From Bradymonas sediminis (GTDB taxonomy: Bacteria; Myxococcota_A; Bradymonadia; Bradymonadales; Bradymonadaceae): a stretch of DNA of 64,000 bases. A program made the translations under genes and the position numbers. The DNA lies in the NCBI RefSeq assembly GCF_003258315.1, contig NZ_CP030032.1, positions 4,819,501 through 4,883,500 on the forward strand, in the 5' to 3' direction. Numbering within the stretch: position 1 is the first letter of the stretch; each line of letters begins with the position of its first letter. The notes beneath the pieces are model-generated. The model searched no databases. It was not told where the DNA came from and saw only the letters and a list, made by a program, of their open reading frames with translations. This document shows positions 1 to 64,000 of this stretch, piece by piece.

Positions 1-2
1 TC

Positions 3-1058
3 GAGTGGCCCAAGAAGGTCGTCGGCGTGCTTGACCGCAGCCAGATTCACGGCAACGGCCAATACCACGAGGGCTACCGCATGAACGCCTTCGGCATCCC
101 GATGCGCCTGGAGGGCAACGAGAACTCGCGGCTCCCCGGTGACTATCAGGCCGGCGGTGGACGTCTGCACACCAAGACGATGATCCTGGACGCGGGCACC
201 CCGAACGCGCGCGTTATCACCGGCAGCTTCAACTGGTCGTCGTCGGCGACGATCTCCAACGACGAGGTGCTTATGGTGCTTCGCGGCGAGCGCATCACCA
301 ACGCCTATATGGAGGTCTATAACGAGATCTGGGGCATCAGCCGCAGCATCGACGGCGGGCTTTGCTATTATATGGACGACCCCAAACCCGCGTGCTCCAA
401 AGAAGTGGGCCCGGGCGACGTGGTGTTCAGCGAGGTCCAGTGGGACGGTTGGAACGGGCAGCTTGATATCAGCGACCACACCGGCAACTTCCGCCGTGAT
501 GTGAGCAACGATGAGTTTATCGAGCTATATAACCCGACCGATCGGGCCATCAACCTGTCGATGTGGACCATCACCAACGGCTACGACTTCAAGGTCGGGT
601 TCACGCCGGGGACGGTCATCGGGCCGAAGGAATATTTCCTGCTGCTCAACCATAACTCCGCCCCCTATACCGAGGGCGACCCGCAGCGCGGAAACCAGGC
701 GTTTTTGAACCCGGACTTCGTGCTCAATATCGCCAACGACCCGCGCTTCTTGAGCCTGAACCTTAAGAACGCCGAGATGCAGCTCGACCTGCGCGACGCC
801 ACCGGCGAGGTCATCGACCGCGCGGGCGACGGCGGCGTGCCCTTCTACGGCGGGCGTAAGATCGTCGGCGGCAGCGGCAATAATGTGGTGGTGCATAACC
901 TGTCGATGGAGCGCATCATCGGGGCCGACGGCACCATCGGTGACGGCACCAAGGCGAGCTCGTGGAAGGCCTGCTCGCTTCCGCAGGGCGGCGCGAACGT
1001 GGCCGAAGACTACCGCAGCTTCATGATCTCGACCCCGGGCGAGCCCAACAGCCCCTGA
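3..1058 (+). CDS. Phospholipase D-like / lamin-tail domain protein (5' truncated by window)
   Basis: The frame is open from the first complete codon at position 3, before the GTG at 27, so the gene starts outside the window; about 351 residues are visible. Near the start is one HKD motif of the phospholipase D superfamily: HTKTMILD, then GSFNWSSSA, with the catalytic His and Lys and the GSxN turn. This superfamily acts on phosphodiester bonds of phospholipids or nucleic acids, and normally carries two HKD motifs; the first would lie upstream. After it comes a lamin-tail (LTD) region from about residue 140 (VVFSEVQW, then DEFIELYNPTDRAINLSMW), a beta-sandwich typical of secreted bacterial enzymes. 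The combination suggests an exported nuclease or phospholipase. It ends just before a strong terminator. Domain calls are confident; substrate is unknown. Confidence 0.85.
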   Translation, partial: EWPKKVVGVLDRSQIHGNGQYHEGYRMNAFGIPMRLEGNENSRLPGDYQAGGGRLHTKTMILDAGTPNARVITGSFNWSSSATISNDEVLMVLRGERITNAYMEVYNEIWGISRSIDGGLCYYMDDPKPACSKEVGPGDVVFSEVQWDGWNGQLDISDHTGNFRRDVSNDEFIELYNPTDRAINLSMWTITNGYDFKVGFTPGTVIGPKEYFLLLNHNSAPYTEGDPQRGNQAFLNPDFVLNIANDPRFLSLNLKNAEMQLDLRDATGEVIDRAGDGGVPFYGGRKIVGGSGNNVVVHNLSMERIIGADGTIGDGTKASSWKACSLPQGGANVAEDYRSFMISTPGEPNSP

Positions 1059-1090
1059 GTTGAGGCGCCGGTTTGGGCGCTGAAGCGGAA

Positions 1091-1131
1091 AGCCCCGGGA
1101 CACCTCGAAGGAGGTGTCCCGGGGCTTTTTT
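1091..1131 (+). terminator. Rho-independent terminator after the PLD/LTD gene
   Basis: A perfect 16-bp stem (1091-1106 with 1111-1126) closes a GAAG tetraloop and is followed by a run of T. It lies 33 bases after the stop of the plus-strand gene. Confidence 0.9.
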
Positions 1132-1241
1132 GTGGCGATGGGGTTGGCCTAAGGGGGGGGACCCCGAGGCGGGCATATAGAGCATCACGAGGCGCGGGGG
1201 TGGAGCCCGACGCGCGCCGTTATCCCATTGTCGTCGGGGCC

Positions 1242-1314
1242 GCCGAGGCTCGGCCGACAATATGCAGCATCTCGCCGGTTGCCTGCCGAGGCTTAGCCGA
1301 GAATATAGAGCATC
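1242..1314. repeat. Two diverged 30-nt direct repeats in a non-coding stretch
   Basis: Copies at 1242-1271 and 1285-1314 match at 25 of 30 positions. Each starts with a small palindrome around CCGAGGCT and ends in AATAT..AGCATC. The tail ATATAGAGCATCA also occurs at about 1175-1187. The whole 1132-1497 interval between the terminator and the end of murJ shows no convincing gene; the open frames in it are random high-GC frames without ribosome binding sites. Confidence 0.5.
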
Positions 1315-1497
1315 ATAATTTTCGGGGTCTACCCCCGTGCCTGGCGATGGAGCATCGACGTATTTGGGGGTGAACTCGCACCGTCGACGATGCTCGATAT
1401 GGAGCGTGGGCGGCTCGCCCGCATAAAGGCGTACGGCGCGGCGAAATACGAGCTTGTCGGCTGGGCATCGAGTCGCATTTTGGCGCGATGGCCGGCT

Positions 1498-3180
1498 TTA
1501 CGGGGCGGTCTTGCCCCGCGCAAACCGCCGGCGCAGCCGGCCCAGGATGGCGTCGAGCTCCGGCGGGTTCAGCAGGGCGACCATCAGCGCGCCGACCGCG
1601 AAGAACGCGGCGCCCATGGCGATGAGCAGGGCGATATTTTCGACGGGCAGGCGGAAGTCGAGATAGGGCGCGAGCAGGTGGCGCGCGCCCCAGGCGGCGG
1701 CGCCGCACGCCACGCCAAAGAGCGCGCCGCGCAGGATCCCCGCGGCGATCGGCTTGAGCGGCAGCGCGCCGACCCGGACGCGGTACACGCCCAGGGTCGC
1801 CAGGGCGTTGAGGGTGATGCCGATGGTGGTCGAGGCGGCCAGGCCGAGCACGCCGTAGGCGCCGTAGAGCCACCAATAAATGGGCAGCGACACCAGGACC
1901 ACCACCGTGCCGATGACCATCGGGGTGATGGTGTCCTGGCGGGCATAAAACCCGCGGGTGGCCAGGGTCTGGATGGCCCAGGCGGCCAGGCCGGCGGCGA
2001 AGATGACCATCAGGCTGGCGGTCTGCGCGGCGTCGGCGGCGGTGAAGGCGCCGCGTTTAAAGACCAGCCAGATGATGGGCTCGGCGATGACGATGAGCCC
2101 GGCTGAGCCCAGCATCGACAAAAACCCCACGCGTTGCAGGCTGCTGGCGAGCATGGCGCCCATCTCGGTCTCTTTTCCCTGGTGGTAGAGGCGGGTCAGA
2201 AACGGCAGCGCCGCCTGGCCGGCGGCCTGGCCGATCACGGCGAAGAGCACGAGCATCATCTTGCGCGAGTTATTCAGCCAACTGATCGCGCCGTCGGGGG
2301 CCAGGGAGCCGAAATATTTGAGCAGCCACTCGTCCACGGTCACCAGGCTTACGCCGACCATCAGCGGCAGGGCGAGCAGCACAAAGGTGCGAAAATCCTT
2401 GTCGAAGGGGTCGAAGCGGAACTTGAATTTGATCTCTTTTCGGGCCGCCCACACCGGCAAAAGCAGCGGGCCGAGAAGCGCGCCCACGACCACGCCGACC
2501 GCGAACCCCTGAATCCCCAGCCAGGGCTCGAGCAGCAGCCCGCCCAGGATAATGCACACATTATAGACGAGCGGGGCGAGCGCGGCGGGCCAGAAGACCT
2601 CGCGCACAAAGAGGGTCGCCTGGAGCAGGCCGCCCAGATAAAACGCCATCTGCGCCGGCACCACGATGCGCGTCATCTGAATCGCCAGCTCCAATTGGCG
2701 CGGGTCGTTGACGAAGCCGGGGTTCACAAGTGGGATGAGATAGGGCGTAAAGATCTCCAGCGCGATCACAAACGCCACGACCACCACGCCCATGGTCGAG
2801 GCGATGGTCGAGAACATCCGCCAGCCGGCTTCTTCTTCGCCGCGCGAGATATAACTTGAGAAAAGTGGGATGAAAGTCACCGATAGCGTCCCACCGGCGA
2901 GCAGGTAGGACATGAGATCGGGGAGTGTGAAGGCGGCGTAGTAGGCGTCGGTGGCGTAGCTTGCGCCGTGGGTATAGGCGATCACGGCCTCGCGCAAAAA
3001 GCCCAAAATACGGCTTAAAAAGATGCTCGCCGCCAGGATAAGCGCGGCGATGCCCATGCGGCTGCCCACGCTGCGTGCGGGCTTTTCGCCCGGCGCGGGG
3101 GCCTCGGTGGGCGAGGTTTCGGCGTCGTCTGCGGGGGATTCGGGCTTGTTTGTCTGGTTCATACGACGGTTGGGGGTCAT
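1498..3180 (-). CDS. murJ: Lipid II flippase MurJ (MVIN family)
   Basis: A 560-residue polytopic membrane protein of the MurJ/MviN branch of the MOP flippase superfamily, which moves undecaprenyl-linked peptidoglycan precursor across the inner membrane. After a hydrophilic Pro/Glu/Ala-rich tail of about 40 residues comes the family start: GIAALILAASIFLSRILGFL, followed by an REAV segment and the DAYYAAFTLPDLMSYLLAGG stretch. The rest holds about 14 hydrophobic segments, and the length fits the family (about 510-550) plus the tail. The ATG at 3180 has no clear Shine-Dalgarno sequence; an in-frame ATG six codons later is the alternative. It is divergent from the thi genes. No wzx- or O-antigen-type neighbours are seen, so the peptidoglycan role is the likely one. 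Confidence 0.9.
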   Translation of the reverse strand: MTPNRRMNQTNKPESPADDAETSPTEAPAPGEKPARSVGSRMGIAALILAASIFLSRILGFLREAVIAYTHGASYATDAYYAAFTLPDLMSYLLAGGTLSVTFIPLFSSYISRGEEEAGWRMFSTIASTMGVVVVAFVIALEIFTPYLIPLVNPGFVNDPRQLELAIQMTRIVVPAQMAFYLGGLLQATLFVREVFWPAALAPLVYNVCIILGGLLLEPWLGIQGFAVGVVVGALLGPLLLPVWAARKEIKFKFRFDPFDKDFRTFVLLALPLMVGVSLVTVDEWLLKYFGSLAPDGAISWLNNSRKMMLVLFAVIGQAAGQAALPFLTRLYHQGKETEMGAMLASSLQRVGFLSMLGSAGLIVIAEPIIWLVFKRGAFTAADAAQTASLMVIFAAGLAAWAIQTLATRGFYARQDTITPMVIGTVVVLVSLPIYWWLYGAYGVLGLAASTTIGITLNALATLGVYRVRVGALPLKPIAAGILRGALFGVACGAAAWGARHLLAPYLDFRLPVENIALLIAMGAAFFAVGALMVALLNPPELDAILGRLRRRFARGKTAP

Positions 3181-3275
3181 GTTTATCGAGGCAAAAGAAC
3201 AGTCCCATTGCAGACTGACCGCCGGATGGTGCTATGTTATGGATGGGTTGTCACTGTGAAGCGGAGGAAATCACG

Positions 3276-3482
3276 ATGAACCTTATCATAAATGGCGAAA
3301 ATAAGTCTTTTCAGGCGGAGCAACTTACGATCCGGGAGATGCTCGGGCATCTGGATATCACGCAGCGAAAAGGCGTGGCGGTTGCTCTTAATAACGCGGT
3401 TATCCCCCAGAGCCAATGGGAGAAACACGCGGTCGCCGACGGCGACCACGTCGAAGTCATTCGCGCAACTCAAGGTGGGTGA
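3276..3482 (+). CDS. thiS: Sulfur carrier protein ThiS
   Basis: A 68-residue ubiquitin-fold protein that carries sulfur as a C-terminal thiocarboxylate for building the thiazole of thiamine. The body begins MNLIINGENKSFQ and ends in ATQGG, the diglycine tail that is adenylated and thiolated. The start at 3276 is preceded by GGAGG (3263-3267) at good spacing; the frame is open further upstream, but that part does not fit ThiS. thiG starts 10 bases downstream, so the two are surely cotranscribed. No ThiF-type adenylyltransferase, ThiO or ThiH is present in the window, so activation of the tail and the glycine-imine supply must be encoded elsewhere. Confidence 0.93.
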   Translation: MNLIINGENKSFQAEQLTIREMLGHLDITQRKGVAVALNNAVIPQSQWEKHAVADGDHVEVIRATQGG

Positions 3483-3492
3483 GATAGAAATT

Positions 3493-4296
3493 ATGAGCAG
3501 CGAAACACCAAAGAACGACAATAAACTGGTCATCGGGGCGCACGAGTTCGACAGCCGCCTGGTGATCGGGACGGCGGGCTACGCGAATTTTCAGGTGATG
3601 CTGGATTGCGTGCGCGCGAGCCGCGCCGAGATGGTGACGGTGTCCATTCGGCGTATCGACCTGGCGGCGTCCCAGGAGTCGGGGGTGCTCGACCTGTTGG
3701 CCGACGAGTGCACGATTTTGCCCAATACCGCGGGTTGCTTCACCGCGCGCGACGCCGTCTTCACCGCCCAACTCGCCCGGGAGGCGCTGCAGACCAACCT
3801 CATCAAGCTCGAGGTGATCGGCGACGACGAGACGCTGTTGCCCGACGGCGAGGAGCTGCTCAAGGCGGCGCGCCAACTGGTGAGCGAGGGTTTCGATGTC
3901 ATGGCCTATAGCAATGACGACCCGATCCTATGCAGCAAATTACAGGACGCCGGCTGCGCCGCGGTGATGCCGCTTGGCTCGCCGATCGGCAGCGGCATGG
4001 GCATTCAGAACCCCTATAATTTGCGCATTATCCGCGACCTGTTGGAGGTCCCGATGTTCATCGACGCCGGCATCGGCACCGCCTCGGACGCGGCGTTTGC
4101 GATGGAGTTGGGGTGCGACGGGGTGCTGTTGAACACGGCGATTTCGGGGGCGAAGAAGCCGGTGGTGATGGCCGACGCGTTCCGAAAGGCGGTCGAAGCG
4201 GGGCGCTCGGCCTACGTCGCCGGGCGAATCCCGCGGCGCCACTACGCTCAGGCGTCCTCGCCGACCGCGGGCATGGTGCAGTGGAAAGACAGCTAA
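3493..4296 (+). CDS. thiG: Thiazole synthase ThiG
   Basis: A 267-residue TIM-barrel enzyme that condenses 1-deoxy-D-xylulose 5-phosphate, dehydroglycine and the ThiS thiocarboxylate into thiazole phosphate. Family landmarks read directly: SRLVIGTAGY at the N terminus, VSIRRIDL, LPNTAGCFTARDA, LIKLEVIGDDETLLPD (with the lysine that forms the imine with the sugar), VMPLGSPIGSGMG and FIDAGIGTASDAAFAMELGC. The start at 3493 was chosen because the upstream part of the frame overlaps thiS and does not look like ThiG, while MSSETPKN leads into the fold. It follows ThiS by 10 bases and precedes the ThiE/TenI-family gene by 20, forming a compact thiazole operon. Confidence 0.95.
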   Translation: MSSETPKNDNKLVIGAHEFDSRLVIGTAGYANFQVMLDCVRASRAEMVTVSIRRIDLAASQESGVLDLLADECTILPNTAGCFTARDAVFTAQLAREALQTNLIKLEVIGDDETLLPDGEELLKAARQLVSEGFDVMAYSNDDPILCSKLQDAGCAAVMPLGSPIGSGMGIQNPYNLRIIRDLLEVPMFIDAGIGTASDAAFAMELGCDGVLLNTAISGAKKPVVMADAFRKAVEAGRSAYVAGRIPRRHYAQASSPTAGMVQWKDS

Positions 4297-4316
4297 CCCG
4301 GTGAGATAGGAGTGCC

Positions 4317-4937
4317 ATGGAGTATTCGAGGCTCTATCTAATATTCGACATTCCCCAGGCGCAGGCCGACTTGCCTGCGCTTCGCGCCACCTTCGAGGCG
4401 GTGTTGGCGGGCGGCGCGCGCATGATTCAATTGCGCGCCAAACAGTTGAGCGGCGAGGATTTTCGCGAAGTCGCCGAAGAATTAGTGCCGTTGGCCAACA
4501 GCGCGGGGGCGCAGGTTTTTATCAACACCCGCGCGGCGATCGCCCACGAACTGGGCGTCGCCGGCATTCACCGGCCCGCGCGCGGCCCCGCGGTGGCCGA
4601 GCTAAAAGAGGGGGGGCTGCGCGTAGGCGTGTCGACCCACTCGCTGGGCGAGGCGTTGGCCGCCGAAAAAGAAGGCGCCGACTTTGTCACGTTTAGCCCG
4701 ATCTTTGAGAGCGCGTCCAAGCCCGGCTACGGGCCGGCGCTTGGGCTGGAGCGCCTGGGCGATCTCTGCGCGACCCTCTCGATCCCGGTCTACGCGTTGG
4801 CCGGCGTCACGCCCGAGAACGCCCAGGACTGCCGGGAGGTCGGCGCCTTTGGCGTGGCGGTGATGGGTGGTATTTTGAGCGCACAAGACCCCAGTGAAGC
4901 GACGCGGCGGTATTTAGAAATATTGGGCGCGCCCTGA
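4317..4937 (+). CDS. Thiamine phosphate synthase / thiazole tautomerase (ThiE/TenI) family protein
   Basis: A 206-residue TIM-barrel protein of the ThiE/TenI family in the thiS-thiG operon, with TAGGAG before its ATG. ThiE couples thiazole phosphate with the pyrimidine; TenI isomerises the ThiG product to the aromatic thiazole. Visible family landmarks are MIQLRAK, VSTHSLGEA, FSPIFESASKPGYGP and AVMGGILSA. The two aspartates that bind magnesium in ThiE are not visible: the usual N-D-R reads INTR, and the usual H-x-G-Q-x-D segment reads GIHRPARGPA. This pattern resembles TenI, which has an N-G-R there. The segment HSLGEALAAEKEGADFVTF also resembles TenI. An automatic annotation would probably say thiamine phosphate synthase; TenI-like tautomerase is the more careful reading. 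Confidence 0.8.
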   Translation: MEYSRLYLIFDIPQAQADLPALRATFEAVLAGGARMIQLRAKQLSGEDFREVAEELVPLANSAGAQVFINTRAAIAHELGVAGIHRPARGPAVAELKEGGLRVGVSTHSLGEALAAEKEGADFVTFSPIFESASKPGYGPALGLERLGDLCATLSIPVYALAGVTPENAQDCREVGAFGVAVMGGILSAQDPSEATRRYLEILGAP

Positions 4938-4998
4938 CGCGCGGTCGAAGCGCCCGTGCAGGCCTTCGCGCTTTTGCTATTGATGGAGATGTTGCGAA

Positions 4999-5742
4999 GT
5001 GACCCAGCCTGAAAATTCTCGGAGGCGTTCTGTCATTTTAGGGCTCACCGCGGCGATCGCGATGCTTGCGAGCGGTTGTATCCCGATCGCCTGGGTGACG
5101 CCGCCTATTCAGCTTGAGGCGTCGGTGGGCGCGGCCGTGCGCGAGGAGGCGCGGTCAGATGCGCAGGATGTCAGCGCAGCGTTTCCGATGAGCGCGTCGA
5201 TCATGCCGCTGCAGGCGTTCCCTGCGATGGGTGCCCGGTCATTTGACCTGGGTGCGGGCTACCATCTGATGCCGGCGACGAGTCATCGTTTTAACCACGG
5301 GCCGCATATCGACCTCGCGCTATTGCATCCGGTTGATCACCCGGGATTTTTGGATTGGGCGTTTGGCGACGCGACGCGCGCCCGTGTCGGCCTGCGCCTT
5401 CGCGGGCAGGCGTTTTTGGGGGGACATACCGATGCGGTCGGGCATGGAGCCGGGCTGCAAGTTTCCTTCGAGGGCTTCAGTTTTGGCACCGAGGATTTCA
5501 GCGGGTGCACGCTCAACGGGTCCGACGAGCCAGCCGCATATCGTGCCCTTGGCGATGACAGCGCCAATAACGAGGGCGCGTTTTGCGGCAGCGGGTTCAC
5601 CTGGGGCGAAACGGGGTTTGGGCTTTTTGCCGAGACCTCCTACTCGCGAATCGACTTGCGGGACCAGTGGATATTTAGCCTGGGTGTGAAGGGGCGTCTT
5701 CCGGCCACGTTGGGCATCGGGTTTATCGCCACCAATTTCTAG
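4999..5742 (+). CDS. Hypothetical lipoprotein
   Basis: A 247-residue protein starting at GTG 4999, with a TGGAGA-type ribosome binding site just upstream. The N terminus has Arg residues, a hydrophobic stretch and a lipobox (LASGC), so it should be lipid-anchored after signal peptidase II cleavage. The mature part has no family I recognise. Alternating patterns with Gly and aromatic residues, repeated stretches such as RARVGLRLRGQAFLGG, and an ending in F (FIATNF) would be compatible with a beta-rich or barrel-like outer membrane protein. Two cysteines (SGCTL and AFCGSG) could pair. It sits 61 bases after the thiazole operon and 28 before an oxidoreductase, but shares no obvious function with either. 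Confidence 0.65.
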   Translation: MTQPENSRRRSVILGLTAAIAMLASGCIPIAWVTPPIQLEASVGAAVREEARSDAQDVSAAFPMSASIMPLQAFPAMGARSFDLGAGYHLMPATSHRFNHGPHIDLALLHPVDHPGFLDWAFGDATRARVGLRLRGQAFLGGHTDAVGHGAGLQVSFEGFSFGTEDFSGCTLNGSDEPAAYRALGDDSANNEGAFCGSGFTWGETGFGLFAETSYSRIDLRDQWIFSLGVKGRLPATLGIGFIATNF

Positions 5743-5770
5743 CCAGGAATTTAGACAGGGAGCGATCGAG

Positions 5771-6787
5771 ATGAAAATTTATGAGATTCAGGGTGAATTC
5801 GGGCTCGACAATTTTGTGCAATCCGAGCGCCTCGATCCGGTCTGCGGCCCCGGTCAGGTTCGCATCGCGATGAAGGCCGCGGCGCCAAATTTTCGCGATC
5901 TGATGATGATCGAAGGGCAATATAATCCGCGCCAACCGCTGCCGCTGATTCCGTTTTCGGATGGCGCAGGCGAGGTAGTGGAGGTGGGCGCGGGCGTCGA
6001 GAATCTGAAGGTCGGCGCGCGCGTCGTTCCATGCTTTGCCCAGGGTTGGCGCTCGGGCGCGCCGTCGCGCGACAAATTCAAGCGCACGCTGGGCGGGCCG
6101 ATCGACGGGGCGATGGCCGAGTATATGGTGGTCGACGCCGAAGATGCCGTGGAGTTCCCGGATTATCTAAGCTTTGTAGAAGCCGCGACCCTGCCATGCG
6201 CCGCGCTCACTGCCTGGAACGCGCTGGCCGAGACGGGCTCGGTGCGGGCGGGCGACGTGGTGGTCTGTCAGGGGACCGGCGGCGTGTCCATCTTCGGGCT
6301 CCAATTCGCCAAAGCGCTGGGCGCCGAAGTCATCATCACGTCGAGCTCCGACGAGAAGCTCGCCCGGGCGATGGCGCTGGGCGCAAGCCACGGCATCAAT
6401 TATCGCAGCGAGCCGAAATGGGGCAAAGCCGTGCGCGAACTCACGGGCGGGCGCGGCGCGGACCATATTCTGGAGGTCGGCGGCGCCAAGACCCTGGAGC
6501 AATCGATGGCCGCAGTGCGTTACGGCGGCGAGATCAGCGTCATCGGTGTGCTTAGCGGGGCCAGTCAGAACCTGAATATTGTGCCGATTCTGATGCATCA
6601 AATTCGTGTCCAGGGGATCTTCGTGGGGAGCGGGGAGATGCTCGAGAATATGATGCGCGCCATGCGCGCCCACGAGGTTCGCCCACAGGTTGACCGGGTC
6701 TTCGACTTCGACGAGGCGCCGGAGGCGTTGCGGTATTTGAAGGCGGGCAAGCATTTCGGGAAGGTGGTTATTCGGATTGGCGGATAG
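5771..6787 (+). CDS. Zinc-independent MDR-type alcohol dehydrogenase / quinone oxidoreductase
   Basis: A 338-residue medium-chain dehydrogenase/reductase. The N-terminal GroES-like domain has NFRDLMMIEG and IPFSDGAGEVVEVG. The Rossmann half has the nucleotide-binding run GTGGVSIFGLQFAKALGAEV followed by ITSSSDEK, then GADHILEVGG. The structural-zinc cysteine cluster of classic alcohol dehydrogenases is absent, which places it near the NAD(P)-dependent quinone oxidoreductase or enoyl-reductase-like members. It probably reduces a quinone, enone or aldehyde with NAD(P)H; the substrate cannot be read from sequence. A GGGAGCG stretch precedes the ATG. It ends before a bidirectional terminator shared with aceA. 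Confidence 0.88.
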   Translation: MKIYEIQGEFGLDNFVQSERLDPVCGPGQVRIAMKAAAPNFRDLMMIEGQYNPRQPLPLIPFSDGAGEVVEVGAGVENLKVGARVVPCFAQGWRSGAPSRDKFKRTLGGPIDGAMAEYMVVDAEDAVEFPDYLSFVEAATLPCAALTAWNALAETGSVRAGDVVVCQGTGGVSIFGLQFAKALGAEVIITSSSDEKLARAMALGASHGINYRSEPKWGKAVRELTGGRGADHILEVGGAKTLEQSMAAVRYGGEISVIGVLSGASQNLNIVPILMHQIRVQGIFVGSGEMLENMMRAMRAHEVRPQVDRVFDFDEAPEALRYLKAGKHFGKVVIRIGG

Positions 6788-6855
6788 AGCTGAATAGAGC
6801 CGAGTTGTTGCGAACTCACGGACACTCGTGGGCTTTTGAGCGCGTATCATAAAAG

Positions 6856-6892
6856 AATCCCCCGACGGGCAGAGGCCGTCGGGGGATTTTTT
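6856..6892. terminator. Bidirectional terminator between the oxidoreductase and aceA
   Basis: A 13-bp perfect stem (6856-6868 with 6876-6888) and a 7-base loop are followed by seven T on the plus strand. The minus strand also runs into a T-rich stretch, so it can serve both convergent genes. Confidence 0.88.
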
Positions 6893-6925
6893 TCGGCGAT
6901 CGACCGCCATTAATCGAAGTCGACT

Positions 6926-8209
<1,284 letters not shown>

Positions 8210-8286
8210 GAGGTATCTCCTTGCGTCGCTATCGACGACTTAATTTCAGGTATATTCTGACAATTGACGCCATTATCGCCGGCAAT

Positions 8287-9900
8287 TTAGGGCAGCTTCT
8301 CGTAGGCGATCAGGGTTAGAAACTCGACGAATTCATCTTCGAGGCTCAGCTTGTCGAAGAGTACGCGGGCGTTCTCGAAGAGCTGAGCGTCGTAATTTTT
8401 GCCCCATAAGGTGCGGATCTTCTCGAGCTCTTGGGGGACGATTTCGTTATAGAGTTTGGGGGTAATCTCGCGGCCATCATCCAGGCGGGCGGCCGGATGG
8501 TGAATCCATTGCCAGACCTGTGAGCGCGAGATCTCGGCGGTGGCGGCGTCTTCCATCAGGTTGTAGATCGCGGCCGCCCCCTGCCCGGCGAGCCAGGAGG
8601 CGATATATTGGATGCCGACGTTGATGTTGAGGCGCAGGCCCGCCTCGGTGATTTTGCCGCCTTTAATGTCGGTGTTGAGCAGGTCCTCGGCGCTGCAGTC
8701 GACGTCTTCGCGGAGCACTGACTTTTGATGGGGGCGCCCCTCGAGTTTTTTGTCGAAGGGTTTGCGGGCGATGGGCACCAGGTCGGGGTGGGCGATCCAG
8801 GTGCCGTCATAGCCCTGGCTGACCTCGCGCTCTTTATCCTCGGCGACCTTGCGCAGCGCCTTTTCGTTGACGGCTTCGTCGCGTCGGCTCGGGATAAACG
8901 CGGCCATGCCGCCGATCGCGTGGGCGCCGCGTTTATGACAGGTCTGAACGAGCAGTTCGGCATAAGCCTGCATAAAGGGAACACCCATGGTGATCTGGGA
9001 GCGGTCCGGGAGCAGGAACTCCTCGGCGCTTCGAAATTTCTTGATCACGCTGAAGATATAATCCCAGCGCCCGGCGTTGAGCCCGGCGGCGTGTTCGCGG
9101 ATCTCATAGAGGATCTCGTCCATCTCAAAGGCCGCCAGGATCGTTTCGAGGAGGACGGTCGCCTTGATGCTCCCGCGCGGGATTTTCAGGGCGTCCTGTG
9201 CTTGGCAGAAGGCATCGTTCCAAAGACGCGCTTCAAGGTGGCTTTCGAGCTTGGGGAGATAGAAATACGGGCCGCTTCCCTTGGCCAACAGCGCCGAGGC
9301 GTTGTGGAAGAAATAGAGGCCGAAGTCGAAGAGTGAGGCGCTGACTTCGTCGCCGTCGACGGTCATATGCTTTTCGACCAGGTGCCAGCCGCGCGGGCGC
9401 ACTAGCAGGGTCGCGACGCTGTCATTGAGCCGGTAGGTCTTGTCCTTGGTGGGATGTTCAAATTCGATGGTGCCACGCACCGCGTCGCGCAGGTTGCGCT
9501 GGCCGAGCACGTTATTTGACCAGGTGGGGGAGTTGGAGTCCTCGAAGTCGGCCATGAATGTGTCGGCGCCCGAGTTCAGGGCGTTGATGACCATCTTTCG
9601 GTCCACGGGCCCGGTGATCTCGACGTGACGCTTTTGCAGCGCTTGGGGGATGGGGGCGACCTTCCAATCGCCCGCGCGCACGTCAGCGGTGGCGGCGAGA
9701 AAGTCGGGGCGCTCACCGGCCTGGAGCTTCGCGTCGCGTTCGCTGCGCGCCTGGAGCAATTCGAGGCGGCGAGGGTTGAGTTTGCGGTGCAGGTTCGCCA
9801 CAAACTCAAGCGCATCGCGGCTGAGAATATCTGCGTATTCTTCGGTGATCGGTCCGGTTATGTTTATACCTTCGGGCATTTCAATCGCGATATCACTCAT
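8287..9900 (-). CDS. aceB: Malate synthase (A type)
   Basis: A 537-residue malate synthase A that condenses glyoxylate with acetyl-CoA to malate. Landmarks include [20 protein letters not shown], the [13 protein letters not shown] segment with acidic metal ligands, [27 protein letters not shown], and the C-terminal [15 protein letters not shown]. The length and these motifs fit the A form rather than the longer G form. It is the promoter-proximal gene of aceBA, with a 551-base divergent region towards the inositol-lipid operon. The shunt implies growth on acetate or fatty acids, and supplies C4 units for gluconeogenesis. Confidence 0.96.
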
Positions 9901-10451
9901 AGGGGTGCGAGCTCCTTGAAGAGAATTAGATCGGCGTTAATGAAGCGGCGGACACTCCGCGAAAGCGAAGGATAAAACTGGGGGCAATCTAGCGCGGCGC
10001 GCACCCATCTTATGGATGGCTAAAGGCAGGCCTATAGTAGGCGAGCGCGCGAGCAATAGTCGCGCAGCGATGGCCGGTTCATATAAGCGTGGGTTGCGGA
10101 CCCGTGGAGCTTGATATGTCGCGAGCGCGATTCGCCCTGAGCGTCGAGGCATTTCCCTTGTTTTACGTCCTTGACCGGCAAACTTGGGCACCGAGTGTGA
10201 GAGGGCAACAAATAAATCGAATTTAGGGGCGAGCAGCGCGCGCGGCGCGGCGCGGCGCGGGGCGGGTGCGTGAAGCAGCGCGCGGTGTGGAGACAAGATA
10301 GAGGGGGAGAAAATAATTACTTGGAAAGCGCTGGGCGGGTTCTAGCTTGTTGAATACTGCCGGCGCCGACGCTTAGAGGGGTAATCTTGGGAAACGCGCG
10401 GGGGATCGGCTGCCACCAATGGGCATCAATGCCCGCCTCGAGAGGTCAATT
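9901..10451. other. Long divergent intergenic region between aceB and the inositol-phosphate synthase gene
   Basis: No convincing gene; a minus-strand frame at 9937-10296 has no ribosome binding site and an Arg/Ala/Pro composition typical of noise. It must hold the promoters of both divergent operons. A run of overlapping GCGCGGC units lies at about 10236-10265. I could not identify a specific promoter or operator. Confidence 0.5.
10236..10265. repeat. Short GC tandem repeat
   Basis: Reiterated CGCGG/GCGCGGC units in the aceB-ino1 divergent region; simple sequence without flanking repeats. Confidence 0.6.
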
Positions 10452-11816
10452 GTGAATAGACAAGCGGATTATTCGACGAACGGAAAAACAGGCGGAAAAT
10501 TGGCGGTTCTATTGCCCGGATTGGGGGCGGTAGGGACCACCTTTATCGCGGGGGCCATCGCGGCCCGGCGTGGTCTGGGGGCGCCGATCGGCAGCCTGAC
10601 GCAGTTGGGGCGCATGCCGGTGTCTGCGGACGCGCCCGACGCGATGCCGCCGCGGATTAAGGATGTCGTGGGCCTGGCCGAATTGGATGATTTGGTCTTC
10701 GGCGGCTGGGATATCTTCGAGGATAATTGCTACGAAGCCGCGTGCAACGCGGGGGTTTTAACCCGGGACTTTCTGGCGCCGCTTCAGGAGGAGCTTGAGG
10801 CGATTCGGCCGATGAAGGCGGTCTTTGACCCGGCTTTTGTGCGAAATATCACCGGCCCAAATGTCAAGAAGTATAAGACCAAGATGGACGCGGCGGAGGC
10901 GCTCGTCGCGGATATCGAGCGCTTTATGGCGCAGAACGGTTGCGCGCGCGCGGTCGGGGTGTGGTGCGGCTCGACCGAGGTCTTCGTGGACGTCGAACCC
11001 GTCCATGCGTCGCTCAAGGCCTTTGAGGCCGGACTTCGCGGCAATGATGACGCCATCAGCCCGACGATGATCTACGCCTATGCCCATATCAAGGCGGGGG
11101 TGCCGTTTATTAATAGCGCGCCAAACCGCGCGCTGAATACGCCGGCGCTCGTCGAGATGGCCGAGCAATACGGTGTGCCCTTCGCCGGCCACGACCTTAA
11201 GACGGGCCAGACGCTGATGAAGACGATCCTGGCGCCGGGTATTGCCAGTCGCCAGCTGGGCGTAAGTGGTTGGTATTCAACCAATATTCTGGGCAATCGA
11301 GACGGTCTCGTCCTCGATGATCCCGGCTCGTTTAAGACCAAAGAGGAGAGTAAATTATCGGTGCTCGACTCGATCTTTCGCCCGGACCAGAATCCCCAAC
11401 TCTATGGGGATATGCACCATAAGGTGCGCATCGACTATTATCCGCCGCGCGGCGACGCCAAAGAGGGCTGGGATAATATCGATATCTTCGGGTGGATGGG
11501 CTATCCGATGCAGATCAAGGTCAACTTCCTATGCCGCGACTCGATTCTTGCAGCGCCCCTGGTCCTGGATCTTGCGCTGCTGGCTGACCTGGCGCAACGC
11601 AAGGGGCAGAGCGGCAATCAGACCTGGCTGTCCTATTATTTCAAGAGCCCGCAGGCCGACCCCGGCGAGGGTGTCGTGCACGCGCTGATGGCTCAGGAGC
11701 GCATGCTCTTTACGCAATTGCGCATCCTGGCCGATGCGGATGTCAGCGTGGACCATCCGTGGGACCCGGCGATCTTGCCGAATACGGACTCCCGGGAGCT
11801 TCGCTCCGATCGATAA
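10452..11816 (+). CDS. ino1: Inositol-3-phosphate synthase (MIPS)
   Basis: A 454-residue NAD-dependent enzyme converting glucose 6-phosphate to 1D-myo-inositol 3-phosphate. The Rossmann motif LLPGLGAVGTTFIAG opens the domain, and the signature AGHDLKTGQTLMKT gives the catalytic lysine region; GVPFINSAPN and GVWCGSTEV are also typical. Start GTG 10452 was chosen because AGAGGT lies just before it; an ATG at 10419 would add 11 residues but lacks a ribosome binding site. It is the first gene of a five-gene plus-strand run (spacings 54, 75, 46 and 26 bases) with a CDP-alcohol phosphatidyltransferase, GtrA, an RND exporter and a PAP2 enzyme, which strongly implies that the inositol phosphate goes into a lipid head group. 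Confidence 0.93.
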   Translation: MNRQADYSTNGKTGGKLAVLLPGLGAVGTTFIAGAIAARRGLGAPIGSLTQLGRMPVSADAPDAMPPRIKDVVGLAELDDLVFGGWDIFEDNCYEAACNAGVLTRDFLAPLQEELEAIRPMKAVFDPAFVRNITGPNVKKYKTKMDAAEALVADIERFMAQNGCARAVGVWCGSTEVFVDVEPVHASLKAFEAGLRGNDDAISPTMIYAYAHIKAGVPFINSAPNRALNTPALVEMAEQYGVPFAGHDLKTGQTLMKTILAPGIASRQLGVSGWYSTNILGNRDGLVLDDPGSFKTKEESKLSVLDSIFRPDQNPQLYGDMHHKVRIDYYPPRGDAKEGWDNIDIFGWMGYPMQIKVNFLCRDSILAAPLVLDLALLADLAQRKGQSGNQTWLSYYFKSPQADPGEGVVHALMAQERMLFTQLRILADADVSVDHPWDPAILPNTDSRELRSDR

Positions 11817-11870
11817 ACCCCCCGAGCATCATGGAGTTGCGATGCGTTGACCCTCAAGCCGAGAGAGACC

Positions 11871-12758
11871 ATGGGCCCCCCAAGATGGACCGAATTGCTG
11901 GCGAAGCTTACGCCCGGCATTGCGCTCGCGCTGGTTCTCGTGGGGCTCCTGGTCGTCTTTTTGCGTCGTCCCATTGACGCCGAAGCGCCGCTGCGCCGGG
12001 AGGGGTCCTTGCTGATGCCGCGGGTGTTGATCGCCTACTGGTATTGGCTGATCACCCCGGTGATCGAGCGGCTGGGGCGCTGGGGAGTGCGGCCCAATCA
12101 TCTCACGCTCGGGGCGCTTGCCCTGGCGATATTTGCCGGAGGGGCGCTGGCCGTGGGCTCGTTGATGCTGGGCGCCTGGTTGCTCGTGGCCGCGGCGACC
12201 TTCGATTTGCTCGACGGGTTGCTCGCGCGTCACCTTGAGATCGGCTCGAAGAGCGGGGCGTTTCTGGACTCCTTCGCGGATCGCTGCGCCGAGTGCGTGG
12301 TCTTCGGCGGACTCGCCTATTACGGTGCGGGCGGCCCTCTCACTTGGCTATCCGTGTGGGCGCTGACCGCATCGCTGCTGATCAGCTACGCGCGCGCGCG
12401 CGCCGAGGCCCTCGGCGTGGATTGCTCCATCGGCTTGATGCAGCGTCCTGAGCGCACATTCTGGCTCATTATCACTCTTTTTGCGGCGCCGATCGTGAGC
12501 GCATTTCAACCAGCGACGGCTGATAATTCGGTCTCTCTGGTCGCGGTGCTCGGCGTGGGGATCCTCGCATTCTTAAGCACGATCACCGCGCTTCGGCGCG
12601 CTGATTGGGCGTTCAAAGCACTAAGCGATGACCCCAATAACCATCGCGATTATCCAGGGTTAGCGAATGCAAAAGACGCGAAAATTGCTCGTGGGCACAC
12701 CGGTGCAGCGTTGGCCAGCGAGGTTGCGCTGGAATCCGGGGCTGAGGCCATGCGTTAA
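11871..12758 (+). CDS. CDP-alcohol phosphatidyltransferase, probable phosphatidylinositol(-phosphate) synthase
   Basis: A 295-residue membrane enzyme with the full CDP-alcohol phosphotransferase signature: D112-LL-D115-G-LL-A-R, eight residues, G, three residues, D133, three residues, D137. These four aspartates bind two metals. The family swaps CMP of CDP-diacylglycerol for an alcohol. Next to an inositol-3-phosphate synthase, the alcohol is probably inositol 3-phosphate, as in mycobacterial PgsA1. A later basic motif, QRPERTF, could bind the sugar phosphate (inference). Several hydrophobic segments follow. The ATG at 11871 has GAGAGA just upstream; an in-frame TTG at 11847 with GGAG ten bases before it is an alternative. 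Archaetidyl- or glycerophosphate-type substrates cannot be excluded. Confidence 0.87.
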   Translation: MGPPRWTELLAKLTPGIALALVLVGLLVVFLRRPIDAEAPLRREGSLLMPRVLIAYWYWLITPVIERLGRWGVRPNHLTLGALALAIFAGGALAVGSLMLGAWLLVAAATFDLLDGLLARHLEIGSKSGAFLDSFADRCAECVVFGGLAYYGAGGPLTWLSVWALTASLLISYARARAEALGVDCSIGLMQRPERTFWLIITLFAAPIVSAFQPATADNSVSLVAVLGVGILAFLSTITALRRADWAFKALSDDPNNHRDYPGLANAKDAKIARGHTGAALASEVALESGAEAMR

Positions 12759-12833
12759 AGGTCGTACGCGCGCCCGGATTCCTCCGGCTCGCGCGCCGAC
12801 CGGCGTACTCAGACTTCTGCTCCCGACGCGCTT

Positions 12834-13301
12834 ATGACGTTTTCTAACCGATACCTTCGCGATCTCGGCGGTGCATCGCTGGCAAGCGTGGCTGCTACGC
12901 TCATCGATGCGCTCGTCTACTCGATATTATTGTGGACCCTGGTCCGCAATGGGGTTTTCTCCGTCGGGTTCGCCGCTGCAATCGCCGCGATTTTTGGTGG
13001 CGGTGTCCACTATACGCTGAGTCGATTTTGGGTGTTTGGGCGTTTTAATGCGCCGCTAAAGCAATCGGCGCTGACCTATTTTGTTGTGAGTTGGTTGGGC
13101 GCGCTTGCCCACGGGACCTTTACCACCATCCTGGTCGGGGCGATGGGGACGGTGGTCGGTGCCTCGGTGGGTTGGGCGCTGTCGAAGGGGGTGATCTGGC
13201 TCTTTTGGACCTATCCGCTGTCGCGCTACGTTGTCTTCGGTGGGCTCGGGGCACGAAGTACAACCGCCCCATCCGCGGACGAAGTTGAGGCGAGCAAATG
13301 A
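12834..13301 (+). CDS. GtrA family membrane protein
   Basis: A 155-residue, four-helix membrane protein of the GtrA type. Landmarks are SVAATLIDALVYS in helix 1, the family-typical GGGVHYTLSRFWVFGRF turn after helix 2, and SRYVVFGG at the end of helix 4. GtrA proteins are thought to help move polyprenyl-linked sugars across the inner membrane. Inside this operon, between a head-group transferase and an RND exporter, it may act on an inositol lipid or a glycosylated derivative; this is inference from context. It is separated by 75 bases from the preceding gene and by 46 from the next. The final 15 residues are hydrophilic and probably cytoplasmic. Confidence 0.85.
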   Translation: MTFSNRYLRDLGGASLASVAATLIDALVYSILLWTLVRNGVFSVGFAAAIAAIFGGGVHYTLSRFWVFGRFNAPLKQSALTYFVVSWLGALAHGTFTTILVGAMGTVVGASVGWALSKGVIWLFWTYPLSRYVVFGGLGARSTTAPSADEVEASK

Positions 13302-13347
13302 CGACTTTTCGGCGCTGAGATTCCATCGAGACGAGGGGAGAAAACAG

Positions 13348-15945
13348 ATGGGCGTGTTGCGGTTGTATCTAAACTTCTGCAGACGCTTTTCCTGGCAGAT
13401 ATTGCTCGCGCTCGGGTTGTTCACTGCCGGGGCACTTTTCTTGGCGTCTCAACTCGATATCGAGGCCGATATCACCCGTTTGTTGCCGCGAACCGCTCCC
13501 AGCGTTGCGGGTCTCGAACTTCTCGAAAAAACTTATGGCGGGCAAATCGGTCGACTGACCGTGGTGCTGGAGATAGAGCCTCCTGCCGATTCGCGCCCGA
13601 ATATTCTATCAATCCCGACCGCGATTGGGGCGCAGAAGCGCCCACCGGTAGCGCTTAAGAAGCTCGCCGAAGAATATGCAGTTTTGCTGCGCGACGTCGA
13701 AGGTGTCGAGCATGTCGAGGTGCGCCGGCCCCTGGATTCGCTCAAAGGCTACCGATTGCTCTTCGCCCAGATGGAGGATCTTCGGGACGCCCAGGCCTAT
13801 TTGAATCAGCGCTTCGACCAGGCGGAGGCGCGCGCAAATCCGCTCTTTGTGGGGCTCGACGATGAGGCCGACGACGCGGCGGACGCGACCCAATCTGGTT
13901 CCGGCGACCCAATGCCCGAGTTGCTCGATGAGGAGCGCCTCGCCGAAAAATACCCTGAATTCGCCCAATCGCCCTATTATATCGCCGAGGATGGCGGCTT
14001 CCTGGCGTTCTTTGTCTATCCGGACTTTCCTCCATCCGATCTGGGGAGAGCCTCGTCTTTGGTGGATGATGTGGAGCGCATCGTGACCGGCCGCGCCGAG
14101 CGCATTGCGGCCGCAGGGGGGCCGAAAATTCGCGTCGGGTTGACCGGCCGCTATAAAAAACGCGTCGATCTAGAGGAGATGCTCAAGCGGGACTTGTCAG
14201 TGTCGACCAGCGTAGCGTTAGGCGTGTTATTGCTCTTCCTGTGGTTCTATTTGCGCAGCTTTCGCGCGACCTTTTTGGTGCTTACGCCGCTGGTGGTGGG
14301 CGTGATCTGGACCTTCGCCTGGGCGTCGATCGCCTTTGGTAGCCTCAATATCATGACCGCCTTTTTGGGGGCGGTGCTGATCGGTTTGGGGGCCGACTAT
14401 GGCGTTCATTTTTTCTCCCGATTTCGCGAATTGCGCCAGAAATTAGCGCCGCAGGAAGCGCTATTTGAGATGTTGGCGTCGACCGGGCGGGCGAATATGG
14501 CAGCGGCGCTTACGACAATGATCGCGCTGGGGAGCCTGATGGTTTCAGGGTTCCGGGCGTTCTATGAATTCGGGGTGATCGCGGTGGGCGGGCTGCCGCT
14601 CATACTTCTCGCCTATCTGCTGATCTTCCCCTGTGCGGTGGGCGTGGCGGAGCGCAGGGGTATCAATCTGACGGCGCGGCCGGGCCCAAAACGGGCGCGC
14701 GAAGCGGCGAGCGGCGAGGGCGCGAAGGACGCGCAGAACCTCGACATGCGACTGCTCTCGTGGCTGCAAGACGGTCCGGTTGGGATGCCGATGGCCCGGC
14801 TCGCCCGCGCCGGACTTATCGCCCGTCTGCTCCTATTTTTGCTCGTCGTCGCGGCGGCCATCGGGCTGCCGAGGCTTCGATTAAACCAGGATTTCTCGGT
14901 GCTCCAGTCGACCTCCGCGCCCTCCTGGGAGCTCGACGAGCGGATCAACGCGATGCTCGGCGAGTCGCAGACGCCTACGCTTATCCTCACGGATTCCGCG
15001 CAGGGGAGCGTACAGGTTGTCGAGGAGTTGGAGCGTCGCGTCGCGCGTCATAAGGGGCCTGCGCTCGTCGATAAGGTGCTCTCGCTCGAGACCTTTTTGC
15101 CCACCGATGTGGCCGAGAAACGCAAAGTACTCGCTCAGATTGCGCGCCGCCTGGAGGAAGTACCGCAGGATGAGCGTGACGAGGCGCTTCTGCGTCACCT
15201 CGATGAGGTCGAGCAGGTGTTGCGCGCGAAGCCGCTTAAAGAGGGCGATATTCCCGACGAGATTCGGCGCCAATTCTCACGGCTCGACTCGGAGTCGAAG
15301 GGGGTGGTGCTCGTCTTTCCGGCGGTTGAATTGGAGACCGTCGAGGTGATCGATGCCTGGGCGCGGATCCTCGCCGACCTGCCAGGGGCCGAACCCGGGC
15401 AGGGATATGGCGCGATCTCGGAGTCTTTTTTGCTCCGAGATATCGTTCATACCGCCAAAGACGACGCGCTGTGGATGTTCGGGATCACCTTGCTCGGACT
15501 CCTTCTATTATCGGTGTTGCTGCTTCGCGACTTCACGCTCTTTATTCTGCAGCTTTGCACCCTCACGCTCGCGCTTCTGGTCGCGCTGGGCATAAACGGG
15601 CTGGTCGGCTCGCATTTTAACTTTATGAATATCGTCGCCCTGCCGGTTTGGCTCGGGCTGGGGGTCGACGCGAGCTTTCATATCCTTCTAAAGGGGCGCC
15701 GAATTTATAGGGGCGAGGAGGCCGGGGAGATCCGCGAATATCTGAGCTCACACTTTCATCTTATGGGTGCAATATCAGTGGCTTATCTGACCTCAATGCT
15801 CGGCTTTGGCACGCTGTTACTCGCCCAACATAACGGGCTCTTTAGCCTCGGGATGGTCGCAATTTTCGGATTGGGGTCGATATTAGGTGTGAACCTTCTT
15901 ATTCAGAGCATCCTGGTCGCCGAGAGCGCGTATCCGCGCGAGTAA
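13348..15945 (+). CDS. RND/MMPL family lipid transporter
   Basis: An 865-residue RND-superfamily protein of the MMPL/HpnN type. It has an N-terminal transmembrane helix, a periplasmic domain of about 260 residues, a first six-helix bundle with GLGADYGVHFFSRF, a second helix-loop half, and a second bundle with GLGVDASFHILLKGRR. The buried aspartates of these motifs are the expected proton-relay positions. Relatives export hydrophobic lipids such as hopanoids and mycobacterial glycolipids. The start at 13348 follows AGGGGAG; the frame is open further upstream, but only as an overlap with the GtrA gene. In this operon it is the natural candidate for moving the finished inositol lipid to the outer membrane. 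Confidence 0.9.
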   Translation: MGVLRLYLNFCRRFSWQILLALGLFTAGALFLASQLDIEADITRLLPRTAPSVAGLELLEKTYGGQIGRLTVVLEIEPPADSRPNILSIPTAIGAQKRPPVALKKLAEEYAVLLRDVEGVEHVEVRRPLDSLKGYRLLFAQMEDLRDAQAYLNQRFDQAEARANPLFVGLDDEADDAADATQSGSGDPMPELLDEERLAEKYPEFAQSPYYIAEDGGFLAFFVYPDFPPSDLGRASSLVDDVERIVTGRAERIAAAGGPKIRVGLTGRYKKRVDLEEMLKRDLSVSTSVALGVLLLFLWFYLRSFRATFLVLTPLVVGVIWTFAWASIAFGSLNIMTAFLGAVLIGLGADYGVHFFSRFRELRQKLAPQEALFEMLASTGRANMAAALTTMIALGSLMVSGFRAFYEFGVIAVGGLPLILLAYLLIFPCAVGVAERRGINLTARPGPKRAREAASGEGAKDAQNLDMRLLSWLQDGPVGMPMARLARAGLIARLLLFLLVVAAAIGLPRLRLNQDFSVLQSTSAPSWELDERINAMLGESQTPTLILTDSAQGSVQVVEELERRVARHKGPALVDKVLSLETFLPTDVAEKRKVLAQIARRLEEVPQDERDEALLRHLDEVEQVLRAKPLKEGDIPDEIRRQFSRLDSESKGVVLVFPAVELETVEVIDAWARILADLPGAEPGQGYGAISESFLLRDIVHTAKDDALWMFGITLLGLLLLSVLLLRDFTLFILQLCTLTLALLVALGINGLVGSHFNFMNIVALPVWLGLGVDASFHILLKGRRIYRGEEAGEIREYLSSHFHLMGAISVAYLTSMLGFGTLLLAQHNGLFSLGMVAIFGLGSILGVNLLIQSILVAESAYPRE

Positions 15946-15971
15946 CCCCTGAAGAGGCCGCGGAGGTCACC

Positions 15972-17021
15972 ATGAAAGGACCCCGAATCGGCGGTATTTT
16001 CGATAAACGATTCGCCGCGCTATGCCTGCTCGTAGTGCTCCTGGTTTTCTACGGGTGGATGAACCCCCTGCGCGTCGAGCATTGGGGGCTCATTCTCCTA
16101 TTCTTGGTGTTGCTCGGGGCTTCTCGGGTAACGCGCTCGTTGGCGGTCGCGGTGTGGCCGGCGGCGATCTTTGGCTTCTCCTATGACCTGATGCGCCTGC
16201 TCCTAAATCGCTCTTATGATATGGCCCCCAGCGCCGCGATTTATCGTCTGGAAGCGTGGCTATTTGGCTGGATGAGCCCCAGCACAGGAGCGCTCGGGCC
16301 GGTTGATTTCTTTGCCCAGCATAATTCACTCATTCTCGATTTGCCCGGCGGCCTCTGGTACTCGACCCACATCCCGTCGGTCATTATTTTCGGCGTCTAT
16401 CTCTGGTGGCGCAGCTATCGCGAGAATGAGGCGCCCGCGTTGCGGGTCGATAAATATTTCTGGGGTTTTTTGATCTTTAACGGGGTCGGGATGGCCTGCT
16501 GGGCGCTCTTTCCGGTCGCGCCGCCCTGGTATGTCGAGGCGCACGGGCTGGTCGCGCCGGCGACGCTGAACCTCGAGGGGCCGCTGCTCGGAAGCCCCGC
16601 CGGACTCGCGCGGGTCGATGTCTGGCTGGGGACCCCGCATTTTGAAGGCCTTTATAAGCAGTCAACGTATGTTTTCGGGGCGATGCCCTCGCTCCACGCG
16701 GCCGCGCCGATCTGGGTGGCCCTGTGGACGCGAAAGAAGATCTTTCGCCTGTTGGCCTGGGGCTACGCGCTGGCGATGTGCTTCTTTGCGGTCTATCTGA
16801 CCCACCATTATGTGGTCGATGTCCTGGCCGGCGGGATGCTGGCCGGGTCGGTCTATTTGCTCCTGGAGCGCACGCGCCTGGGGGCCTGGGCGGTGGCGAT
16901 CAACGCTCGGCTGCGCGACTGGCTCGACGCGCTATTTGGCAGCCAGGTGGTGGCCAGCGAGCCGGGATTGGGAGAGGCGGCCGGCGCCATGCAGGCCGAG
17001 ACTCGGGCGGTGGAACCTTAG
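15972..17021 (+). CDS. PAP2/Aur1-like inositol lipid synthase or phosphatase
   Basis: A 349-residue polytopic membrane protein with PAP2 catalytic motifs arranged as in the Aur1 (inositol phosphorylceramide synthase) group: GAMPSLHAA with His242, and THHYVVDVLAGG with His279 and Asp283. About six helices are spread along the chain. Aur1-type enzymes transfer phosphoinositol from phosphatidylinositol to ceramide; other PAP2 proteins simply remove phosphate. The last place in an operon with MIPS and a CDP-alcohol transferase fits either a phosphoinositol transferase or the phosphatase that would turn phosphatidylinositol phosphate into phosphatidylinositol. GGAGGT lies directly before the ATG, and the spacing to the RND gene is 26 bases. 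Confidence 0.85.
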   Translation: MKGPRIGGIFDKRFAALCLLVVLLVFYGWMNPLRVEHWGLILLFLVLLGASRVTRSLAVAVWPAAIFGFSYDLMRLLLNRSYDMAPSAAIYRLEAWLFGWMSPSTGALGPVDFFAQHNSLILDLPGGLWYSTHIPSVIIFGVYLWWRSYRENEAPALRVDKYFWGFLIFNGVGMACWALFPVAPPWYVEAHGLVAPATLNLEGPLLGSPAGLARVDVWLGTPHFEGLYKQSTYVFGAMPSLHAAAPIWVALWTRKKIFRLLAWGYALAMCFFAVYLTHHYVVDVLAGGMLAGSVYLLLERTRLGAWAVAINARLRDWLDALFGSQVVASEPGLGEAAGAMQAETRAVEP

Positions 17022-17050
17022 GCGCGCCCCGCAAAAAGGCGCGCCTAAGG
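17016..17050. terminator. Hairpin between convergent PAP2 and nitronate monooxygenase genes
   Basis: A perfect 13-bp inverted repeat (17016-17028 with 17038-17050) with a 9-base loop overlaps the PAP2 stop codon. There is no long T-tract on either side, so termination is plausible but weaker than at other sites in the window. Confidence 0.6.
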
Positions 17051-17057
17051 CGTCTAT

Positions 17058-18107
17058 TTATTCGGTGGTCGCGTCGGCCTCGACGTCATCTTCCGCCTCT
17101 GCGCTCACCGGCGCTTTCGCGCGCACCGCGTCGGCAAAGCGGCTGACGATATCGGCGACGGATTCGATCTTCGTGATCCCGTCGACGCTTTTTCCTGCCT
17201 GGAAATAGTCCTTATAATTCATGCCCTTGGTGGACGCGCTCTTGAGCTGCCACAGGGATTTCAGGGTATAATAGCCGCGCATATAATGCTTGCCCTTGGG
17301 GTGTTGCAGCAGTTTTTTGGCCAGCCAGCTGGCGTGGGTGCCGACTTTTTTGACGTACTCGGTCTGGATGACGGCGACCGGGATGCCCGAAATCTTCTCG
17401 GTCAACACGATATCGTCGGCCTCGGCCTCGAGGATCGCGTGCTTGTAGTCGATATGCGCGCTGCACTCGGTGGTGGCGATGAAGCGGGTGCCCATCTGCA
17501 CGCCGTCATAGCCCATCTCGAGGGCCTCGATAAATTGCGCTTCGTCGCCGATGCCGCCGGCGCAGATCAGCGGGACGCCCAGGGCCTTGAGGTCGGCCAG
17601 AAGCTTCTGCGGCGACTCTTCACCGGCGTGCCCGCCGGCGCGTTTATTCACGCAGATTAACCCGTCGACGCCGCCTTCAATCGCGCGCTTTGCCCACTTG
17701 AGCGTGGTCACGTCGTGGTACACCACGCCGCCGACGGCGTGGACTTTTTTGACCACCCAATCCGGCGAGCCCAGCGCGGTGATGAAGAAGCGCACGCCTT
17801 CTTCGATGGCGATGTCGACCCACTTCTTCATGCGATCCTCGTAGACCTGCGAGGATTGCTCGACCAGCGCGTTGAAGCCGATCGGCTTGTCGGTCAATTT
17901 GCGGATCTCTCGGATGCCTTCGCGCAAATCGTGGCCGTGCACGAACATCAACGAGATCGGCTGGATGATGCCGATGCCGCCGGCTTCCGAGGCCGCGGCG
18001 ATCAATTCCAGGTTTGAGCAGGGGTACATCGCCCCGCAGATAAGCGGCACTTCGATGCCGACTTGTTCGGTGAAGCGGGTTTCTAATTTCGCGGGTTGCT
18101 TCGTCAT
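17058..18107 (-). CDS. Nitronate monooxygenase / 2-nitropropane dioxygenase family flavoprotein
   Basis: A 349-residue FMN-dependent TIM barrel of the NPD family. Landmarks are VPLICGAMYPCSN near the N terminus, EAGGIGIIQP, KRAGGHAGEES with the active-site-region His, LICAGGIGDE and VQMGTRFIATTE (phosphate-binding loop). The family oxidises nitronates or, in related members such as FabK, reduces enoyl-ACP. This one ends with an acidic Ala/Glu/Asp tail. It stands alone on the minus strand, convergent with the inositol-lipid operon and divergent from the DUF6483-like gene. Because FabK-like enzymes share the fold, a lipid role cannot be ruled out, but nothing in the sequence proves it. Confidence 0.87.
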   Translation of the reverse strand: MTKQPAKLETRFTEQVGIEVPLICGAMYPCSNLELIAAASEAGGIGIIQPISLMFVHGHDLREGIREIRKLTDKPIGFNALVEQSSQVYEDRMKKWVDIAIEEGVRFFITALGSPDWVVKKVHAVGGVVYHDVTTLKWAKRAIEGGVDGLICVNKRAGGHAGEESPQKLLADLKALGVPLICAGGIGDEAQFIEALEMGYDGVQMGTRFIATTECSAHIDYKHAILEAEADDIVLTEKISGIPVAVIQTEYVKKVGTHASWLAKKLLQHPKGKHYMRGYYTLKSLWQLKSASTKGMNYKDYFQAGKSVDGITKIESVADIVSRFADAVRAKAPVSAEAEDDVEADATTE

Positions 18108-18296
18108 TTATGGCCTCGTGGGATGTGAAATGAATAGTGATTCACTGCCTTCGAGCTAGCATAGATTTCGGCCGTACTCCATATGCGCGCGCGCGATTTT
18201 GGGTGGCCGACGCCCGCGCAAATCGCTCTTGCGCGATAATTGGGGGCGTCCTACAAGTTCGACGGGCAATTTATCTTCCTCTTTTAGGGATCATTG

Positions 18297-18968
18297 ATGG
18301 GCATTCGACAGGATTTTCTTCTTCGCATGATGAAGCAATTGGCTGATTCCTATGCCGGGATTTTTTTGGGTCCCGACGGCAAGAAGTCGGTCGAAATCAC
18401 CGATGAGCCCGGCGCGCTCTTCGAGCTCGAAGGCGTCTTGGCCGAGGTGTTCCGCACTCGCCGCGAGCTGCTCTTCGTGCGTCCCGAGGAGATGATCGAG
18501 GACTTCGACCCGCGCCTGGCCGCCGAGGTTGGCCGGCTCTTTTTGCGCTACGCGGAGCTCAGCGAGTCCCAGGGGCACCCCCAGGCCGCCGAGCGTGGCT
18601 ATGAGCTCGGGGTTCTGTGCCTGAAGAACGGGCTGGGCTGCGAGTTGTCGCATGAGGAAGATGGCTCGAACGCGCTGATGCGCGCGGTTTTGCGCACGCG
18701 CAAGGTGTCCACCGTGCTCAGTAAAGACGAGCAGGCCGAGGTGTGGCGAAAGATTTTCGAGATTGAGGCGCGCCTGCAGCGCTATGACCACGCCGAAGAC
18801 GCGATCTTCGCGGCGGTGGCGCTGGCTGACGACCCGACCGACCACGCCCAGCGCGGCATTCGTTTTTATAACGGGCTGCTGAAATTGCCCGACGAATTAT
18901 TGGAGGAGGTCGACATGCCGCGCGACGAGATCCAGGAGGCCATCGAAGAGCTCGAGGAGAGCGTCTAA
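18297..18968 (+). CDS. DUF6483-like alpha-helical protein
   Basis: A 223-residue soluble protein. It begins MGIRQDFLLRMMKQLADS, which resembles the start of the uncharacterised DUF6483 family. It is predicted to be mostly helical, with a pattern of Glu/Ala/Leu and a TPR-like spacing in the second half (WRKIFEIEARLQRYDHAEDA). It ends with a short acidic helix. The in-frame TTG one codon before the ATG at 18297 is not needed; AGGG lies about 8 bases upstream. No signal peptide or catalytic motif is visible. It is divergent from the nitronate monooxygenase and convergent with the amidotransferase. The function is unknown and I do not assign one. Confidence 0.7.
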   Translation: MGIRQDFLLRMMKQLADSYAGIFLGPDGKKSVEITDEPGALFELEGVLAEVFRTRRELLFVRPEEMIEDFDPRLAAEVGRLFLRYAELSESQGHPQAAERGYELGVLCLKNGLGCELSHEEDGSNALMRAVLRTRKVSTVLSKDEQAEVWRKIFEIEARLQRYDHAEDAIFAAVALADDPTDHAQRGIRFYNGLLKLPDELLEEVDMPRDEIQEAIEELEESV

Positions 18969-18985
18969 GGCGGTCGCGGGGCGCA

Positions 18986-19858
18986 TCACGCCGACGCCGA
19001 CATCGGCTCGGCGGTCTTCTTCTCAAAGATCTGCAGGTTCATCTCCCGGTCGACCGCGACGGTCTGGCCGGGGGCCATGTCGCTCCACACATTATCGCCG
19101 CGCAGCGGCTCGCTGGTCAGCAATAGGTGATTGACCGGCCCGCTGCGCACCGCCATCTCGCAGCTTCGCCCGAAGCTCGGGCAGGTATTTCGCTCCGGAC
19201 ACCGATTTTTGTGGGTGCTAAAAAAGAGCGGTTTCCCCCCCTGATGCCCCACCATCACCTGACCGTTGGTCAAGATAAACGACAGATAGAGGTCTTCGCG
19301 CTGGCTGGACTCATAGCAATTTTGTCCGGTGAGCGCGTGAATCGTCGCGATGGTCTGCTCGGTGGCGTCGAGAATGCAGGCGATCGGCGGGTTCGGGTCG
19401 GCCAGATCGATGCAGCGGCGCAAGACGCTGAGCAGCATATAGAAGATGACCTCGCTGTCGGTGTCGCCGAGCACGAAGCGGCGAAGATCCGGGTCGATAT
19501 GCCCGAGCAGGGCGTCGCGGTGGGTCTGAAAGTCGGGGATCTGCCCGTTGTGGGCAAAGATCCAGCTGCCAAATTGGAAGGGGTGACAATTGACCATCGA
19601 GTTGCGCCCGGCGGTCGCCAGGCGCAGGTGCGCCACGACCGTTTGCGCCGACACGATGCCGCTGACGCGCGCGAAGAGGTTGTCCTCGATGGCGCTGCGC
19701 GCGCTTTTGATCATATGGGGCACGCCGTGCACATAATACGCGACGCCCCAGCCGTCGCAGTGGCGCTCACTCTGGTGGACCAGCGCGTTATCGCAGTCCA
19801 AAAGGCTGCGATGCACCTGGCTGTCGATGACCGAGCGGAATCCAAAAAGCCGACACAT
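18986..19858 (-). CDS. Class II glutamine amidotransferase domain protein (YafJ/EgtC-like)
   Basis: A 290-residue protein that starts MCRLFGFRS, so that Cys2 becomes the N-terminal nucleophile after Met removal, as in Ntn-type class II amidotransferases. Also visible are HCDGWGVAYY, VAHLRLATAG (with the conserved Arg), NCHPFQFGSWIFAHNGQI and GDTDSEVIFY, all typical of the YafJ/EgtC/DUG3 branch. These enzymes hydrolyse glutamine or gamma-glutamyl amide bonds, for example in ergothioneine or glutathione metabolism. No ergothioneine genes (egtB, egtD) are nearby, so the substrate is open. The flanking PBP4 gene is in the same direction 126 bases upstream but probably unrelated. Confidence 0.88.
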   Translation of the reverse strand: MCRLFGFRSVIDSQVHRSLLDCDNALVHQSERHCDGWGVAYYVHGVPHMIKSARSAIEDNLFARVSGIVSAQTVVAHLRLATAGRNSMVNCHPFQFGSWIFAHNGQIPDFQTHRDALLGHIDPDLRRFVLGDTDSEVIFYMLLSVLRRCIDLADPNPPIACILDATEQTIATIHALTGQNCYESSQREDLYLSFILTNGQVMVGHQGGKPLFFSTHKNRCPERNTCPSFGRSCEMAVRSGPVNHLLLTSEPLRGDNVWSDMAPGQTVAVDREMNLQIFEKKTAEPMSASA

Positions 19859-19984
19859 TGGGCGTACCTCACGTATTTAACCGGCCCGGGATGGGCGTTT
19901 TTCTATTTTAGCAAGTAATCCACACCAATCAACTATGAATTTAAACGCCCTCCCGGGAATATCACGCACGAGACGCCGCAGGGC

Positions 19985-21517
19985 TTAGTCGTCGAAAGCC
20001 TCGATGGCCTCGGCCACCCGGTCCTGCACCGGGCGGTAGCGCCAGGCAAAGGTGGGCGGGTCGTTGAAGATGATCGAAAACGCGATCTCGCGATTCGTCG
20101 CGGTGCGCATATATCCCGACAGCGCCGCGGACTCGTTGAGGGTGCCGGTTTTGGCGCGGATTTTACCGCGCACCGACGCGTCTTCGAGGCGGCGAGCGAG
20201 GGTGCCATCGACGCCCGAGATCGCCAGCGAGGCGCGGTATTCCGGCGCCCATTGGTGGGTGGCCATAAAGCGCAATAGCTCGACAAATTGGCGCGGCGAG
20301 GTGCGGTTTCCGTCGTAGAGACCGCTGCCGTTTTTGACGACCATATCGGTGGTGTCGATGCCCGACTTTTGCAAAAATTCGAGCACCGCCGCCTGCGACG
20401 CGGCCCATGTTCCCGCGCGTCCCTGGGTCGTCCCCAGCATGCGCAGGAGCATCTCGGACATGAAGTTATTGCTCCATTTATTGGTCGCAAACGCCGTGTA
20501 GGAGAGCGGCTGCGAGGCGTGCGTGACCATCACCTTCGCGCCCGCGGGCGTCTTGCCCGTGCTGACTTTTTGCGCGACCTCGATGCCGACCGCCCGGAGC
20601 GCCTCGATGAAGACCGCGCCGGCAAATTGGGCGGGGTTATCGATGCGTTTTCGCCGGCTTTGGAAGGTGCGCGCGTCCAGCCCGATATTGCCGCTGATGA
20701 CGATGCGGGTGCCGATCTCGGCGTCGCCGGTGGCCGGGATGGTCTCGGAGCTGACCTGGATATTTCGGCGCCGCCCGCTGGTCGTGGTCGCGCGGTTCAC
20801 GACCTGAATATGTTTGTTGGCCGGGACAAAGCGATAGGTCGCCGCGTCGCCGGCCTTTTCGCCCGGGTCCACCAGCACGGTGACGCCGTTGAAGTTGACC
20901 GACAGGGCGCCGATGGGCGCGCGGTAGGCGGCGTCTTCGTTTTTGGTGTCAAAGAGCGGCGGAAGATCCTCGCCGGCAAACAGCGTATTATCGACCACGA
21001 TGCCGCCCCCGATCTTCTTGACGCCCTGCAGGCGCAGGTCGTTGGCCCAGTCGAGGAAGTTCTCGTAGAGCAAAAACGCGTTGCCCCCGCCCTTGATATA
21101 GAGCGGGCCTTTGAGGGTATCGCCGACCAGCTCGCCGTTGGCGTCGAGCCCTTCGGCGAGCAATTCGGTCTGGAAGGTGTGGGCGGGGCCGAACTCATCG
21201 AGCGCCGCCGCCACCGTGATAAGCTTGGTATTGCTGGCCGGGCTCATCGAGCGGTCGGCGTCGCGCGCATATAAAACCTGCCCGGTCGCGGCGTCCACGG
21301 CGAGGATGCCGACCTTACCCTGGGTGACATCACTGCCCGCCAGCGCGGCCTCGATCGCCGCTTTGAGGCGCTCGTTTTTTTGGCGAAGCTCGGCCGAGGG
21401 GTTGGTCGCCTGCGGCGCCGCCTTTTCGACCTGAACCGGCGCCCGCTGCGCGCTCGCCGGTACACTAAATGCGGTCAGGGCCAATGCGATAAAATATGAA
21501 TAATAGATTTTTTTCAT
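19985..21517 (-). CDS. dacB: D-alanyl-D-alanine carboxypeptidase/endopeptidase (PBP4, peptidase S13)
   Basis: A 510-residue periplasmic penicillin-binding protein. A signal peptide of about 23 residues ends in ASAQ. The three active-site motifs of the serine acyl-transferases are present: S95-N-T-K98 (nucleophile and base), S349-N-N351, and K456-T-G in RAKTGTLNES. The long insertion between the first two motifs (about 250 residues) is what distinguishes the S13/PBP4 family from S11 carboxypeptidases. It trims stem peptides and cleaves D-Ala-mDAP crosslinks during wall remodelling. The hydrophilic Pro/Ala/Gln segment after the signal peptide is a likely linker. It lies in a 344-base divergent arrangement with rnz. 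Confidence 0.93.
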   Translation of the reverse strand: MKKIYYSYFIALALTAFSVPASAQRAPVQVEKAAPQATNPSAELRQKNERLKAAIEAALAGSDVTQGKVGILAVDAATGQVLYARDADRSMSPASNTKLITVAAALDEFGPAHTFQTELLAEGLDANGELVGDTLKGPLYIKGGGNAFLLYENFLDWANDLRLQGVKKIGGGIVVDNTLFAGEDLPPLFDTKNEDAAYRAPIGALSVNFNGVTVLVDPGEKAGDAATYRFVPANKHIQVVNRATTTSGRRRNIQVSSETIPATGDAEIGTRIVISGNIGLDARTFQSRRKRIDNPAQFAGAVFIEALRAVGIEVAQKVSTGKTPAGAKVMVTHASQPLSYTAFATNKWSNNFMSEMLLRMLGTTQGRAGTWAASQAAVLEFLQKSGIDTTDMVVKNGSGLYDGNRTSPRQFVELLRFMATHQWAPEYRASLAISGVDGTLARRLEDASVRGKIRAKTGTLNESAALSGYMRTATNREIAFSIIFNDPPTFAWRYRPVQDRVAEAIEAFDD

Positions 21518-21861
21518 AGCTAAATATTTCCTTCAGAATTCATCCCGACCAGGGCCGGGCTTCGCCGCGCGTATGCGCCGTATGGGTAGCCGAAGCTCGC
21601 CGAAGAGAGTAGTGCTTTCGCGGGATTGTGCAAAGAATTTGCTCGAATGCGGGCTGTTTGGCCGCCAAATGCACTGCTTGCCGCGATTCGGCCGGCTTGC
21701 TATGTTCCGCGCCCCTTCGCGGAGAAAAAATCCTGCGGGTTTTCGATTCCAGAAGTTTGTCGCCCTTGAACACAGGGCAAAGTCAGTCATAAAACTTTGC
21801 GCATCCTTTTGGCCGCTGCTGCGCGCGCCCGAAATCCTTTGCGCTCTCAAGAGTTTCTAAT
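21518..21861. other. Divergent intergenic region dacB / rnz
   Basis: Short frames on both strands (for example 21573-21860 plus and 21533-21850 minus) lack ribosome binding sites and read as noise. It should contain both promoters; I recognise no specific site. Confidence 0.45.
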
Positions 21862-22785
21862 ATGTCGGTACGCGTTGTATTTTTAGGCACCGGAAGTGGA
21901 AAACCCATGGCGCATCGCGGCGTGGCGTCGCTGGGCATCTTTCGCCAGGGGAAATTATATCTCTTCGACTGCGGCGAGGGGACCCAGGTGCAGTTGTCGC
22001 GCTCCTCGCTGCGCTCCGGCGCGCTGGAGTCGATTTTTTTGACCCATTTTCACGGCGATCACGTCAATGGATTGCCCGGATTTGCCGGCTCCCTGACGCT
22101 GAATCGGCGCGAAGAAGCGCTCGGGCTCTACGGGCCGGTGGGGCTGAATCAGTGGCTAAAAACCCTGCGCGACCTGCATATTTTGTGGCCGAGCTTTCCG
22201 ATCAACGTGCACGAAAATACCAAACCCGGCGTGGTCTACGAGGAGGAGGATTTCCATATCGAGATCGCCCCGCTGCGCCACCGCATCGAGACCTGGGGCT
22301 ACGCGCTGGTCGAAAAACCGCGCCCGGGCCGCTTTGACGTCAACGCCGCGCGCGCGCTCGGCGTGCCGTCTGGGCCGATGTTCGGGAAGCTGCAGCGCGG
22401 CGAATCGGTGACGCTCGAAGATGGTCGAACCATCGCCCCCGAAGACGTGCTCGGCCCGGACCGCCCCGGCCTGAAGATCGCCTACGTCAGCGACACCTCC
22501 CCCTGCGACGGCGCCCTGCAGCTCGCCGAGGGCGCCGACCTGCTGATCCACGAGGCGACTTACCCCGCCGGCGACGAGAAGATGGCCCACCAACGCGGCC
22601 ACTCCACCGCCGGCGACGCGGCGCGTTGCGCCAAAAAAGCCGGCGCCAAGAAGCTGATCATGACCCATATTTCTCAAAAATACCTGCGCACCGACGAGTT
22701 TGTGCGCGGCGCGCGCGCGATCTTTCCGAACTCCTCGGTCGCCCATGATTTGATGGAATATGATCTGACGCGCAGTGACCAATAG
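21862..22785 (+). CDS. rnz: Ribonuclease Z (tRNA 3' endonuclease)
   Basis: A 307-residue metallo-beta-lactamase-fold nuclease that removes 3' trailers from tRNA precursors. The metal motif THFHGDHVNGLPG gives His62, His64, Asp66 and His67. Other ligands fit the family: YVSDTSPC, LIHEATYP and MAHQRGHST, then LIMTHISQKY. The opening VVFLGTGSGKPMAHRGVAS is also typical of RNase Z. The length matches the short bacterial form. The ATG is preceded by a T-rich stretch without a clear Shine-Dalgarno sequence. It is followed 123 bases later by the chemosensory operon, probably as a separate unit. Confidence 0.94.
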   Translation: MSVRVVFLGTGSGKPMAHRGVASLGIFRQGKLYLFDCGEGTQVQLSRSSLRSGALESIFLTHFHGDHVNGLPGFAGSLTLNRREEALGLYGPVGLNQWLKTLRDLHILWPSFPINVHENTKPGVVYEEEDFHIEIAPLRHRIETWGYALVEKPRPGRFDVNAARALGVPSGPMFGKLQRGESVTLEDGRTIAPEDVLGPDRPGLKIAYVSDTSPCDGALQLAEGADLLIHEATYPAGDEKMAHQRGHSTAGDAARCAKKAGAKKLIMTHISQKYLRTDEFVRGARAIFPNSSVAHDLMEYDLTRSDQ

Positions 22786-22908
22786 GCTCATGCGCCAGAC
22801 TCCTCGCGTGCACCTCGGGCGAACATCGTTTATGCTCCACAGACGTTGCCGCCTGCCACGTAGGGTGGCGGTATTTGTGAGCGTCGACGCCCAAAGAGAT
22901 GAGCGAGC

Positions 22909-23478
22909 ATGAGTTATTCAGACGAGAAAAACCTGGGGTTAGGTGGGTTGGACGAGTTCGACGCGTTGATCGAGGAGGCGCATCGTCCCGACCGATTCGA
23001 TTGGGATGACGCGGATTCCGAAGACGTCGCGGCCGTCCAACTGGTGTCGGTGCTGCGTTTTCAGGTGGGGGACTTCCTCTACGCGGTGCCCTCCGAATAT
23101 GTGCGCGAGATCGTGTCGGACCTGCGGGTGACGCCGGTGCCCGGGGCGCCGAGTCATGTGCGCGGGGTCACGGTCTATCGCCGGCAGGTGCTCGGGATTC
23201 TTAACCTGGGCAAGTGGCTGGACCCGGCGCAGCGGCGCGGGGAGCAGCACCAGGGGCGCATCGTGATCGTTGAGGCCGACTCCTACACGGTGGGCATCGA
23301 GGCCGACGTGGTCAGCGGGATGGATGAGTGGCCGCTTGAGGACGTCGACCGCGGCGCGATCCCGGACTCCATCAACGCGCGCACGCGCCGCTACGCCGCC
23401 GGGATTCAGATCAACCGCGATAAGGCGACGGTCTTGCTCGACGTGTCCAAATTGCTCAGCGATGCGGCGGTGCAATAA
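22909..23478 (+). CDS. CheW-like coupling protein (first of two, FrzA-like position)
   Basis: A 189-residue adaptor that links chemoreceptors to the histidine kinase CheA. After an acidic N-terminal extension of about 45 residues, the CheW fold begins at VSVLRFQVGDFLYAVPSEYV, followed by TPVPGAPSHVRGVTVYRRQV, LGILNLGKWL and a run ending in NRDKATVLLDVSKLL, which covers the two beta-subdomains. GAGCGAGC lies before the ATG. It is the first gene of a four-gene set (CheW, CheW, MCP, CheA-REC); the same order is found for frzA, frzB, frzCD and frzE in Myxococcus. The acidic extension is unusual and might modulate binding. Confidence 0.9.
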   Translation: MSYSDEKNLGLGGLDEFDALIEEAHRPDRFDWDDADSEDVAAVQLVSVLRFQVGDFLYAVPSEYVREIVSDLRVTPVPGAPSHVRGVTVYRRQVLGILNLGKWLDPAQRRGEQHQGRIVIVEADSYTVGIEADVVSGMDEWPLEDVDRGAIPDSINARTRRYAAGIQINRDKATVLLDVSKLLSDAAVQ

Positions 23479-23540
23479 CCGCGCTTGGCGCCCGTGTCGC
23501 CCCCGATTCCTCCCCCAACGCCCTTTGTAGAATTTCTTCC

Positions 23541-23927
23541 ATGACTGAGTCTTCGCCGTCCCAGCTTAAAGTCGAAGTCGTCCGCACGCGTTTTGGGCCG
23601 CTTCAGCTTGCGCTCGAGTTGAAACAGATCAGCAGCGTGCTCGACTACCGTGAGGGGCACGGGTTACAATTGGTGGACCCCGCGCCGCGTCTTGGGCTTC
23701 GCCCCTTGGGCGGCGGGCATGTCGGCTTTGTGGTGGCCGAGATCGGCCCGCCGGTGGGCGTGATCATCGGCGAGGTGCAGGGCTTTGAGACCTGGACCGC
23801 CTCGCGGATTATGGCGCTGCCGAAGTGGCTTCGAAATTACCTGCCCGACGTGCTTAAGCCGGCCTGTGGGGTCGACGAGAATGGCGATATCGTCTGGATG
23901 CTCGACCTGCTTAGTTTGACCCGTTGA
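23541..23927 (+). CDS. CheW-like coupling protein (second, short; FrzB-like position)
   Basis: A 128-residue protein with a reduced CheW-like fold: VRTRFGPLQLALELKQISSV, then LGGGHVGFVVAEIGPPVGVI, and GDIVWMLDLLSLTR at the end. It is shorter than typical CheW (about 150-165 residues), and the usual PGAP...RG recognition loop is replaced. It starts at ATG 23541, 62 bases after the first CheW gene, and ends 32 before the receptor gene, so it belongs to the same operon. In the Frz system the second CheW-like protein, FrzB, is also shortened and cannot bridge receptor and kinase; the same may hold here (inference). Confidence 0.75.
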   Translation: MTESSPSQLKVEVVRTRFGPLQLALELKQISSVLDYREGHGLQLVDPAPRLGLRPLGGGHVGFVVAEIGPPVGVIIGEVQGFETWTASRIMALPKWLRNYLPDVLKPACGVDENGDIVWMLDLLSLTR

Positions 23928-23959
23928 ACCGAATTTTTTGAGTAAAATGGAGAGCCGCG

Positions 23960-25888
23960 ATGCAAAAACTATGGCTTCATATCACCGTGGGCTTTGCTGC
24001 TTTGACGGTGGTGGCGATCGCCGCCTTATTGGGGCGTGACCTGATTGAAGTTTCTCCGGTCGTCCTATCGGTGGTGGTCGCGATCGTCGGGTTGGGCCTG
24101 GCGATTCTTACCCGCCGGGCGCTCGCCCCGCTATCCGCGATTACTCATGTGGTCGAGGGGATCGCCCAGGGCGACCTGAACCAGCGCCCCCTGACCACCA
24201 AGGGCAGCTATGAGGTCGAGCGCCTGCGGGTGGCGACCAACCGGATGGTCGCGCGCCTCAACGCCGTGTCGGCCCAGGCGCGCGAGCTCGCCGATGGCAA
24301 ATACGACGTGAGCAGCGTCGAGAAAAAGGTCCTTCGCAGCCAGCGCCTCTCCGACGCCGACATCCCGGTGAAGGCCAGCGACGGAGACCTCGAGCGCAGC
24401 TTCGCCGAGCTGATTAACCAGCGCCGCCGCCTGACGATTCAGGCGCGCATGATCTCGCGCGACCAGCTCAATAGCCCGCTGTTAAATCAGAAGATCCCCG
24501 GCGAATTGGGCGATGCCTTCGGCTATATGGTGCTCAATCTTCGGGTCATGGCCCAGCGCGCCATCGATATCAGCGGCGGCGACCTCACGACCACCATCGA
24601 GGGGCAGGGCGAGCTGACCAACTCCTTTAATCAGATGGTCGATTGGCTGCGCGGGTTGGTCGAAGAGATTTCGGGCACCGCGATTCATATCTCGACCGCC
24701 GCCGAGCAAATTCTGGCGGTCTTGCGCGAGCAAGAGTCCGCGGCCAACCACCAGGCGGCCAGCGTCGAGGAGACCCAGCGCACCATGGAGACGCTGCTCG
24801 CCTCGGCTAAAAAGATCGCCGAGAACGCCCAGCATGTGTTTAAATCCGCCGAGAAGACCCAGGGCAATAACCGCACGGTGAGCGAGCGCATCACGGAGCT
24901 TAAGAATCACACCGAGCGTATCAGCGAGATCCTTGAGAATATCAAACGCATCGCGGACCGCTCCGATTTGCTCGCGCTTAACGCCAGCCTTGAGGGCATG
25001 CGCGCCGGCGAGGCCGGCAAGGGATTTACGCTGGTCGCCGCAGAGATGCGCCGCCTGGCCGAGAATATCACCGGGTCGGTCTCCGATATCAAAGGTCTGG
25101 TCGTCGACATCGGGGAGTCCTCGGTGGCCACGGCGATGGCGACCGAGCAGGGGACGCGCCTGTCGGAGAATACCACCGATAACGCGCTGAAGATCACGCT
25201 GATTACCCAGCAACAGAAGTCGGGCACCGAGCAGGTCACCCAGTCGATGGACGAGCTCAGTTGCCTGATCAACCAGGACGTTGCCGGCACGCAGCAGGTG
25301 ACGATGGCGGCCAGTGAGCTGGTGAAGCTCGCTGAGAGCCTGCGCGGGCTGGTCGATAAATTTCAGCTCGGCGCGCTCCCTCCGGCGTCCCGGACGGGGT
25401 CGTTTGCCGCCCGCGCGCCCGTGCGCCCGGTCTATCGCGGCGCCCCGCAGAGCGCGCGCACCTCGGCGATTCCGCTGAGCAAGTCGAGCAAACCGGCGGC
25501 CGCGAAACCCGCCGAGGAGGCGGGTGAATTCGAGCCGGAGGCGGCCGCGTCTTCGCTGGAGCAGACGTCGGATATTCCGTCGGATTCGGGGGCCGATCAG
25601 CCCACCATCGAGTTCTCCACGCAGCTCTCGGAGGAGCAGCAGCACGAGGTTATGAGCAAGATGGTCGCGGGTCGCCCCGCGGCTCAGATGACGCTTGAGG
25701 CCGATTTTGGGGAGCTCGATGAGCTCAGTGATTTCGACGATATTGCGGGCGCCGGCGTGGGGTCGCTGCGCGAGGATTCCGGAAATATCGACGCCGAGCT
25801 CGACGCCCTGGAGCGAGAGCTCGACAAGAAGGCGAGTGAGTCGAGCGCATCCAACGCACGTCCCTCCGAGAAGTCCGAGGAATCATGA
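23960..25888 (+). CDS. Methyl-accepting chemotaxis protein without periplasmic sensor domain
   Basis: A 642-residue receptor. Two hydrophobic helices at about residues 5-24 and 31-50 are separated by only a few residues, so there is no ligand-binding domain outside the membrane. A HAMP region follows (ALAPLSAITHVVEG and GDLNQRPL), then a long coiled coil whose tip reads LLALNASLEGMRAGEAGKGF (Asn341 region). This tip departs from the standard LNAAIEAARAGE. The C-terminal 180 residues are Pro/Ala/Ser/Glu-rich and acidic, ending in a helix; such a tail is unusual. It overlaps the kinase gene by 4 bases (ATGA). Input may come from the membrane, the cytoplasm or partner proteins, as with FrzCD. 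Confidence 0.92.
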   Translation: MQKLWLHITVGFAALTVVAIAALLGRDLIEVSPVVLSVVVAIVGLGLAILTRRALAPLSAITHVVEGIAQGDLNQRPLTTKGSYEVERLRVATNRMVARLNAVSAQARELADGKYDVSSVEKKVLRSQRLSDADIPVKASDGDLERSFAELINQRRRLTIQARMISRDQLNSPLLNQKIPGELGDAFGYMVLNLRVMAQRAIDISGGDLTTTIEGQGELTNSFNQMVDWLRGLVEEISGTAIHISTAAEQILAVLREQESAANHQAASVEETQRTMETLLASAKKIAENAQHVFKSAEKTQGNNRTVSERITELKNHTERISEILENIKRIADRSDLLALNASLEGMRAGEAGKGFTLVAAEMRRLAENITGSVSDIKGLVVDIGESSVATAMATEQGTRLSENTTDNALKITLITQQQKSGTEQVTQSMDELSCLINQDVAGTQQVTMAASELVKLAESLRGLVDKFQLGALPPASRTGSFAARAPVRPVYRGAPQSARTSAIPLSKSSKPAAAKPAEEAGEFEPEAAASSLEQTSDIPSDSGADQPTIEFSTQLSEEQQHEVMSKMVAGRPAAQMTLEADFGELDELSDFDDIAGAGVGSLREDSGNIDAELDALERELDKKASESSASNARPSEKSEES

Positions 25889-28446
25889 GCTTTGGCGCCC
25901 TGATCGAGAAATTTCGAGCCGTCGCGCTCGACCGTATCGAGCGCATGAACGTGCTGCTGGTGCAGCTTGAGCATGATCCCATGGACGCTGAGGCGACCGA
26001 GGAGATTCTGCGCGAGATTCATACGCTTAAAGGCGAAGCCAAGATGATGGGCTTTGCCGATGTGAACCTGGTGTCTCATCAAACCGAGCATCTGCTCACG
26101 CTGATCACCGAGCGCGGCTTCGAGATCCCGCAGAATGTGGTCGATGTCGCGTTTGAGGGCTTCGATATCGTGCGGCAATTGCTCACCAAATCGGCCGGGG
26201 CGTCGGACGCGCCGGTCGATCTGTCGGGGTTCGTCGAGCGGGTGACGGGCGCGCGAAGCGCGGCGGCATTGCCGAGTTCCCCGCCGATCTCAGAGGTGTT
26301 TTACGAGCCGCCAAGCCAGGCGCCGGCGAGCCAATTCGACGACCTGGCGGCCTCGCTTGCGGCCGATAGTTGGGGAGATAGTGCGGGGCCGAGCGACGAT
26401 TTTCAGGACGGGCTGAGAGCTTCGGGCGGCGAGGGCTCGCGCGCGACGGCGATGGACTCCGAGGGCGTCGACCGAAGTTGGGCGCCCGGCGGGTTGCGCC
26501 GGGGTGGCCACGGTCGCTCCACGCGCGCGCGCATCGACGCCTCCCAGGTGGCCACCGCCCGGCGCGATGGCTCGGGCAAGTCGGATGATTCGCCGAGTTC
26601 GACCTCTTCGGACCGCCTGCTTCGCCTGCAAGTCGGCGGCAGCCTGCGCGTGGACCTGGAGAAGCTTGAGCGCCTGGGCGACGTCGCCGGCGAGGTGCTC
26701 TTGCTCAGCCGGCGCCTGAACTACGGCCTGGGCGAATTGGCCTCGATTCGCGATGACCTGCGCCTGTGGTTGGAGCGCCTGGACGGGGTCTTGCCGATTC
26801 AGACCGTGAGTCAGTTGCGCAACGTCGTGCATCGGTTTGACGACTTCACCAGCGGCACCCGCGAGGAGACCTACCTGATCACCTCGCGCACCGCTCAGCT
26901 CGACGAAGAGGTGCGCGGGTTGCGCCACGTGCCGTTGGCCCAGGTCATGAGCCACTATCCGCGCGCGGTGCGCGACCTCGCCCGCGAGCAGGGAAAACGC
27001 GTGCGCCTGGTCCACGCCTTCGGCAATGTCGAGGTCGACCGCACGCTCCTGTCCGCGCTCTCTGAGCCGATGCTTCACCTGATCCGAAACGCCGTCGATC
27101 ACGGCATCGAGTCGCCCGAGGAGCGCCAGGAAATGGGCAAGGAGCAGGAGGCGGTGATCCGCCTGCAGGCCGAGTATATCGGCGACAGCATTCGGGTCGT
27201 GATCGAAGATGACGGGCGCGGGATCTCGCCGCAGTTATTGCGCGAGAAGGCCGTCGCGCGCGGACTCTTTAGCCCGGAGCGCGCCGAATTATTGAGCGAC
27301 CAGGAGGCGCTCGCCCTGATCTTTGATGCCGGGTTTACCACCCGCGACAGCGTCAGCGACGTCAGCGGGCGCGGCATCGGCATGGACGTGGTGCGCCGCC
27401 AGGTGACCGAAATGGGCGGGTATATCGAGGTCGAGAGCGAGGTCGGTGAGGGCACCTCGATCACGATGATCTTGCCGGTCTCAAGCGCGGTCAGCCAGGT
27501 CCTGATGGTCGAGATCGGCGGGCGACAATTCGCGCTGGCGGCCAAACAGGTGGTACGCGTGGGCGCGGTGTCGCGCGCCGAGATCATGCGCAGCCACGGC
27601 GCGGCGTTTGTCGATTACGACGGCGAGATGATCGCGTTGGCGGATTGGGCGCAGCTGTTAATCGCGCGAGGCGAGCCGCAGCCGGTCGACACGCGTGAGA
27701 AGTTGACGGTGTTGATCCTTCGGCGCGGCTCCCAATTTGTGGCCGTGTCGGTGTGTCAGGTGCTCGGCGAGCGCGAGGCGATGAGCCGGCCGTTTGGCGA
27801 TTTTTTGCGCGGCGTCCGCCTCTGTCGCGGCGTCGCGCTCACCGACGCCGGCGAGGTCGTGCCGCTGCTCAACGTCCCCGAATTATTGGCCCAATCCGAC
27901 GTCACTTCGCCCCGAAATATGGCGACCCTGTCGACGCGCGCGCGCAGCGAAAAGCTCGCGGGCGCCGAGGCCACAGCGACTTCGCCCGGGGCAAAAGAAA
28001 GCGGCGATAACCCGGACTTCGCCGACCTGGCGCCGCACGCTCATGAGGACCCCGACACGAGCAATTATAGCCCCCAATATCGGGTGCTGGTCGTTGAGGA
28101 TAGCGAGATCACCCGGGATCTGGTGACCCGAATTCTGGGCAACCACGGCTATCAATTCGTCATCGCCGAAGACGGCCAGATGGGCTGGGAGTTGCTGCAG
28201 CAGCACCCGGTTGACCTGGTGCTCAGCGATGTTCAAATGCCGCGCATGGACGGGCTGGAGTTGCTCAGCAAGATTCGCGCCTCTCGGGAGTTCGCGGACC
28301 TTCCGGTGGTGATGCTCACCACGCTCGGCGACCCCAAAGACAAGGCGCGGGCGCTGGGTCTTGGGGCCGACGGCTACCTGGTGAAATTGGACTTCCAGGA
28401 GAGCGATTTGGTGGAGATGGTCCGGCGCCACCTGGTGATCGACTAG
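25885..28446 (+). CDS. CheA histidine kinase fused to a C-terminal response regulator (FrzE-like)
   Basis: An 853-residue hybrid kinase. The Hpt domain has the phospho-acceptor His46 in REIHTLKGEAK. A linker of about 130 residues, rich in Ser/Asp/Arg, leads to a dimerisation/ATPase core with the N box LIRNAVDHGIES (Asn402), EDDGRGIS and SGRGIGMDVV. A CheW-like domain follows. The C-terminal REC domain starts at about residue 733 (VLVVEDSEITRDL), with phospho-acceptor Asp782 in LSDVQMPRMDG and Lys834 in YLVKLDF, where the usual KP reads KL. CheA-CheY fusion is the architecture of Myxococcus FrzE. No separate CheY, CheR or CheB is found in the window, so the attached REC may act as output or as a phosphate sink. 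Confidence 0.94.
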   Translation: MSFGALIEKFRAVALDRIERMNVLLVQLEHDPMDAEATEEILREIHTLKGEAKMMGFADVNLVSHQTEHLLTLITERGFEIPQNVVDVAFEGFDIVRQLLTKSAGASDAPVDLSGFVERVTGARSAAALPSSPPISEVFYEPPSQAPASQFDDLAASLAADSWGDSAGPSDDFQDGLRASGGEGSRATAMDSEGVDRSWAPGGLRRGGHGRSTRARIDASQVATARRDGSGKSDDSPSSTSSDRLLRLQVGGSLRVDLEKLERLGDVAGEVLLLSRRLNYGLGELASIRDDLRLWLERLDGVLPIQTVSQLRNVVHRFDDFTSGTREETYLITSRTAQLDEEVRGLRHVPLAQVMSHYPRAVRDLAREQGKRVRLVHAFGNVEVDRTLLSALSEPMLHLIRNAVDHGIESPEERQEMGKEQEAVIRLQAEYIGDSIRVVIEDDGRGISPQLLREKAVARGLFSPERAELLSDQEALALIFDAGFTTRDSVSDVSGRGIGMDVVRRQVTEMGGYIEVESEVGEGTSITMILPVSSAVSQVLMVEIGGRQFALAAKQVVRVGAVSRAEIMRSHGAAFVDYDGEMIALADWAQLLIARGEPQPVDTREKLTVLILRRGSQFVAVSVCQVLGEREAMSRPFGDFLRGVRLCRGVALTDAGEVVPLLNVPELLAQSDVTSPRNMATLSTRARSEKLAGAEATATSPGAKESGDNPDFADLAPHAHEDPDTSNYSPQYRVLVVEDSEITRDLVTRILGNHGYQFVIAEDGQMGWELLQQHPVDLVLSDVQMPRMDGLELLSKIRASREFADLPVVMLTTLGDPKDKARALGLGADGYLVKLDFQESDLVEMVRRHLVID

Positions 28447-28463
28447 GGCTCAAGTCGGCCGGA

Positions 28464-29933
28464 TTAGAAGACCTGCTTTCGCTTGGAGCTCGACAAAAAG
28501 CCCATGCTCTCGCGGTATTTAGCCACGGTGCGCCGGGCGATGTCGATATTCTGTTCGTCGGCGAGTTTTTGGGCAATCTTGGCGTCCGACAACGGCTTTT
28601 TGGGGTCCTCGCCGCTGATGATGTCGCGGATCTTCGCCTTCACGGCCTCGCTGGCGAGGTCGTCTCCGCCGGTCTTGGTGATGGCGGAGTTGAAGAAATA
28701 TTTGAGCTCGAAGACCCCGCGCGGGGTGTGCACGTATTTATTGGTGGTGACGCGGCTGATGGTCGACTCGTGCATCTCGATATCGTCGGCGACCTCTTTG
28801 AGCACGAGGGGGCGCAGGTATTCGACGCCCTTCTCGAAGAAATCACGCTGGAATTTGATGATGCTCTCGGTGACCTTGATGATGGTCGATTGGCGCTGCT
28901 CAATGCTGCGGATCAGCCACAGGGCGCCGCGTAATTTGTCCTGAATATAGTCGCGGACCTCGTCCTTTTCGCCGTCCTCCTTCTTCTGGGCGAGCATCGA
29001 CTTATAATAATTCGACACCCGAAGCTGCGGCAACCCGTCGTCATTAAGGGTGCAGACCAATTCGCCATCCTCGTTTCTGACGATATAGATATCGGGGGTG
29101 ATATAGCGGCCGGCTTCCTGGCTAAACGGGCGCCCGGGCTTGGGTTCGAGCCCGGCGATCAGGCGCGCCGCGCGGATAACCTCTTCGTCGTCGACCTCGA
29201 GGGCGCGGGTGATATTATTGATCTTCTTGCGCTCCAGATCCAAGAGATGGTCGTTGAGGATCGCCATGACGGTCTCATCGTCGGGCATCAACTCCCGGGC
29301 CTGGATCAACAGGCATTCCTGGGCGCTGCGCGCGGCGACGCCCAGCGGGTCGAATTGCTGAATCAGCCCGAGCACCTCTTCGACCAGGGCTTCGTCGACG
29401 TCGGCGTCCGCGGCGAGGTCGGCGGCGGTGGAGTTTCGCAGGTAGCCGGTCTCGTCGAGGTTGCCAATGATCAGCGCGCCGACGCCCTCGCGCACCGGGT
29501 CCAATGACAACATGCGAAGCTGGACCATCAGGTGGTCGACCAGGGATTCGCTGGTCGACAGAGTCTGCTCGATCCCCGGAAGTTCGCTGCTGCTCAGCCC
29601 CTTATAGGAGTTGGTGGGCATGGCGCCGGAGCTATAATCGTTGAGGTAATTATCCCAGTCGACCTTATCCATATCGCGCTCGTCGGCGCGCACTTCTTCT
29701 AATTTATCGTTCTTTTTGATCTCCTGAAGATCGGGCTCCTGGGCGTGCAGCGACTCGCCGTCGTAGGTCTCGCGCGCCTCTTCAAGGATCGGGTTTTCGT
29801 TCATTTCTTGCTGCACCGCGTCGATAAGCTCGAGGCGCGAGAGTTGCAATAATTTGATCGCCTGCTGCAATTGCGGGGTCATGCGCAATTGCTGGGTTTG
29901 CTTGAGTTGTGCGCGAAGTCCCATTTCCATCAT
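28464..29933 (-). CDS. rpoN: RNA polymerase sigma-54 factor
   Basis: A 489-residue sigma-54. Region I is the Gln/Leu-rich activator-interacting start (LRAQLKQTQQLRMTPQLQQA, then IKLLQLSRLELIDAV). It is followed by an acidic region II, the core-binding domain and the C-terminal DNA-binding part. The RpoN box ARRTVAKYRE, which contacts the -24 element, lies near the end. AGGATTG stands 7 bases before the ATG at 29933. It is convergent with the chemosensory operon, with only 17 bases between the stop codons. A candidate -24/-12 promoter lies in the region upstream of it, on the other strand. No bacterial enhancer-binding activator is found in this window. Confidence 0.97.
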   Translation of the reverse strand: MMEMGLRAQLKQTQQLRMTPQLQQAIKLLQLSRLELIDAVQQEMNENPILEEARETYDGESLHAQEPDLQEIKKNDKLEEVRADERDMDKVDWDNYLNDYSSGAMPTNSYKGLSSSELPGIEQTLSTSESLVDHLMVQLRMLSLDPVREGVGALIIGNLDETGYLRNSTAADLAADADVDEALVEEVLGLIQQFDPLGVAARSAQECLLIQARELMPDDETVMAILNDHLLDLERKKINNITRALEVDDEEVIRAARLIAGLEPKPGRPFSQEAGRYITPDIYIVRNEDGELVCTLNDDGLPQLRVSNYYKSMLAQKKEDGEKDEVRDYIQDKLRGALWLIRSIEQRQSTIIKVTESIIKFQRDFFEKGVEYLRPLVLKEVADDIEMHESTISRVTTNKYVHTPRGVFELKYFFNSAITKTGGDDLASEAVKAKIRDIISGEDPKKPLSDAKIAQKLADEQNIDIARRTVAKYRESMGFLSSSKRKQVF

Positions 29934-30293
29934 GAATCAATCCTGATTCTGAATGATACAGACATTGATGTCGCGGTGGCCGATGCTGCTGTTATCGGCT
30001 CGCCCAGCTGAGTCGCGGTCTGCTCGCCAAATGGCGGTGATCTTCGATGAAAACCCGTCTAAAGCCCATTGGTGGGGCGAATTTACGGAATAAATCCTTC
30101 AGGTTGCCATTTTGGCTCCCATCTTGCATTAGGTTACTAAAGTAGCCAAAACGTGGCAAGCATGACGAGAGTAGAATGGTATATCTCTTGCTTACGCTGG
30201 AGGTATTGTAGTGTAGAGGGATTGGGCTAAATCGAAAATGAGAAACGCGGAGCAAACCCGTTTTTCTGACACATATTTTAATGGAGTATCAAA
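29934..30293. other. AT-richer divergent intergenic region rpoN / lipoprotein
   Basis: No gene visible; a minus-strand frame at 29992-30255 is unlikely to be real. This region is clearly less GC-rich than its surroundings, and holds a candidate sigma-54 promoter at 30113-30128. Confidence 0.5.
30113..30128 (+). promoter_or_regulatory. Candidate sigma-54 (-24/-12) promoter
   Basis: TGGCTCCCATCTTGCA fits the TGGCAC-N5-TTGCW consensus at all strongly conserved positions (GG and GC exactly 12 apart); only the A at position five is T. The predicted transcript would begin near 30138 and leave a 5' leader of about 156 bases before the lipoprotein gene. It is a single-motif match, so chance remains possible. 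Confidence 0.4.
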
Positions 30294-31661
30294 ATGCGTA
30301 AACACATCTTAGTGCTGTTGGTTGCTTCCCTGGCGTTTAGCTTGAGCGCGTGTTCCGACGACTCCCCCTCCGAGCGTGATGAACGCGCGGATGTGATCGA
30401 CGAAAGTGACGTGAAACAGGACGAGGACGCGATTGAGCCGGACGCGGGCGAGCAGGACGCGGGCGATCCCGACGTAGACGAGGCGGACGCCGATGAGTCG
30501 GACGCCGACGAGTCGGACACAATCTCGACGGATGCGCCGAACCTTATTTTCGCGGATGACCAGGTCGTCGCGGCGGCCGAGTCGAATCAGGTGACGATCC
30601 GCCAGGCAAAGGTCGAAGCCGACGCGTTTGTCGTGGTCCACCAGGAGTGTATCGACTGTCTGGTCCCTGGACCCGGTGAAATCGTGGGCCACGTGGCGAT
30701 TGAGGCCGGCGACCATAGCGACATCGCCGTCACGCTTGACCACAACGTGAGCAATGGCCAGACCTATTATGCCATGCTCCACGAGGACACCGACGCCGAT
30801 GGGACCTTCGACTTCGTCGAGGGCGGCCAGGCCGACGGCCCGCTGTCGGACGAGACGAATACCAGCCTCGTGGATTCGTTCGTGGTGAACGTGGCCTCGA
30901 TCATCGTCACGAATCAAACCCTCGATGACCTGTCGACCACGGTTAATATCAGCGAGATTTACAGCGACGGGGCGGGTTGGGTCGTGATTCGCGAGGGCGC
31001 GTGTGCTGATGATGGCGCGCTCATCGGCGAGGCGTCGACGCAGGACGGCTCAACCGTGAATCTCCCCGTCTCGCTCTATCGACCGGCGCTCAGCGGGGAG
31101 ACGTTATGCGCGGTATTGCACGCGGATACGGGCCTGTCCGGGAACTTCGAGTTTGACGCAAATAACCCCGATACCGAAGACGCTCCTGTCCAACTCGCCG
31201 ACGACTCGATCGTGCGCGCGCAATTCGATGTTATGGTGCCCGACGGCGTGCCGGCGGTGCGCATTACGCTGAGCAACGCGGGCGACCAGGAGTATATGGT
31301 CGACGCGGTTGAGCCTCATTTCTTCGGGGCCGGCTTGCTCGACGTGGGCAACCCCTCGATGGGGCTGATGAACGGGTGGCGCTACGAGATCGTCAATCTG
31401 GCTACCGCCGAGCAACCCTTTGAATTTATTGTCAAAGGCTCGACGGCCGGCGGGTTCGAGACCGCCGATTTGATCGTGTTGTCGCAGGCCGCGCCCGGCA
31501 CCGGCGAGGGGGACGCCGAGATCGATTGGGTCGAGGATGGCAACGCGATGCGCTTCACCGTCGCGGGTGAGTCTTGGACCGGTGTTATCAACGTCAATGG
31601 ATATCGTTCGGCGAACGCGACCGGTCGGATGCGCGGCGATGTCGCGGTCTATATTCAATAA
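30294..31661 (+). CDS. Asp-rich-linker lipoprotein with duplicated DUF7282-like domains
   Basis: A 455-residue lipoprotein. The signal peptide ends in LSAC. A linker of about 50 residues made of Asp, Glu and Ala follows. Two copies of a beta-rich domain come next, at about residues 80-200 and 205-310: each has a ..V.I.....D..GWVVI/FVVVH...C line, then a GHV/GEAS and a TYYAMLHEDTDADGTFDF or LCAVLHADTGLSGNFEFD line. This resembles DUF7282 domains of extracellular proteins. The C-terminal third (NPSMGLMNGWRYEIVNL, then QPFEFIVKG) resembles a cupredoxin-like fold, but without a clear copper His set. It is likely anchored in the outer membrane. Function unknown. Confidence 0.8.
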   Translation: MRKHILVLLVASLAFSLSACSDDSPSERDERADVIDESDVKQDEDAIEPDAGEQDAGDPDVDEADADESDADESDTISTDAPNLIFADDQVVAAAESNQVTIRQAKVEADAFVVVHQECIDCLVPGPGEIVGHVAIEAGDHSDIAVTLDHNVSNGQTYYAMLHEDTDADGTFDFVEGGQADGPLSDETNTSLVDSFVVNVASIIVTNQTLDDLSTTVNISEIYSDGAGWVVIREGACADDGALIGEASTQDGSTVNLPVSLYRPALSGETLCAVLHADTGLSGNFEFDANNPDTEDAPVQLADDSIVRAQFDVMVPDGVPAVRITLSNAGDQEYMVDAVEPHFFGAGLLDVGNPSMGLMNGWRYEIVNLATAEQPFEFIVKGSTAGGFETADLIVLSQAAPGTGEGDAEIDWVEDGNAMRFTVAGESWTGVINVNGYRSANATGRMRGDVAVYIQ

Positions 31662-31708
31662 GTCATCGGCCATCGCGCGGCGATGGCGATGGGTTGCGCT
31701 GAGTCACT

Positions 31709-31749
31709 AAAAAAGGAGCGCCCCGGCCATGCCGGGGCGCTCCTTTTTT
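31709..31749. terminator. Bidirectional terminator between lipoprotein gene and rsgA
   Basis: A perfect 19-bp stem (31709-31727 with 31731-31749) with a CAT loop, flanked by A6 and T6, so it works in both directions. Confidence 0.93.
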
Positions 31750-31775
31750 CTGCCGAAGAGAGCGTTGAAGATGGG

Positions 31776-32897
31776 TTATTTTCGCTTCTTGGAGGGGCGC
31801 GTGCTGCGCGAGCTTTTGCTGCGATTTGCGCGGCGGGCGACGGCGGCCTGGCGGGCCTTTTGGATCTCGAGCTCCTCGCGCAATTTATGCCAGCTGGCCA
31901 GGCGCTCGGCGCTCAACTCGCCGGAGTCCAGGGCTTCCTGGACGGCGCAGCCGGGCTCGCCGTTGTGGGCGCAGTCGCGGAATCGGCAGGAGACGTTGAG
32001 CGCCTCGACGTCGTCGAAGGCCTCGACGGCTTCGTCCTCGTGGGCCCACAATTGGAATTCGCGCATGCCTGGGGTGTCGATTAAGACGCCCAGGCTGCCG
32101 GGATTTTCGGGGTTGGGGATCAGCAGCAATTGGCGGGCGGTGGTGGTGTGGCGGCCGCGGGCGTCGTCTTCGCGGATGCCGCTGGTTTCCTGGACTTCGG
32201 CGCCCATGAGGCGGTTGACGATGGTCGATTTTCCCACCCCCGACGAGCCGACGAAGACGATCGTGTCGCCGTGGTTAAGCCAGGCGCCCAGGGCGTCGAG
32301 CCCACGCGATGAGGTATCGAGCGCCGATAGCCCGACCACCGGTGAGCCGTCGGCGACCGCCTCGGCGCGCGCCAGGTAGGCGTCCGGGTCGTCGGCGAGG
32401 TCGAGTTTGTTGAGCACGATGACCGCGCTGGCGCCGGCGGCGCGCACCGCGACCAGGTAGCGCTCCAGACGCCGCGGCTCGAACTCCTCGTTCATCGAGG
32501 TGACGATAAAGACCGTGTCGACGTTGGTGGCGATGACCTGCTCGTCGATGACCTGGCCGGCGGCCTGGCGCACGAAGCAGGTCTGGCGCTCAAAGACCGC
32601 CATGACGGTCTTAAGGGCGCCGACGTCGTTGCGCACCACCACCCAATCGCCCACCGCCGGCAACTCCTGGGGGCGCCCGGCGCGGTAGCGCAGCACGCCG
32701 CCCAGGCGCGCGCGAAATTGGGTGCCGCTGGTGCCGCCGGCGGTTAAAACGTCGTATTGCTGGCCGTCGTGGCGCGAGATCCGCGCCGCGAAGCAATCTT
32801 CAGGCTCGATATCTTCGCAGAATTCGACAAGCTCCAGCTCGCCGGGCGTTTGCTCCGCGTAAAAATCATTCCAGCCCAGGTCTTCGAGTCTAATCAT
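31776..32897 (-). CDS. rsgA: Ribosome small subunit-dependent GTPase A
   Basis: A 373-residue circularly permuted GTPase that checks late maturation of the 30S subunit. An N-terminal OB-fold region (about residues 40-115) is followed by the permuted G motifs: NKLDLADD (G4) comes before the P-loop GSSGVGKS (residues 217-224), and DTPGMREFQL (G3) comes after it. The zinc-binding C-terminal part has CRFRDCAHNGEPGC (Cys-His-Cys cluster). A basic Lys/Arg/Ser tail ends the protein and probably touches rRNA. The ATG is at 32897. It is the last gene before a bidirectional terminator; the metallophosphoesterase gene lies 143 bases upstream on the same strand. Confidence 0.96.
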   Translation of the reverse strand: MIRLEDLGWNDFYAEQTPGELELVEFCEDIEPEDCFAARISRHDGQQYDVLTAGGTSGTQFRARLGGVLRYRAGRPQELPAVGDWVVVRNDVGALKTVMAVFERQTCFVRQAAGQVIDEQVIATNVDTVFIVTSMNEEFEPRRLERYLVAVRAAGASAVIVLNKLDLADDPDAYLARAEAVADGSPVVGLSALDTSSRGLDALGAWLNHGDTIVFVGSSGVGKSTIVNRLMGAEVQETSGIREDDARGRHTTTARQLLLIPNPENPGSLGVLIDTPGMREFQLWAHEDEAVEAFDDVEALNVSCRFRDCAHNGEPGCAVQEALDSGELSAERLASWHKLREELEIQKARQAAVARRANRSKSSRSTRPSKKRK

Positions 32898-33040
32898 GCG
32901 CGCCCTTTCGGATTCAATTGATGCACCATTTTTGCTGATTGATGGGGCATTGCGGCCCCGATTACTCTGCGAATTATCACCGCATGGAGAGGTCCGCGAA
33001 GTCTAGCAGACGGGCGAACCGATTGTCGAAGATGCGCCGA

Positions 33041-34288
33041 TTAGACGCTCTTCAGGGTCAGCAGGGTTATCTCTGAGGGGGCGCCCAGGCGAAGGGGCGG
33101 GCCCCAATAGCCGGTGCCGCAGCTCACGTAGATCTTCATCTCTTCGTAATCATCGAGGCCGCGCGAGAACGGATGGGCAAAGCCCACCAGGAGGTTGCCC
33201 GGCCAGAATTGGCCGCCGTGGGTATGCCCCGAAATCTGCATGTCGAAGCCGGCCTTGGACGCCTCCCAGATGCTCTTGGGTTGGTGGGCCAGGAGCAGGC
33301 GGAAGTCGACCGGCGGCGCCCCGGCGATGGCCTTGTGCGGGTCGGTCTTGTGCGGGGCGTAGTGGCGCTCGGCGCTATAGTCGGTGACCCCGCCCACCAG
33401 CAGGCGCGCGCCGTTGACCTCGACGACCTTATGGGCGTTAAGCAGCACATTCCATCCCAGGCTCGCGACCTCTTCGCACCAGCCCGGGCCGTCCCAATAA
33501 TACTCGTGGTTCCCGGTGACATAATAATTGCCGTAGGGCGGGTTGAGCTGGCCGAGCGGGGCAACGTCGGCGCGAAGTTGGGGGACATAGCCGTCGATGA
33601 GGTCGCCGGTGAAGGCCACCATATCGGGGTTGAGGGTCTTGATCCGGTCGACCACGCCCTGCACGAAGTCGCGTTTGATGGTCGGGCCGACGTGGATATC
33701 CGAGATCTGCACGATCTTAAACCCGTCGAGCCCCGCCGCCAGGCCCTTGATCGGAACCTCGACGCGGCGCACGTCGGGGATGCGGGTCGCTTGGACGAAA
33801 CCGTAGCCGGTCGCCACCACGCTCGCGCTGACCATGCCGGTGTTCAGCACGCCTTGGAAGAGGGCGCGCCGGCTCGGGTCGTCCGGTGCGTCGAGGGGCC
33901 CGGGGGACGGTGCATCGGCGCGCAGCGACGCGTCGGTGCCGGCGAGGGCTGCGGGCTCAGGGGCCGGCGAGGGCTGGCGTTTTTTCAGATAGAGGCGCGA
34001 TCCGAGCAGGACCAAATCCCGCAGCAGGCACAGCGTAAAGAGGATGGAGAAGATCCCCATGCCCATAAACGCGACCCATTGCAGGGTCTCCTTCCACAGG
34101 GTCTCCGGGGTGATGCGCCGGATTGACATCGCGGTGACGCTGAGCGCGAAATGCATCCCGATCAGCCCCCACACCGCCCGGCGCAGGCGCGGGCGTTGGA
34201 TGAATCGGCCCAGGCTCCAGCCGACATACGCGTGGCCGCCGCCCCAGATTAGGAGGACAAAGAGTACGAAGACGATGATTCTCAGCAT
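33041..34288 (-). CDS. Membrane-anchored metallophosphoesterase (YaeI-like)
   Basis: A 415-residue protein with about four hydrophobic segments in the first 120 residues, then a calcineurin-like phosphoesterase domain from about residue 190. Metal ligands are clear: VQISDIHVGPT, FTGDLIDG, VTGNHEYYWDG and SGHTHGGQF. Between the membrane part and the catalytic domain is a Pro/Ala-rich stretch, followed by a Tat/TM-like segment (SRRALFQGVLNTGMVSASVV) that would bring the catalytic domain outside the cytoplasm. YaeI-type enzymes hydrolyse phosphodiesters such as UDP-activated lipid A intermediates or phospholipids, but the true substrate cannot be read here. It stands between a small membrane protein gene and rsgA on the same strand. 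Confidence 0.88.
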   Translation of the reverse strand: MLRIIVFVLFVLLIWGGGHAYVGWSLGRFIQRPRLRRAVWGLIGMHFALSVTAMSIRRITPETLWKETLQWVAFMGMGIFSILFTLCLLRDLVLLGSRLYLKKRQPSPAPEPAALAGTDASLRADAPSPGPLDAPDDPSRRALFQGVLNTGMVSASVVATGYGFVQATRIPDVRRVEVPIKGLAAGLDGFKIVQISDIHVGPTIKRDFVQGVVDRIKTLNPDMVAFTGDLIDGYVPQLRADVAPLGQLNPPYGNYYVTGNHEYYWDGPGWCEEVASLGWNVLLNAHKVVEVNGARLLVGGVTDYSAERHYAPHKTDPHKAIAGAPPVDFRLLLAHQPKSIWEASKAGFDMQISGHTHGGQFWPGNLLVGFAHPFSRGLDDYEEMKIYVSCGTGYWGPPLRLGAPSEITLLTLKSV

Positions 34289-34465
34289 ATTCTGGTATCG
34301 GCGGACAAGTGAAGGGGTTGCGGGGGTGGTGCGATGGGTTGGGCGGCGCGCGCTCCGGTTCGTCGCGCTATCTAACTAGCGTAGTGGGCATCGTTGTTCC
34401 ATGAAGATCCGTTTCGCCCCAAAAATATTGGGCGTCCCCCTAAAGAGGCTGTCCGGTATGGGGGA

Positions 34466-34990
34466 TTATTCTTCGTTCAGGATCTTCTGATAGGTCTCCA
34501 ATCGGTCGGCCAGCGGCGGCAGCAGCGCCTGGGCGTTCTCGGAGGGGGCGTCGAGGGTGATCACCCGATTGCCCATGGTGAGCGCAGAGGATTCGTCGCG
34601 CATCTCGTGCAACTTTTCGTCGACATCCTGGGCGCTCTTAAGCGTATAAATCGTGACGTGAATCTCTTGATTCTCGCGCCTAAATTTATGCGTCACCTGG
34701 CTTTGGGTGCCAAGCTCGATACTCTCGGGCTCTCCGAATCGGGCAAAGCCCTCGGTCTCGATCACCTGGACGATCGCGGGGATCGACGGGGTGCGCTCCA
34801 GGCCTTTGGTCACGCCGCTCTTTTTGGAGATCGAGGCGGGCGGCTCGGGCTCTAAGTCGCCGTCGTCTAGCGCGAACCAGCTGATAAAGGTCACGCCAGC
34901 GGCCAGCAAAATGGTCGACGCGATCAGGGGGATGAGGCATCCCAGGGGGCCACGGCCAGTCTTATTTCGGGTCGTGTGGAAGGATGCCAT
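34466..34990 (-). CDS. Hypothetical single-pass membrane protein
   Basis: A 174-residue protein. A short basic start is followed by one transmembrane helix (LGCLIPLIASTILLAAGVTF), then a soluble domain of about 140 residues that reads like a small alpha/beta module: AIVQVIETEGFARFGEPESI, VTHKFRRENQEIHVTIYTLK, and MGNRVITLDA. The ATG at 34990 is preferred over the in-frame TTG at 34999, which would sit directly on the stop codon of the upstream gene; GGATT lies before the ATG. It starts 9 bases after the RlmJ-like gene, so both are cotranscribed. I recognise no family; the domain could bind a partner outside the membrane. Confidence 0.7.
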   Translation of the reverse strand: MASFHTTRNKTGRGPLGCLIPLIASTILLAAGVTFISWFALDDGDLEPEPPASISKKSGVTKGLERTPSIPAIVQVIETEGFARFGEPESIELGTQSQVTHKFRRENQEIHVTIYTLKSAQDVDEKLHEMRDESSALTMGNRVITLDAPSENAQALLPPLADRLETYQKILNEE

Positions 34991-34999
34991 AGGGTCCAA

Positions 35000-35785
35000 T
35001 CAATCCGCGGAGGGGAGGTCAATCTCGATATCGTGCAGGGTCCAGCCGATGAGGTCGAGGGTCGCGTAGACCTGCTCGATCATCGTGCGGGTGGCGTAGA
35101 CCGCGTTATGATACGGGCCAACACTGAGGGATGCAACGGGTCCGTAGAAATTCTTAGGCGGCTCGGGCCATTTGGGCGGCTGCGGGTCGGTATTATAGTC
35201 GAAGACCTGGATGACGCCGTAGCTATCTTCAAGGGTGAAGTCGGCGATGACCGCCGCGAGCTCGTCCCACTCATCGTGGTCGAGCTCGAAGGGGTCGACC
35301 AGCGCGAAGACCGCCACGTCGGTCTTCTCGTAATTGAAGTCATCGCCGCCGGGCGGGACGATGTTTGCCAGCTTGGTGGCCGAGTCCACGATCTTATCGC
35401 AGCGAATGGGCTCCGAGCGCACCTGCTCCTGGAGCTTCTCGCGGGTCTCGGGGTCTTTTTCGGCCAGGTAAATGCGGTGGGGCACGTCGTTGATGACGTC
35501 GATGACCAGGCCGGCCGAGCAGCGATAGGGCTCGTCCTTGTCGAGGCGGTTGGCCTCCAGGCGCACATAATCTTTATAGTAGGGGTGCTCGGAGAGCTTC
35601 TGGTTGACCGCTTGTTTCCACTTCAGCTTATTGGTCCACGGGGCGTTGAGCAAAAACGCGTGGGTGTCGAAGTAGAGCAGTGGGGCTTTGATGGCCTTGG
35701 TTCGCATCAATTTGGCCAGACGGACCAGCGCGCCGTGCTTGAGAATATCGCCCAGGTTGCCGACGTTATTGAGCTGTTTGTTCAA
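35000..35785 (-). CDS. RlmJ-like methyltransferase-fold protein (divergent)
   Basis: A 261-residue protein whose start resembles RlmJ, the enzyme that methylates A2030 of 23S rRNA: GNLGDILKHGALVRLAKLM and LLYFDTHAFL match the GNxADVLKH and YLDTHAGAG motifs of that family. The N-terminal half should form the SAM-binding fold. Two points differ: the THAGAG loop reads THAFLL, and the catalytic DPPY motif reads VDPFELDHD. RlmJ normally has about 280 residues. So the fold assignment is fairly safe but activity on rRNA is doubtful. It is followed by a small membrane protein gene after 9 bases. GAGTATGACCC lies around the start, without a strong Shine-Dalgarno sequence. Confidence 0.7.
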   Translation of the reverse strand: MNKQLNNVGNLGDILKHGALVRLAKLMRTKAIKAPLLYFDTHAFLLNAPWTNKLKWKQAVNQKLSEHPYYKDYVRLEANRLDKDEPYRCSAGLVIDVINDVPHRIYLAEKDPETREKLQEQVRSEPIRCDKIVDSATKLANIVPPGGDDFNYEKTDVAVFALVDPFELDHDEWDELAAVIADFTLEDSYGVIQVFDYNTDPQPPKWPEPPKNFYGPVASLSVGPYHNAVYATRTMIEQVYATLDLIGWTLHDIEIDLPSAD

Positions 35786-36145
35786 GGGTCATACTCCAGA
35801 GCGGGTTGCACAAATCGAGATCGAAAACCCGGCCGAGAAACTCTTGGCGGGTCAAGCAGCCACCGACGATAAAATCATCGCGAGGAGCGAACTCTTTTAT
35901 GGGCCCCCTGCTAATCATATCTCGACCGTTTGGTCAACCGCGCCCCAGCCTCCGATAGGCCCGGGCGCTGGCGCCGCGTGGCTAAGCGCGTATCGGCTCG
36001 CCTGGGGACTGCGCAGTTGGTCGCCCCCATATTAAAACGCGTAAGCCAAATATAGGCACCCCCCAGGGGGCTTCAAGAAACGCGGCGGCCCGCGCGAGCG
36101 CCCGAGTGGGCGCCGGCGCGGGCCGGGCTTTAGGCAGTCACGCGA
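35786..36145. other. Intergenic region between the RlmJ-like and SEC-C genes
   Basis: A 360-base stretch without a convincing gene. It contains the upstream region of the RlmJ-like gene and, near its right end, a GC-rich hairpin at 36087-36124. Confidence 0.45.
36087..36124 (-). terminator. Possible terminator hairpin after the SEC-C protein gene
   Basis: Outer stem 36087-36095 with 36116-36124 and inner stem 36098-36103 with 36108-36113 around GAGT. On the minus strand a short T-rich stretch follows, so it may terminate the minus-strand gene cluster that begins at glyA. Confidence 0.5.
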
Positions 36146-36769
36146 TCAGGCGTCGGCTTTGGCGCCCCAGACATAGCCCAGGTCCACCAGCGACAGGTCT
36201 CCGTCCTCCACCGAGTCCTTGGCGCGCTCGTGACGCTGGATATCCCAGACGCGGAACCCCGGATATTGGGCGTCGCGCGGGTTTCCGTCGGCGTCGATGT
36301 CGTTTCGGCGCAGCACCACGACCTGGTATTTATAGCTGGTCGAGCGCGGGTCATCGAGGCCCTCGGCGAGCAGCAGGTAGTGGTTGTCGCCGTCGATGCG
36401 CACGCGGCGAAGCTGGGACTCCGGGCCTGCCACGAGCTTCTCGACGCCGGCGTCGGCGGCCAGGATAAAGTCGGTCTTCTCCTTGAAACGCTTGCGGAAC
36501 GGGCCGTCCGGGTGGGTCATGTCGAAGAAGAGGGCGTGCATATTATTCTCGCGCACCTGGCGCAACAATTTGTAGACGCCCCAGGCGTTGGTCGACGGGC
36601 GAATCAGCGCCTCGACGCGCGTCGATTCCTTCTGCGCTTCTTGCTGAACCCGGTGGGCTTTCTGGCAGCATTTTTTGTACTTCGCCCCGCTGCCGCACGG
36701 GCAGGGGTCGTTGCGGCCGATGTCTTCGGGAATCACGATGTCGGAGGCGGCGGTGGAGTTGGTTGCCAT
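36146..36769 (-). CDS. SEC-C motif (zinc-binding) protein
   Basis: A 207-residue soluble protein. Residues 18-36 form a SEC-C zinc motif, [18 protein letters not shown], of the kind found at the SecA C terminus and in YchJ-like and other small proteins; its C-x-C...C-C pattern binds zinc. The rest (about 160 residues) is alpha/beta, with no match I recognise: [19 protein letters not shown], and later [15 protein letters not shown]. It lies 78 bases after the TPR-like gene on the same strand, downstream of glyA. The SEC-C tag suggests contact with SecB-like chaperones or nucleic acid, but this is inference; no secretion gene is nearby. Confidence 0.8.
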
Positions 36770-36847
36770 GGGATATATCTCGAGAATTTAGGGGCTAAAA
36801 AGTCGCGGTCGGAACCGCGACGCCTTCGGAAATTAGGTCGACTAAAA

Positions 36848-37552
36848 TCAGCGGAACTGAGCGCGCTGGCGCTGGGCCGGCATGCGATCGAGGTGGAATT
36901 GATACCACAATTGATTCCAGCTGCGCATCTTCATTTTTTTGTTGTTCTGCAGCGCCTTCAGGTTTTTCTCGGTCACCTCGTGGCCGTCCAGGATTTCGAC
37001 CGCCTGGTTGAGCACCTTGATCGCCTTGTCGCGCTGCTTGGACTTCCACAGGCAATAGGCGTAGAGGTTCCACAAAATCGCCTCTTTTTTATTGGCGGCG
37101 GTGGCGACTTCAAACGCCTCCTCCATCTCGTCGAATTTGCGCCGCTTATAATACAGCACGCCGAGCATGCCGCGGGCGGTCCAATTCTTGGTGAACGCGG
37201 TCTTCAGGTACGGCTCGGCCTCGTTGAAGCGCTCCGAGACGAAGAGGATCGTGCCGATCTGGGCGTCGAGCTGCTGCTCGACCATGAATTGCCATTTCGC
37301 GATCGGATAGCCCTGCTTAAAGATATCGATCGCGCGGTCGATATTGCGCGCCTGCAGCTGGGCCTGCGCCTGCTCGCCGAGCGCCTGAATCTGCTGCAGG
37401 GAGCGGCGGGCCAGCCAGATATAGGCGCCCACAAAGACCATCAACCCCGGGATACTTCCGTAGAGGATCTTCCAGGAACCCACGCCAAAAATCATGCCGA
37501 AGATAACGGCGGTGACCAGGCCAACGGCCATTGAGATAAGTAGATTGTACAT
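36848..37552 (-). CDS. Membrane-anchored TPR-like protein
   Basis: A 234-residue protein with two N-terminal transmembrane helices (MYNLLISMAVGLVTAVIFGM, and a second ending in GAYIWLA), followed by about 150 residues of helical hairpins that read like TPR units: ARNIDRAIDIFKQGYPIAKW, VSERFNEAEPYLKTAF, RGMLGVLYYKRRKFDEMEEA and LYAYCLWKSKQRDKAIKVLN. TPR arrays bind partner proteins. The ATG at 37552 starts the hydrophobic part; the frame extends 16 codons upstream to a TTG, but those residues do not fit. It lies between glyA and a SEC-C gene. The partner is unknown. Confidence 0.78.
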   Translation of the reverse strand: MYNLLISMAVGLVTAVIFGMIFGVGSWKILYGSIPGLMVFVGAYIWLARRSLQQIQALGEQAQAQLQARNIDRAIDIFKQGYPIAKWQFMVEQQLDAQIGTILFVSERFNEAEPYLKTAFTKNWTARGMLGVLYYKRRKFDEMEEAFEVATAANKKEAILWNLYAYCLWKSKQRDKAIKVLNQAVEILDGHEVTEKNLKALQNNKKMKMRSWNQLWYQFHLDRMPAQRQRAQFR

Positions 37553-37622
37553 ATTTGAGTCAGTTATGAAGTCGGATGATTGACCACGGCGGGCGCTCAA
37601 AGAGGCGCCCTCCGGGCCGATT

Positions 37623-37643
37623 ACACGGTGCCAGGCACCGTGT
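37623..37643. repeat. Perfect 10-bp palindrome with one central base (REP-like)
   Basis: Left arm 37623-37632 (ACACGGTGCC), centre A, right arm 37634-37643 fully complementary. It has no T-tract, so it is unlikely to be a terminator. Sequences of the type GGTGCC-x-GGCACC are common as dispersed palindromes in bacterial genomes; here only one copy was noticed. Confidence 0.6.
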
Positions 37644-37717
37644 TTGGGCGATAATTAGGCGTTCGTGCCGGCTCGGGCGACGGCGTCGCTGGAGCCGGGC
37701 GTCGCAGATAAAGCAAT

Positions 37718-38971
37718 TCAGGGCACCGGGAATTCCCCGCACATCGCGTCGACCTCGGCGCGAATCGCGGCGAGGCGGGCGGGGTCGTCGGCGTGATTGA
37801 TGGCGTCGTCGGTCCACGCCACGATCTGGCGCATCTGCGCGGGTTTCATGCCGCGGGTGGTCACCGCGGCGGTGCCGATGCGGATGCCCGAGGGGTCAAA
37901 TGGCGAGCGTGGGTCGAAGGGGATCGAGTTGGCGTTGCAGACGATGCCGGCCTGGGCCATGGCGGTCGACGCGATCTTGCCGGTGCTGCCGCGCGCCGTG
38001 ACGTCGACGAGCAAAAGATGGTTGTCGGTGCCGCCGCTGACCAGGGTATAGCCCTTCTCGACGAAGGCGTCGGCCATGGCGCGGGCGTTCTCGATGATAT
38101 CGGCCGCGTAGGTCTTAAACTCGGGCCGCATCGCCTCTTTAAAGGCGATGGCGACGCCGGCGATCGTATTCATATGCGGCCCGCCTTGCAGGGCGGGGAA
38201 GACGGCGCGGTCGATATCTTTGGCGAATTTCTTTTTGCACATCAACAAGCCCCCGCGCGGGCCGCGCAGGGTTTTATGCGTGGTCGAGGAGACCACGTCG
38301 GCCGCCTCGATGGGGCTGGGGTGCTGGCCGCCGGCGATCAGCCCGGCGATATGCGCGATATCGGCCACCAGGTGGGCCCCGACTTCCTCGGCAATTTCGC
38401 CGAATTTGTCGAAGTCGATCTCGCGCGGGTAGGCGGAGCCGCCGCAGAAGATGACCTTGGGTTTGACCTCGCGGGCGATCTTTCGCACCTCGGCGAAGTC
38501 GATCAGATGGGTGTCCGGGTCCACGCCGTAGTGGTGCGCGTCATAGAAGCGCCCTGAGAAGTTGACCTTCCAGCCGTGGGTGAGATGCCCGCCAAAGGGC
38601 AGGCCCATGCCCAGGATCGGGTCGCCGACCTCGCATAAGGCGTAATACGCCTCGAGGTTGGCCGGGGAGCCCGAGTAGGGCTGGACGTTGACGTGCTCGG
38701 CGCCGAAGAGCTCCTTGCCGCGGTCGCGCGCGAGGTTCTCGACCCGGTCCATATGCTCCTGGCCCTCGTAATAACGGCGCCCGGGATAGCCTTCGCTATA
38801 TTTATTGGTCAGCACCGACCCGGTCGCTTCCATGATCGCGCGCGAGGTATAATTCTCGCTGGCGATCAGACGGATGGTGCGCGCCTGGCGGTCTTCTTCG
38901 TCGCGGATTATCGCGTAGACGTCGGGGTCGCTCGATTTTAATGCGTCCATCTCGGGATACAGATCGCTCAT
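37718..38971 (-). CDS. glyA: Serine hydroxymethyltransferase
   Basis: A 417-residue PLP enzyme that interconverts serine and glycine with tetrahydrofolate, the main source of one-carbon units. Landmarks: ASENYTSRAIMEATGSVLTN, NKYSEGYPGRRYYEGQEHMD, NVQPYSGSPANLEAYYAL and the PLP-lysine motif SSTTHKTLRGPRGG. The length matches bacterial GlyA. GAGGAGAATCCG lies just before the ATG at 38971. A two-stage hairpin separates it from the upstream Fe-S oxidoreductase gene, so it probably has its own promoter. Downstream on the same strand are the TPR-like and SEC-C genes at 165 and 78 bases. Confidence 0.97.
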   Translation of the reverse strand: MSDLYPEMDALKSSDPDVYAIIRDEEDRQARTIRLIASENYTSRAIMEATGSVLTNKYSEGYPGRRYYEGQEHMDRVENLARDRGKELFGAEHVNVQPYSGSPANLEAYYALCEVGDPILGMGLPFGGHLTHGWKVNFSGRFYDAHHYGVDPDTHLIDFAEVRKIAREVKPKVIFCGGSAYPREIDFDKFGEIAEEVGAHLVADIAHIAGLIAGGQHPSPIEAADVVSSTTHKTLRGPRGGLLMCKKKFAKDIDRAVFPALQGGPHMNTIAGVAIAFKEAMRPEFKTYAADIIENARAMADAFVEKGYTLVSGGTDNHLLLVDVTARGSTGKIASTAMAQAGIVCNANSIPFDPRSPFDPSGIRIGTAAVTTRGMKPAQMRQIVAWTDDAINHADDPARLAAIRAEVDAMCGEFPVP

Positions 38972-39028
38972 CGGATTCTCCTCGCTTTAGACCGGTTATT
39001 TTGGGGCCCGAAACTGCCGGGTTTATGA

Positions 39029-39080
39029 ATTCAGCCTCGCCGCCCTGCCCCTTCCGGGGCATGGAGCGGCGAGGCTGAAT
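39029..39080 (-). terminator. Two-tier hairpin after the Fe-S oxidoreductase gene
   Basis: An outer perfect 15-bp stem (39029-39043 with 39066-39080) encloses an inner 6-bp stem (39046-39051 with 39056-39061). It lies between the stop of the minus-strand oxidoreductase gene and the glyA start. The T-tract is weak, so it may also work as an RNA-stabilising structure. Confidence 0.65.
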
Positions 39081-39090
39081 GGGATGCGAA

Positions 39091-41169
39091 TTATTCTGCG
39101 GCCGGAACGGCTTCTTCCACGACCGGCACGTTACGCACTTCGACGAGGTTCTCGGCGACCAATTCAGCCAGGTCGACCAGGCGAACATTGTTGGCGCCGC
39201 GGTGTTTGACGCCGTCGTCGAACATGGTCAGGCAGAAGGGGCAGTTGACGGCGATGGCGTCCGGATCGGTCGCCAGGGCCTGGTCGGTGCGCTCGACGTT
39301 GATGCGCTTGCCGAAGTCCTCTTCCATCCACATGCGCCCACCACCGGCGCCGCAGCAGAAGCTCTGGCGCTTGTTGAGCTCCATCTCCTGGCGCTCCACG
39401 CCCGGGATCGCGTCGAGGACGCGGCGCGGGTTGTCGTAGGAGTTATTCCAGCGACCGATATAGCAGGAGTCATGATAGGTGATCTTCTGCTTGGCGCTGC
39501 GCTTGACCTTAATGAGCCCGGTGTCGAGCAGGTCGGCCAAAAACGAGCTGTGGTGGATGATATCGTAATTTCCGCCCAGCTGCGGGTATTCCTTGCCGAT
39601 GGTGTGGAAGCAATGCGGGCAGGTGGTCACGATTTTGGTGACGCCGTAGCCGTTGAGGGTCTCGATATTCTGGGTGGCGAGCATCCAATACAGATACTCG
39701 TTGCCGATGCGCCGGGCGGGGTCGCCCGTGCAGCCCTCTTCGGAGCCCAGGATGGCAAAGGAGACGCCGGCCTCTTTGAGGATTTTAGCGAAGGATTTGG
39801 TGACCTTCTGCTGGCGGTCGTCAAAGCTACCCGCGCAGCCAACCCAGAAGAGGTACTCGGGGGCCTGCGTCAGCTCGCTCATCAGCGGGATATCCAGGCC
39901 GTCGGCCCAGTCCGCGCGGTACGAGGAGGAGACGCCCCACGGGTTTGAGTTCTGCTCCATATTGCGGAAGGTGCGGCTGACCTCGGGGGAGAAGTCGGCT
40001 TCCATCAGCGCAAGGTAGCGGCGCATATCGACGATCGAGTCGACGTGCTCGATGAAGACCGGGCAGTTGTCGACGCACGCACCGCAGGTGGTGCAGGCCC
40101 ACAGCTCTTCTTTGGTGATGACGTTGCCGACCATCGAGGGGTAGTCCTCGGGCAGCTCTTCGCCTTTGCGCAGCACCAACTCACCCTTTTCTTTGAGGGC
40201 GTATTTGATCTTCTGCACGACCATCATCGGGTTGAGGGCCTTGCCGGTGTTGAAGGCCGGGCAATAATGCTCGCAGCGGCCGCATTCGGTGCAGGCGTAG
40301 GTGTCGAGCAGCTGCTTCCAGCTCAGGTCTTCGACCTCTTTGGCGCCGAAGCTCTCCAGGGACTCATCCTCCATATCGATGGGGTTGAGCGCGCCCTTGG
40401 GGCCATGCTTTTTGAAGAAGATATTGGGCATCGCACCGATAAGGTGCATGTCCTTGCCGAGGCTCAGCGGGATATAGTTCGAGAAGACGACGACGGTCGC
40501 CAGATGCGCCCAATAGGCGACGTGATAGGTCCAGAAGAGCGCGACGGTGGACAGGCCCATGGCCTCCATCGCCTTGGCGGTCGCCAGGGCGAAGGGGGTC
40601 CAGCTTGCGTCGTGGGCCAGGTACTCGCCCAGGTAGTTGATCTCGGCGCCGTTGGCCAAGAATTTGGTGACCATCAGCGCGGCGATAAACCCGAGCACCG
40701 CCGCGGCGTCGGCCGACGCGATGGAGTGCTTGGGGCGGATGATGAAGCGGCGCACCGCGGCGATACAGATCGCCACGAAGACCACGAAGCCGAAGACGTC
40801 TTGCAAGAAGAGCGCGAAATTATAGGCAGGCTCCCCGATAAACGCCGAGAAGTGAAAGCCCGAATGGAACGCCCGAATCATATATTCGACCGTCTCCACC
40901 TGCAGGACAATAAATCCCCAGAAGATGAAGAGGTGAACCATGCCCGCCGGCTCGCGGATGACGCGGCGCTGGCCGATAACGAAGGTCACGAACCCCTTGA
41001 TGCGCTCGGGCACGTCGTTGATCTTGAGGTCGCCCTGTCCCCAGGCCACATAGCGAAGCAGCCAGTAGACCGTGCGCGCGGCCATGCCGAATCCGCCAAC
41101 AATAAGCAATAAAATCAGGCCGCGTCGGATCCATTCATGGGCGGCGCTCGAAACGAGTAAGGGTTCCAT
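39091..41169 (-). CDS. EMO/FadF-like membrane Fe-S oxidoreductase (ETF:quinone oxidoreductase type)
   Basis: A 692-residue protein with an N-terminal NarI-like di-heme membrane domain (about residues 1-265, five to six helices), two 4Fe-4S motifs (CTECGRCEHYCP at about 290 and CTTCGACVDNCP at about 360), and two CCG domains (GCTGDPARR with TTCPHCFHTIG, and YHDSCYIGR with FCCGAGGGRMW) that can hold non-cubane clusters as in HdrB. This is the architecture of ETF-menaquinone oxidoreductases that take electrons from fatty-acid oxidation into the quinone pool. No etfAB or acyl-CoA dehydrogenase gene is in the window. The start has GAGGAGT at good spacing. The C-terminal tail is short and acidic. 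Confidence 0.92.
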   Translation of the reverse strand: MEPLLVSSAAHEWIRRGLILLLIVGGFGMAARTVYWLLRYVAWGQGDLKINDVPERIKGFVTFVIGQRRVIREPAGMVHLFIFWGFIVLQVETVEYMIRAFHSGFHFSAFIGEPAYNFALFLQDVFGFVVFVAICIAAVRRFIIRPKHSIASADAAAVLGFIAALMVTKFLANGAEINYLGEYLAHDASWTPFALATAKAMEAMGLSTVALFWTYHVAYWAHLATVVVFSNYIPLSLGKDMHLIGAMPNIFFKKHGPKGALNPIDMEDESLESFGAKEVEDLSWKQLLDTYACTECGRCEHYCPAFNTGKALNPMMVVQKIKYALKEKGELVLRKGEELPEDYPSMVGNVITKEELWACTTCGACVDNCPVFIEHVDSIVDMRRYLALMEADFSPEVSRTFRNMEQNSNPWGVSSSYRADWADGLDIPLMSELTQAPEYLFWVGCAGSFDDRQQKVTKSFAKILKEAGVSFAILGSEEGCTGDPARRIGNEYLYWMLATQNIETLNGYGVTKIVTTCPHCFHTIGKEYPQLGGNYDIIHHSSFLADLLDTGLIKVKRSAKQKITYHDSCYIGRWNNSYDNPRRVLDAIPGVERQEMELNKRQSFCCGAGGGRMWMEEDFGKRINVERTDQALATDPDAIAVNCPFCLTMFDDGVKHRGANNVRLVDLAELVAENLVEVRNVPVVEEAVPAAE

Positions 41170-41542
41170 CTTATAAACTCCTCATGATGAAATCATGATA
41201 TTTTATAGGGGGATAGCCGGTGCGAAATCGGGGTTGGGCGGAAGTATATTTTAAGGTCGCTTGATGAATCGAGGCTCGTCGAGGTGCATCATTTATTCGA
41301 AGTTCGAGCCCATCAAAAACGCCGCGTGACCGCATTTCTCGCGATACCCGCGGCAGCGAATGCCCGTTACATAACCGACTCAGGGCCCGACGGCAACATT
41401 AATGCCCTTGTTTTCCCCATCTTCTGCCCGCGCTTTCTTAATAAGTGCGCGTGCTTTGTGGTCGACGAAGTCTTCGTGAGGCGGTAATATCGGCGCGCTA
41501 ATCCGGCGGAATTCTATTAAAGCAAAAGCGGAGCCTCCCATT
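41170..41542. other. Divergent intergenic region between the Fe-S oxidoreductase and Hsp70 genes
   Basis: A 373-base stretch with no convincing gene; it holds the ribosome binding site of the minus-strand gene, a small TCATGATGAAATCATGA inverted repeat just upstream of it, and presumably the promoters of both genes. No CIRCE-type heat-shock operator was seen. Confidence 0.5.
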
Positions 41543-43306
41543 ATGTCTGAGTTGGTCGTTGGAATTGACCTTGGTACGTCGAATTCGGTTATCAGCGTGG
41601 TGCTCGAGGGCGAGCCGATCGTCATCCCGGACGCCGACGGCAATCGTGTTCATCCATCGATGGTGTATTTCCGCGAGGACGGGCGCACGGTGCTGGGCAA
41701 TCGGGCCAGGCAACATCGGGTCGAGGACCCGGCGCACACGATTTATAGCGCCAAGCGCTTGATCGGGCGGTCGTTCTCGGACCCGGACGTCAAATTGCTG
41801 CGCGGCTCCTTTCCCTTCCCGATCGTGGAGGCCGCCGACGGCTCGCCGCGCTTTCATCTCTACGACCAGCTGCACCCGCCGGAGGGCATCTCGGGGCGCA
41901 TGCTCCACTATCTGCGCGGCGTCGCCCAGGAGTATCTGGGCCAGCCGGTGACCAAGGCGGTCATCACGGTGCCGGCGAACTTCGACGAGGGCCAGCGCCG
42001 CGCCACCAAGCGCGCGGCGAGCCTGGGCGGGTTCGAGGTGCTGCGCCTGATCAACGAGCCGACCGCGGCGGCGCTGGCCTATGGGCACGGCGAGCAAAAA
42101 CGCGAGCGCGTCGCGATCTACGACCTCGGCGGCGGCACCTTCGATATCACGATTTTGCAACTTCGAAACGACATCTTCGAGGTGCTCTCGACCGCCGGCG
42201 ACAGCTATCTGGGCGGCGATGATATCGACAATCGTCTGGTCCAGGCGATGCTCAACGCGTTTGAGAAGCAATATGGCTATGACCTCTCGGGCGAGATGGC
42301 GGTGCGCCAGCGGCTCAAAGTGGTGGCCGAGCAGGTCAAGCATAACCTGTCCTCGCGCGATTCAGTCAGCGTGCAGGTCACCGAATATGCCCCGGGGAGC
42401 CTACATGAGCTGGTGCTCGACTTTAGCCTGAGCCGCGAGGCCTTTGACCGGCGCGCGGCCGACGTGGTGGACCAGTCGATCCGGACCTGCGAGGACGCGC
42501 TGCGGGTGGCCGGGCTGCAGCGCGCCGAGATCGACCACCTTGTGTTGGTGGGCGGGTCGACCCGCATTCCGCTGGTCCAGCAGCGGGTGCAGCAATTTTT
42601 CGGGCGCCGCCCGGTGCTCGATATCAACCCGGACGAGGTCGTGTCGATCGGCGCGGCGATCCTGGGCGCCTCGCTGGTGGAAGTTCAGCAGGCCCCCGAG
42701 CCGTCGAGCTGGCCGGTGATGGGCGGGGCGACGATGGACACCGAAGGTAACCTTTCGTCAAACGCGCCGCCGGTGCCGCCAAGTAGCCGGCCGCGAACGA
42801 GCACCCAGCCGGGCAATAAGCCTGCGGCGGTGGTCGAGATTGATAACGACGATTCCTGGCTGGAGTCCCTGGAGGCCCAGCAGCAGGCGCGCCCGAGCCG
42901 CGGCCCGGTGCTCATCGACGTCATCCCGCACGCGCTGGGCGTCGAGACCGTCGGCGGGGTCATGGATATCATCGTCGAGCGAAACGCCTCGCTGCCGCTG
43001 GAGCGCACGCGGTATTTCTCGACCTCGCGCGATGATCAGACCCGCGTCGTGCTGCCGATCTTCTCGGGCAATAGCCGGCGCATCGAGGATAACCGCCAGC
43101 TCGGCCAGCTCGAGCTCACCGAGATCCCGCCGGGGCCGCGCGAAGAGGTGAGCATCGAGGTGACCTTTGAGATCGACACCGACGGCATGCTCAACGTGCG
43201 CGCCACCGACCTGCGCACGGGCACCCAGCAATTCGTGCGCCTGTCGATCACCGGCGACGGCGGCGGGTCGGGCGACGCCTACGATGCCAGCGAGCTTTTG
43301 ATGTGA
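41543..43306 (+). CDS. DnaK-like Hsp70 with linker insertion and no lid
   Basis: A 587-residue Hsp70. The ATPase domain is complete: VVGIDLGTSNSVIS, VITVPANFDEGQR, LINEPTAAALAYG, IYDLGGGTFDITIL and LVLVGGSTRIPLVQ. Where DnaK runs directly into its DVLLLDV linker, this protein has about 75 residues (380-454) rich in Pro, Ser, Gln and Asn, before VLIDVIPHALGVETVGGVMD. The substrate-binding beta-sandwich follows and ends at LSITGDGG; the helical lid is absent, so the protein is about 50 residues shorter than DnaK. No grpE or dnaJ lies nearby. It is therefore a specialised Hsp70, probably with a dedicated client, rather than the housekeeping DnaK. Confidence 0.92.
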   Translation: MSELVVGIDLGTSNSVISVVLEGEPIVIPDADGNRVHPSMVYFREDGRTVLGNRARQHRVEDPAHTIYSAKRLIGRSFSDPDVKLLRGSFPFPIVEAADGSPRFHLYDQLHPPEGISGRMLHYLRGVAQEYLGQPVTKAVITVPANFDEGQRRATKRAASLGGFEVLRLINEPTAAALAYGHGEQKRERVAIYDLGGGTFDITILQLRNDIFEVLSTAGDSYLGGDDIDNRLVQAMLNAFEKQYGYDLSGEMAVRQRLKVVAEQVKHNLSSRDSVSVQVTEYAPGSLHELVLDFSLSREAFDRRAADVVDQSIRTCEDALRVAGLQRAEIDHLVLVGGSTRIPLVQQRVQQFFGRRPVLDINPDEVVSIGAAILGASLVEVQQAPEPSSWPVMGGATMDTEGNLSSNAPPVPPSSRPRTSTQPGNKPAAVVEIDNDDSWLESLEAQQQARPSRGPVLIDVIPHALGVETVGGVMDIIVERNASLPLERTRYFSTSRDDQTRVVLPIFSGNSRRIEDNRQLGQLELTEIPPGPREEVSIEVTFEIDTDGMLNVRATDLRTGTQQFVRLSITGDGGGSGDAYDASELLM

Positions 43307-43387
43307 GGCGCGCGTGATTTTCAAACGCCCCCAAACCTGCTAAGGCTGCGGCGAAGTCATATTTCGGCCCTTTTTCCACGCCATATT

Positions 43388-44182
43388 ATGTTAAAATTAA
43401 GCTCGAAAACTGCTCTCCTGGCCGCCCTCTTGTTGACCCTTGTGGGCGGGTGTGACGCGAACGAATTCTCTGACGCCCCCAAGGTCAGCGCCCCGGCGCC
43501 GGGTGAGGTGAGCGCGCAGGGCGCGCCGGCGCAGAATCTCAACGCCGGCGCGCGCGCGCCGGGCTCGGCGGGTCCGCTTAAGCCGGGCGCCACCGCCAAT
43601 GATTTGCCCTCCGATCACCCGCCGATGATGCCGGGCATGAAGGGCGGCGGCGCGCAGGGCTCGACCCCCGCGGTGCCCAACCCGGCCGCGGCCGGCACGA
43701 TGACCCCGGAGCAATTCGGCAAGGTCGGCCCGATCCGTTGGAGCGCGCCCGACAATTGGCTGGCGGTCAAACCCGCGTCGCCGATGCGCCTGGCCGAATA
43801 CCACCTGCTCGGCGCCGACGGCACCGAGCCCGCCGTGATGAGCATCTTCTATTTTGGCCAGGGCGGCGGCGGGGCGATTCAGATGAACCTGGACCGTTGG
43901 GTCAAGCAGTTTAAGTCGGTCACCGGGGAGCCCCAGCAGTCGGTCGAAGAGGTCGCCGGCATGAAGGTTCACCGCATCGCGGTCGAGGGCACCTTCGAGG
44001 TCGACGCGGCGATGGGCGGCGGCACTGCGCGCGCCGACTTCGGCCTGCTCGGCGCGATCGCCGAGAGCCCGGCCGGCAATTATTTCTTCAAATTGACCGG
44101 CCCCACCGAGACCATCGCCAAGCATAAAGGTGGGTTCGACGGATTTGTGAAGAGCTTTAAGCCCGCCCCCGAAGAGAAATAA
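43388..44182 (+). CDS. Hypothetical lipoprotein with Pro/Ala/Gly-rich linker
   Basis: A 264-residue lipoprotein. The signal peptide ends in LVGGC, followed by a flexible linker of about 95 residues made of Ala, Pro and Gly. The C-terminal domain starts at about residue 115 (IRWSAPDNWLAVKP, then MRLAEYHLLGADGTEPAVMS) and reads as an alpha/beta module with a Gly-rich turn (YFGQGGGGAIQMNLDRWVKQ) and an ending GNYFFKLTGP. This pattern of W-x-x-P-xx-W, a strand and an F-K-L-T-G-P end recurs in uncharacterised deltaproteobacterial lipoproteins. It follows the Hsp70 gene by 81 bases and ends before a strong terminator. Role unknown. Confidence 0.72.
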   Translation: MLKLSSKTALLAALLLTLVGGCDANEFSDAPKVSAPAPGEVSAQGAPAQNLNAGARAPGSAGPLKPGATANDLPSDHPPMMPGMKGGGAQGSTPAVPNPAAAGTMTPEQFGKVGPIRWSAPDNWLAVKPASPMRLAEYHLLGADGTEPAVMSIFYFGQGGGGAIQMNLDRWVKQFKSVTGEPQQSVEEVAGMKVHRIAVEGTFEVDAAMGGGTARADFGLLGAIAESPAGNYFFKLTGPTETIAKHKGGFDGFVKSFKPAPEEK

Positions 44183-44237
44183 AGATGGCGCGCAATCGAG
44201 CAGATTACGCCCCCTGAGATTCGTCGCACAAATAGAA

Positions 44238-44267
44238 ACGCCGCCTCGATATGAGGCGGCGTTTTTA
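44238..44267. terminator. Terminator between lipoprotein and CPBP protease genes
   Basis: A perfect 11-bp stem (44238-44248 with 44254-44264) with a GATAT loop and five T after it. Confidence 0.88.
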
Positions 44268-44282
44268 TGTGTGCGGCGTCGC

Positions 44283-45074
44283 TTAAAACCAGGTGGTCTT
44301 CTGCGAGGCGGCCAGGATATCCATCGTGACCCCGACGCCCCAGTGCAAAAAGGCCCCGGGGATCCAGGAGCGACTCTGGATCGCCAGATACCCCAGCAGC
44401 AGCCCGGCGAAGATCGCCCCGATGGTCTCGGGCATCGGCTTGCCGAAGTGAATCATGCAATAGGGGATCGTCATGATGACGACCGAATAATAGCCAAACT
44501 TTTTGAAGAGCGCGAAGATGAGGAAGCCGCGGAAAAACGCCTCCAGCGAGAAGAATTGGATGCCGTAGGCCAACTCATAGCTTAAAAAATGCGTCAGCGA
44601 CTCGGTCGCCTGGTCATAAAAGGGGTATTTGGATTGGAAGCTCTCCATCATGCTCACGCCGACCAACACCGGCAGCATGATGAGATAGAGCATCAGGTAG
44701 ATCCAGGCGTGGCCTTTCTTCCACATGCGAAAGCCGTACTCGGCCGGCGACTCCTTAAACCACCAGACGATGCATCCCAGCGGGAGCAGCACCCGAATCA
44801 GCAGACTCGCCGCGGCCCAGCAGCCGTAGGGGATCAGGCTGCGGTAGACGCTGGCGTCCAGGCTGAGCCACTCGGCCAGCCACTGCTCGATGGCGCCGCG
44901 GCGGTAAAACCCGGGGCGCCCGTAATAGTAGAAGAGCGCCAACAGCACCGAGGTGAGCACGAACACCCCGATGGTGCGCCGGTCCAGGTCGATCTTGGCG
45001 CCCCCGTTGGAGGCGAGCTCGGTGCGGGCTTCGGAGACGAAGCCGCGCAGATAATTTGCGATGGGATTATTCAT
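44283..45074 (-). CDS. CPBP family intramembrane metalloprotease
   Basis: A 263-residue polytopic membrane protein of the CPBP (CAAX protease and bacteriocin-processing) family. The metal and base motifs are visible: LEAFFRGFLI (the Glu-x3-Arg motif), MIHFGKPMPETIGAIFAGLL with His and Glu, and FLHWGVGVTMD with a second His. About seven hydrophobic segments are spread along the chain. Such proteins cleave peptides within membranes, and some confer bacteriocin self-immunity; no bacteriocin gene is seen nearby. The ATG at 45074 directly abuts the T-run of a minus-strand hairpin, leaving no room for a ribosome binding site, which is unusual. Confidence 0.87.
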   Translation of the reverse strand: MNNPIANYLRGFVSEARTELASNGGAKIDLDRRTIGVFVLTSVLLALFYYYGRPGFYRRGAIEQWLAEWLSLDASVYRSLIPYGCWAAASLLIRVLLPLGCIVWWFKESPAEYGFRMWKKGHAWIYLMLYLIMLPVLVGVSMMESFQSKYPFYDQATESLTHFLSYELAYGIQFFSLEAFFRGFLIFALFKKFGYYSVVIMTIPYCMIHFGKPMPETIGAIFAGLLLGYLAIQSRSWIPGAFLHWGVGVTMDILAASQKTTWF

Positions 45075-45105
45075 AAAAAAAGGCCCGGCCGGGTGGGGCC
45101 AGGCC
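45075..45105 (-). terminator. Minus-strand terminator immediately before the CPBP gene
   Basis: A 9-bp stem with one mismatch (45082-45090 with 45097-45105), followed on the minus strand by seven T. It terminates the lipoprotein gene at 45132 and ends exactly at the CPBP start codon. Confidence 0.75.
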
Positions 45106-45131
45106 GCATAGGATGAGGGAGGGGAGCAGGA

Positions 45132-45758
45132 TTAGCGGCGCGTCCAGGAGTCCGCGCGCCCGTCGGCGTTGATGTCGGTGCCGACGCGATCCAGGGTGCC
45201 GACCTCGTAATACTCCCAATAGTCGACCTTGCCGTCGCCGGAGTTGTCGCGCTCGATGCGCTCGATGACGCCGTCGGTATAGTAGCGCGTTTCGACCACG
45301 CGCGTGCCGTCTTCATTGAGGGCTTCTTTTCGCACCAGATGGCCGTGGTCGAAATAGCTGATGGTGTCGATCTGGCCGCTGAGGTTGCGGTCCATCTTCT
45401 CTTTGGTCGGCACGCCGTCTTTATCGTAGAGGCGCACGATGTCGATGGTGCCGTTGGCGTCCACGTCGACTTCCTTTTTGCGCAGCCGGCGCAGCGTCAG
45501 CTTCGGGTTCTCCGGGTCCGGATACTCCTCAAAATATTTGATGAGATCCGGCTCCTTATTCCCATCGAGCGAATAGCGCTCGACGATAAACTCGCCTTCT
45601 TTGGAGGTCGAGAAATGCGCGGCCTCGAAATTCTCGAGGCTGTCGACCTTTTGCTTTTTGACGGTGTCATCGCTGGATGCGCAACCCGAGCCGACCCATC
45701 CGGCGCCCAGGCCAAGCCCGATGACAAGCAATATAGACAGGGTTGATGATTGTCTCAT
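45132..45758 (-). CDS. Lipoprotein with D-x-N-x-D-G repeats
   Basis: A 208-residue lipoprotein. The signal sequence ends in GSGC, then a short polar linker. The mature part contains at least four repeats with an EF-hand-like calcium loop: DVDANGTID, DRNLSGQID, DNSGDGKVD and DINADGRAD, each followed by a tyrosine- or tryptophan-rich strand (for example WEYYEVGTL). Such repeats build calcium-stabilised beta structures in secreted proteins. It ends with SWTRR. The gene lies 57 bases upstream of the CPBP gene on the same strand but is separated from it by a terminator. Probably an outer membrane-anchored, calcium-binding protein of unknown partner. Confidence 0.78.
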   Translation of the reverse strand: MRQSSTLSILLVIGLGLGAGWVGSGCASSDDTVKKQKVDSLENFEAAHFSTSKEGEFIVERYSLDGNKEPDLIKYFEEYPDPENPKLTLRRLRKKEVDVDANGTIDIVRLYDKDGVPTKEKMDRNLSGQIDTISYFDHGHLVRKEALNEDGTRVVETRYYTDGVIERIERDNSGDGKVDYWEYYEVGTLDRVGTDINADGRADSWTRR

Positions 45759-46094
45759 TGGATACGCTCTCAGAAAAAAAATTATGCATCAGAAAGGCTC
45801 ATGGGACGCGCTCGCCCTGTGACTTTTGCGCCACGCTAGCATAAAAATTAGATGATATCACAAGGAATTTGCGCATGGAGCGTTGCCGGGCCGGTTTTGT
45901 CGCAGAAATATGGCAAATCAGCGGCGCGAAGCGCGGGGCCAACCTTCGGGAAGGTGCGGCGCGTCAAGAAGAACAACGGATTCTTGGAGTTTGTTTGAGA
46001 ACACGGTATCCTGTGGAAGTAAGATGTCACAGTTAAATATCTAAAGTGCAGTGGACCTGATTTTGGACGGTCTCTCGCAAGCCGACAGGAAAGT
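45759..46094. other. Divergent intergenic region between lipoprotein genes
   Basis: A 336-base region of lower GC content with no convincing gene; it must hold the promoters of the two divergent lipoprotein genes. AGGAAAG precedes the plus-strand ATG at 46095. Confidence 0.45.
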
Positions 46095-47945
46095 ATGAAC
46101 GTTCGCGGCCTAAATAGTAGTCGATGGGAAGTTTTGACGCTTCTTGTATTTGCGGGGAGCCTTTTATTTGGCGCCTGTTCTTTTGAGACGCCGTTGAGCG
46201 GGCTGGAGTGCGCGGATGAAAACGCGACTCGCCCCGGTGAGGTGTGCCAGGATGGCTATTGGCGAATCGACGCGGACGCCGGGCTGGACGCGGAGGGAGG
46301 GGCGGACGTCGAGCTGGACGTCGAGCTGGACGCGACGCCGGATGTAGAGCCGGGCGAGGATGTCGATACCACGCCGGATATCGTCGAATGCGTGGCGCCC
46401 GAAGAGCTATGTGGCGGAGCGTGCGTCGACCTCGACACGGATGTTGCCAATTGCGGCGCTTGCGGCACGAGCTGCGCGGGCGCCGAGGAGTGTGTCGCCG
46501 GGGCATGCGTGCCCGAGGCAGCCTGCGAGGTCGGAGATGAGCGCTCCTGTTATACGGGCCCGGCGGGGACCAAGGGCGTCGGAAGCTGCGAGGCCGGCCT
46601 TCAGGTCTGCAACTCCGATAACGAGTGGGGCGACTGCCAGGGCGACGTGACGCCCCAGGACGAGGTCTGCAACGGGGAGGACGATAATTGCGACGGGGCG
46701 GTCGACGAGAATAACCCGGAGGGGGGCGCGAGCTGTGACACCGGCGCGCTCGGCATCTGTGCCGACGGCGTCGAGACCTGCACCGAGGGCGCGATCGAAT
46801 GTGTGCCGACCCGAAGCGCTTCGCCGGCCGAAGAGTGTGGCACTGACGGCACCGGAAACGGGCAAGATAACGATTGCAACGGCCAGGTCGACGATGGCTG
46901 CGCGAGCTGTGTCCCGGGCGAGTCGAAACCCTGCTATAGCGGCCCGCCTGGCACCGAGGGTGTCGGCGTATGCGACGGCGGCGCACAGACCTGCAACGGC
47001 AACGGCGAATGGGGCGCGTGTCAGGGCGATATCACGCCGAGCGCGGAACTCTGCAATGATGACGGTAAGGATGAGAATTGCGACGGCGCTGTCAATGAGG
47101 GCTGCGCGTGTCTCAACGGGGCGACCGAGAGTTGTGGTACCGACGTTGGTATGTGCTCCACGGGCGTCCGCACCTGCGTTGACGGTAAATGGGGGACCGA
47201 GTGTGCCGGCGAGGTTGGGCCGGCGCCCGCGGAGCTCTGTGATGGCTCGGATCACGACTGCGATGGCGATACTCACAACGGCTTTGAAGGGCTCGGGACG
47301 GAGTGCTTCGTCGGCGTTGGCGCGTGTCGAAATGCCGGCACGATGGTCTGCAAGGGCGATGGAAGTGGGCTGGAATGTGACGGCACGCCACTGCCCGGGC
47401 TCACCTATTATCTCGACAGCGATGGGGATGGCTTCGGCGACTCGGCCAGCGCGGTGACCGCCTGTGAGCCGCCCAGCGGCGATCATATCCTGACTGGCGG
47501 TGATTGTGATGATTCGAACGCCGATATTTATCCCGGGGCGACCGAGCTCTGCGATGGGCTCGACAATAATTGCAGCGGCACCATCGATGATGGGTCCAAT
47601 ATGTGCGGCGCGGACCAGAGTTGCCAGGACGGCGGATGCTGCGATGAGAGCTATTTGGGCGGCCCGAATGGAGGCAATAGCTGCAATGGTCAGCTATGCA
47701 ATGGGGACGATGCTCACTGCGCCTCGGGTTTTTGCGAGGATATCACGGGGCCGAGTAACGACGCTTGCTTCCCGGCGCATTGCAACGACGGGGCACAAAA
47801 TGAAGATGAAACCGGGATCGATTGCGGTGGCTCGTGTTTGAAGTGTTGGGCCGACCAGTGCACCGATGACTCGGAGTGTAAGACTGGGTATTGCAATTGG
47901 CGAACTGTATATAATGCCAGAGTATGTACATGGGCGAGGAATTAA
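46095..47945 (+). CDS. MopE-type Cys/Asp-rich lipoprotein
   Basis: A 616-residue lipoprotein with AGGAAAG before its ATG. The lipobox ends in LFGACSF. A Cys pair region (GEVCQDGYW) and an acidic Asp/Val/Glu linker follow. Then comes a Cys-rich repeat (DVANCGACGTSC) and at least five MopE-type repeats, each around E-x-C-N/D-G-x-D-x-N-C-x-G-x-x-D: EVCNGEDDNCDGAVDE, ELCNDDGKDENCDGAVN, ELCDGSDHDCDG and ELCDGLDNNCSGTIDDG among them. Such repeats are a hallmark of myxobacterial surface proteins and probably bind metal or form disulfide-stiffened rods. Its N-terminal region resembles that of the neighbouring lipoprotein at 48103. The role is probably surface adhesion or prey contact; that is inference. 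Confidence 0.85.
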   Translation: MNVRGLNSSRWEVLTLLVFAGSLLFGACSFETPLSGLECADENATRPGEVCQDGYWRIDADAGLDAEGGADVELDVELDATPDVEPGEDVDTTPDIVECVAPEELCGGACVDLDTDVANCGACGTSCAGAEECVAGACVPEAACEVGDERSCYTGPAGTKGVGSCEAGLQVCNSDNEWGDCQGDVTPQDEVCNGEDDNCDGAVDENNPEGGASCDTGALGICADGVETCTEGAIECVPTRSASPAEECGTDGTGNGQDNDCNGQVDDGCASCVPGESKPCYSGPPGTEGVGVCDGGAQTCNGNGEWGACQGDITPSAELCNDDGKDENCDGAVNEGCACLNGATESCGTDVGMCSTGVRTCVDGKWGTECAGEVGPAPAELCDGSDHDCDGDTHNGFEGLGTECFVGVGACRNAGTMVCKGDGSGLECDGTPLPGLTYYLDSDGDGFGDSASAVTACEPPSGDHILTGGDCDDSNADIYPGATELCDGLDNNCSGTIDDGSNMCGADQSCQDGGCCDESYLGGPNGGNSCNGQLCNGDDAHCASGFCEDITGPSNDACFPAHCNDGAQNEDETGIDCGGSCLKCWADQCTDDSECKTGYCNWRTVYNARVCTWARN

Positions 47946-48102
47946 GGCCTGTGCTCTGGTGGGCGTTCGTACGCACCGGGCAATATGGAGCGTATAAACT
48001 TAAGCGTCTCTGAGCGATGATGAGGATTTGCCATGAGCGGCGAGTCGACGGGCTTCGGTGTTTTAGACTTGCCGCATTTTTAGCACTGCAATGGAGAGAG
48101 CG

Positions 48103-49032
48103 ATGGTCAATACGGTGCAGTTTCAGCGGTTGAAATCGACATCTTATTGGCTGCTGGCCGCCGGGTTCTTCCTGGCCGCCGGGTGCTCCTTTGACTCGAG
48201 CCTGGGCGAGGTGAGCTGCGACGCCGAGGGGCAGATGTCTCAGGGCCGCCTCTGCCAGGATGGGCGCTGGGTGCAGCTTCCCGAGGCCGACGCCTCGCTC
48301 GATACAGACCCGATCCCCGATATTCTGACCGAAGATACCCTTCAGCCCTCGGATACCCGGGCCGAGGATGTGTCGGAGGTCGCCGACACGGTTGCGCCCA
48401 AAGATGTCGCCGATGCCGAAGACGCGGCCGACGTGGAGCTCGATATTCGTGACGCGTCTGATTCAGGGGAGCCTGATATTCTCGAGGACGCCGATGGGGG
48501 ATCGGATGCGGATGTGAGTGATGCCGGCTCGGATGCAGATGCGGGCGAGGACGCGGATGTCGGTGGGGACGCAGACGCTGGCTCGGATGCAGATGCGGGC
48601 GAGGACGCGGATGTCGGTGGGGACGCAGACGCTGGCTCGGATGCGGGCGGGTGTGCCGAAGGCGCCCGTCGCGAGTGCATCATGTCTGGGACGGAGCCCT
48701 CGCTCGTCTGCCTCCCCCCTGCGATACAGATCTGTGCGGCGGATGGGAGTTGGTCAGAGTGCGCTTGGGATTTCGATTCGATTGATTGCGGGATAGGCGC
48801 CTGTGATCGCCAGCGTTGCGATTCGATAAATCCCAATATGCAATGCCGCTACGGCGCATGCTGTGAGCCGAAAACGGTCCCCGAGATGTGCGCATTCATG
48901 GGGAGAGAGTGCGGCAAGATTTCCGTGGATAGAGAGGATAATTGCGGCCAGAAGATTGATAAGAAACGCTGTGGCCAATGTGGGGATGGTCAGACATGCA
49001 GTGACCAGGGTGTCTGTGAATCAGACGACTGA
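48103..49032 (+). CDS. Lipoprotein with Asp/Ala/Gly tandem-repeat linker and Cys-rich C terminus
   Basis: A 309-residue lipoprotein. The start at 48103 was chosen because GGAGAG lies 5 bases before it; an ATG 12 bases upstream overlaps that site. The lipobox is LAAGCSF, followed by GRLCQDGRW, the same arrangement as in the MopE-type neighbour. A linker of about 110 residues of Asp, Ala, Val and Gly includes two identical 18-residue copies (GSDADAGEDADVGGDADA). The C-terminal 120 residues are Cys-rich (WSECAWDFDSIDCG, RYGACCEPKTVPEMC and CGQCGDGQTCSDQGVC), so disulfides are likely. Probably a surface-exposed stalked domain. No known family was recognised for the Cys-rich head. Confidence 0.78.
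   Translation: MVNTVQFQRLKSTSYWLLAAGFFLAAGCSFDSSLGEVSCDAEGQMSQGRLCQDGRWVQLPEADASLDTDPIPDILTEDTLQPSDTRAEDVSEVADTVAPKDVADAEDAADVELDIRDASDSGEPDILEDADGGSDADVSDAGSDADAGEDADVGGDADAGSDADAGEDADVGGDADAGSDAGGCAEGARRECIMSGTEPSLVCLPPAIQICAADGSWSECAWDFDSIDCGIGACDRQRCDSINPNMQCRYGACCEPKTVPEMCAFMGRECGKISVDREDNCGQKIDKKRCGQCGDGQTCSDQGVCESDD
48526..48633 (+). repeat. Perfect 54-bp tandem duplication inside the lipoprotein gene
   Basis: Copies at 48526-48579 and 48580-48633 are identical base for base, and a third copy begins at 48634 but diverges after about 10 bases. Each copy encodes 18 residues and keeps the reading frame. Identity at synonymous positions points to a recent duplication or ongoing slippage. 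Confidence 0.95.
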
Positions 49033-49045
49033 GTCCGATCGAGAC

Positions 49046-49084
49046 AAATAAAAGCGGCGCCACAACGTGGCGCCGCTTTTATTT
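49046..49084. terminator. Bidirectional terminator between lipoprotein and minus-strand operon
   Basis: A perfect 18-bp stem (49046-49063 with 49067-49084) and an AAC loop, with T-rich ends on both strands. Confidence 0.92.
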
Positions 49085-49093
49085 GGGGCGACT

Positions 49094-49780
49094 TTATTTG
49101 GAGACGTCGAACTCCCGCATGACATTCTGTCCCTGAATCTCGAGCAATACCCGCTGGATCTTGGCCGGGTTCAGCCGCACCATCATGGCGCATGCCTGGG
49201 TGACGATCTTCTGCCAGGTATCGGCCCCGATATGGGTCGCGATCGGGGTCAGGCCAATCCACAGTTCGTGGTTCTTCTCGTCCATATCGACCGAGAAACA
49301 CCCGATGCGCAGCCTGCGATCGTCGGTCGGAGAAAACACCAGATCGAAGATCGCGTCGTCTTTGTCGAGGAACGCGCTCTCGGCCTTTACGCGGTGCGCG
49401 AGCGTCTCGATCTCGAGGATCTCTTCGGCGTCCAATTCAATAAAGTCGGAGGGTAGGAAGTTGCCGCGCAGCAATTTGCGCTTCTTCTTTTTGGCCTCCA
49501 GATTCCATTGCCACGCCGAGGTGATGCGCACCCGATAGGTCTCGGTGTTGCGCCCGCGTAGGATCAGGAAGTCGCCGTCAAAGGTGTAGTCGCCTTCATC
49601 TTTTTCGACTTTCGCGGTGCCAGCGTCCTCCTGGGTGAGGTCGTAGAGGCTAAACTTGCCGGTCAGGCGAAGCGCCAATAATTGACCCTTCTTTTCGATC
49701 GCCTCGGCCAATGGCTTATTGTCGTCGGCGAGCATATACCAGGAACCGCGAATCGCTTCGGGAAGCAGGTTATCGTGCAT
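49094..49780 (-). CDS. Hypothetical protein, third gene of the cbs operon
   Basis: A 228-residue soluble protein. The ATG at 49780 has GGAG seven bases upstream; the frame extends further, but that part is Arg/Pro-rich noise. The first 110 residues are beta-rich with a lipocalin-like pattern (RGSWYMLADDNKPL, FSLYDLTQED, DYTFDGDFLILRGR and TYRVRITSAWQW). The second half is mixed alpha/beta (LEIETLAHRVKAE, LRIGCFSVDMDEK, LWIGLTPIATHIG). It has no signal peptide or catalytic motif I can name. It follows the SecD-like gene by 68 bases and is the last gene before a strong terminator. I do not recognise a family. Confidence 0.7.
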   Translation of the reverse strand: MHDNLLPEAIRGSWYMLADDNKPLAEAIEKKGQLLALRLTGKFSLYDLTQEDAGTAKVEKDEGDYTFDGDFLILRGRNTETYRVRITSAWQWNLEAKKKKRKLLRGNFLPSDFIELDAEEILEIETLAHRVKAESAFLDKDDAIFDLVFSPTDDRRLRIGCFSVDMDEKNHELWIGLTPIATHIGADTWQKIVTQACAMMVRLNPAKIQRVLLEIQGQNVMREFDVSK

Positions 49781-49848
49781 CAAATTCTCCACAATGATCG
49801 AATACTTTTTGTGCCAGCAATCGGGCGGGTGACGCCGCGCCGCGGGGG

Positions 49849-50907
49849 CTATTTTTTCGGGGTGCTCGTGCGGTCTTCGATGAGCGGCACGGGGATATAA
49901 GCGGCGAGTCGTCCGGCGACTTGCTGGGCCCATGCCTGGCGTGCGTCGCGGGTGCCCAATTGCTCGGGGGCCGTGATGTTGAGCGAACTCCCGAGGTGAT
50001 GCGCCCGGCTGCCGAGCACCGAGACGACTTCTCCGTCGAGCAGCACCGCCCATAGCGCCGCGTCGTCGGTGAGCGCGCCGTTTGGCAGCAGGGCGTCGCT
50101 GAGGTCATTCTCAAAGAGCAGCTGCACATAGGACTCGCCGGTCTTACCCTGGCGTATCGACGCGCTGGCCACATCGTCGTGGGTCGCGATCGGCGCGCTC
50201 AGGGTGAGCGTGCGCCAACCTCCGCCGGTGTCCGGGAAGACCGTAAACTTCAGCCCACTGCCGGCTGAAATGATATTTCTTGACGGGTTATTCTCTAAAA
50301 ATCGCAGCACGGAGTGCAGCTTCTCGGCGTCCGCGCTCCACAGATACGCCTGGTTGGCGTCGAAGCTTCCCTGCTTCTGGCGCAGCTCAACGCCGACGGG
50401 AAGATCGGCTAGCGCGCGCACCCAGCGGGTGCCCGCGGGCTCAATCGGGCGCAGCTCCATGCGCCCGCGCGGCACCACGATGCCGGCGACGACCTGGCGC
50501 GAGGTGTTGCCGCGCACGCGCACCAAAATTGAGCGCGATTGGGCGCTGGTGACGGAAAAGTCCTTAATACCCGCCGCCTTCAGCCGGGTGCGGATGCGGC
50601 GAGCGGTGAGCTGCGTCATCTCGGCGGCCTTCTCGGCCTCGAACCTGTCGAGCTCGGTCTCCTGCGCCGCCTCCGACGCAGGTTTGTCGCCCTTGGGTCG
50701 CAAGATGCGCAATCTTATGACCTTTTCGACGCCGTCATTTCCCCTCCCGAGCGCGTGGGCCGCGCCCGGGTCCAGAGGCCCGCTCAGGGTTGGGCTGAGC
50801 ACCAAAAAACTGGCGCAGAGCATGCCCAATAAGAGGCGCTTGCCCAGCCGATTGGGCTGGGTGAGCGCGACGCGGGCGGGCTTTTGTGGAGCGGGAAATA
50901 ACTTCAT
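49849..50907 (-). CDS. Periplasmic protein with SecD-like P1 domain
   Basis: A 352-residue protein. A signal-like hydrophobic segment (LLLGMLCASFLVLSP) ends near residue 50 and AHALG. The rest resembles the periplasmic P1 region of SecD: a helix that reads LTARRIRTRLKAAGIKDFSV, followed by SILVRVRG, IVVPRGRMELRPIEP, and a later WAVLLDGEVVSVLGSR strand-turn-strand that matches the LDGxV...P/G part of SecD. The twelve-helix half of SecD is absent. SecD/F pulls exported chains out of the translocon, so this could be an independent accessory. The ATG at 50907 is preferred, because the upstream ATG at 50931 overlaps cbs by 20 bases. Neither has a strong ribosome binding site. Confidence 0.72.
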   Translation of the reverse strand: MKLFPAPQKPARVALTQPNRLGKRLLLGMLCASFLVLSPTLSGPLDPGAAHALGRGNDGVEKVIRLRILRPKGDKPASEAAQETELDRFEAEKAAEMTQLTARRIRTRLKAAGIKDFSVTSAQSRSILVRVRGNTSRQVVAGIVVPRGRMELRPIEPAGTRWVRALADLPVGVELRQKQGSFDANQAYLWSADAEKLHSVLRFLENNPSRNIISAGSGLKFTVFPDTGGGWRTLTLSAPIATHDDVASASIRQGKTGESYVQLLFENDLSDALLPNGALTDDAALWAVLLDGEVVSVLGSRAHHLGSSLNITAPEQLGTRDARQAWAQQVAGRLAAYIPVPLIEDRTSTPKK

Positions 50908-50911
50908 CAAA

Positions 50912-52306
50912 TCACATTTTGCGAGAGACATAGTCGATAAAGTCGATCTTGGTGATGATGCCGACCAGCTTGTCGGCGTCGTCGACCACGATCACGACTT
51001 TATTCTGCTTGAAGAATTGGCCGATGATCTTGACGCGGTTCGACGGCTCCACGATGGCGAAGCGGGCTTCGACCAGGTCGTCGATGGCCTTATCGCCCGA
51101 GCCCTCGCCCAGCAGGTGGTCGAGCACGTTGCTCTCGGTGATGATGCCGACCACGCGCCCGGCGTCGAGCACCGGAAGTTGGCTGATATCGTGGGACTTC
51201 ATCAGCTCCACGACCTGGCTGATCTTGTCGCCCAGCGAGGCGGTGAAGATGTCGCCCTTGGCGCGGCTTGAGTGGGCCGATTTGGACTTCTGGGCCAGCA
51301 GGTCTGCGACCGTGTCGGCGTTGTTCTCTTCCTGCAAGAAGCCGTTCTCGCGCATCCAATCGTCGTTGAAGATTTTGGAGAGATAGCGAGAGGCCGAGTC
51401 CGGGATCATGACGACGATATTCATCTCACGGTCCATACGCTCGGCGTATTTGACCGCCGCGGCGACCGCGCCGCCGGCGGAGCCGCCGGTGAAGATGCCT
51501 TCTTCGCGCACCAGGCGCCGGGTCATGGTGAAGCACTCCGCGTCGTCAACGCGGATGACCTCGTCGACCACGCTAAAGTCCATGGTGCTGGGCAAGAAGT
51601 CTTCGCCGAAGCCCTCGACCAGGTAGGTGTTGGCTTCGGTCATCTTGCCGGTTTTGAAATAATCGTAATAGAGCGAGCCGACCGGGTCGACCGCGATGAT
51701 CTGGACGTCGGGGTTTTGCTCTTTGAGGTAGCGCCCCATGCCGGTGATGGTTCCGCCGGTGCCGGCGGCGACGATGAGGGCGTCGATCTTGCCCTCGGTC
51801 TGCTCCCACAGCTCCGGGCCGGTGCTCAGATAATGGCCGCGGGGGTTGGAGGGGTTGTGGTATTGGTTGGCCAGGTATCCGCCGGGGCTCTCCTCGGCGA
51901 GGCGACGGGCGACCGAGTAATAGCTGCGCGGATCTTCGGGCTCGACCGCGGTGGGGCAGACGACCACGCGGGCGCCGAAGGCGCGCAGCGCCTCGATCTT
52001 CTCGGCGGCCATCTTGTCGGGCATCACGAAGATGCACTGATACCCCTTGATCGCGCCGGCCAGGGCCAGGCCGATGCCGGTGTTGCCGCTGGTGGCCTCG
52101 ACGATGGTGCCGCCGGGGCGCAGGTCTCCGGAGGCCTCGGCGTCCAACACGATCTGCATGGCCGGGCGATCTTTGACGCTGCCGCCCGGGTTGAGATATT
52201 CGAGTTTATAATAAATATTGGCCTTCACATCGGCGGCGATGCGGTGGCTCTTGACCAACGGGGTGTTGCCGATCACTTCAAGGATATTCTCTGCGGCTTT
52301 AATCAT
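50912..52306 (-). CDS. cbs: Cystathionine beta-synthase (PLP domain plus CBS pair)
   Basis: A 464-residue enzyme with a fold-type II PLP domain and a C-terminal pair of CBS domains. The PLP lysine is Lys45 in YLNPGGSVKDRPA; EATSGNTGIGLALAGAIKGY binds the substrate, and VAAGTGGTITGMGRYL binds the PLP phosphate. The regulatory part has SHDISQLPVLDAGRVVGIIT and VVIVVDDADKLVGIITKIDF. The family condenses homocysteine and serine to cystathionine, and can make hydrogen sulfide. It is the first gene of a three-gene minus-strand operon. The CBS tail might sense S-adenosyl-methionine or nucleotides. Pure cysteine synthase is less likely because that enzyme lacks CBS domains. Confidence 0.95.
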   Translation of the reverse strand: MIKAAENILEVIGNTPLVKSHRIAADVKANIYYKLEYLNPGGSVKDRPAMQIVLDAEASGDLRPGGTIVEATSGNTGIGLALAGAIKGYQCIFVMPDKMAAEKIEALRAFGARVVVCPTAVEPEDPRSYYSVARRLAEESPGGYLANQYHNPSNPRGHYLSTGPELWEQTEGKIDALIVAAGTGGTITGMGRYLKEQNPDVQIIAVDPVGSLYYDYFKTGKMTEANTYLVEGFGEDFLPSTMDFSVVDEVIRVDDAECFTMTRRLVREEGIFTGGSAGGAVAAAVKYAERMDREMNIVVMIPDSASRYLSKIFNDDWMRENGFLQEENNADTVADLLAQKSKSAHSSRAKGDIFTASLGDKISQVVELMKSHDISQLPVLDAGRVVGIITESNVLDHLLGEGSGDKAIDDLVEARFAIVEPSNRVKIIGQFFKQNKVVIVVDDADKLVGIITKIDFIDYVSRKM

Positions 52307-52522
52307 CGGATTTCACTCCAGGAAATTACGGTTGATTTTGCTATAACTAGGACAGGCAATGCCTAGCATCGCAGCGCGCCGATCGACAAGGGTAAGTCAT
52401 CATGACAACTGTCGCGGCGCGCGCCTTTGTTCCATGGCCGCCCATATTATTTTAGCCCATCCTCACACGGCGGATTGGCCGGATTTTCCCCCTGACTTTT
52501 ATCATGACCGGCGAGCACACCC

Positions 52523-53473
52523 ATGTCGACCTACGCGATCGGTGATATTCACGGCTGCCTGGACAGCCTTCAAAGACTGCTGGAGCACGTCAACTTCGAC
52601 CCCGCCGCCGACCGCCTCTGGCTCACCGGCGACCTTGTAAATCGCGGCCCCAATGCCCTGGCGACGCTGCGCTGGGTCTATAAGAACGCCGGGTTTATCG
52701 ACGTCGTCCTGGGCAATCACGACCTCAATATGTTGGCGGTGGCCGCGGTCGAGCGCGTCTATGGCAGCGGCGCGGCCAGGGTGGCCAAAGGGGTCGCGAA
52801 TATTCGCATGCGCCCGAGCGATACCTTCGGCGAGATTCTGGCCGCCCCTGACCGCGACGAGCTGCTCGGCTGGCTGCAGAAGCAGCCGCTGGTGCTCACC
52901 CGCGACCGGGACGTGATGGTGCACGCCGCGCTGCTGCCGCAGTGGTCGGTGGAGGACGCGCTTCGGCTGTCTGGCGAAGTCCAGCGCGCGCTCAAAGCGC
53001 ATCTTCCGGCGCTGCCGGATGACGCCGAGCGCCTCGGCCTGAATCAGGGCGATTGGGACAAAAAGAACGAGCGGTTCTTCGACTCACTCTACGGCAACAA
53101 ACCCGGCCGTTGGAGCGGAGACCTCGAAGGCGCCACTCGCCTGCGCGTTATCATCAACGCCATGACGCGCCTGCGCGTGTGCGAGGCCGACGGGACGATG
53201 GCCTTTGATTATAGCGCGACGCTGGCCGATATGCCCGAGCAGCGACGCCCCTGGTTCAGCCTGCCCGACCCGGCCTGGGCCGGGCATACCGTGATCTTTG
53301 GGCATTGGTCGGCCATCGGTGTCTATCAGCAGGCCGATCCTCGTGCCCCATCCCGGATGCAGGTGATCGGCCTGGATAGCGGTTGCGTCTGGGGCAACAC
53401 GCTCAGCGCGCTGCGCCTGGAAGACCGGGCGATTTTTCGGGTGACCTCGGAGTTGGCCGAACGCAGCGCGTGA
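52523..53473 (+). CDS. apaH: Symmetrical bis(5'-nucleosyl)-tetraphosphatase (diadenosine tetraphosphatase)
   Basis: A 316-residue metallophosphatase that splits Ap4A into two ADP, clearing an alarmone made under stress. The calcineurin-like motifs are AIGDIHGC, LTGDLVNRGPNA and VLGNHDLNML, then HAALLPQW with IFGHWSAIGVY at the end, which is the ApaH pattern. The length is somewhat more than the E. coli enzyme (280) because of two loop insertions. No strong ribosome binding site is seen before the ATG. It lies in a 216-base divergent arrangement with cbs, and 177 bases before the large lipoprotein gene. No ksgA or apaG neighbour is present. Confidence 0.94.
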   Translation: MSTYAIGDIHGCLDSLQRLLEHVNFDPAADRLWLTGDLVNRGPNALATLRWVYKNAGFIDVVLGNHDLNMLAVAAVERVYGSGAARVAKGVANIRMRPSDTFGEILAAPDRDELLGWLQKQPLVLTRDRDVMVHAALLPQWSVEDALRLSGEVQRALKAHLPALPDDAERLGLNQGDWDKKNERFFDSLYGNKPGRWSGDLEGATRLRVIINAMTRLRVCEADGTMAFDYSATLADMPEQRRPWFSLPDPAWAGHTVIFGHWSAIGVYQQADPRAPSRMQVIGLDSGCVWGNTLSALRLEDRAIFRVTSELAERSA

Positions 53474-53649
53474 CGCCGTCCGCCCTAGTCGGCGGGTGTC
53501 GCGGCCGAAGGGCGGGCAGGAGGCGGATTTTCTTGGCGAAGAGTTTGCTCCCATTTGTTGATTTTCGACGACCCTCCTACCATGATGTTGCGCTCAGAGT
53601 GATAACTTCGTTTAACCCGTGTTTCCCCCATTGAAATTGGTGAATATAG

Positions 53650-56082
53650 ATGTCTATTCGACGCATTCAGGCCGGTGATTTTCGCAAATTGACGTCATTG
53701 GCGGGGTTGTGCCTGCTCGTGCTGAGCGGCTGCGGCGATTGCAGCGGCGAGGGCTCGGGCGGTGGTTCGAACCCGGGGCGCGATGTGACCTCGGATGTCG
53801 GGGATATCGGAGAGGACCTCGATAGCGGGCCGGGCGAGGATGTCGACACGAAGCAGGAGGCCGACGGCGATGGGGCGGACGGGCGTACGGATGCTTCGGA
53901 CGTGAGCGAGTGTGCGCCCGAGAATCAATGCGCTGAGTCTTGCTGTGGTAGCGATGAGTTGTGCCTGCGCGACCAATGCGTCCTGCCGGGGAGTGACTGC
54001 GCGCATAACCTGGATTGCGCGTCGGACGAGATTTGCGAGCCCTCGATTGGTCGCTGTATTTCAGACCCGGGCGTGGTCTGCGAGATTGTGCCCGAGATCG
54101 ATGCCTTTGACCCGCGGATGACCCTGGCCTGGACCGACGGCCCCGACACGGTGGCGCCGAATTTCAACCAGGTGATGATGACCCCCGCGGTGATCGATAT
54201 CAACGAAGACGGAATGCCGGATATCGTGTTTTCGACCTTCGCGGGCGGAAATTATGCGGGCCCCGCGGTGCTGCGCGCGATCGACGGCAATACCTACGAG
54301 CCGATCTTTGATCTCGACGCGCCTGAGAAGGCCGTTTCGGGTTCGGCGTCGGTGGCGGTGGGGGATGTCGACGGGGATGCGCGCAACGAGATTATCGCGA
54401 TGCTGCCGAGCACCGCGGCGGGGACCTTCGGGTTGATCGCGTTTGATGACCACCTGACGGATTGGGCGGTGAAGTGGCGCGCCGAGTGGCCGGCGCCGGT
54501 GGGCGTGGAGATGGGCGTGGACCGCTATTATACCGGCCCGGCGCTCGCCGATCTGAACGCCGACGGCAGCGTCGAGGTGGTCGTGAGTAACCGGGTTTAT
54601 AACGCCGAAACCGGAGACCTCCTGTGCGTCGCGACTGAGCTGGACCCGGGGCCGCTGAATACAACGGTCGCCGATCTCAACGGCGATGGCAATTTGGAGG
54701 TTATCGCGGCGACTGGCGCGTTCACCTTCGCGTATAACGCGTCGACCGACGCCTATGAGTGCGAGACCTATTGGCAATATGAAAATGACGGTTATGGGTT
54801 CCCGGCGGTGGGTGATTTCGGGACCTTCACCGACGGTCAGATGCGGTTTGGCGAGCTCGACGGGATTCCGGAGGTCGTGAGCGTGGCGGGCCGAGATTCG
54901 ACCGATCAGGTGCGGCTGAGCAATGGCCAGGACGGAACGACCATCTGGACCGCGACGATCCCCAATCAGGATCATCCGCACTTCTCGGATGCGCAATGCG
55001 TCCGCAGGCAGGGCGGCGCGCCCACCATCGCGGACTTTAACGGCGACGGCGCGCCCGAGATCGGCACCGCCGGCGCGTGTTTTTACGCGGTATTTGACGG
55101 GGAGGGCGAGCTGCTGTGGAAAGATCCCTCTCAGGATTTCTCAAGCGCGGTGACCGGCTCGAGCGTCTTTGACTTCGAAGGCGACGGGAAGGCCGAGGTT
55201 GTCTACGCCGATGAGTGTTTTCTGCGCGTCTACGACGGGACGACCGGTGAGGTTCTGTTCAAGCGCTCGCACACCTCGGCGACCACGCGCGAATTGCCCG
55301 TGATCGTCGACGTGAATAATAACTATCACGCCGAGATTGTGCTTATCGCGAACGATTATTCGGCCGGGACGACCAATAATTGTCAGAATAATTGGGGCGA
55401 AGAATTCGACGCCCTGGGTGGATCATCCCACGGGATCATCGTCATCGATGACCCGGAGAAAAAGTGGGTGTCGACGCGGCCGGTGTGGAATCAATATACC
55501 TATCATGTGACCAATGTGTGTGACGGGCTGGCGCAGTCGACCTGCCCGGGGCGCACGAATGTGGTCGGCGCGATTCCGATCGGGGAGCTTCCGAATTGGA
55601 AGCAGCCGGGGCTCAATAACTTCCGCCAGAACGTTCAGGGCGAGGGGCTATTTAACGCGCCGGACCTGGCGGTGACCAATATTGCGACCGATTGCAACGC
55701 GACCGAAGGGTTGGGCTTTCGGATCACCGTCTCGAACCTCGGCACGCGCGGCGTGCCCGAAGGGGCCGAGGTTGCGGTCTACGTGAGCGTCGACGGCACG
55801 GAGCAATATCTGACAACGCTGACCACGACCGAGCGCCTACTCCCGGGTGGGGCGCAGACGATTGAGTATATCTGGGCGGATGGGCCGGACCCGGGCGGCA
55901 AGCTCATCACGGTCCGCGCGATCGCGGATGCGAATGAGGCCGGTGAGGGGCAATATCCGGAGTGCATCGAGGATAATAACGAGCTGATCAATGAGGCGAG
56001 TTGTATATGTCGCGAGAATCGGGACTGCTCTCCCGGTGAGTTCTGCGCCAGCAGCGGCGAATGCTTGCCGATGGATGGCTGA
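53650..56082 (+). CDS. FG-GAP/VCBS-repeat and CARDB lipoprotein
   Basis: An 810-residue lipoprotein. The signal peptide ends in VLSGC, followed by a Gly/Ser stretch and an acidic Asp/Glu linker to about residue 90. A Cys-rich module (ESCCGSDELCLRDQC) comes next. The centre (about 170-560) has at least five FG-GAP-type calcium repeats: DINEDGMPD, DVDGDARNE, DLNADGSVE, DLNGDGNLE and DFNGDGAPE, each followed by a beta strand, which should fold as a propeller. At about 675-780 a CARDB-like domain (PDLAVTNIATDC...TVSNLGTRGVPEG) appears, and a final Cys-rich tail with CRENRDCSPGEFC closes it. It is likely an adhesive surface protein. It ends before a bidirectional terminator shared with recN. Confidence 0.87.
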   Translation: MSIRRIQAGDFRKLTSLAGLCLLVLSGCGDCSGEGSGGGSNPGRDVTSDVGDIGEDLDSGPGEDVDTKQEADGDGADGRTDASDVSECAPENQCAESCCGSDELCLRDQCVLPGSDCAHNLDCASDEICEPSIGRCISDPGVVCEIVPEIDAFDPRMTLAWTDGPDTVAPNFNQVMMTPAVIDINEDGMPDIVFSTFAGGNYAGPAVLRAIDGNTYEPIFDLDAPEKAVSGSASVAVGDVDGDARNEIIAMLPSTAAGTFGLIAFDDHLTDWAVKWRAEWPAPVGVEMGVDRYYTGPALADLNADGSVEVVVSNRVYNAETGDLLCVATELDPGPLNTTVADLNGDGNLEVIAATGAFTFAYNASTDAYECETYWQYENDGYGFPAVGDFGTFTDGQMRFGELDGIPEVVSVAGRDSTDQVRLSNGQDGTTIWTATIPNQDHPHFSDAQCVRRQGGAPTIADFNGDGAPEIGTAGACFYAVFDGEGELLWKDPSQDFSSAVTGSSVFDFEGDGKAEVVYADECFLRVYDGTTGEVLFKRSHTSATTRELPVIVDVNNNYHAEIVLIANDYSAGTTNNCQNNWGEEFDALGGSSHGIIVIDDPEKKWVSTRPVWNQYTYHVTNVCDGLAQSTCPGRTNVVGAIPIGELPNWKQPGLNNFRQNVQGEGLFNAPDLAVTNIATDCNATEGLGFRITVSNLGTRGVPEGAEVAVYVSVDGTEQYLTTLTTTERLLPGGAQTIEYIWADGPDPGGKLITVRAIADANEAGEGQYPECIEDNNELINEASCICRENRDCSPGEFCASSGECLPMDG

Positions 56083-56092
56083 GTGATGAAAC

Positions 56093-56125
56093 AAGCCGCC
56101 GCGCCCCGGGCGCGGCGGCTTTTTT
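56093..56125. terminator. Bidirectional terminator between FG-GAP lipoprotein and recN
   Basis: A perfect 13-bp GC-rich stem (56093-56105 with 56109-56121), a CCG loop, and six T after it. recN ends 4 bases further on the other strand. Confidence 0.9.
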
Positions 56126-56128
56126 GAT

Positions 56129-57856
56129 TCAGACCGTCGGGGTGGACGGGCTGAGCAGGTCGCGCGCGGCGTCGAGCGTTTTGGCGCTGACGCGGGTGCC
56201 GCCGAGCATGCGCGCGAGTTCTTCGACGCGCTCTTCTTGGTCGAGCGGGCGAATGCGCGAATGCGTGCGGCCGTTCTCCAGAAGTTTTTCGACCAGATAG
56301 TGATGATCGCTTCGCGAGGCGATCTGGGGCAAGTGGGTGATGCAAAGGACCTGGTGGGCCGCCGCGGTGGCGCTGATCTTTGCGCCGACGACGTCTGCGG
56401 TTTGCCCGCCGATGCCGGTGTCGACTTCGTCGAAGACATAGGTTTCGATGGCGTCGCGCTCGACCAGGACGGTCTTAAAGCCCAGCATAATGCGCGACAA
56501 CTCACCACCACTGGCGATCTTGGCCATCGGGCGCGGCTCCTCGCCGGCGTTCGGGGCGAGCAGGAACTCAACCTGGTCGAAGCCGTTGGCGCCCAGGGCG
56601 GGGGCGTTCGGGTCGGCGTCGAATTTATCGAAGTCCTTGTCGGGCAGCTCGGCGGGCGTGAAATTGACCACGAAGCGGGTGTTTTTCATGTTAAGCTCGT
56701 CGAGTTCGCCTTCCAGACGCGTCTCGAGTTGCTTGGCGGCTTTGCGCCGTTTTTCGCTCAATGCGTGGGCGTATTGGTAGGCGTTACGCCGTGCCTTTTT
56801 GAGGTCCAACTCGAGCTTTCCGCCGATCTCCTCGGCGTTTTCTAATTGGTGCAATTCGGCGCGCAGGGCGTCGACGCGCTCGCGGATCATATCGACGCCG
56901 ACGACGCCGAATTTTCGGCCCAGGCGTTTGATAAGCTCCAGGCGCGAGACGACTTTGTCGTAGCGCGCGGGGTCGGCGTCGACGTCGCGTTGGTGCTCGG
57001 CCAGTTCGAGCGCGACCTCGTTGATGGCGATGCGCGCGTCCTCAAGGCGCTCGCCTAACCCTTGGAGAGCCGGCGAGAATTGCGCGGCGTATTCGAGGCG
57101 CTCGATGGCCTGCGCGAGCTGGGTGGCCGCGGACTCGGGGCCTTCATGACAGCGATAGGATGCCTCGCCGATCGCGTCGGTGATTCTCTCTGCGTATTTA
57201 AGCGTCTTCATCTCGGCTTGGAGCGCGACGTCTTCGCCGGGCTGCAGATCGGCCCCGTTGGCTTCGCTGAGTTGGAATCGCAAAAAGTCGATGCGGTTGA
57301 GGCGATCCTGCACATTTTGGCGGATGGCCGCCAGCTTGCGCTGGATCTTTGCGACCTCGGCGTAGGCGGTGGCGGTGTCGTCGCGCAGGTCGCCGATCTC
57401 GGCGAAGTTGTCGATCATGGCCACGTGGCGATTGACGTCGAAGAGGCTATAATGCTCGTGCTGCCCGCTGATATCGACCAACCCGCGCGTCAGGGTCTGC
57501 AGCGCGCCGACGGTGGACAGGCTGCCGTTGATAAAGACCTTGTTGCGCCCCGAGCGGCTTAGGATGCGTCGCACGACGAGATCTTTTCCCGGGGCGATCC
57601 CTTCGGCCTCAAGCACGGCGTTGATCGCGGCGAGCCGCTCCTCTTTGGGGGAGAAGATCGCCTCAACCACCGCTTCGTCCTCGTCCGAGCGAATGACGTC
57701 GGTGCTCGCCCGCCCGCCCAGCAGCAAGTTTAGCGCGTCGATAATGATCGATTTACCCGCGCCCGTCTCACCAGTGAGGACCGTGGAGCCGCGGTAAAAG
57801 GGAATTTCGAGGTGATCGATGATCGCAAAATTTCGGATAATTAAATGACTAAGCAT
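56129..57856 (-). CDS. recN: DNA repair protein RecN
   Basis: A 575-residue SMC-like ATPase for double-strand break repair. The N-terminal ATPase half has LIIRNFAIIDHLEIPF, Walker A GETGAGKSIII (residues 29-36), and an RSGRNKVFINGSLST segment. A long coiled coil forms the middle. The C-terminal half has the signature SGGELSRIML and Walker B TYVFDEVDTGIGG, with the D-loop and CITHLPQIAS. The length is normal. No LexA-like box was recognised in the 250-base upstream region. It is convergent with the FG-GAP lipoprotein gene and shares a terminator with it. Confidence 0.97.
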   Translation of the reverse strand: MLSHLIIRNFAIIDHLEIPFYRGSTVLTGETGAGKSIIIDALNLLLGGRASTDVIRSDEDEAVVEAIFSPKEERLAAINAVLEAEGIAPGKDLVVRRILSRSGRNKVFINGSLSTVGALQTLTRGLVDISGQHEHYSLFDVNRHVAMIDNFAEIGDLRDDTATAYAEVAKIQRKLAAIRQNVQDRLNRIDFLRFQLSEANGADLQPGEDVALQAEMKTLKYAERITDAIGEASYRCHEGPESAATQLAQAIERLEYAAQFSPALQGLGERLEDARIAINEVALELAEHQRDVDADPARYDKVVSRLELIKRLGRKFGVVGVDMIRERVDALRAELHQLENAEEIGGKLELDLKKARRNAYQYAHALSEKRRKAAKQLETRLEGELDELNMKNTRFVVNFTPAELPDKDFDKFDADPNAPALGANGFDQVEFLLAPNAGEEPRPMAKIASGGELSRIMLGFKTVLVERDAIETYVFDEVDTGIGGQTADVVGAKISATAAAHQVLCITHLPQIASRSDHHYLVEKLLENGRTHSRIRPLDQEERVEELARMLGGTRVSAKTLDAARDLLSPSTPTV

Positions 57857-58106
57857 GGCCCATCCGGGTTATTTTGTTGAAGACCTGAAGTCGTAAAATA
57901 TTTGTCACAAGTCCCTCTGCTGGGCAATCGATCTGCGCGTCGAAAATATCAATTGGACGCGGATAATGATCGTAATAGCCGCATAAATGGGGCTTCCCGC
58001 AGAGTTTCCCACAGCCTAGCACAAGTTGCGCACAACTGAACGCATGACAAGTGCTCGGGGCGAAATAATTTTCAAAACGGTCGAATAACCCGGAATCCTT
58101 CGCCGA
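57857..58106. other. Intergenic region upstream of recN
   Basis: About 250 bases without a gene, AT-richer than its surroundings. It must contain the recN promoter on the minus strand and the end of the following gene. A small AGTTG-CGCA-CAACT inverted repeat lies at 58024-58037; its role is unknown. Confidence 0.4.
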
Positions 58107-60002
58107 TTAGAAGGGCTCGGGCAACCAGATCACGAAGCCATTTTCGAGCAAAGCGGCCATGCTATCGATGTCGATCGCGTCGACCCAGTCACAGCGCGGC
58201 TGCCCGCTCTCGATGGCGTCGAAGATCTTCGCCTCTTCGACGTCGACGAGCATCAAGCGAAGCTCGCCGCGCAGGAAGATCCGACCCAGCTCAACGTCTT
58301 CATCTTGCTCGGCAAGTTGCGGATCGCCGGTGATCGCGGCGGCGATATCGGCCGGGAATCGCTGCCGGGTCAAAGTCTCGTTTAGGCGCACTGTGCCGGG
58401 GCGAATGGCGAGCTCATCGAAGCTATTAGGGATGGACGCGAATAGCTCGGCGACGCGATCTTCGCGAGGCGCCCGCGTCGCCCATGCCTCAAATTTGGCG
58501 AGCTCAGCGGCGAATTGTTCATCGGCGTCCAGGGTCCCCGCGGCGGCTTCGGCGGCCAGATAGTCGGCGAAGCGCTCGGCCAGGCGCCCGTGGGCGCGGA
58601 AGGGCTCGGAGAGGGCGAATTTCTGGGCGTGTTGGTCGAGGCCATGGTCGCCCAGGATGTCGGCGGCGGAGGGCAGCGCGTCGCGCAGGCCGGTATGCAA
58701 TTGGGCGAGGCCGGCGTGGGCGAATTGCTCGGGCTCCCACCATTGGTAGCCCAGGGCGGCGACGCTGTTCGCGATCTCGTCGGGGAAATGCCCCTGCACA
58801 CGCTCAAATGCCTGCAATAGATCGCGCAAAACGTCGTTGCTATAGTCGGCGATCTTGGCGTCGGTGAGCATATGGTGCACGTGGTGAGCGGCTTGCTCAA
58901 GCGCCGGGGTGAGGTGTGCTTCGACCGCGTCGAGGCCGGCCGAGTTTTCGGCGAGCCAACCCATCGCGACATAGATGCGGTAGGCGAGGTCCTGGATGGC
59001 GCGGCGGGCGCGCAGCGTTTTATAGCGCTCCAGGTCGACCCCGATATCGCCGCCGAGCAGGCGTCGGGTGGTGTCCTTGAGGTGCGTCATATAGCGGCCG
59101 AGGGAGCTATAATAGTCGAGGTCGTCGGTCAAAAAGAGCTCCGCCCACGCCCCGAAGCTCCAGGCGGTCATGCGATTCCAATGGCTTCGCATATAGCCGA
59201 TGGCGTCGCTCGACGAGTCGAGCTTATACCCCTCGATCGGGTGCAAATCGCCGCTTTGGATCTCGGCCATGCAGGCGTTCCATTCGCGCTCGAAATGGGC
59301 GATGCCGCGCTCGGCCCAGGTCAGCGCCTGCGCGCGCTGGGTGGCGCGCCACTCGGGCGTGGTCTCCCAATAGGGCTTGGCCGCGGCCTCGCATTCGCCG
59401 CAATACTCCTGATAGAGCTGCTCGCCGCGGTGCTCCGGGCAGCGCGGTCGGTAGATCTCGTCGAAGCTATACCAGTGAACCACCGGCAATAATTCGTTGA
59501 TGCGCGAGCCAACATACATCTCGAAGCGGGTCATCTGGGGGTGCCAGAAGAACTTCATCGACCCGTGGATCAGCTCGTGCGGGCGCCATTTGCGGCGGTG
59601 ATTCGGGTTGAACGCGGGGAATGGGGTGTCCAAGAAGAATGAGAAATATTTGGGTTCTTCGAGGATGCCCTGGTTCCACACGGGCACGGTGCCGGCTTCC
59701 CAGACGGCGATCTCGGGGGCCTGGTCCTCGGGCATCGCCACGCGCTCGCGCAACTCATGGTGATAAAACGCGCGTCCCTCTTCTGCCGCCTGCAGCGCTG
59801 CGCGCGCCGACAGCGCGGTGACCGTCATGTCGAGCTTGGGCGCGCCCATTTCCTCGAAGACCGACTCGACCCCGGCGGGCTCTCCGGCGGCGGCGAGCGC
59901 CTCGCAGGCGTCGACGATCGCCTCGGCGTCGGGGAGCCACTGGCGCACATCCGCCTCTTGGGAGTCGTGGGCGGGGAGGTCTGGAAAAGATAATTTGCTC
60001 AT
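58107..60002 (-). CDS. Large protein of unknown family with HExxH and a Cys/His cluster
   Basis: A 631-residue soluble protein with no signal peptide. At residues 142-146 is a HELIH motif inside RPHELIHGSMKFFWHP, the zinc pattern of gluzincin-type metallopeptidases. Shortly after, Cys188, His191, Cys201 and Cys204 (in CPEHRGEQLYQEYCGECE) could form a structural zinc site. The remaining 400 residues are helical and rich in Ala, Leu and Glu, with conserved-looking Trp and Tyr residues, for example YMRSHWNRMTAWSFGAWAEL. I cannot place it in a family; a metal-dependent hydrolase or a modifying enzyme is possible. It stands between recN and a lipoprotein gene on the same strand, 72 bases from the latter. 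Confidence 0.72.
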   Translation of the reverse strand: MSKLSFPDLPAHDSQEADVRQWLPDAEAIVDACEALAAAGEPAGVESVFEEMGAPKLDMTVTALSARAALQAAEEGRAFYHHELRERVAMPEDQAPEIAVWEAGTVPVWNQGILEEPKYFSFFLDTPFPAFNPNHRRKWRPHELIHGSMKFFWHPQMTRFEMYVGSRINELLPVVHWYSFDEIYRPRCPEHRGEQLYQEYCGECEAAAKPYWETTPEWRATQRAQALTWAERGIAHFEREWNACMAEIQSGDLHPIEGYKLDSSSDAIGYMRSHWNRMTAWSFGAWAELFLTDDLDYYSSLGRYMTHLKDTTRRLLGGDIGVDLERYKTLRARRAIQDLAYRIYVAMGWLAENSAGLDAVEAHLTPALEQAAHHVHHMLTDAKIADYSNDVLRDLLQAFERVQGHFPDEIANSVAALGYQWWEPEQFAHAGLAQLHTGLRDALPSAADILGDHGLDQHAQKFALSEPFRAHGRLAERFADYLAAEAAAGTLDADEQFAAELAKFEAWATRAPREDRVAELFASIPNSFDELAIRPGTVRLNETLTRQRFPADIAAAITGDPQLAEQDEDVELGRIFLRGELRLMLVDVEEAKIFDAIESGQPRCDWVDAIDIDSMAALLENGFVIWLPEPF

Positions 60003-60074
60003 GGCGATCCAAAAAACAGGGGCTATATGAATTGATATTTAGATATTTAAAGATGGCGACTCATCACCAGGCGC

Positions 60075-61241
60075 TTACTCGCGGCGCTCGACCCGAAGGA
60101 TGGATTCGTGCGTGCCTTCACTGGTAATCCAGAGGGCGCGGCCGCTGCGGTCATAACCCAGGGCCTCGGCCTGGGGCAAAAACGGAAGCGCGGCGCGGGT
60201 GGGTGAAAGACTAAACACATCTTCGAAATTGTCCTGCAAATCTTGCTCCGAGCCGGTGTCGGCTGCGCAATAGGTATAGGATTCAAGGTAAGTGCGCACC
60301 GTAAATTCGCGCCCATCCGGGGAAATATCTCCGGCGGTGATCATCGCCACCAGGTTGCTGCGCCCTTCGAGGAAGAGGCTCGCGATCTCGACCGCCCGCG
60401 CGGGGTTCTCCGGCAAGGAGTCCTCACGCGGGACGCGAAATACCGGGGCGTTTGAGGTGCCATTTTTTTCGACCAGATAGATCGCGGTGGTCTGAGGGTG
60501 AACCATCAGGGTTTCGACGTCGCGCGGACCCTCGGGGTAGTCGAGCCATAATGCCTCAATCTCGTTGACCTCAATGGTGATTGTTTCTTGAGGGTTCTCA
60601 GGGGGTTGGAGGTGCTCCGCGGGGAGGGGCGGCTCGGGGAATCGGTAGATGACGACGACGTCGCGCTGTCGAAGGTTATCCCCGGTGTCGGCAACGTAGA
60701 CGCAGGACTTTGGCGAGCCGACGGCGCAGGGGGCGACGGCGATGTCTTCGAAGTCGATGGCGTTTTCGACGCCTTTTAGAAGGACTTCGGCCGCCAGGGC
60801 GCCGTCGGTGCGGATTAAAAATACGCGCGCGCTGTCCCCGGAGTCATTATGCGTCCATAAAAAGTCGTCATAAGCCCAGCTCGCCGCCAGCCCGGAGGCC
60901 TCATTGATCTCGGCCGAGGCGAGGCTGCCGGTCCGGGTCTTTTTGGTATAGGGGGCGCAAAATTGCGGAGCGTCCTCGGCGTCCTCGGCGTCATTGGTGT
61001 CGTCCGCCAGGTCGGAGTCCTGTGATTCGGAGCTGGTGTCGCGTGCGCTCGCGTCCTTGGCCGCGTCCGCCGAAGATGTATCGCCGGTGCTGATGTCGTT
61101 GGGCGTCGTATAAACGTCGTCGCTGCGGGTCACGACGCGCTCGGCGCAGGAGGTTAATGCCAGCGCGGCCGCGACGCCCCCGATCGCCAAAAGAACCAGG
61201 GATGGGGCCAGACCTGCGCGATACCACCGATGATTGGCCAT
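60075..61241 (-). CDS. Asp-rich-linker lipoprotein with beta-propeller-like domain
   Basis: A 388-residue lipoprotein. A long hydrophobic signal segment ends in LTSC. A Ser/Asp/Ala/Thr linker of about 60 residues follows. The mature domain (from about residue 100) reads like a blade-type beta-propeller: EASGLAASWAYDDFLWTHND, IDFEDIAVAPC, SCVYVADTGDN (a phytase-like D-T-G-D-N turn), VVVIYRFPEP, VETLMVHPQTTAIYLVEK and ALGYDRSGRALWITSEG. Two Cys pairs may form disulfides. It has no catalytic set I can confirm. It lies directly upstream of the HExxH gene on the same strand. Probably a secreted, lipid-anchored sensor or hydrolase. Confidence 0.78.
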   Translation of the reverse strand: MANHRWYRAGLAPSLVLLAIGGVAAALALTSCAERVVTRSDDVYTTPNDISTGDTSSADAAKDASARDTSSESQDSDLADDTNDAEDAEDAPQFCAPYTKKTRTGSLASAEINEASGLAASWAYDDFLWTHNDSGDSARVFLIRTDGALAAEVLLKGVENAIDFEDIAVAPCAVGSPKSCVYVADTGDNLRQRDVVVIYRFPEPPLPAEHLQPPENPQETITIEVNEIEALWLDYPEGPRDVETLMVHPQTTAIYLVEKNGTSNAPVFRVPREDSLPENPARAVEIASLFLEGRSNLVAMITAGDISPDGREFTVRTYLESYTYCAADTGSEQDLQDNFEDVFSLSPTRAALPFLPQAEALGYDRSGRALWITSEGTHESILRVERRE

Positions 61242-61490
61242 GGATCTGCACCTTTCAGAAGTTGGAAGTTGAGCGAAATATAAGGCGACATGCTTATATG
61301 GGTCTAAGTGCGCGGCTGCTGAGGTAGTCTACGTAGCGCGGCGCGAATCGGAAAGTAGCGTCGCGCTCAAGCCCGTTCAGGTGGTGCTCGGATGTTGACA
61401 CACGCGTTCAGCCGACTAACGTAAGACCGTTCGGATACGCGAGATTTCGCGAAAGTTAAGACCTCCAATTCGTAGCAGGCGGAGCCTTCG

Positions 61491-62300
61491 GTGAGCGACG
61501 ATACCCCCAAACCCAACTCAGACCCATTCGCGGAGGCGCGCGCCTCGTTATGGGGGACGCCTGAGGAGGTTCGGATGGCCGAGGACGCGCCGCCGGTGGC
61601 CCTGTCGGAGTCGGACTCGCAGTCGTTGGGGCTCGACCTGCTCTTTGATCTGCACGCGATGGTCGGCGAGCTTGAGCAGACCGAGGGCATCGTGAACGTG
61701 ACCTCCACGATTCACCCGCCGGTGCCGCTGTTCACGATCCACACCATTGAGCATGGGCTGGGAATCCGGGTGCCGGCGCGCATTCGCTCCTTTTATATGC
61801 TCTGCGATGGCCTGGAGTTTTCGTGGAGCTACGAGAAGGATTCTGAGATCATCCCGGGCGGCGGCGCGCACCTCTTTGATTTCGCCACGGTCTTTGATTC
61901 CTGGCTGGATTCGCTGTGGCTCAGCGAGGCGGGGATGAGCGAGGAGCAATGCGACTTTATGTGGACATTGCGCGGGTTTGACCGCACCTTCAACGCCGAT
62001 TCGGCCGTCAAAACCCCGGGCCCCGACGCGCTTGACGAGCGCGAGATGGTTGTCATGTGCGTCGAGGAAGAGTATCCGACATACGATCTATTCGTGCATG
62101 ATCCGAAGACCCGGTCTTCGCGATTGCTCGACGTATCTTTTCGAGAGTATTTTGACTGTCTGCTCGCCACGCGCGGGACCTATGGATGGCAGAATTTATT
62201 GTTGGAAGATAGAGAGCCGCGTCAGGGTGAACTCGAGGGGTTTTATCAGGTCGCTGAGCGATTCTTTCCGCCATCTGATTTGAATCGATGGCGGCGCTGA
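61491..62300 (+). CDS. SMI1/KNR4 (SUKH)-like protein
   Basis: A 269-residue soluble protein. The GTG at 61491 has GGAG at good spacing. After a low-complexity start of about 50 residues comes a region that resembles SMI1/KNR4-type domains: FTIHTIEHGLGIRVPARIRS, FYMLCDGLEFSWSYE, and then DLFVHDPKTRSSRLLDVSF with FREYFDCLLATRGTYGWQNL. SUKH proteins are often immunity partners of contact-dependent toxins, but no toxin gene is adjacent; solitary family members also occur. It stands in a 249-base divergent arrangement with the propeller-like lipoprotein. Confidence 0.72.
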   Translation: MSDDTPKPNSDPFAEARASLWGTPEEVRMAEDAPPVALSESDSQSLGLDLLFDLHAMVGELEQTEGIVNVTSTIHPPVPLFTIHTIEHGLGIRVPARIRSFYMLCDGLEFSWSYEKDSEIIPGGGAHLFDFATVFDSWLDSLWLSEAGMSEEQCDFMWTLRGFDRTFNADSAVKTPGPDALDEREMVVMCVEEEYPTYDLFVHDPKTRSSRLLDVSFREYFDCLLATRGTYGWQNLLLEDREPRQGELEGFYQVAERFFPPSDLNRWRR

Positions 62301-62434
62301 ATTTTGGGGATTGCGTTTGTGCAATCCGAGACAAACCTGTGTTATGGTATGGCCGAATCGCGCGGGTTTTCGATTTGTTTAGGTAATATTTTGGACAAAT
62401 CCGCGCATTTGAACGACACTATATGTGATATAAA

Positions 62435-62887
62435 ATGAATACTGAACTACCTACAGCACCGAATTTAACTATGTTTATTTCCCGGAATTCCTCCCCCGCC
62501 TCCAACGCATCGCGTCGTCTGGTTGGCGCCGGGGTTTTGGCGATCTTGCTTCTTGGCATGGTGGGCTGCGGCCCGGTGCAATCGACCTCTCGCATCAGTG
62601 ATGCCAAGGTCGCCTTTGAGCGCGCTCGCGTGGCGGAGGCGCATAATAAGGCGCCCTTCGAGTATTATAGCGCGCAATATTATCTGCATAAGGCCAACGA
62701 GGAGTGGGGCTACTCGGACTTCGAGGCCGCCTATGATTACGCGACGCGCGCCGAGGAAGACGCGCGTGAAGCAACGATCAAGGCCAAAGAAGATCCGTGG
62801 CCGGGAAGTCCGGTGGATGAGGCGCGCCAGCGTGAGGCCCTTGAGAAGGCTGATATGAAGGCCGGCCCCGGACCGACCGGATTTTGA
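62435..62887 (+). CDS. DUF4398 domain lipoprotein
   Basis: A 150-residue lipoprotein. A hydrophobic segment ends in LLGMVGCG. The mature part is a single helical hairpin, AKVAFERARVAEAHNKAPFE then YYSAQYYLHKANEEWGYSDF, of the DUF4398 type, which is common in the periplasm of deltaproteobacteria. The Pro/Gly-rich tail (PGPTGF) is probably flexible. It lies 78 bases before the OmpA-family gene, whose own N-terminal helical region looks alike, so the two proteins may interact in the envelope. The start could also be the ATG at 62471; neither has a strong ribosome binding site. Confidence 0.83.
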   Translation: MNTELPTAPNLTMFISRNSSPASNASRRLVGAGVLAILLLGMVGCGPVQSTSRISDAKVAFERARVAEAHNKAPFEYYSAQYYLHKANEEWGYSDFEAAYDYATRAEEDAREATIKAKEDPWPGSPVDEARQREALEKADMKAGPGPTGF

Positions 62888-62964
62888 TTGAATTTTCGGA
62901 TGAGCGCCTCGACGCGCGCATTTATTGAATTGTTTTTGTATTGACGTAAAAGGGGTTCGGGTTG

Positions 62965-64000
<1,036 letters not shown>

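Follow-up and report, generated by a model that had tools for sequence, protein, structure and literature searches.

The window, a 64,000-nucleotide stretch of the Bradymonas sediminis genome (contig NZ_CP030032.1, positions 4,819,501 to 4,883,500), encodes a 631-residue protein, P0001, in which a mostly helical N-terminal domain bearing an HExxH motif is followed by a C-terminal third that profile comparison links remotely to HvfC/NGO1945 (DUF2063 plus an RRE, the RiPP-recognition element). P0001 probably processes peptides, as an enzyme of a type that has yet to be described, and we give about an even chance to the more specific reading that it is an orphan peptide-processing metalloenzyme of the Myxococcota, guided by its RRE and acting through gluzincin-type hydrolysis. 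The gene and its domains are arranged as follows.

58107..60002, minus strand: whole gene for the 631-residue protein, defined by the open reading frame and its homologues.
58737..60002, minus strand: N-terminal, mostly helical HExxH domain of no known family, residues 1-422 (AF2 pLDDT 89.3, pTM 0.90).
58110..58733, minus strand: C-terminal HvfC/NGO1945-like (PME-type) region, residues 424-631 (hhalign 93.5%; distant members 98.2%).
58119..58397, minus strand: RRE-like part, residues ~536-628, strands and then three helices (secondary structure; VIA with residues 498-631).

The reading frame starts with ATG, and the length, the two motifs and the residue numbers given in a first-pass annotation of this DNA all stand, to which the strand has now been added. 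A homologue is present in 39 of the 57 genomes of close relatives and in 54 of the 188 that sample the Myxococcota at large, whilst a more distant profile has matches in 107 of 377 genomes, five of which (G093, G120, G257, G271 and G316) match in the C-terminal region only. The gene is so widespread in the phylum that it represents a true gene family. A scan of genome contigs with alignment A1 (18 of 20 loci, the fragments L011 and L012 being omitted) recovered relatives in 25 of 79 contigs, which are labelled Lujinxingia (including L031, Lujinxingia vulgaris), Myxococcota, Myxococcales and Deltaproteobacteria or are unspecific; the same scan with P0001 alone found relatives in 0 of 12, and among viral contigs 0 of 20 pattern stretches encode one. 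The contig search patterns are narrow, and the figures for the spread of the family are those of the Myxococcota sampling. P0001 has no family match in Pfam, PHROGs, PADLOC or, up to E 10, NCBIfam, Pfam searches with 18 close members gave chance matches of single members only, and sequence searches of the PDB likewise returned chance matches, with none for alignment A3.

The AF2 model is confident both over the whole protein (pLDDT 92.4) and over the N-terminal domain by itself. Foldseek gave nothing below E 0.94 with the whole model, and with the N-terminal domain nothing below E 1.2 against the PDB or below E 1.3 against a viral library; the best VIA match of the domain (Z 6.2) is to a designed helical barrel. 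No zincin stands among the Foldseek or VIA matches listed for the domain, an absence that is not evidence of a differing fold. Two candidate relationships were rejected at the profile level, that to the aKG-HExxH enzymes (TIGR04267), where comparison with 19 mod_HExxH domains gave 0.4%, and that to the haem-oxygenase-like family PF14518, where it gave 0.3% and the ligand spacing differs (E40..H50..E103..H133xxxD137xxH140, unlike the P0001 family). The first-pass annotation had described a large helical domain matching no family: this holds for the N-terminal two thirds, which are mostly helical in the AF2 model and match nothing in Pfam, NCBIfam or the PDB, but it had missed that the last ~200 residues are related to HvfC and NGO1945.

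What, then, is the C-terminal third? The role known for HvfC-type partner proteins is to help MNIO iron enzymes. In a comparison by hhalign with an alignment of HvfC-like proteins from the phylum (A6, 25 of 30 loci), the C-termini of eight distant members reach 98.2%, those of the clade to which the window's own protein belongs 93.5%, and the full-length alignment 87.5% with the match lying in its C-terminal part, set against 0.3, 2.7 and 0.3% for unrelated control alignments. The distant set (A7) comprises eight of the 12 distant members, without the four that lack the Cys/His cluster described below, so that the value of 98.2% speaks for that branch only. The reference alignment is truly NGO1945-like, since its profile finds NGO1945 (3dee) at E 2e-14; a PDB sequence search with A7 gave chance matches and did not reach 3dee. 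Scanned singly, 2 of 10 distant members match the HvfC model NF050145 (2.6e-4 and 6.7e-4) and 2 of 13 match NGO1945_C (best 9.3e-4), and the family profile also reaches stand-alone HvfC-like proteins, for instance L191 at 3.1e-13, a locus that itself matches NF050145 at 4.1e-10. The curated cut-off of NF050145 (142) is not reached by these members (best 20.9 bits), nor by any of the 188 Myxococcota genomes. P0001 by itself reaches neither the HvfC nor the NGO1945_C model in Pfam and NCBIfam, and the link is therefore a remote one. The region nevertheless aligns collinearly with the greater part of the HvfC profile, with profile similarity over both DUF2063 and the RRE, as in PME-type 1 proteins, and with an RRE-like end in which the AF2 model places strands at 570-577 and 580-585 ahead of three helices; the difference is that here it is joined, as the C-terminal part, to an HExxH domain.

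Structural comparison is consistent with this assignment. The top VIA match of the whole model is TglI (8hi7; Z 7.8, 215 residues aligned, rmsd 6.2), and for residues 498-631 there are matches to the C-terminal ends of NovN, GdmN and NO66 (Z 4.9-6.0); all of these Z values lie below 8, a range that the tool calls a common arrangement, so the TglI match proves nothing alone and serves as support only. TglI is the partner of TglH; it has no HExxH domain and works with an MNIO. Judging by their PDB titles, NovN and GdmN are of the carbamoyltransferase kind and NO66 of the JmjC kind. A 2025 survey reports fusions of RREs with carbamoyltransferases as well as with JmjC proteins (PMC12710340). Under the name PME, proteins composed of DUF2063 and an RRE are described in two papers as partners of MNIO enzymes, with leader-peptide binding and tuning of the iron site as their presumed role (PMC12452194; PMC13419390).

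In the P0001 family the module appears to have a different client. The family occurs independently of MNIOs: across 39 genomes, 11 have both, 17 the family only, 3 an MNIO only and 8 neither (Fisher p 0.71), so that 17 of the 28 family-positive genomes lack an MNIO (PF05114), as does the genome of the window. The C-terminal module is thus not serving an MNIO here, for which reason it is called PME-like rather than an MNIO partner, and it is most simply read as serving its own fusion partner, the HExxH domain. The window's genome also has no stand-alone HvfC relative and no DUF2282 bufferin precursor, the latter being present in 3 of 55 relatives. Within 2.5 kb of the gene no conserved small precursor ORF was found across 37 loci; the small-ORF families that recur over many loci appear, by eye from position and sequence and unscored, to be the focal gene read in other frames. 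Clustering of neighbouring genes, which were called by an in-house greedy procedure that overlooked the focal gene in 7 of the 44 regions, gave no broadly shared family, the largest clusters after the focal gene covering at most 7 loci each (cluster 3, gyrase-like by eye, has 5). This absence of a conserved neighbour or precursor sets the loci apart from the RiPP clusters usually seen, and it is the main weakness of reading the family as part of a RiPP system.

Immediately upstream, 72 bases away, lies a gene for a 388-residue lipoprotein-like product (60075-61241, minus strand; no Pfam match), a possible operon partner in the window's genome that is not conserved upstream in relatives, and downstream is a RecN-like gene. 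Elsewhere, the window encodes an 810-residue lipoprotein-like protein (53650-56082, plus strand) that contains FG-GAP repeats as well as a CARDB-like stretch, and a 269-residue protein without a Pfam match up to E 0.01 (61491-62300, plus strand). One homologue has as its neighbour an 886-residue protein (L029:7201-9861, minus strand) with a Cys-rich start and near-identical tandem units of ~100 residues (SYNIGGSVLLNGETPRIIG...). Domains of the aKG-HExxH type (TIGR04267) are common in the phylum, in 56 of 188 genomes and some with 2-3 copies (e.g. G139, G177).

Residue conservation was followed in 60 non-redundant, full or near-full main-family homologues from Myxococcota, a set that excludes duplicates, entries shorter than 400 residues and L190/L191. 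It singles out the following features, all on the minus strand.

59565..59579, minus strand: HExxH motif (HELIH), residues 142-146, on predicted helix 139-149.
59493..59495, minus strand: E170, candidate for the third metal ligand, within the following helix (159-178), in 60/60 and in both paralogues.
59391..59441, minus strand: C188-H191-C201-C204 cluster (CPEH-x9-CGEC, residues 188-204), putative structural zinc site, in 54/60 with one clade lacking it.
59646..59651, minus strand: K118-Y119, near-invariant pair (60/60 and 59/60), lost along with E143 in methyltransferase-fused paralogues.
59172..59207, minus strand: D266-Y270-H274-R277, one face of helix 263-278, candidate substrate or catalytic residues (60, 59, 58 and 60 of 60).
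58977..58991, minus strand: D338 and R342, invariant helix face (each 60/60).

An HExxH motif arises in 8.0% of 20,000 shuffles of P0001, so that on its own it says little, and it is accepted as real because it is conserved: H142 and H146 are present in all 60 homologues and E143 in 59, the exception being an alanine in L189. Loss of these residues in homologues had been named at the outset as what would tell against a metal site, and the proposal that the motif marks such a site rather than chance has instead been strengthened. The second histidine after the motif, which had been offered as further support, does not behave in this way, for H154 differs among relatives and H176 is kept in only 29 of 60. 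A search downstream of HELIH for the third ligand likewise yields no conserved nearby histidine, but it does yield the invariant E170, which on conservation is the best candidate, in the arrangement HExxH-x23-E; E240, D266, H274 and D338 are others. The AF2 model places HExxH and E170 on consecutive helices.

The family thus carries the gluzincin-type combination of HExxH with a conserved downstream Glu, and its spacing is that of the M2 alignment built here (H353..E377, x23), that of M3 and M32 being x25. The likeness to these helical gluzincins lies in the HExxH-x(23-25)-E spacing; the difference is that neither sequence similarity nor a fold match to them was detected, with hhalign giving 0.2% for the N-terminal domain against M2, 0.1% against M3 and 0.5% against M32, where the same method, which gives no more than 2.4% for M2-M3 and 14% for M32-M3, could miss a remote kinship. 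Of the alignments, A8 held 19 of 20 loci, A9 10 of 15, A10 13 of 15, and A11 and A12 9 of 12 each.

The Cys/His cluster, also flagged in the first-pass annotation as a putative metal site, behaves as a conserved metal site; its four residues are either all present or, in six homologues, all absent. Those six form a single clade with full support in the tree, which points to one event rather than six. The pattern CxxH-x(5-20)-CxxC arises in 0.005% of 20,000 shuffles of P0001, and the cluster is probably a structural zinc site that is dispensable, which the all-or-none distribution fits. Beyond the features listed above, R85, W139 and R167 are invariant, E240 is present in 59 of 60, and the two homologues without H274 have Asn in its place.

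These observations can be assembled into a mechanism. The C-terminal DUF2063-plus-RRE module would bind a peptide or protein tail and deliver it to the N-terminal helical domain, where H142, H146 and E170 would hold one metal ion, E143 would act as the general base, and K118/Y119, D266, H274, R277, D338 and R342 would line the pocket, with the Cys/His cluster as structural zinc. The most likely reaction would be gluzincin-type hydrolysis of a peptide substrate encoded elsewhere. Hydrolysis is favoured over oxidation because the third ligand would be a Glu and E143 is conserved.

Oxidation keeps real weight all the same, since an HExxH protein in a peptide-maturation setting can be an iron oxygenase. 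PMC12636437 describes an HExxH protein, first annotated as a metallopeptidase, that turned out to hydroxylate a RiPP precursor in an aKG-dependent manner, and other aKG-HExxH enzymes that lie beside MNIO fusions, one of which also cleaves backbones. The N-terminal domain would then be an iron oxygenase, hydroxylating a peptide or cleaving it oxidatively, and would work in the manner of the aKG-HExxH enzymes ChlH, BpmH, PflC and PosC while belonging to another family; HvfC-type partners serve iron enzymes (PMC13419390), and the invariant arginines R85, R167, R277 and R342 could bind a keto acid. With the aKG-HExxH enzymes (TIGR04267/IPR026337) P0001 shares the motif and the peptide-maturation context, a possible functional analogy, but the profile comparison stands at 0.4% and the third conserved residue there is a histidine (H110 in alignment A8), where the P0001 family has E170. 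The window's own genome contains no aKG-HExxH (TIGR04267) domain. On this evidence we consider an oxygenase unlikely, though less so than the two readings that follow.

A side branch bears on whether the family is catalytic at all. Two paralogues, L186 (914 residues; L186:4073-6817, plus strand) with HGxxH and L187 (an 865-residue open frame ended by the contig edge; L187:2-2596, minus strand) with HSxxH, form one clade in the tree; L186 ends in a methyltransferase domain (PF13649, 2.4e-6), and L187 resembles it by eye in this fusion. Both retain H142, H146, R167, E170, E240, H274, R277, D338 and R342, and both are without E143, K118 and Y119. The branch suggests a separation of a metal-holding set of residues from a catalytic set, in which K118 and Y119 may work with E143, since they are lost together with it. 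Each of the two genes adjoins a similar gene for MPG(F/Y)TLPL... proteins, by eye and of unassigned function.

Such losses, together with that in L189, whose HAxxH keeps both histidines and E170 without E143, count against the hydrolytic reading. They could instead point to a protein whose role is non-catalytic or regulatory, with a binding module for, say, DNA or protein joined to a scaffold that metal stabilises, and both the first proposal for NGO1945 as DNA-binding (PMC2954202) and the small-ORF scan of 37 loci, with no precursor nearby, would agree. Yet E143 persists in 59 of 60 main-family members, and the accompanying loss of K118/Y119 in the paralogues fits catalysis in the main family, which makes a purely non-catalytic role quite improbable. 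Least probable of all is a dinuclear iron enzyme of helical fold, of the haem-oxygenase-like type or one akin to it, in which HExxH would supply ligands to a two-metal site along with E170, E240, D266, H274 and D338: the model is mostly helical, and three histidines (H142, H146, H274) and five carboxylates (E143, E170, E240, D266, D338) are near-invariant and lie on helices, but PF14518 compares at 0.3% with another ligand pattern and H274 is Asn in 2 of 60.

A more far-reaching reading we offer tentatively and rate at rather less than an even chance. P0001 may represent a class of metalloenzyme, new to science, that modifies or cleaves peptides: an unrelated HExxH domain would have captured an HvfC-type recognition module and taken the place of the MNIO, and the enzyme would act in trans, its target being either an unlinked peptide or a housekeeping protein, with the methyltransferase-fused branch reusing the metal pocket without the catalytic Glu. 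The titles and abstract openings consulted, which cover the literature in part, contain no description of a DUF2063/RRE module joined in one protein to an HExxH domain. If true, the HvfC-type module would be a more general peptide-delivery unit, found in a widespread, phylum-level family and in genomes without an MNIO, and RiPP genome mining would gain a new enzyme to seek, one without a linked precursor. The P0001 family would also offer a clean test of what an HExxH motif means, hydrolysis or oxidation.
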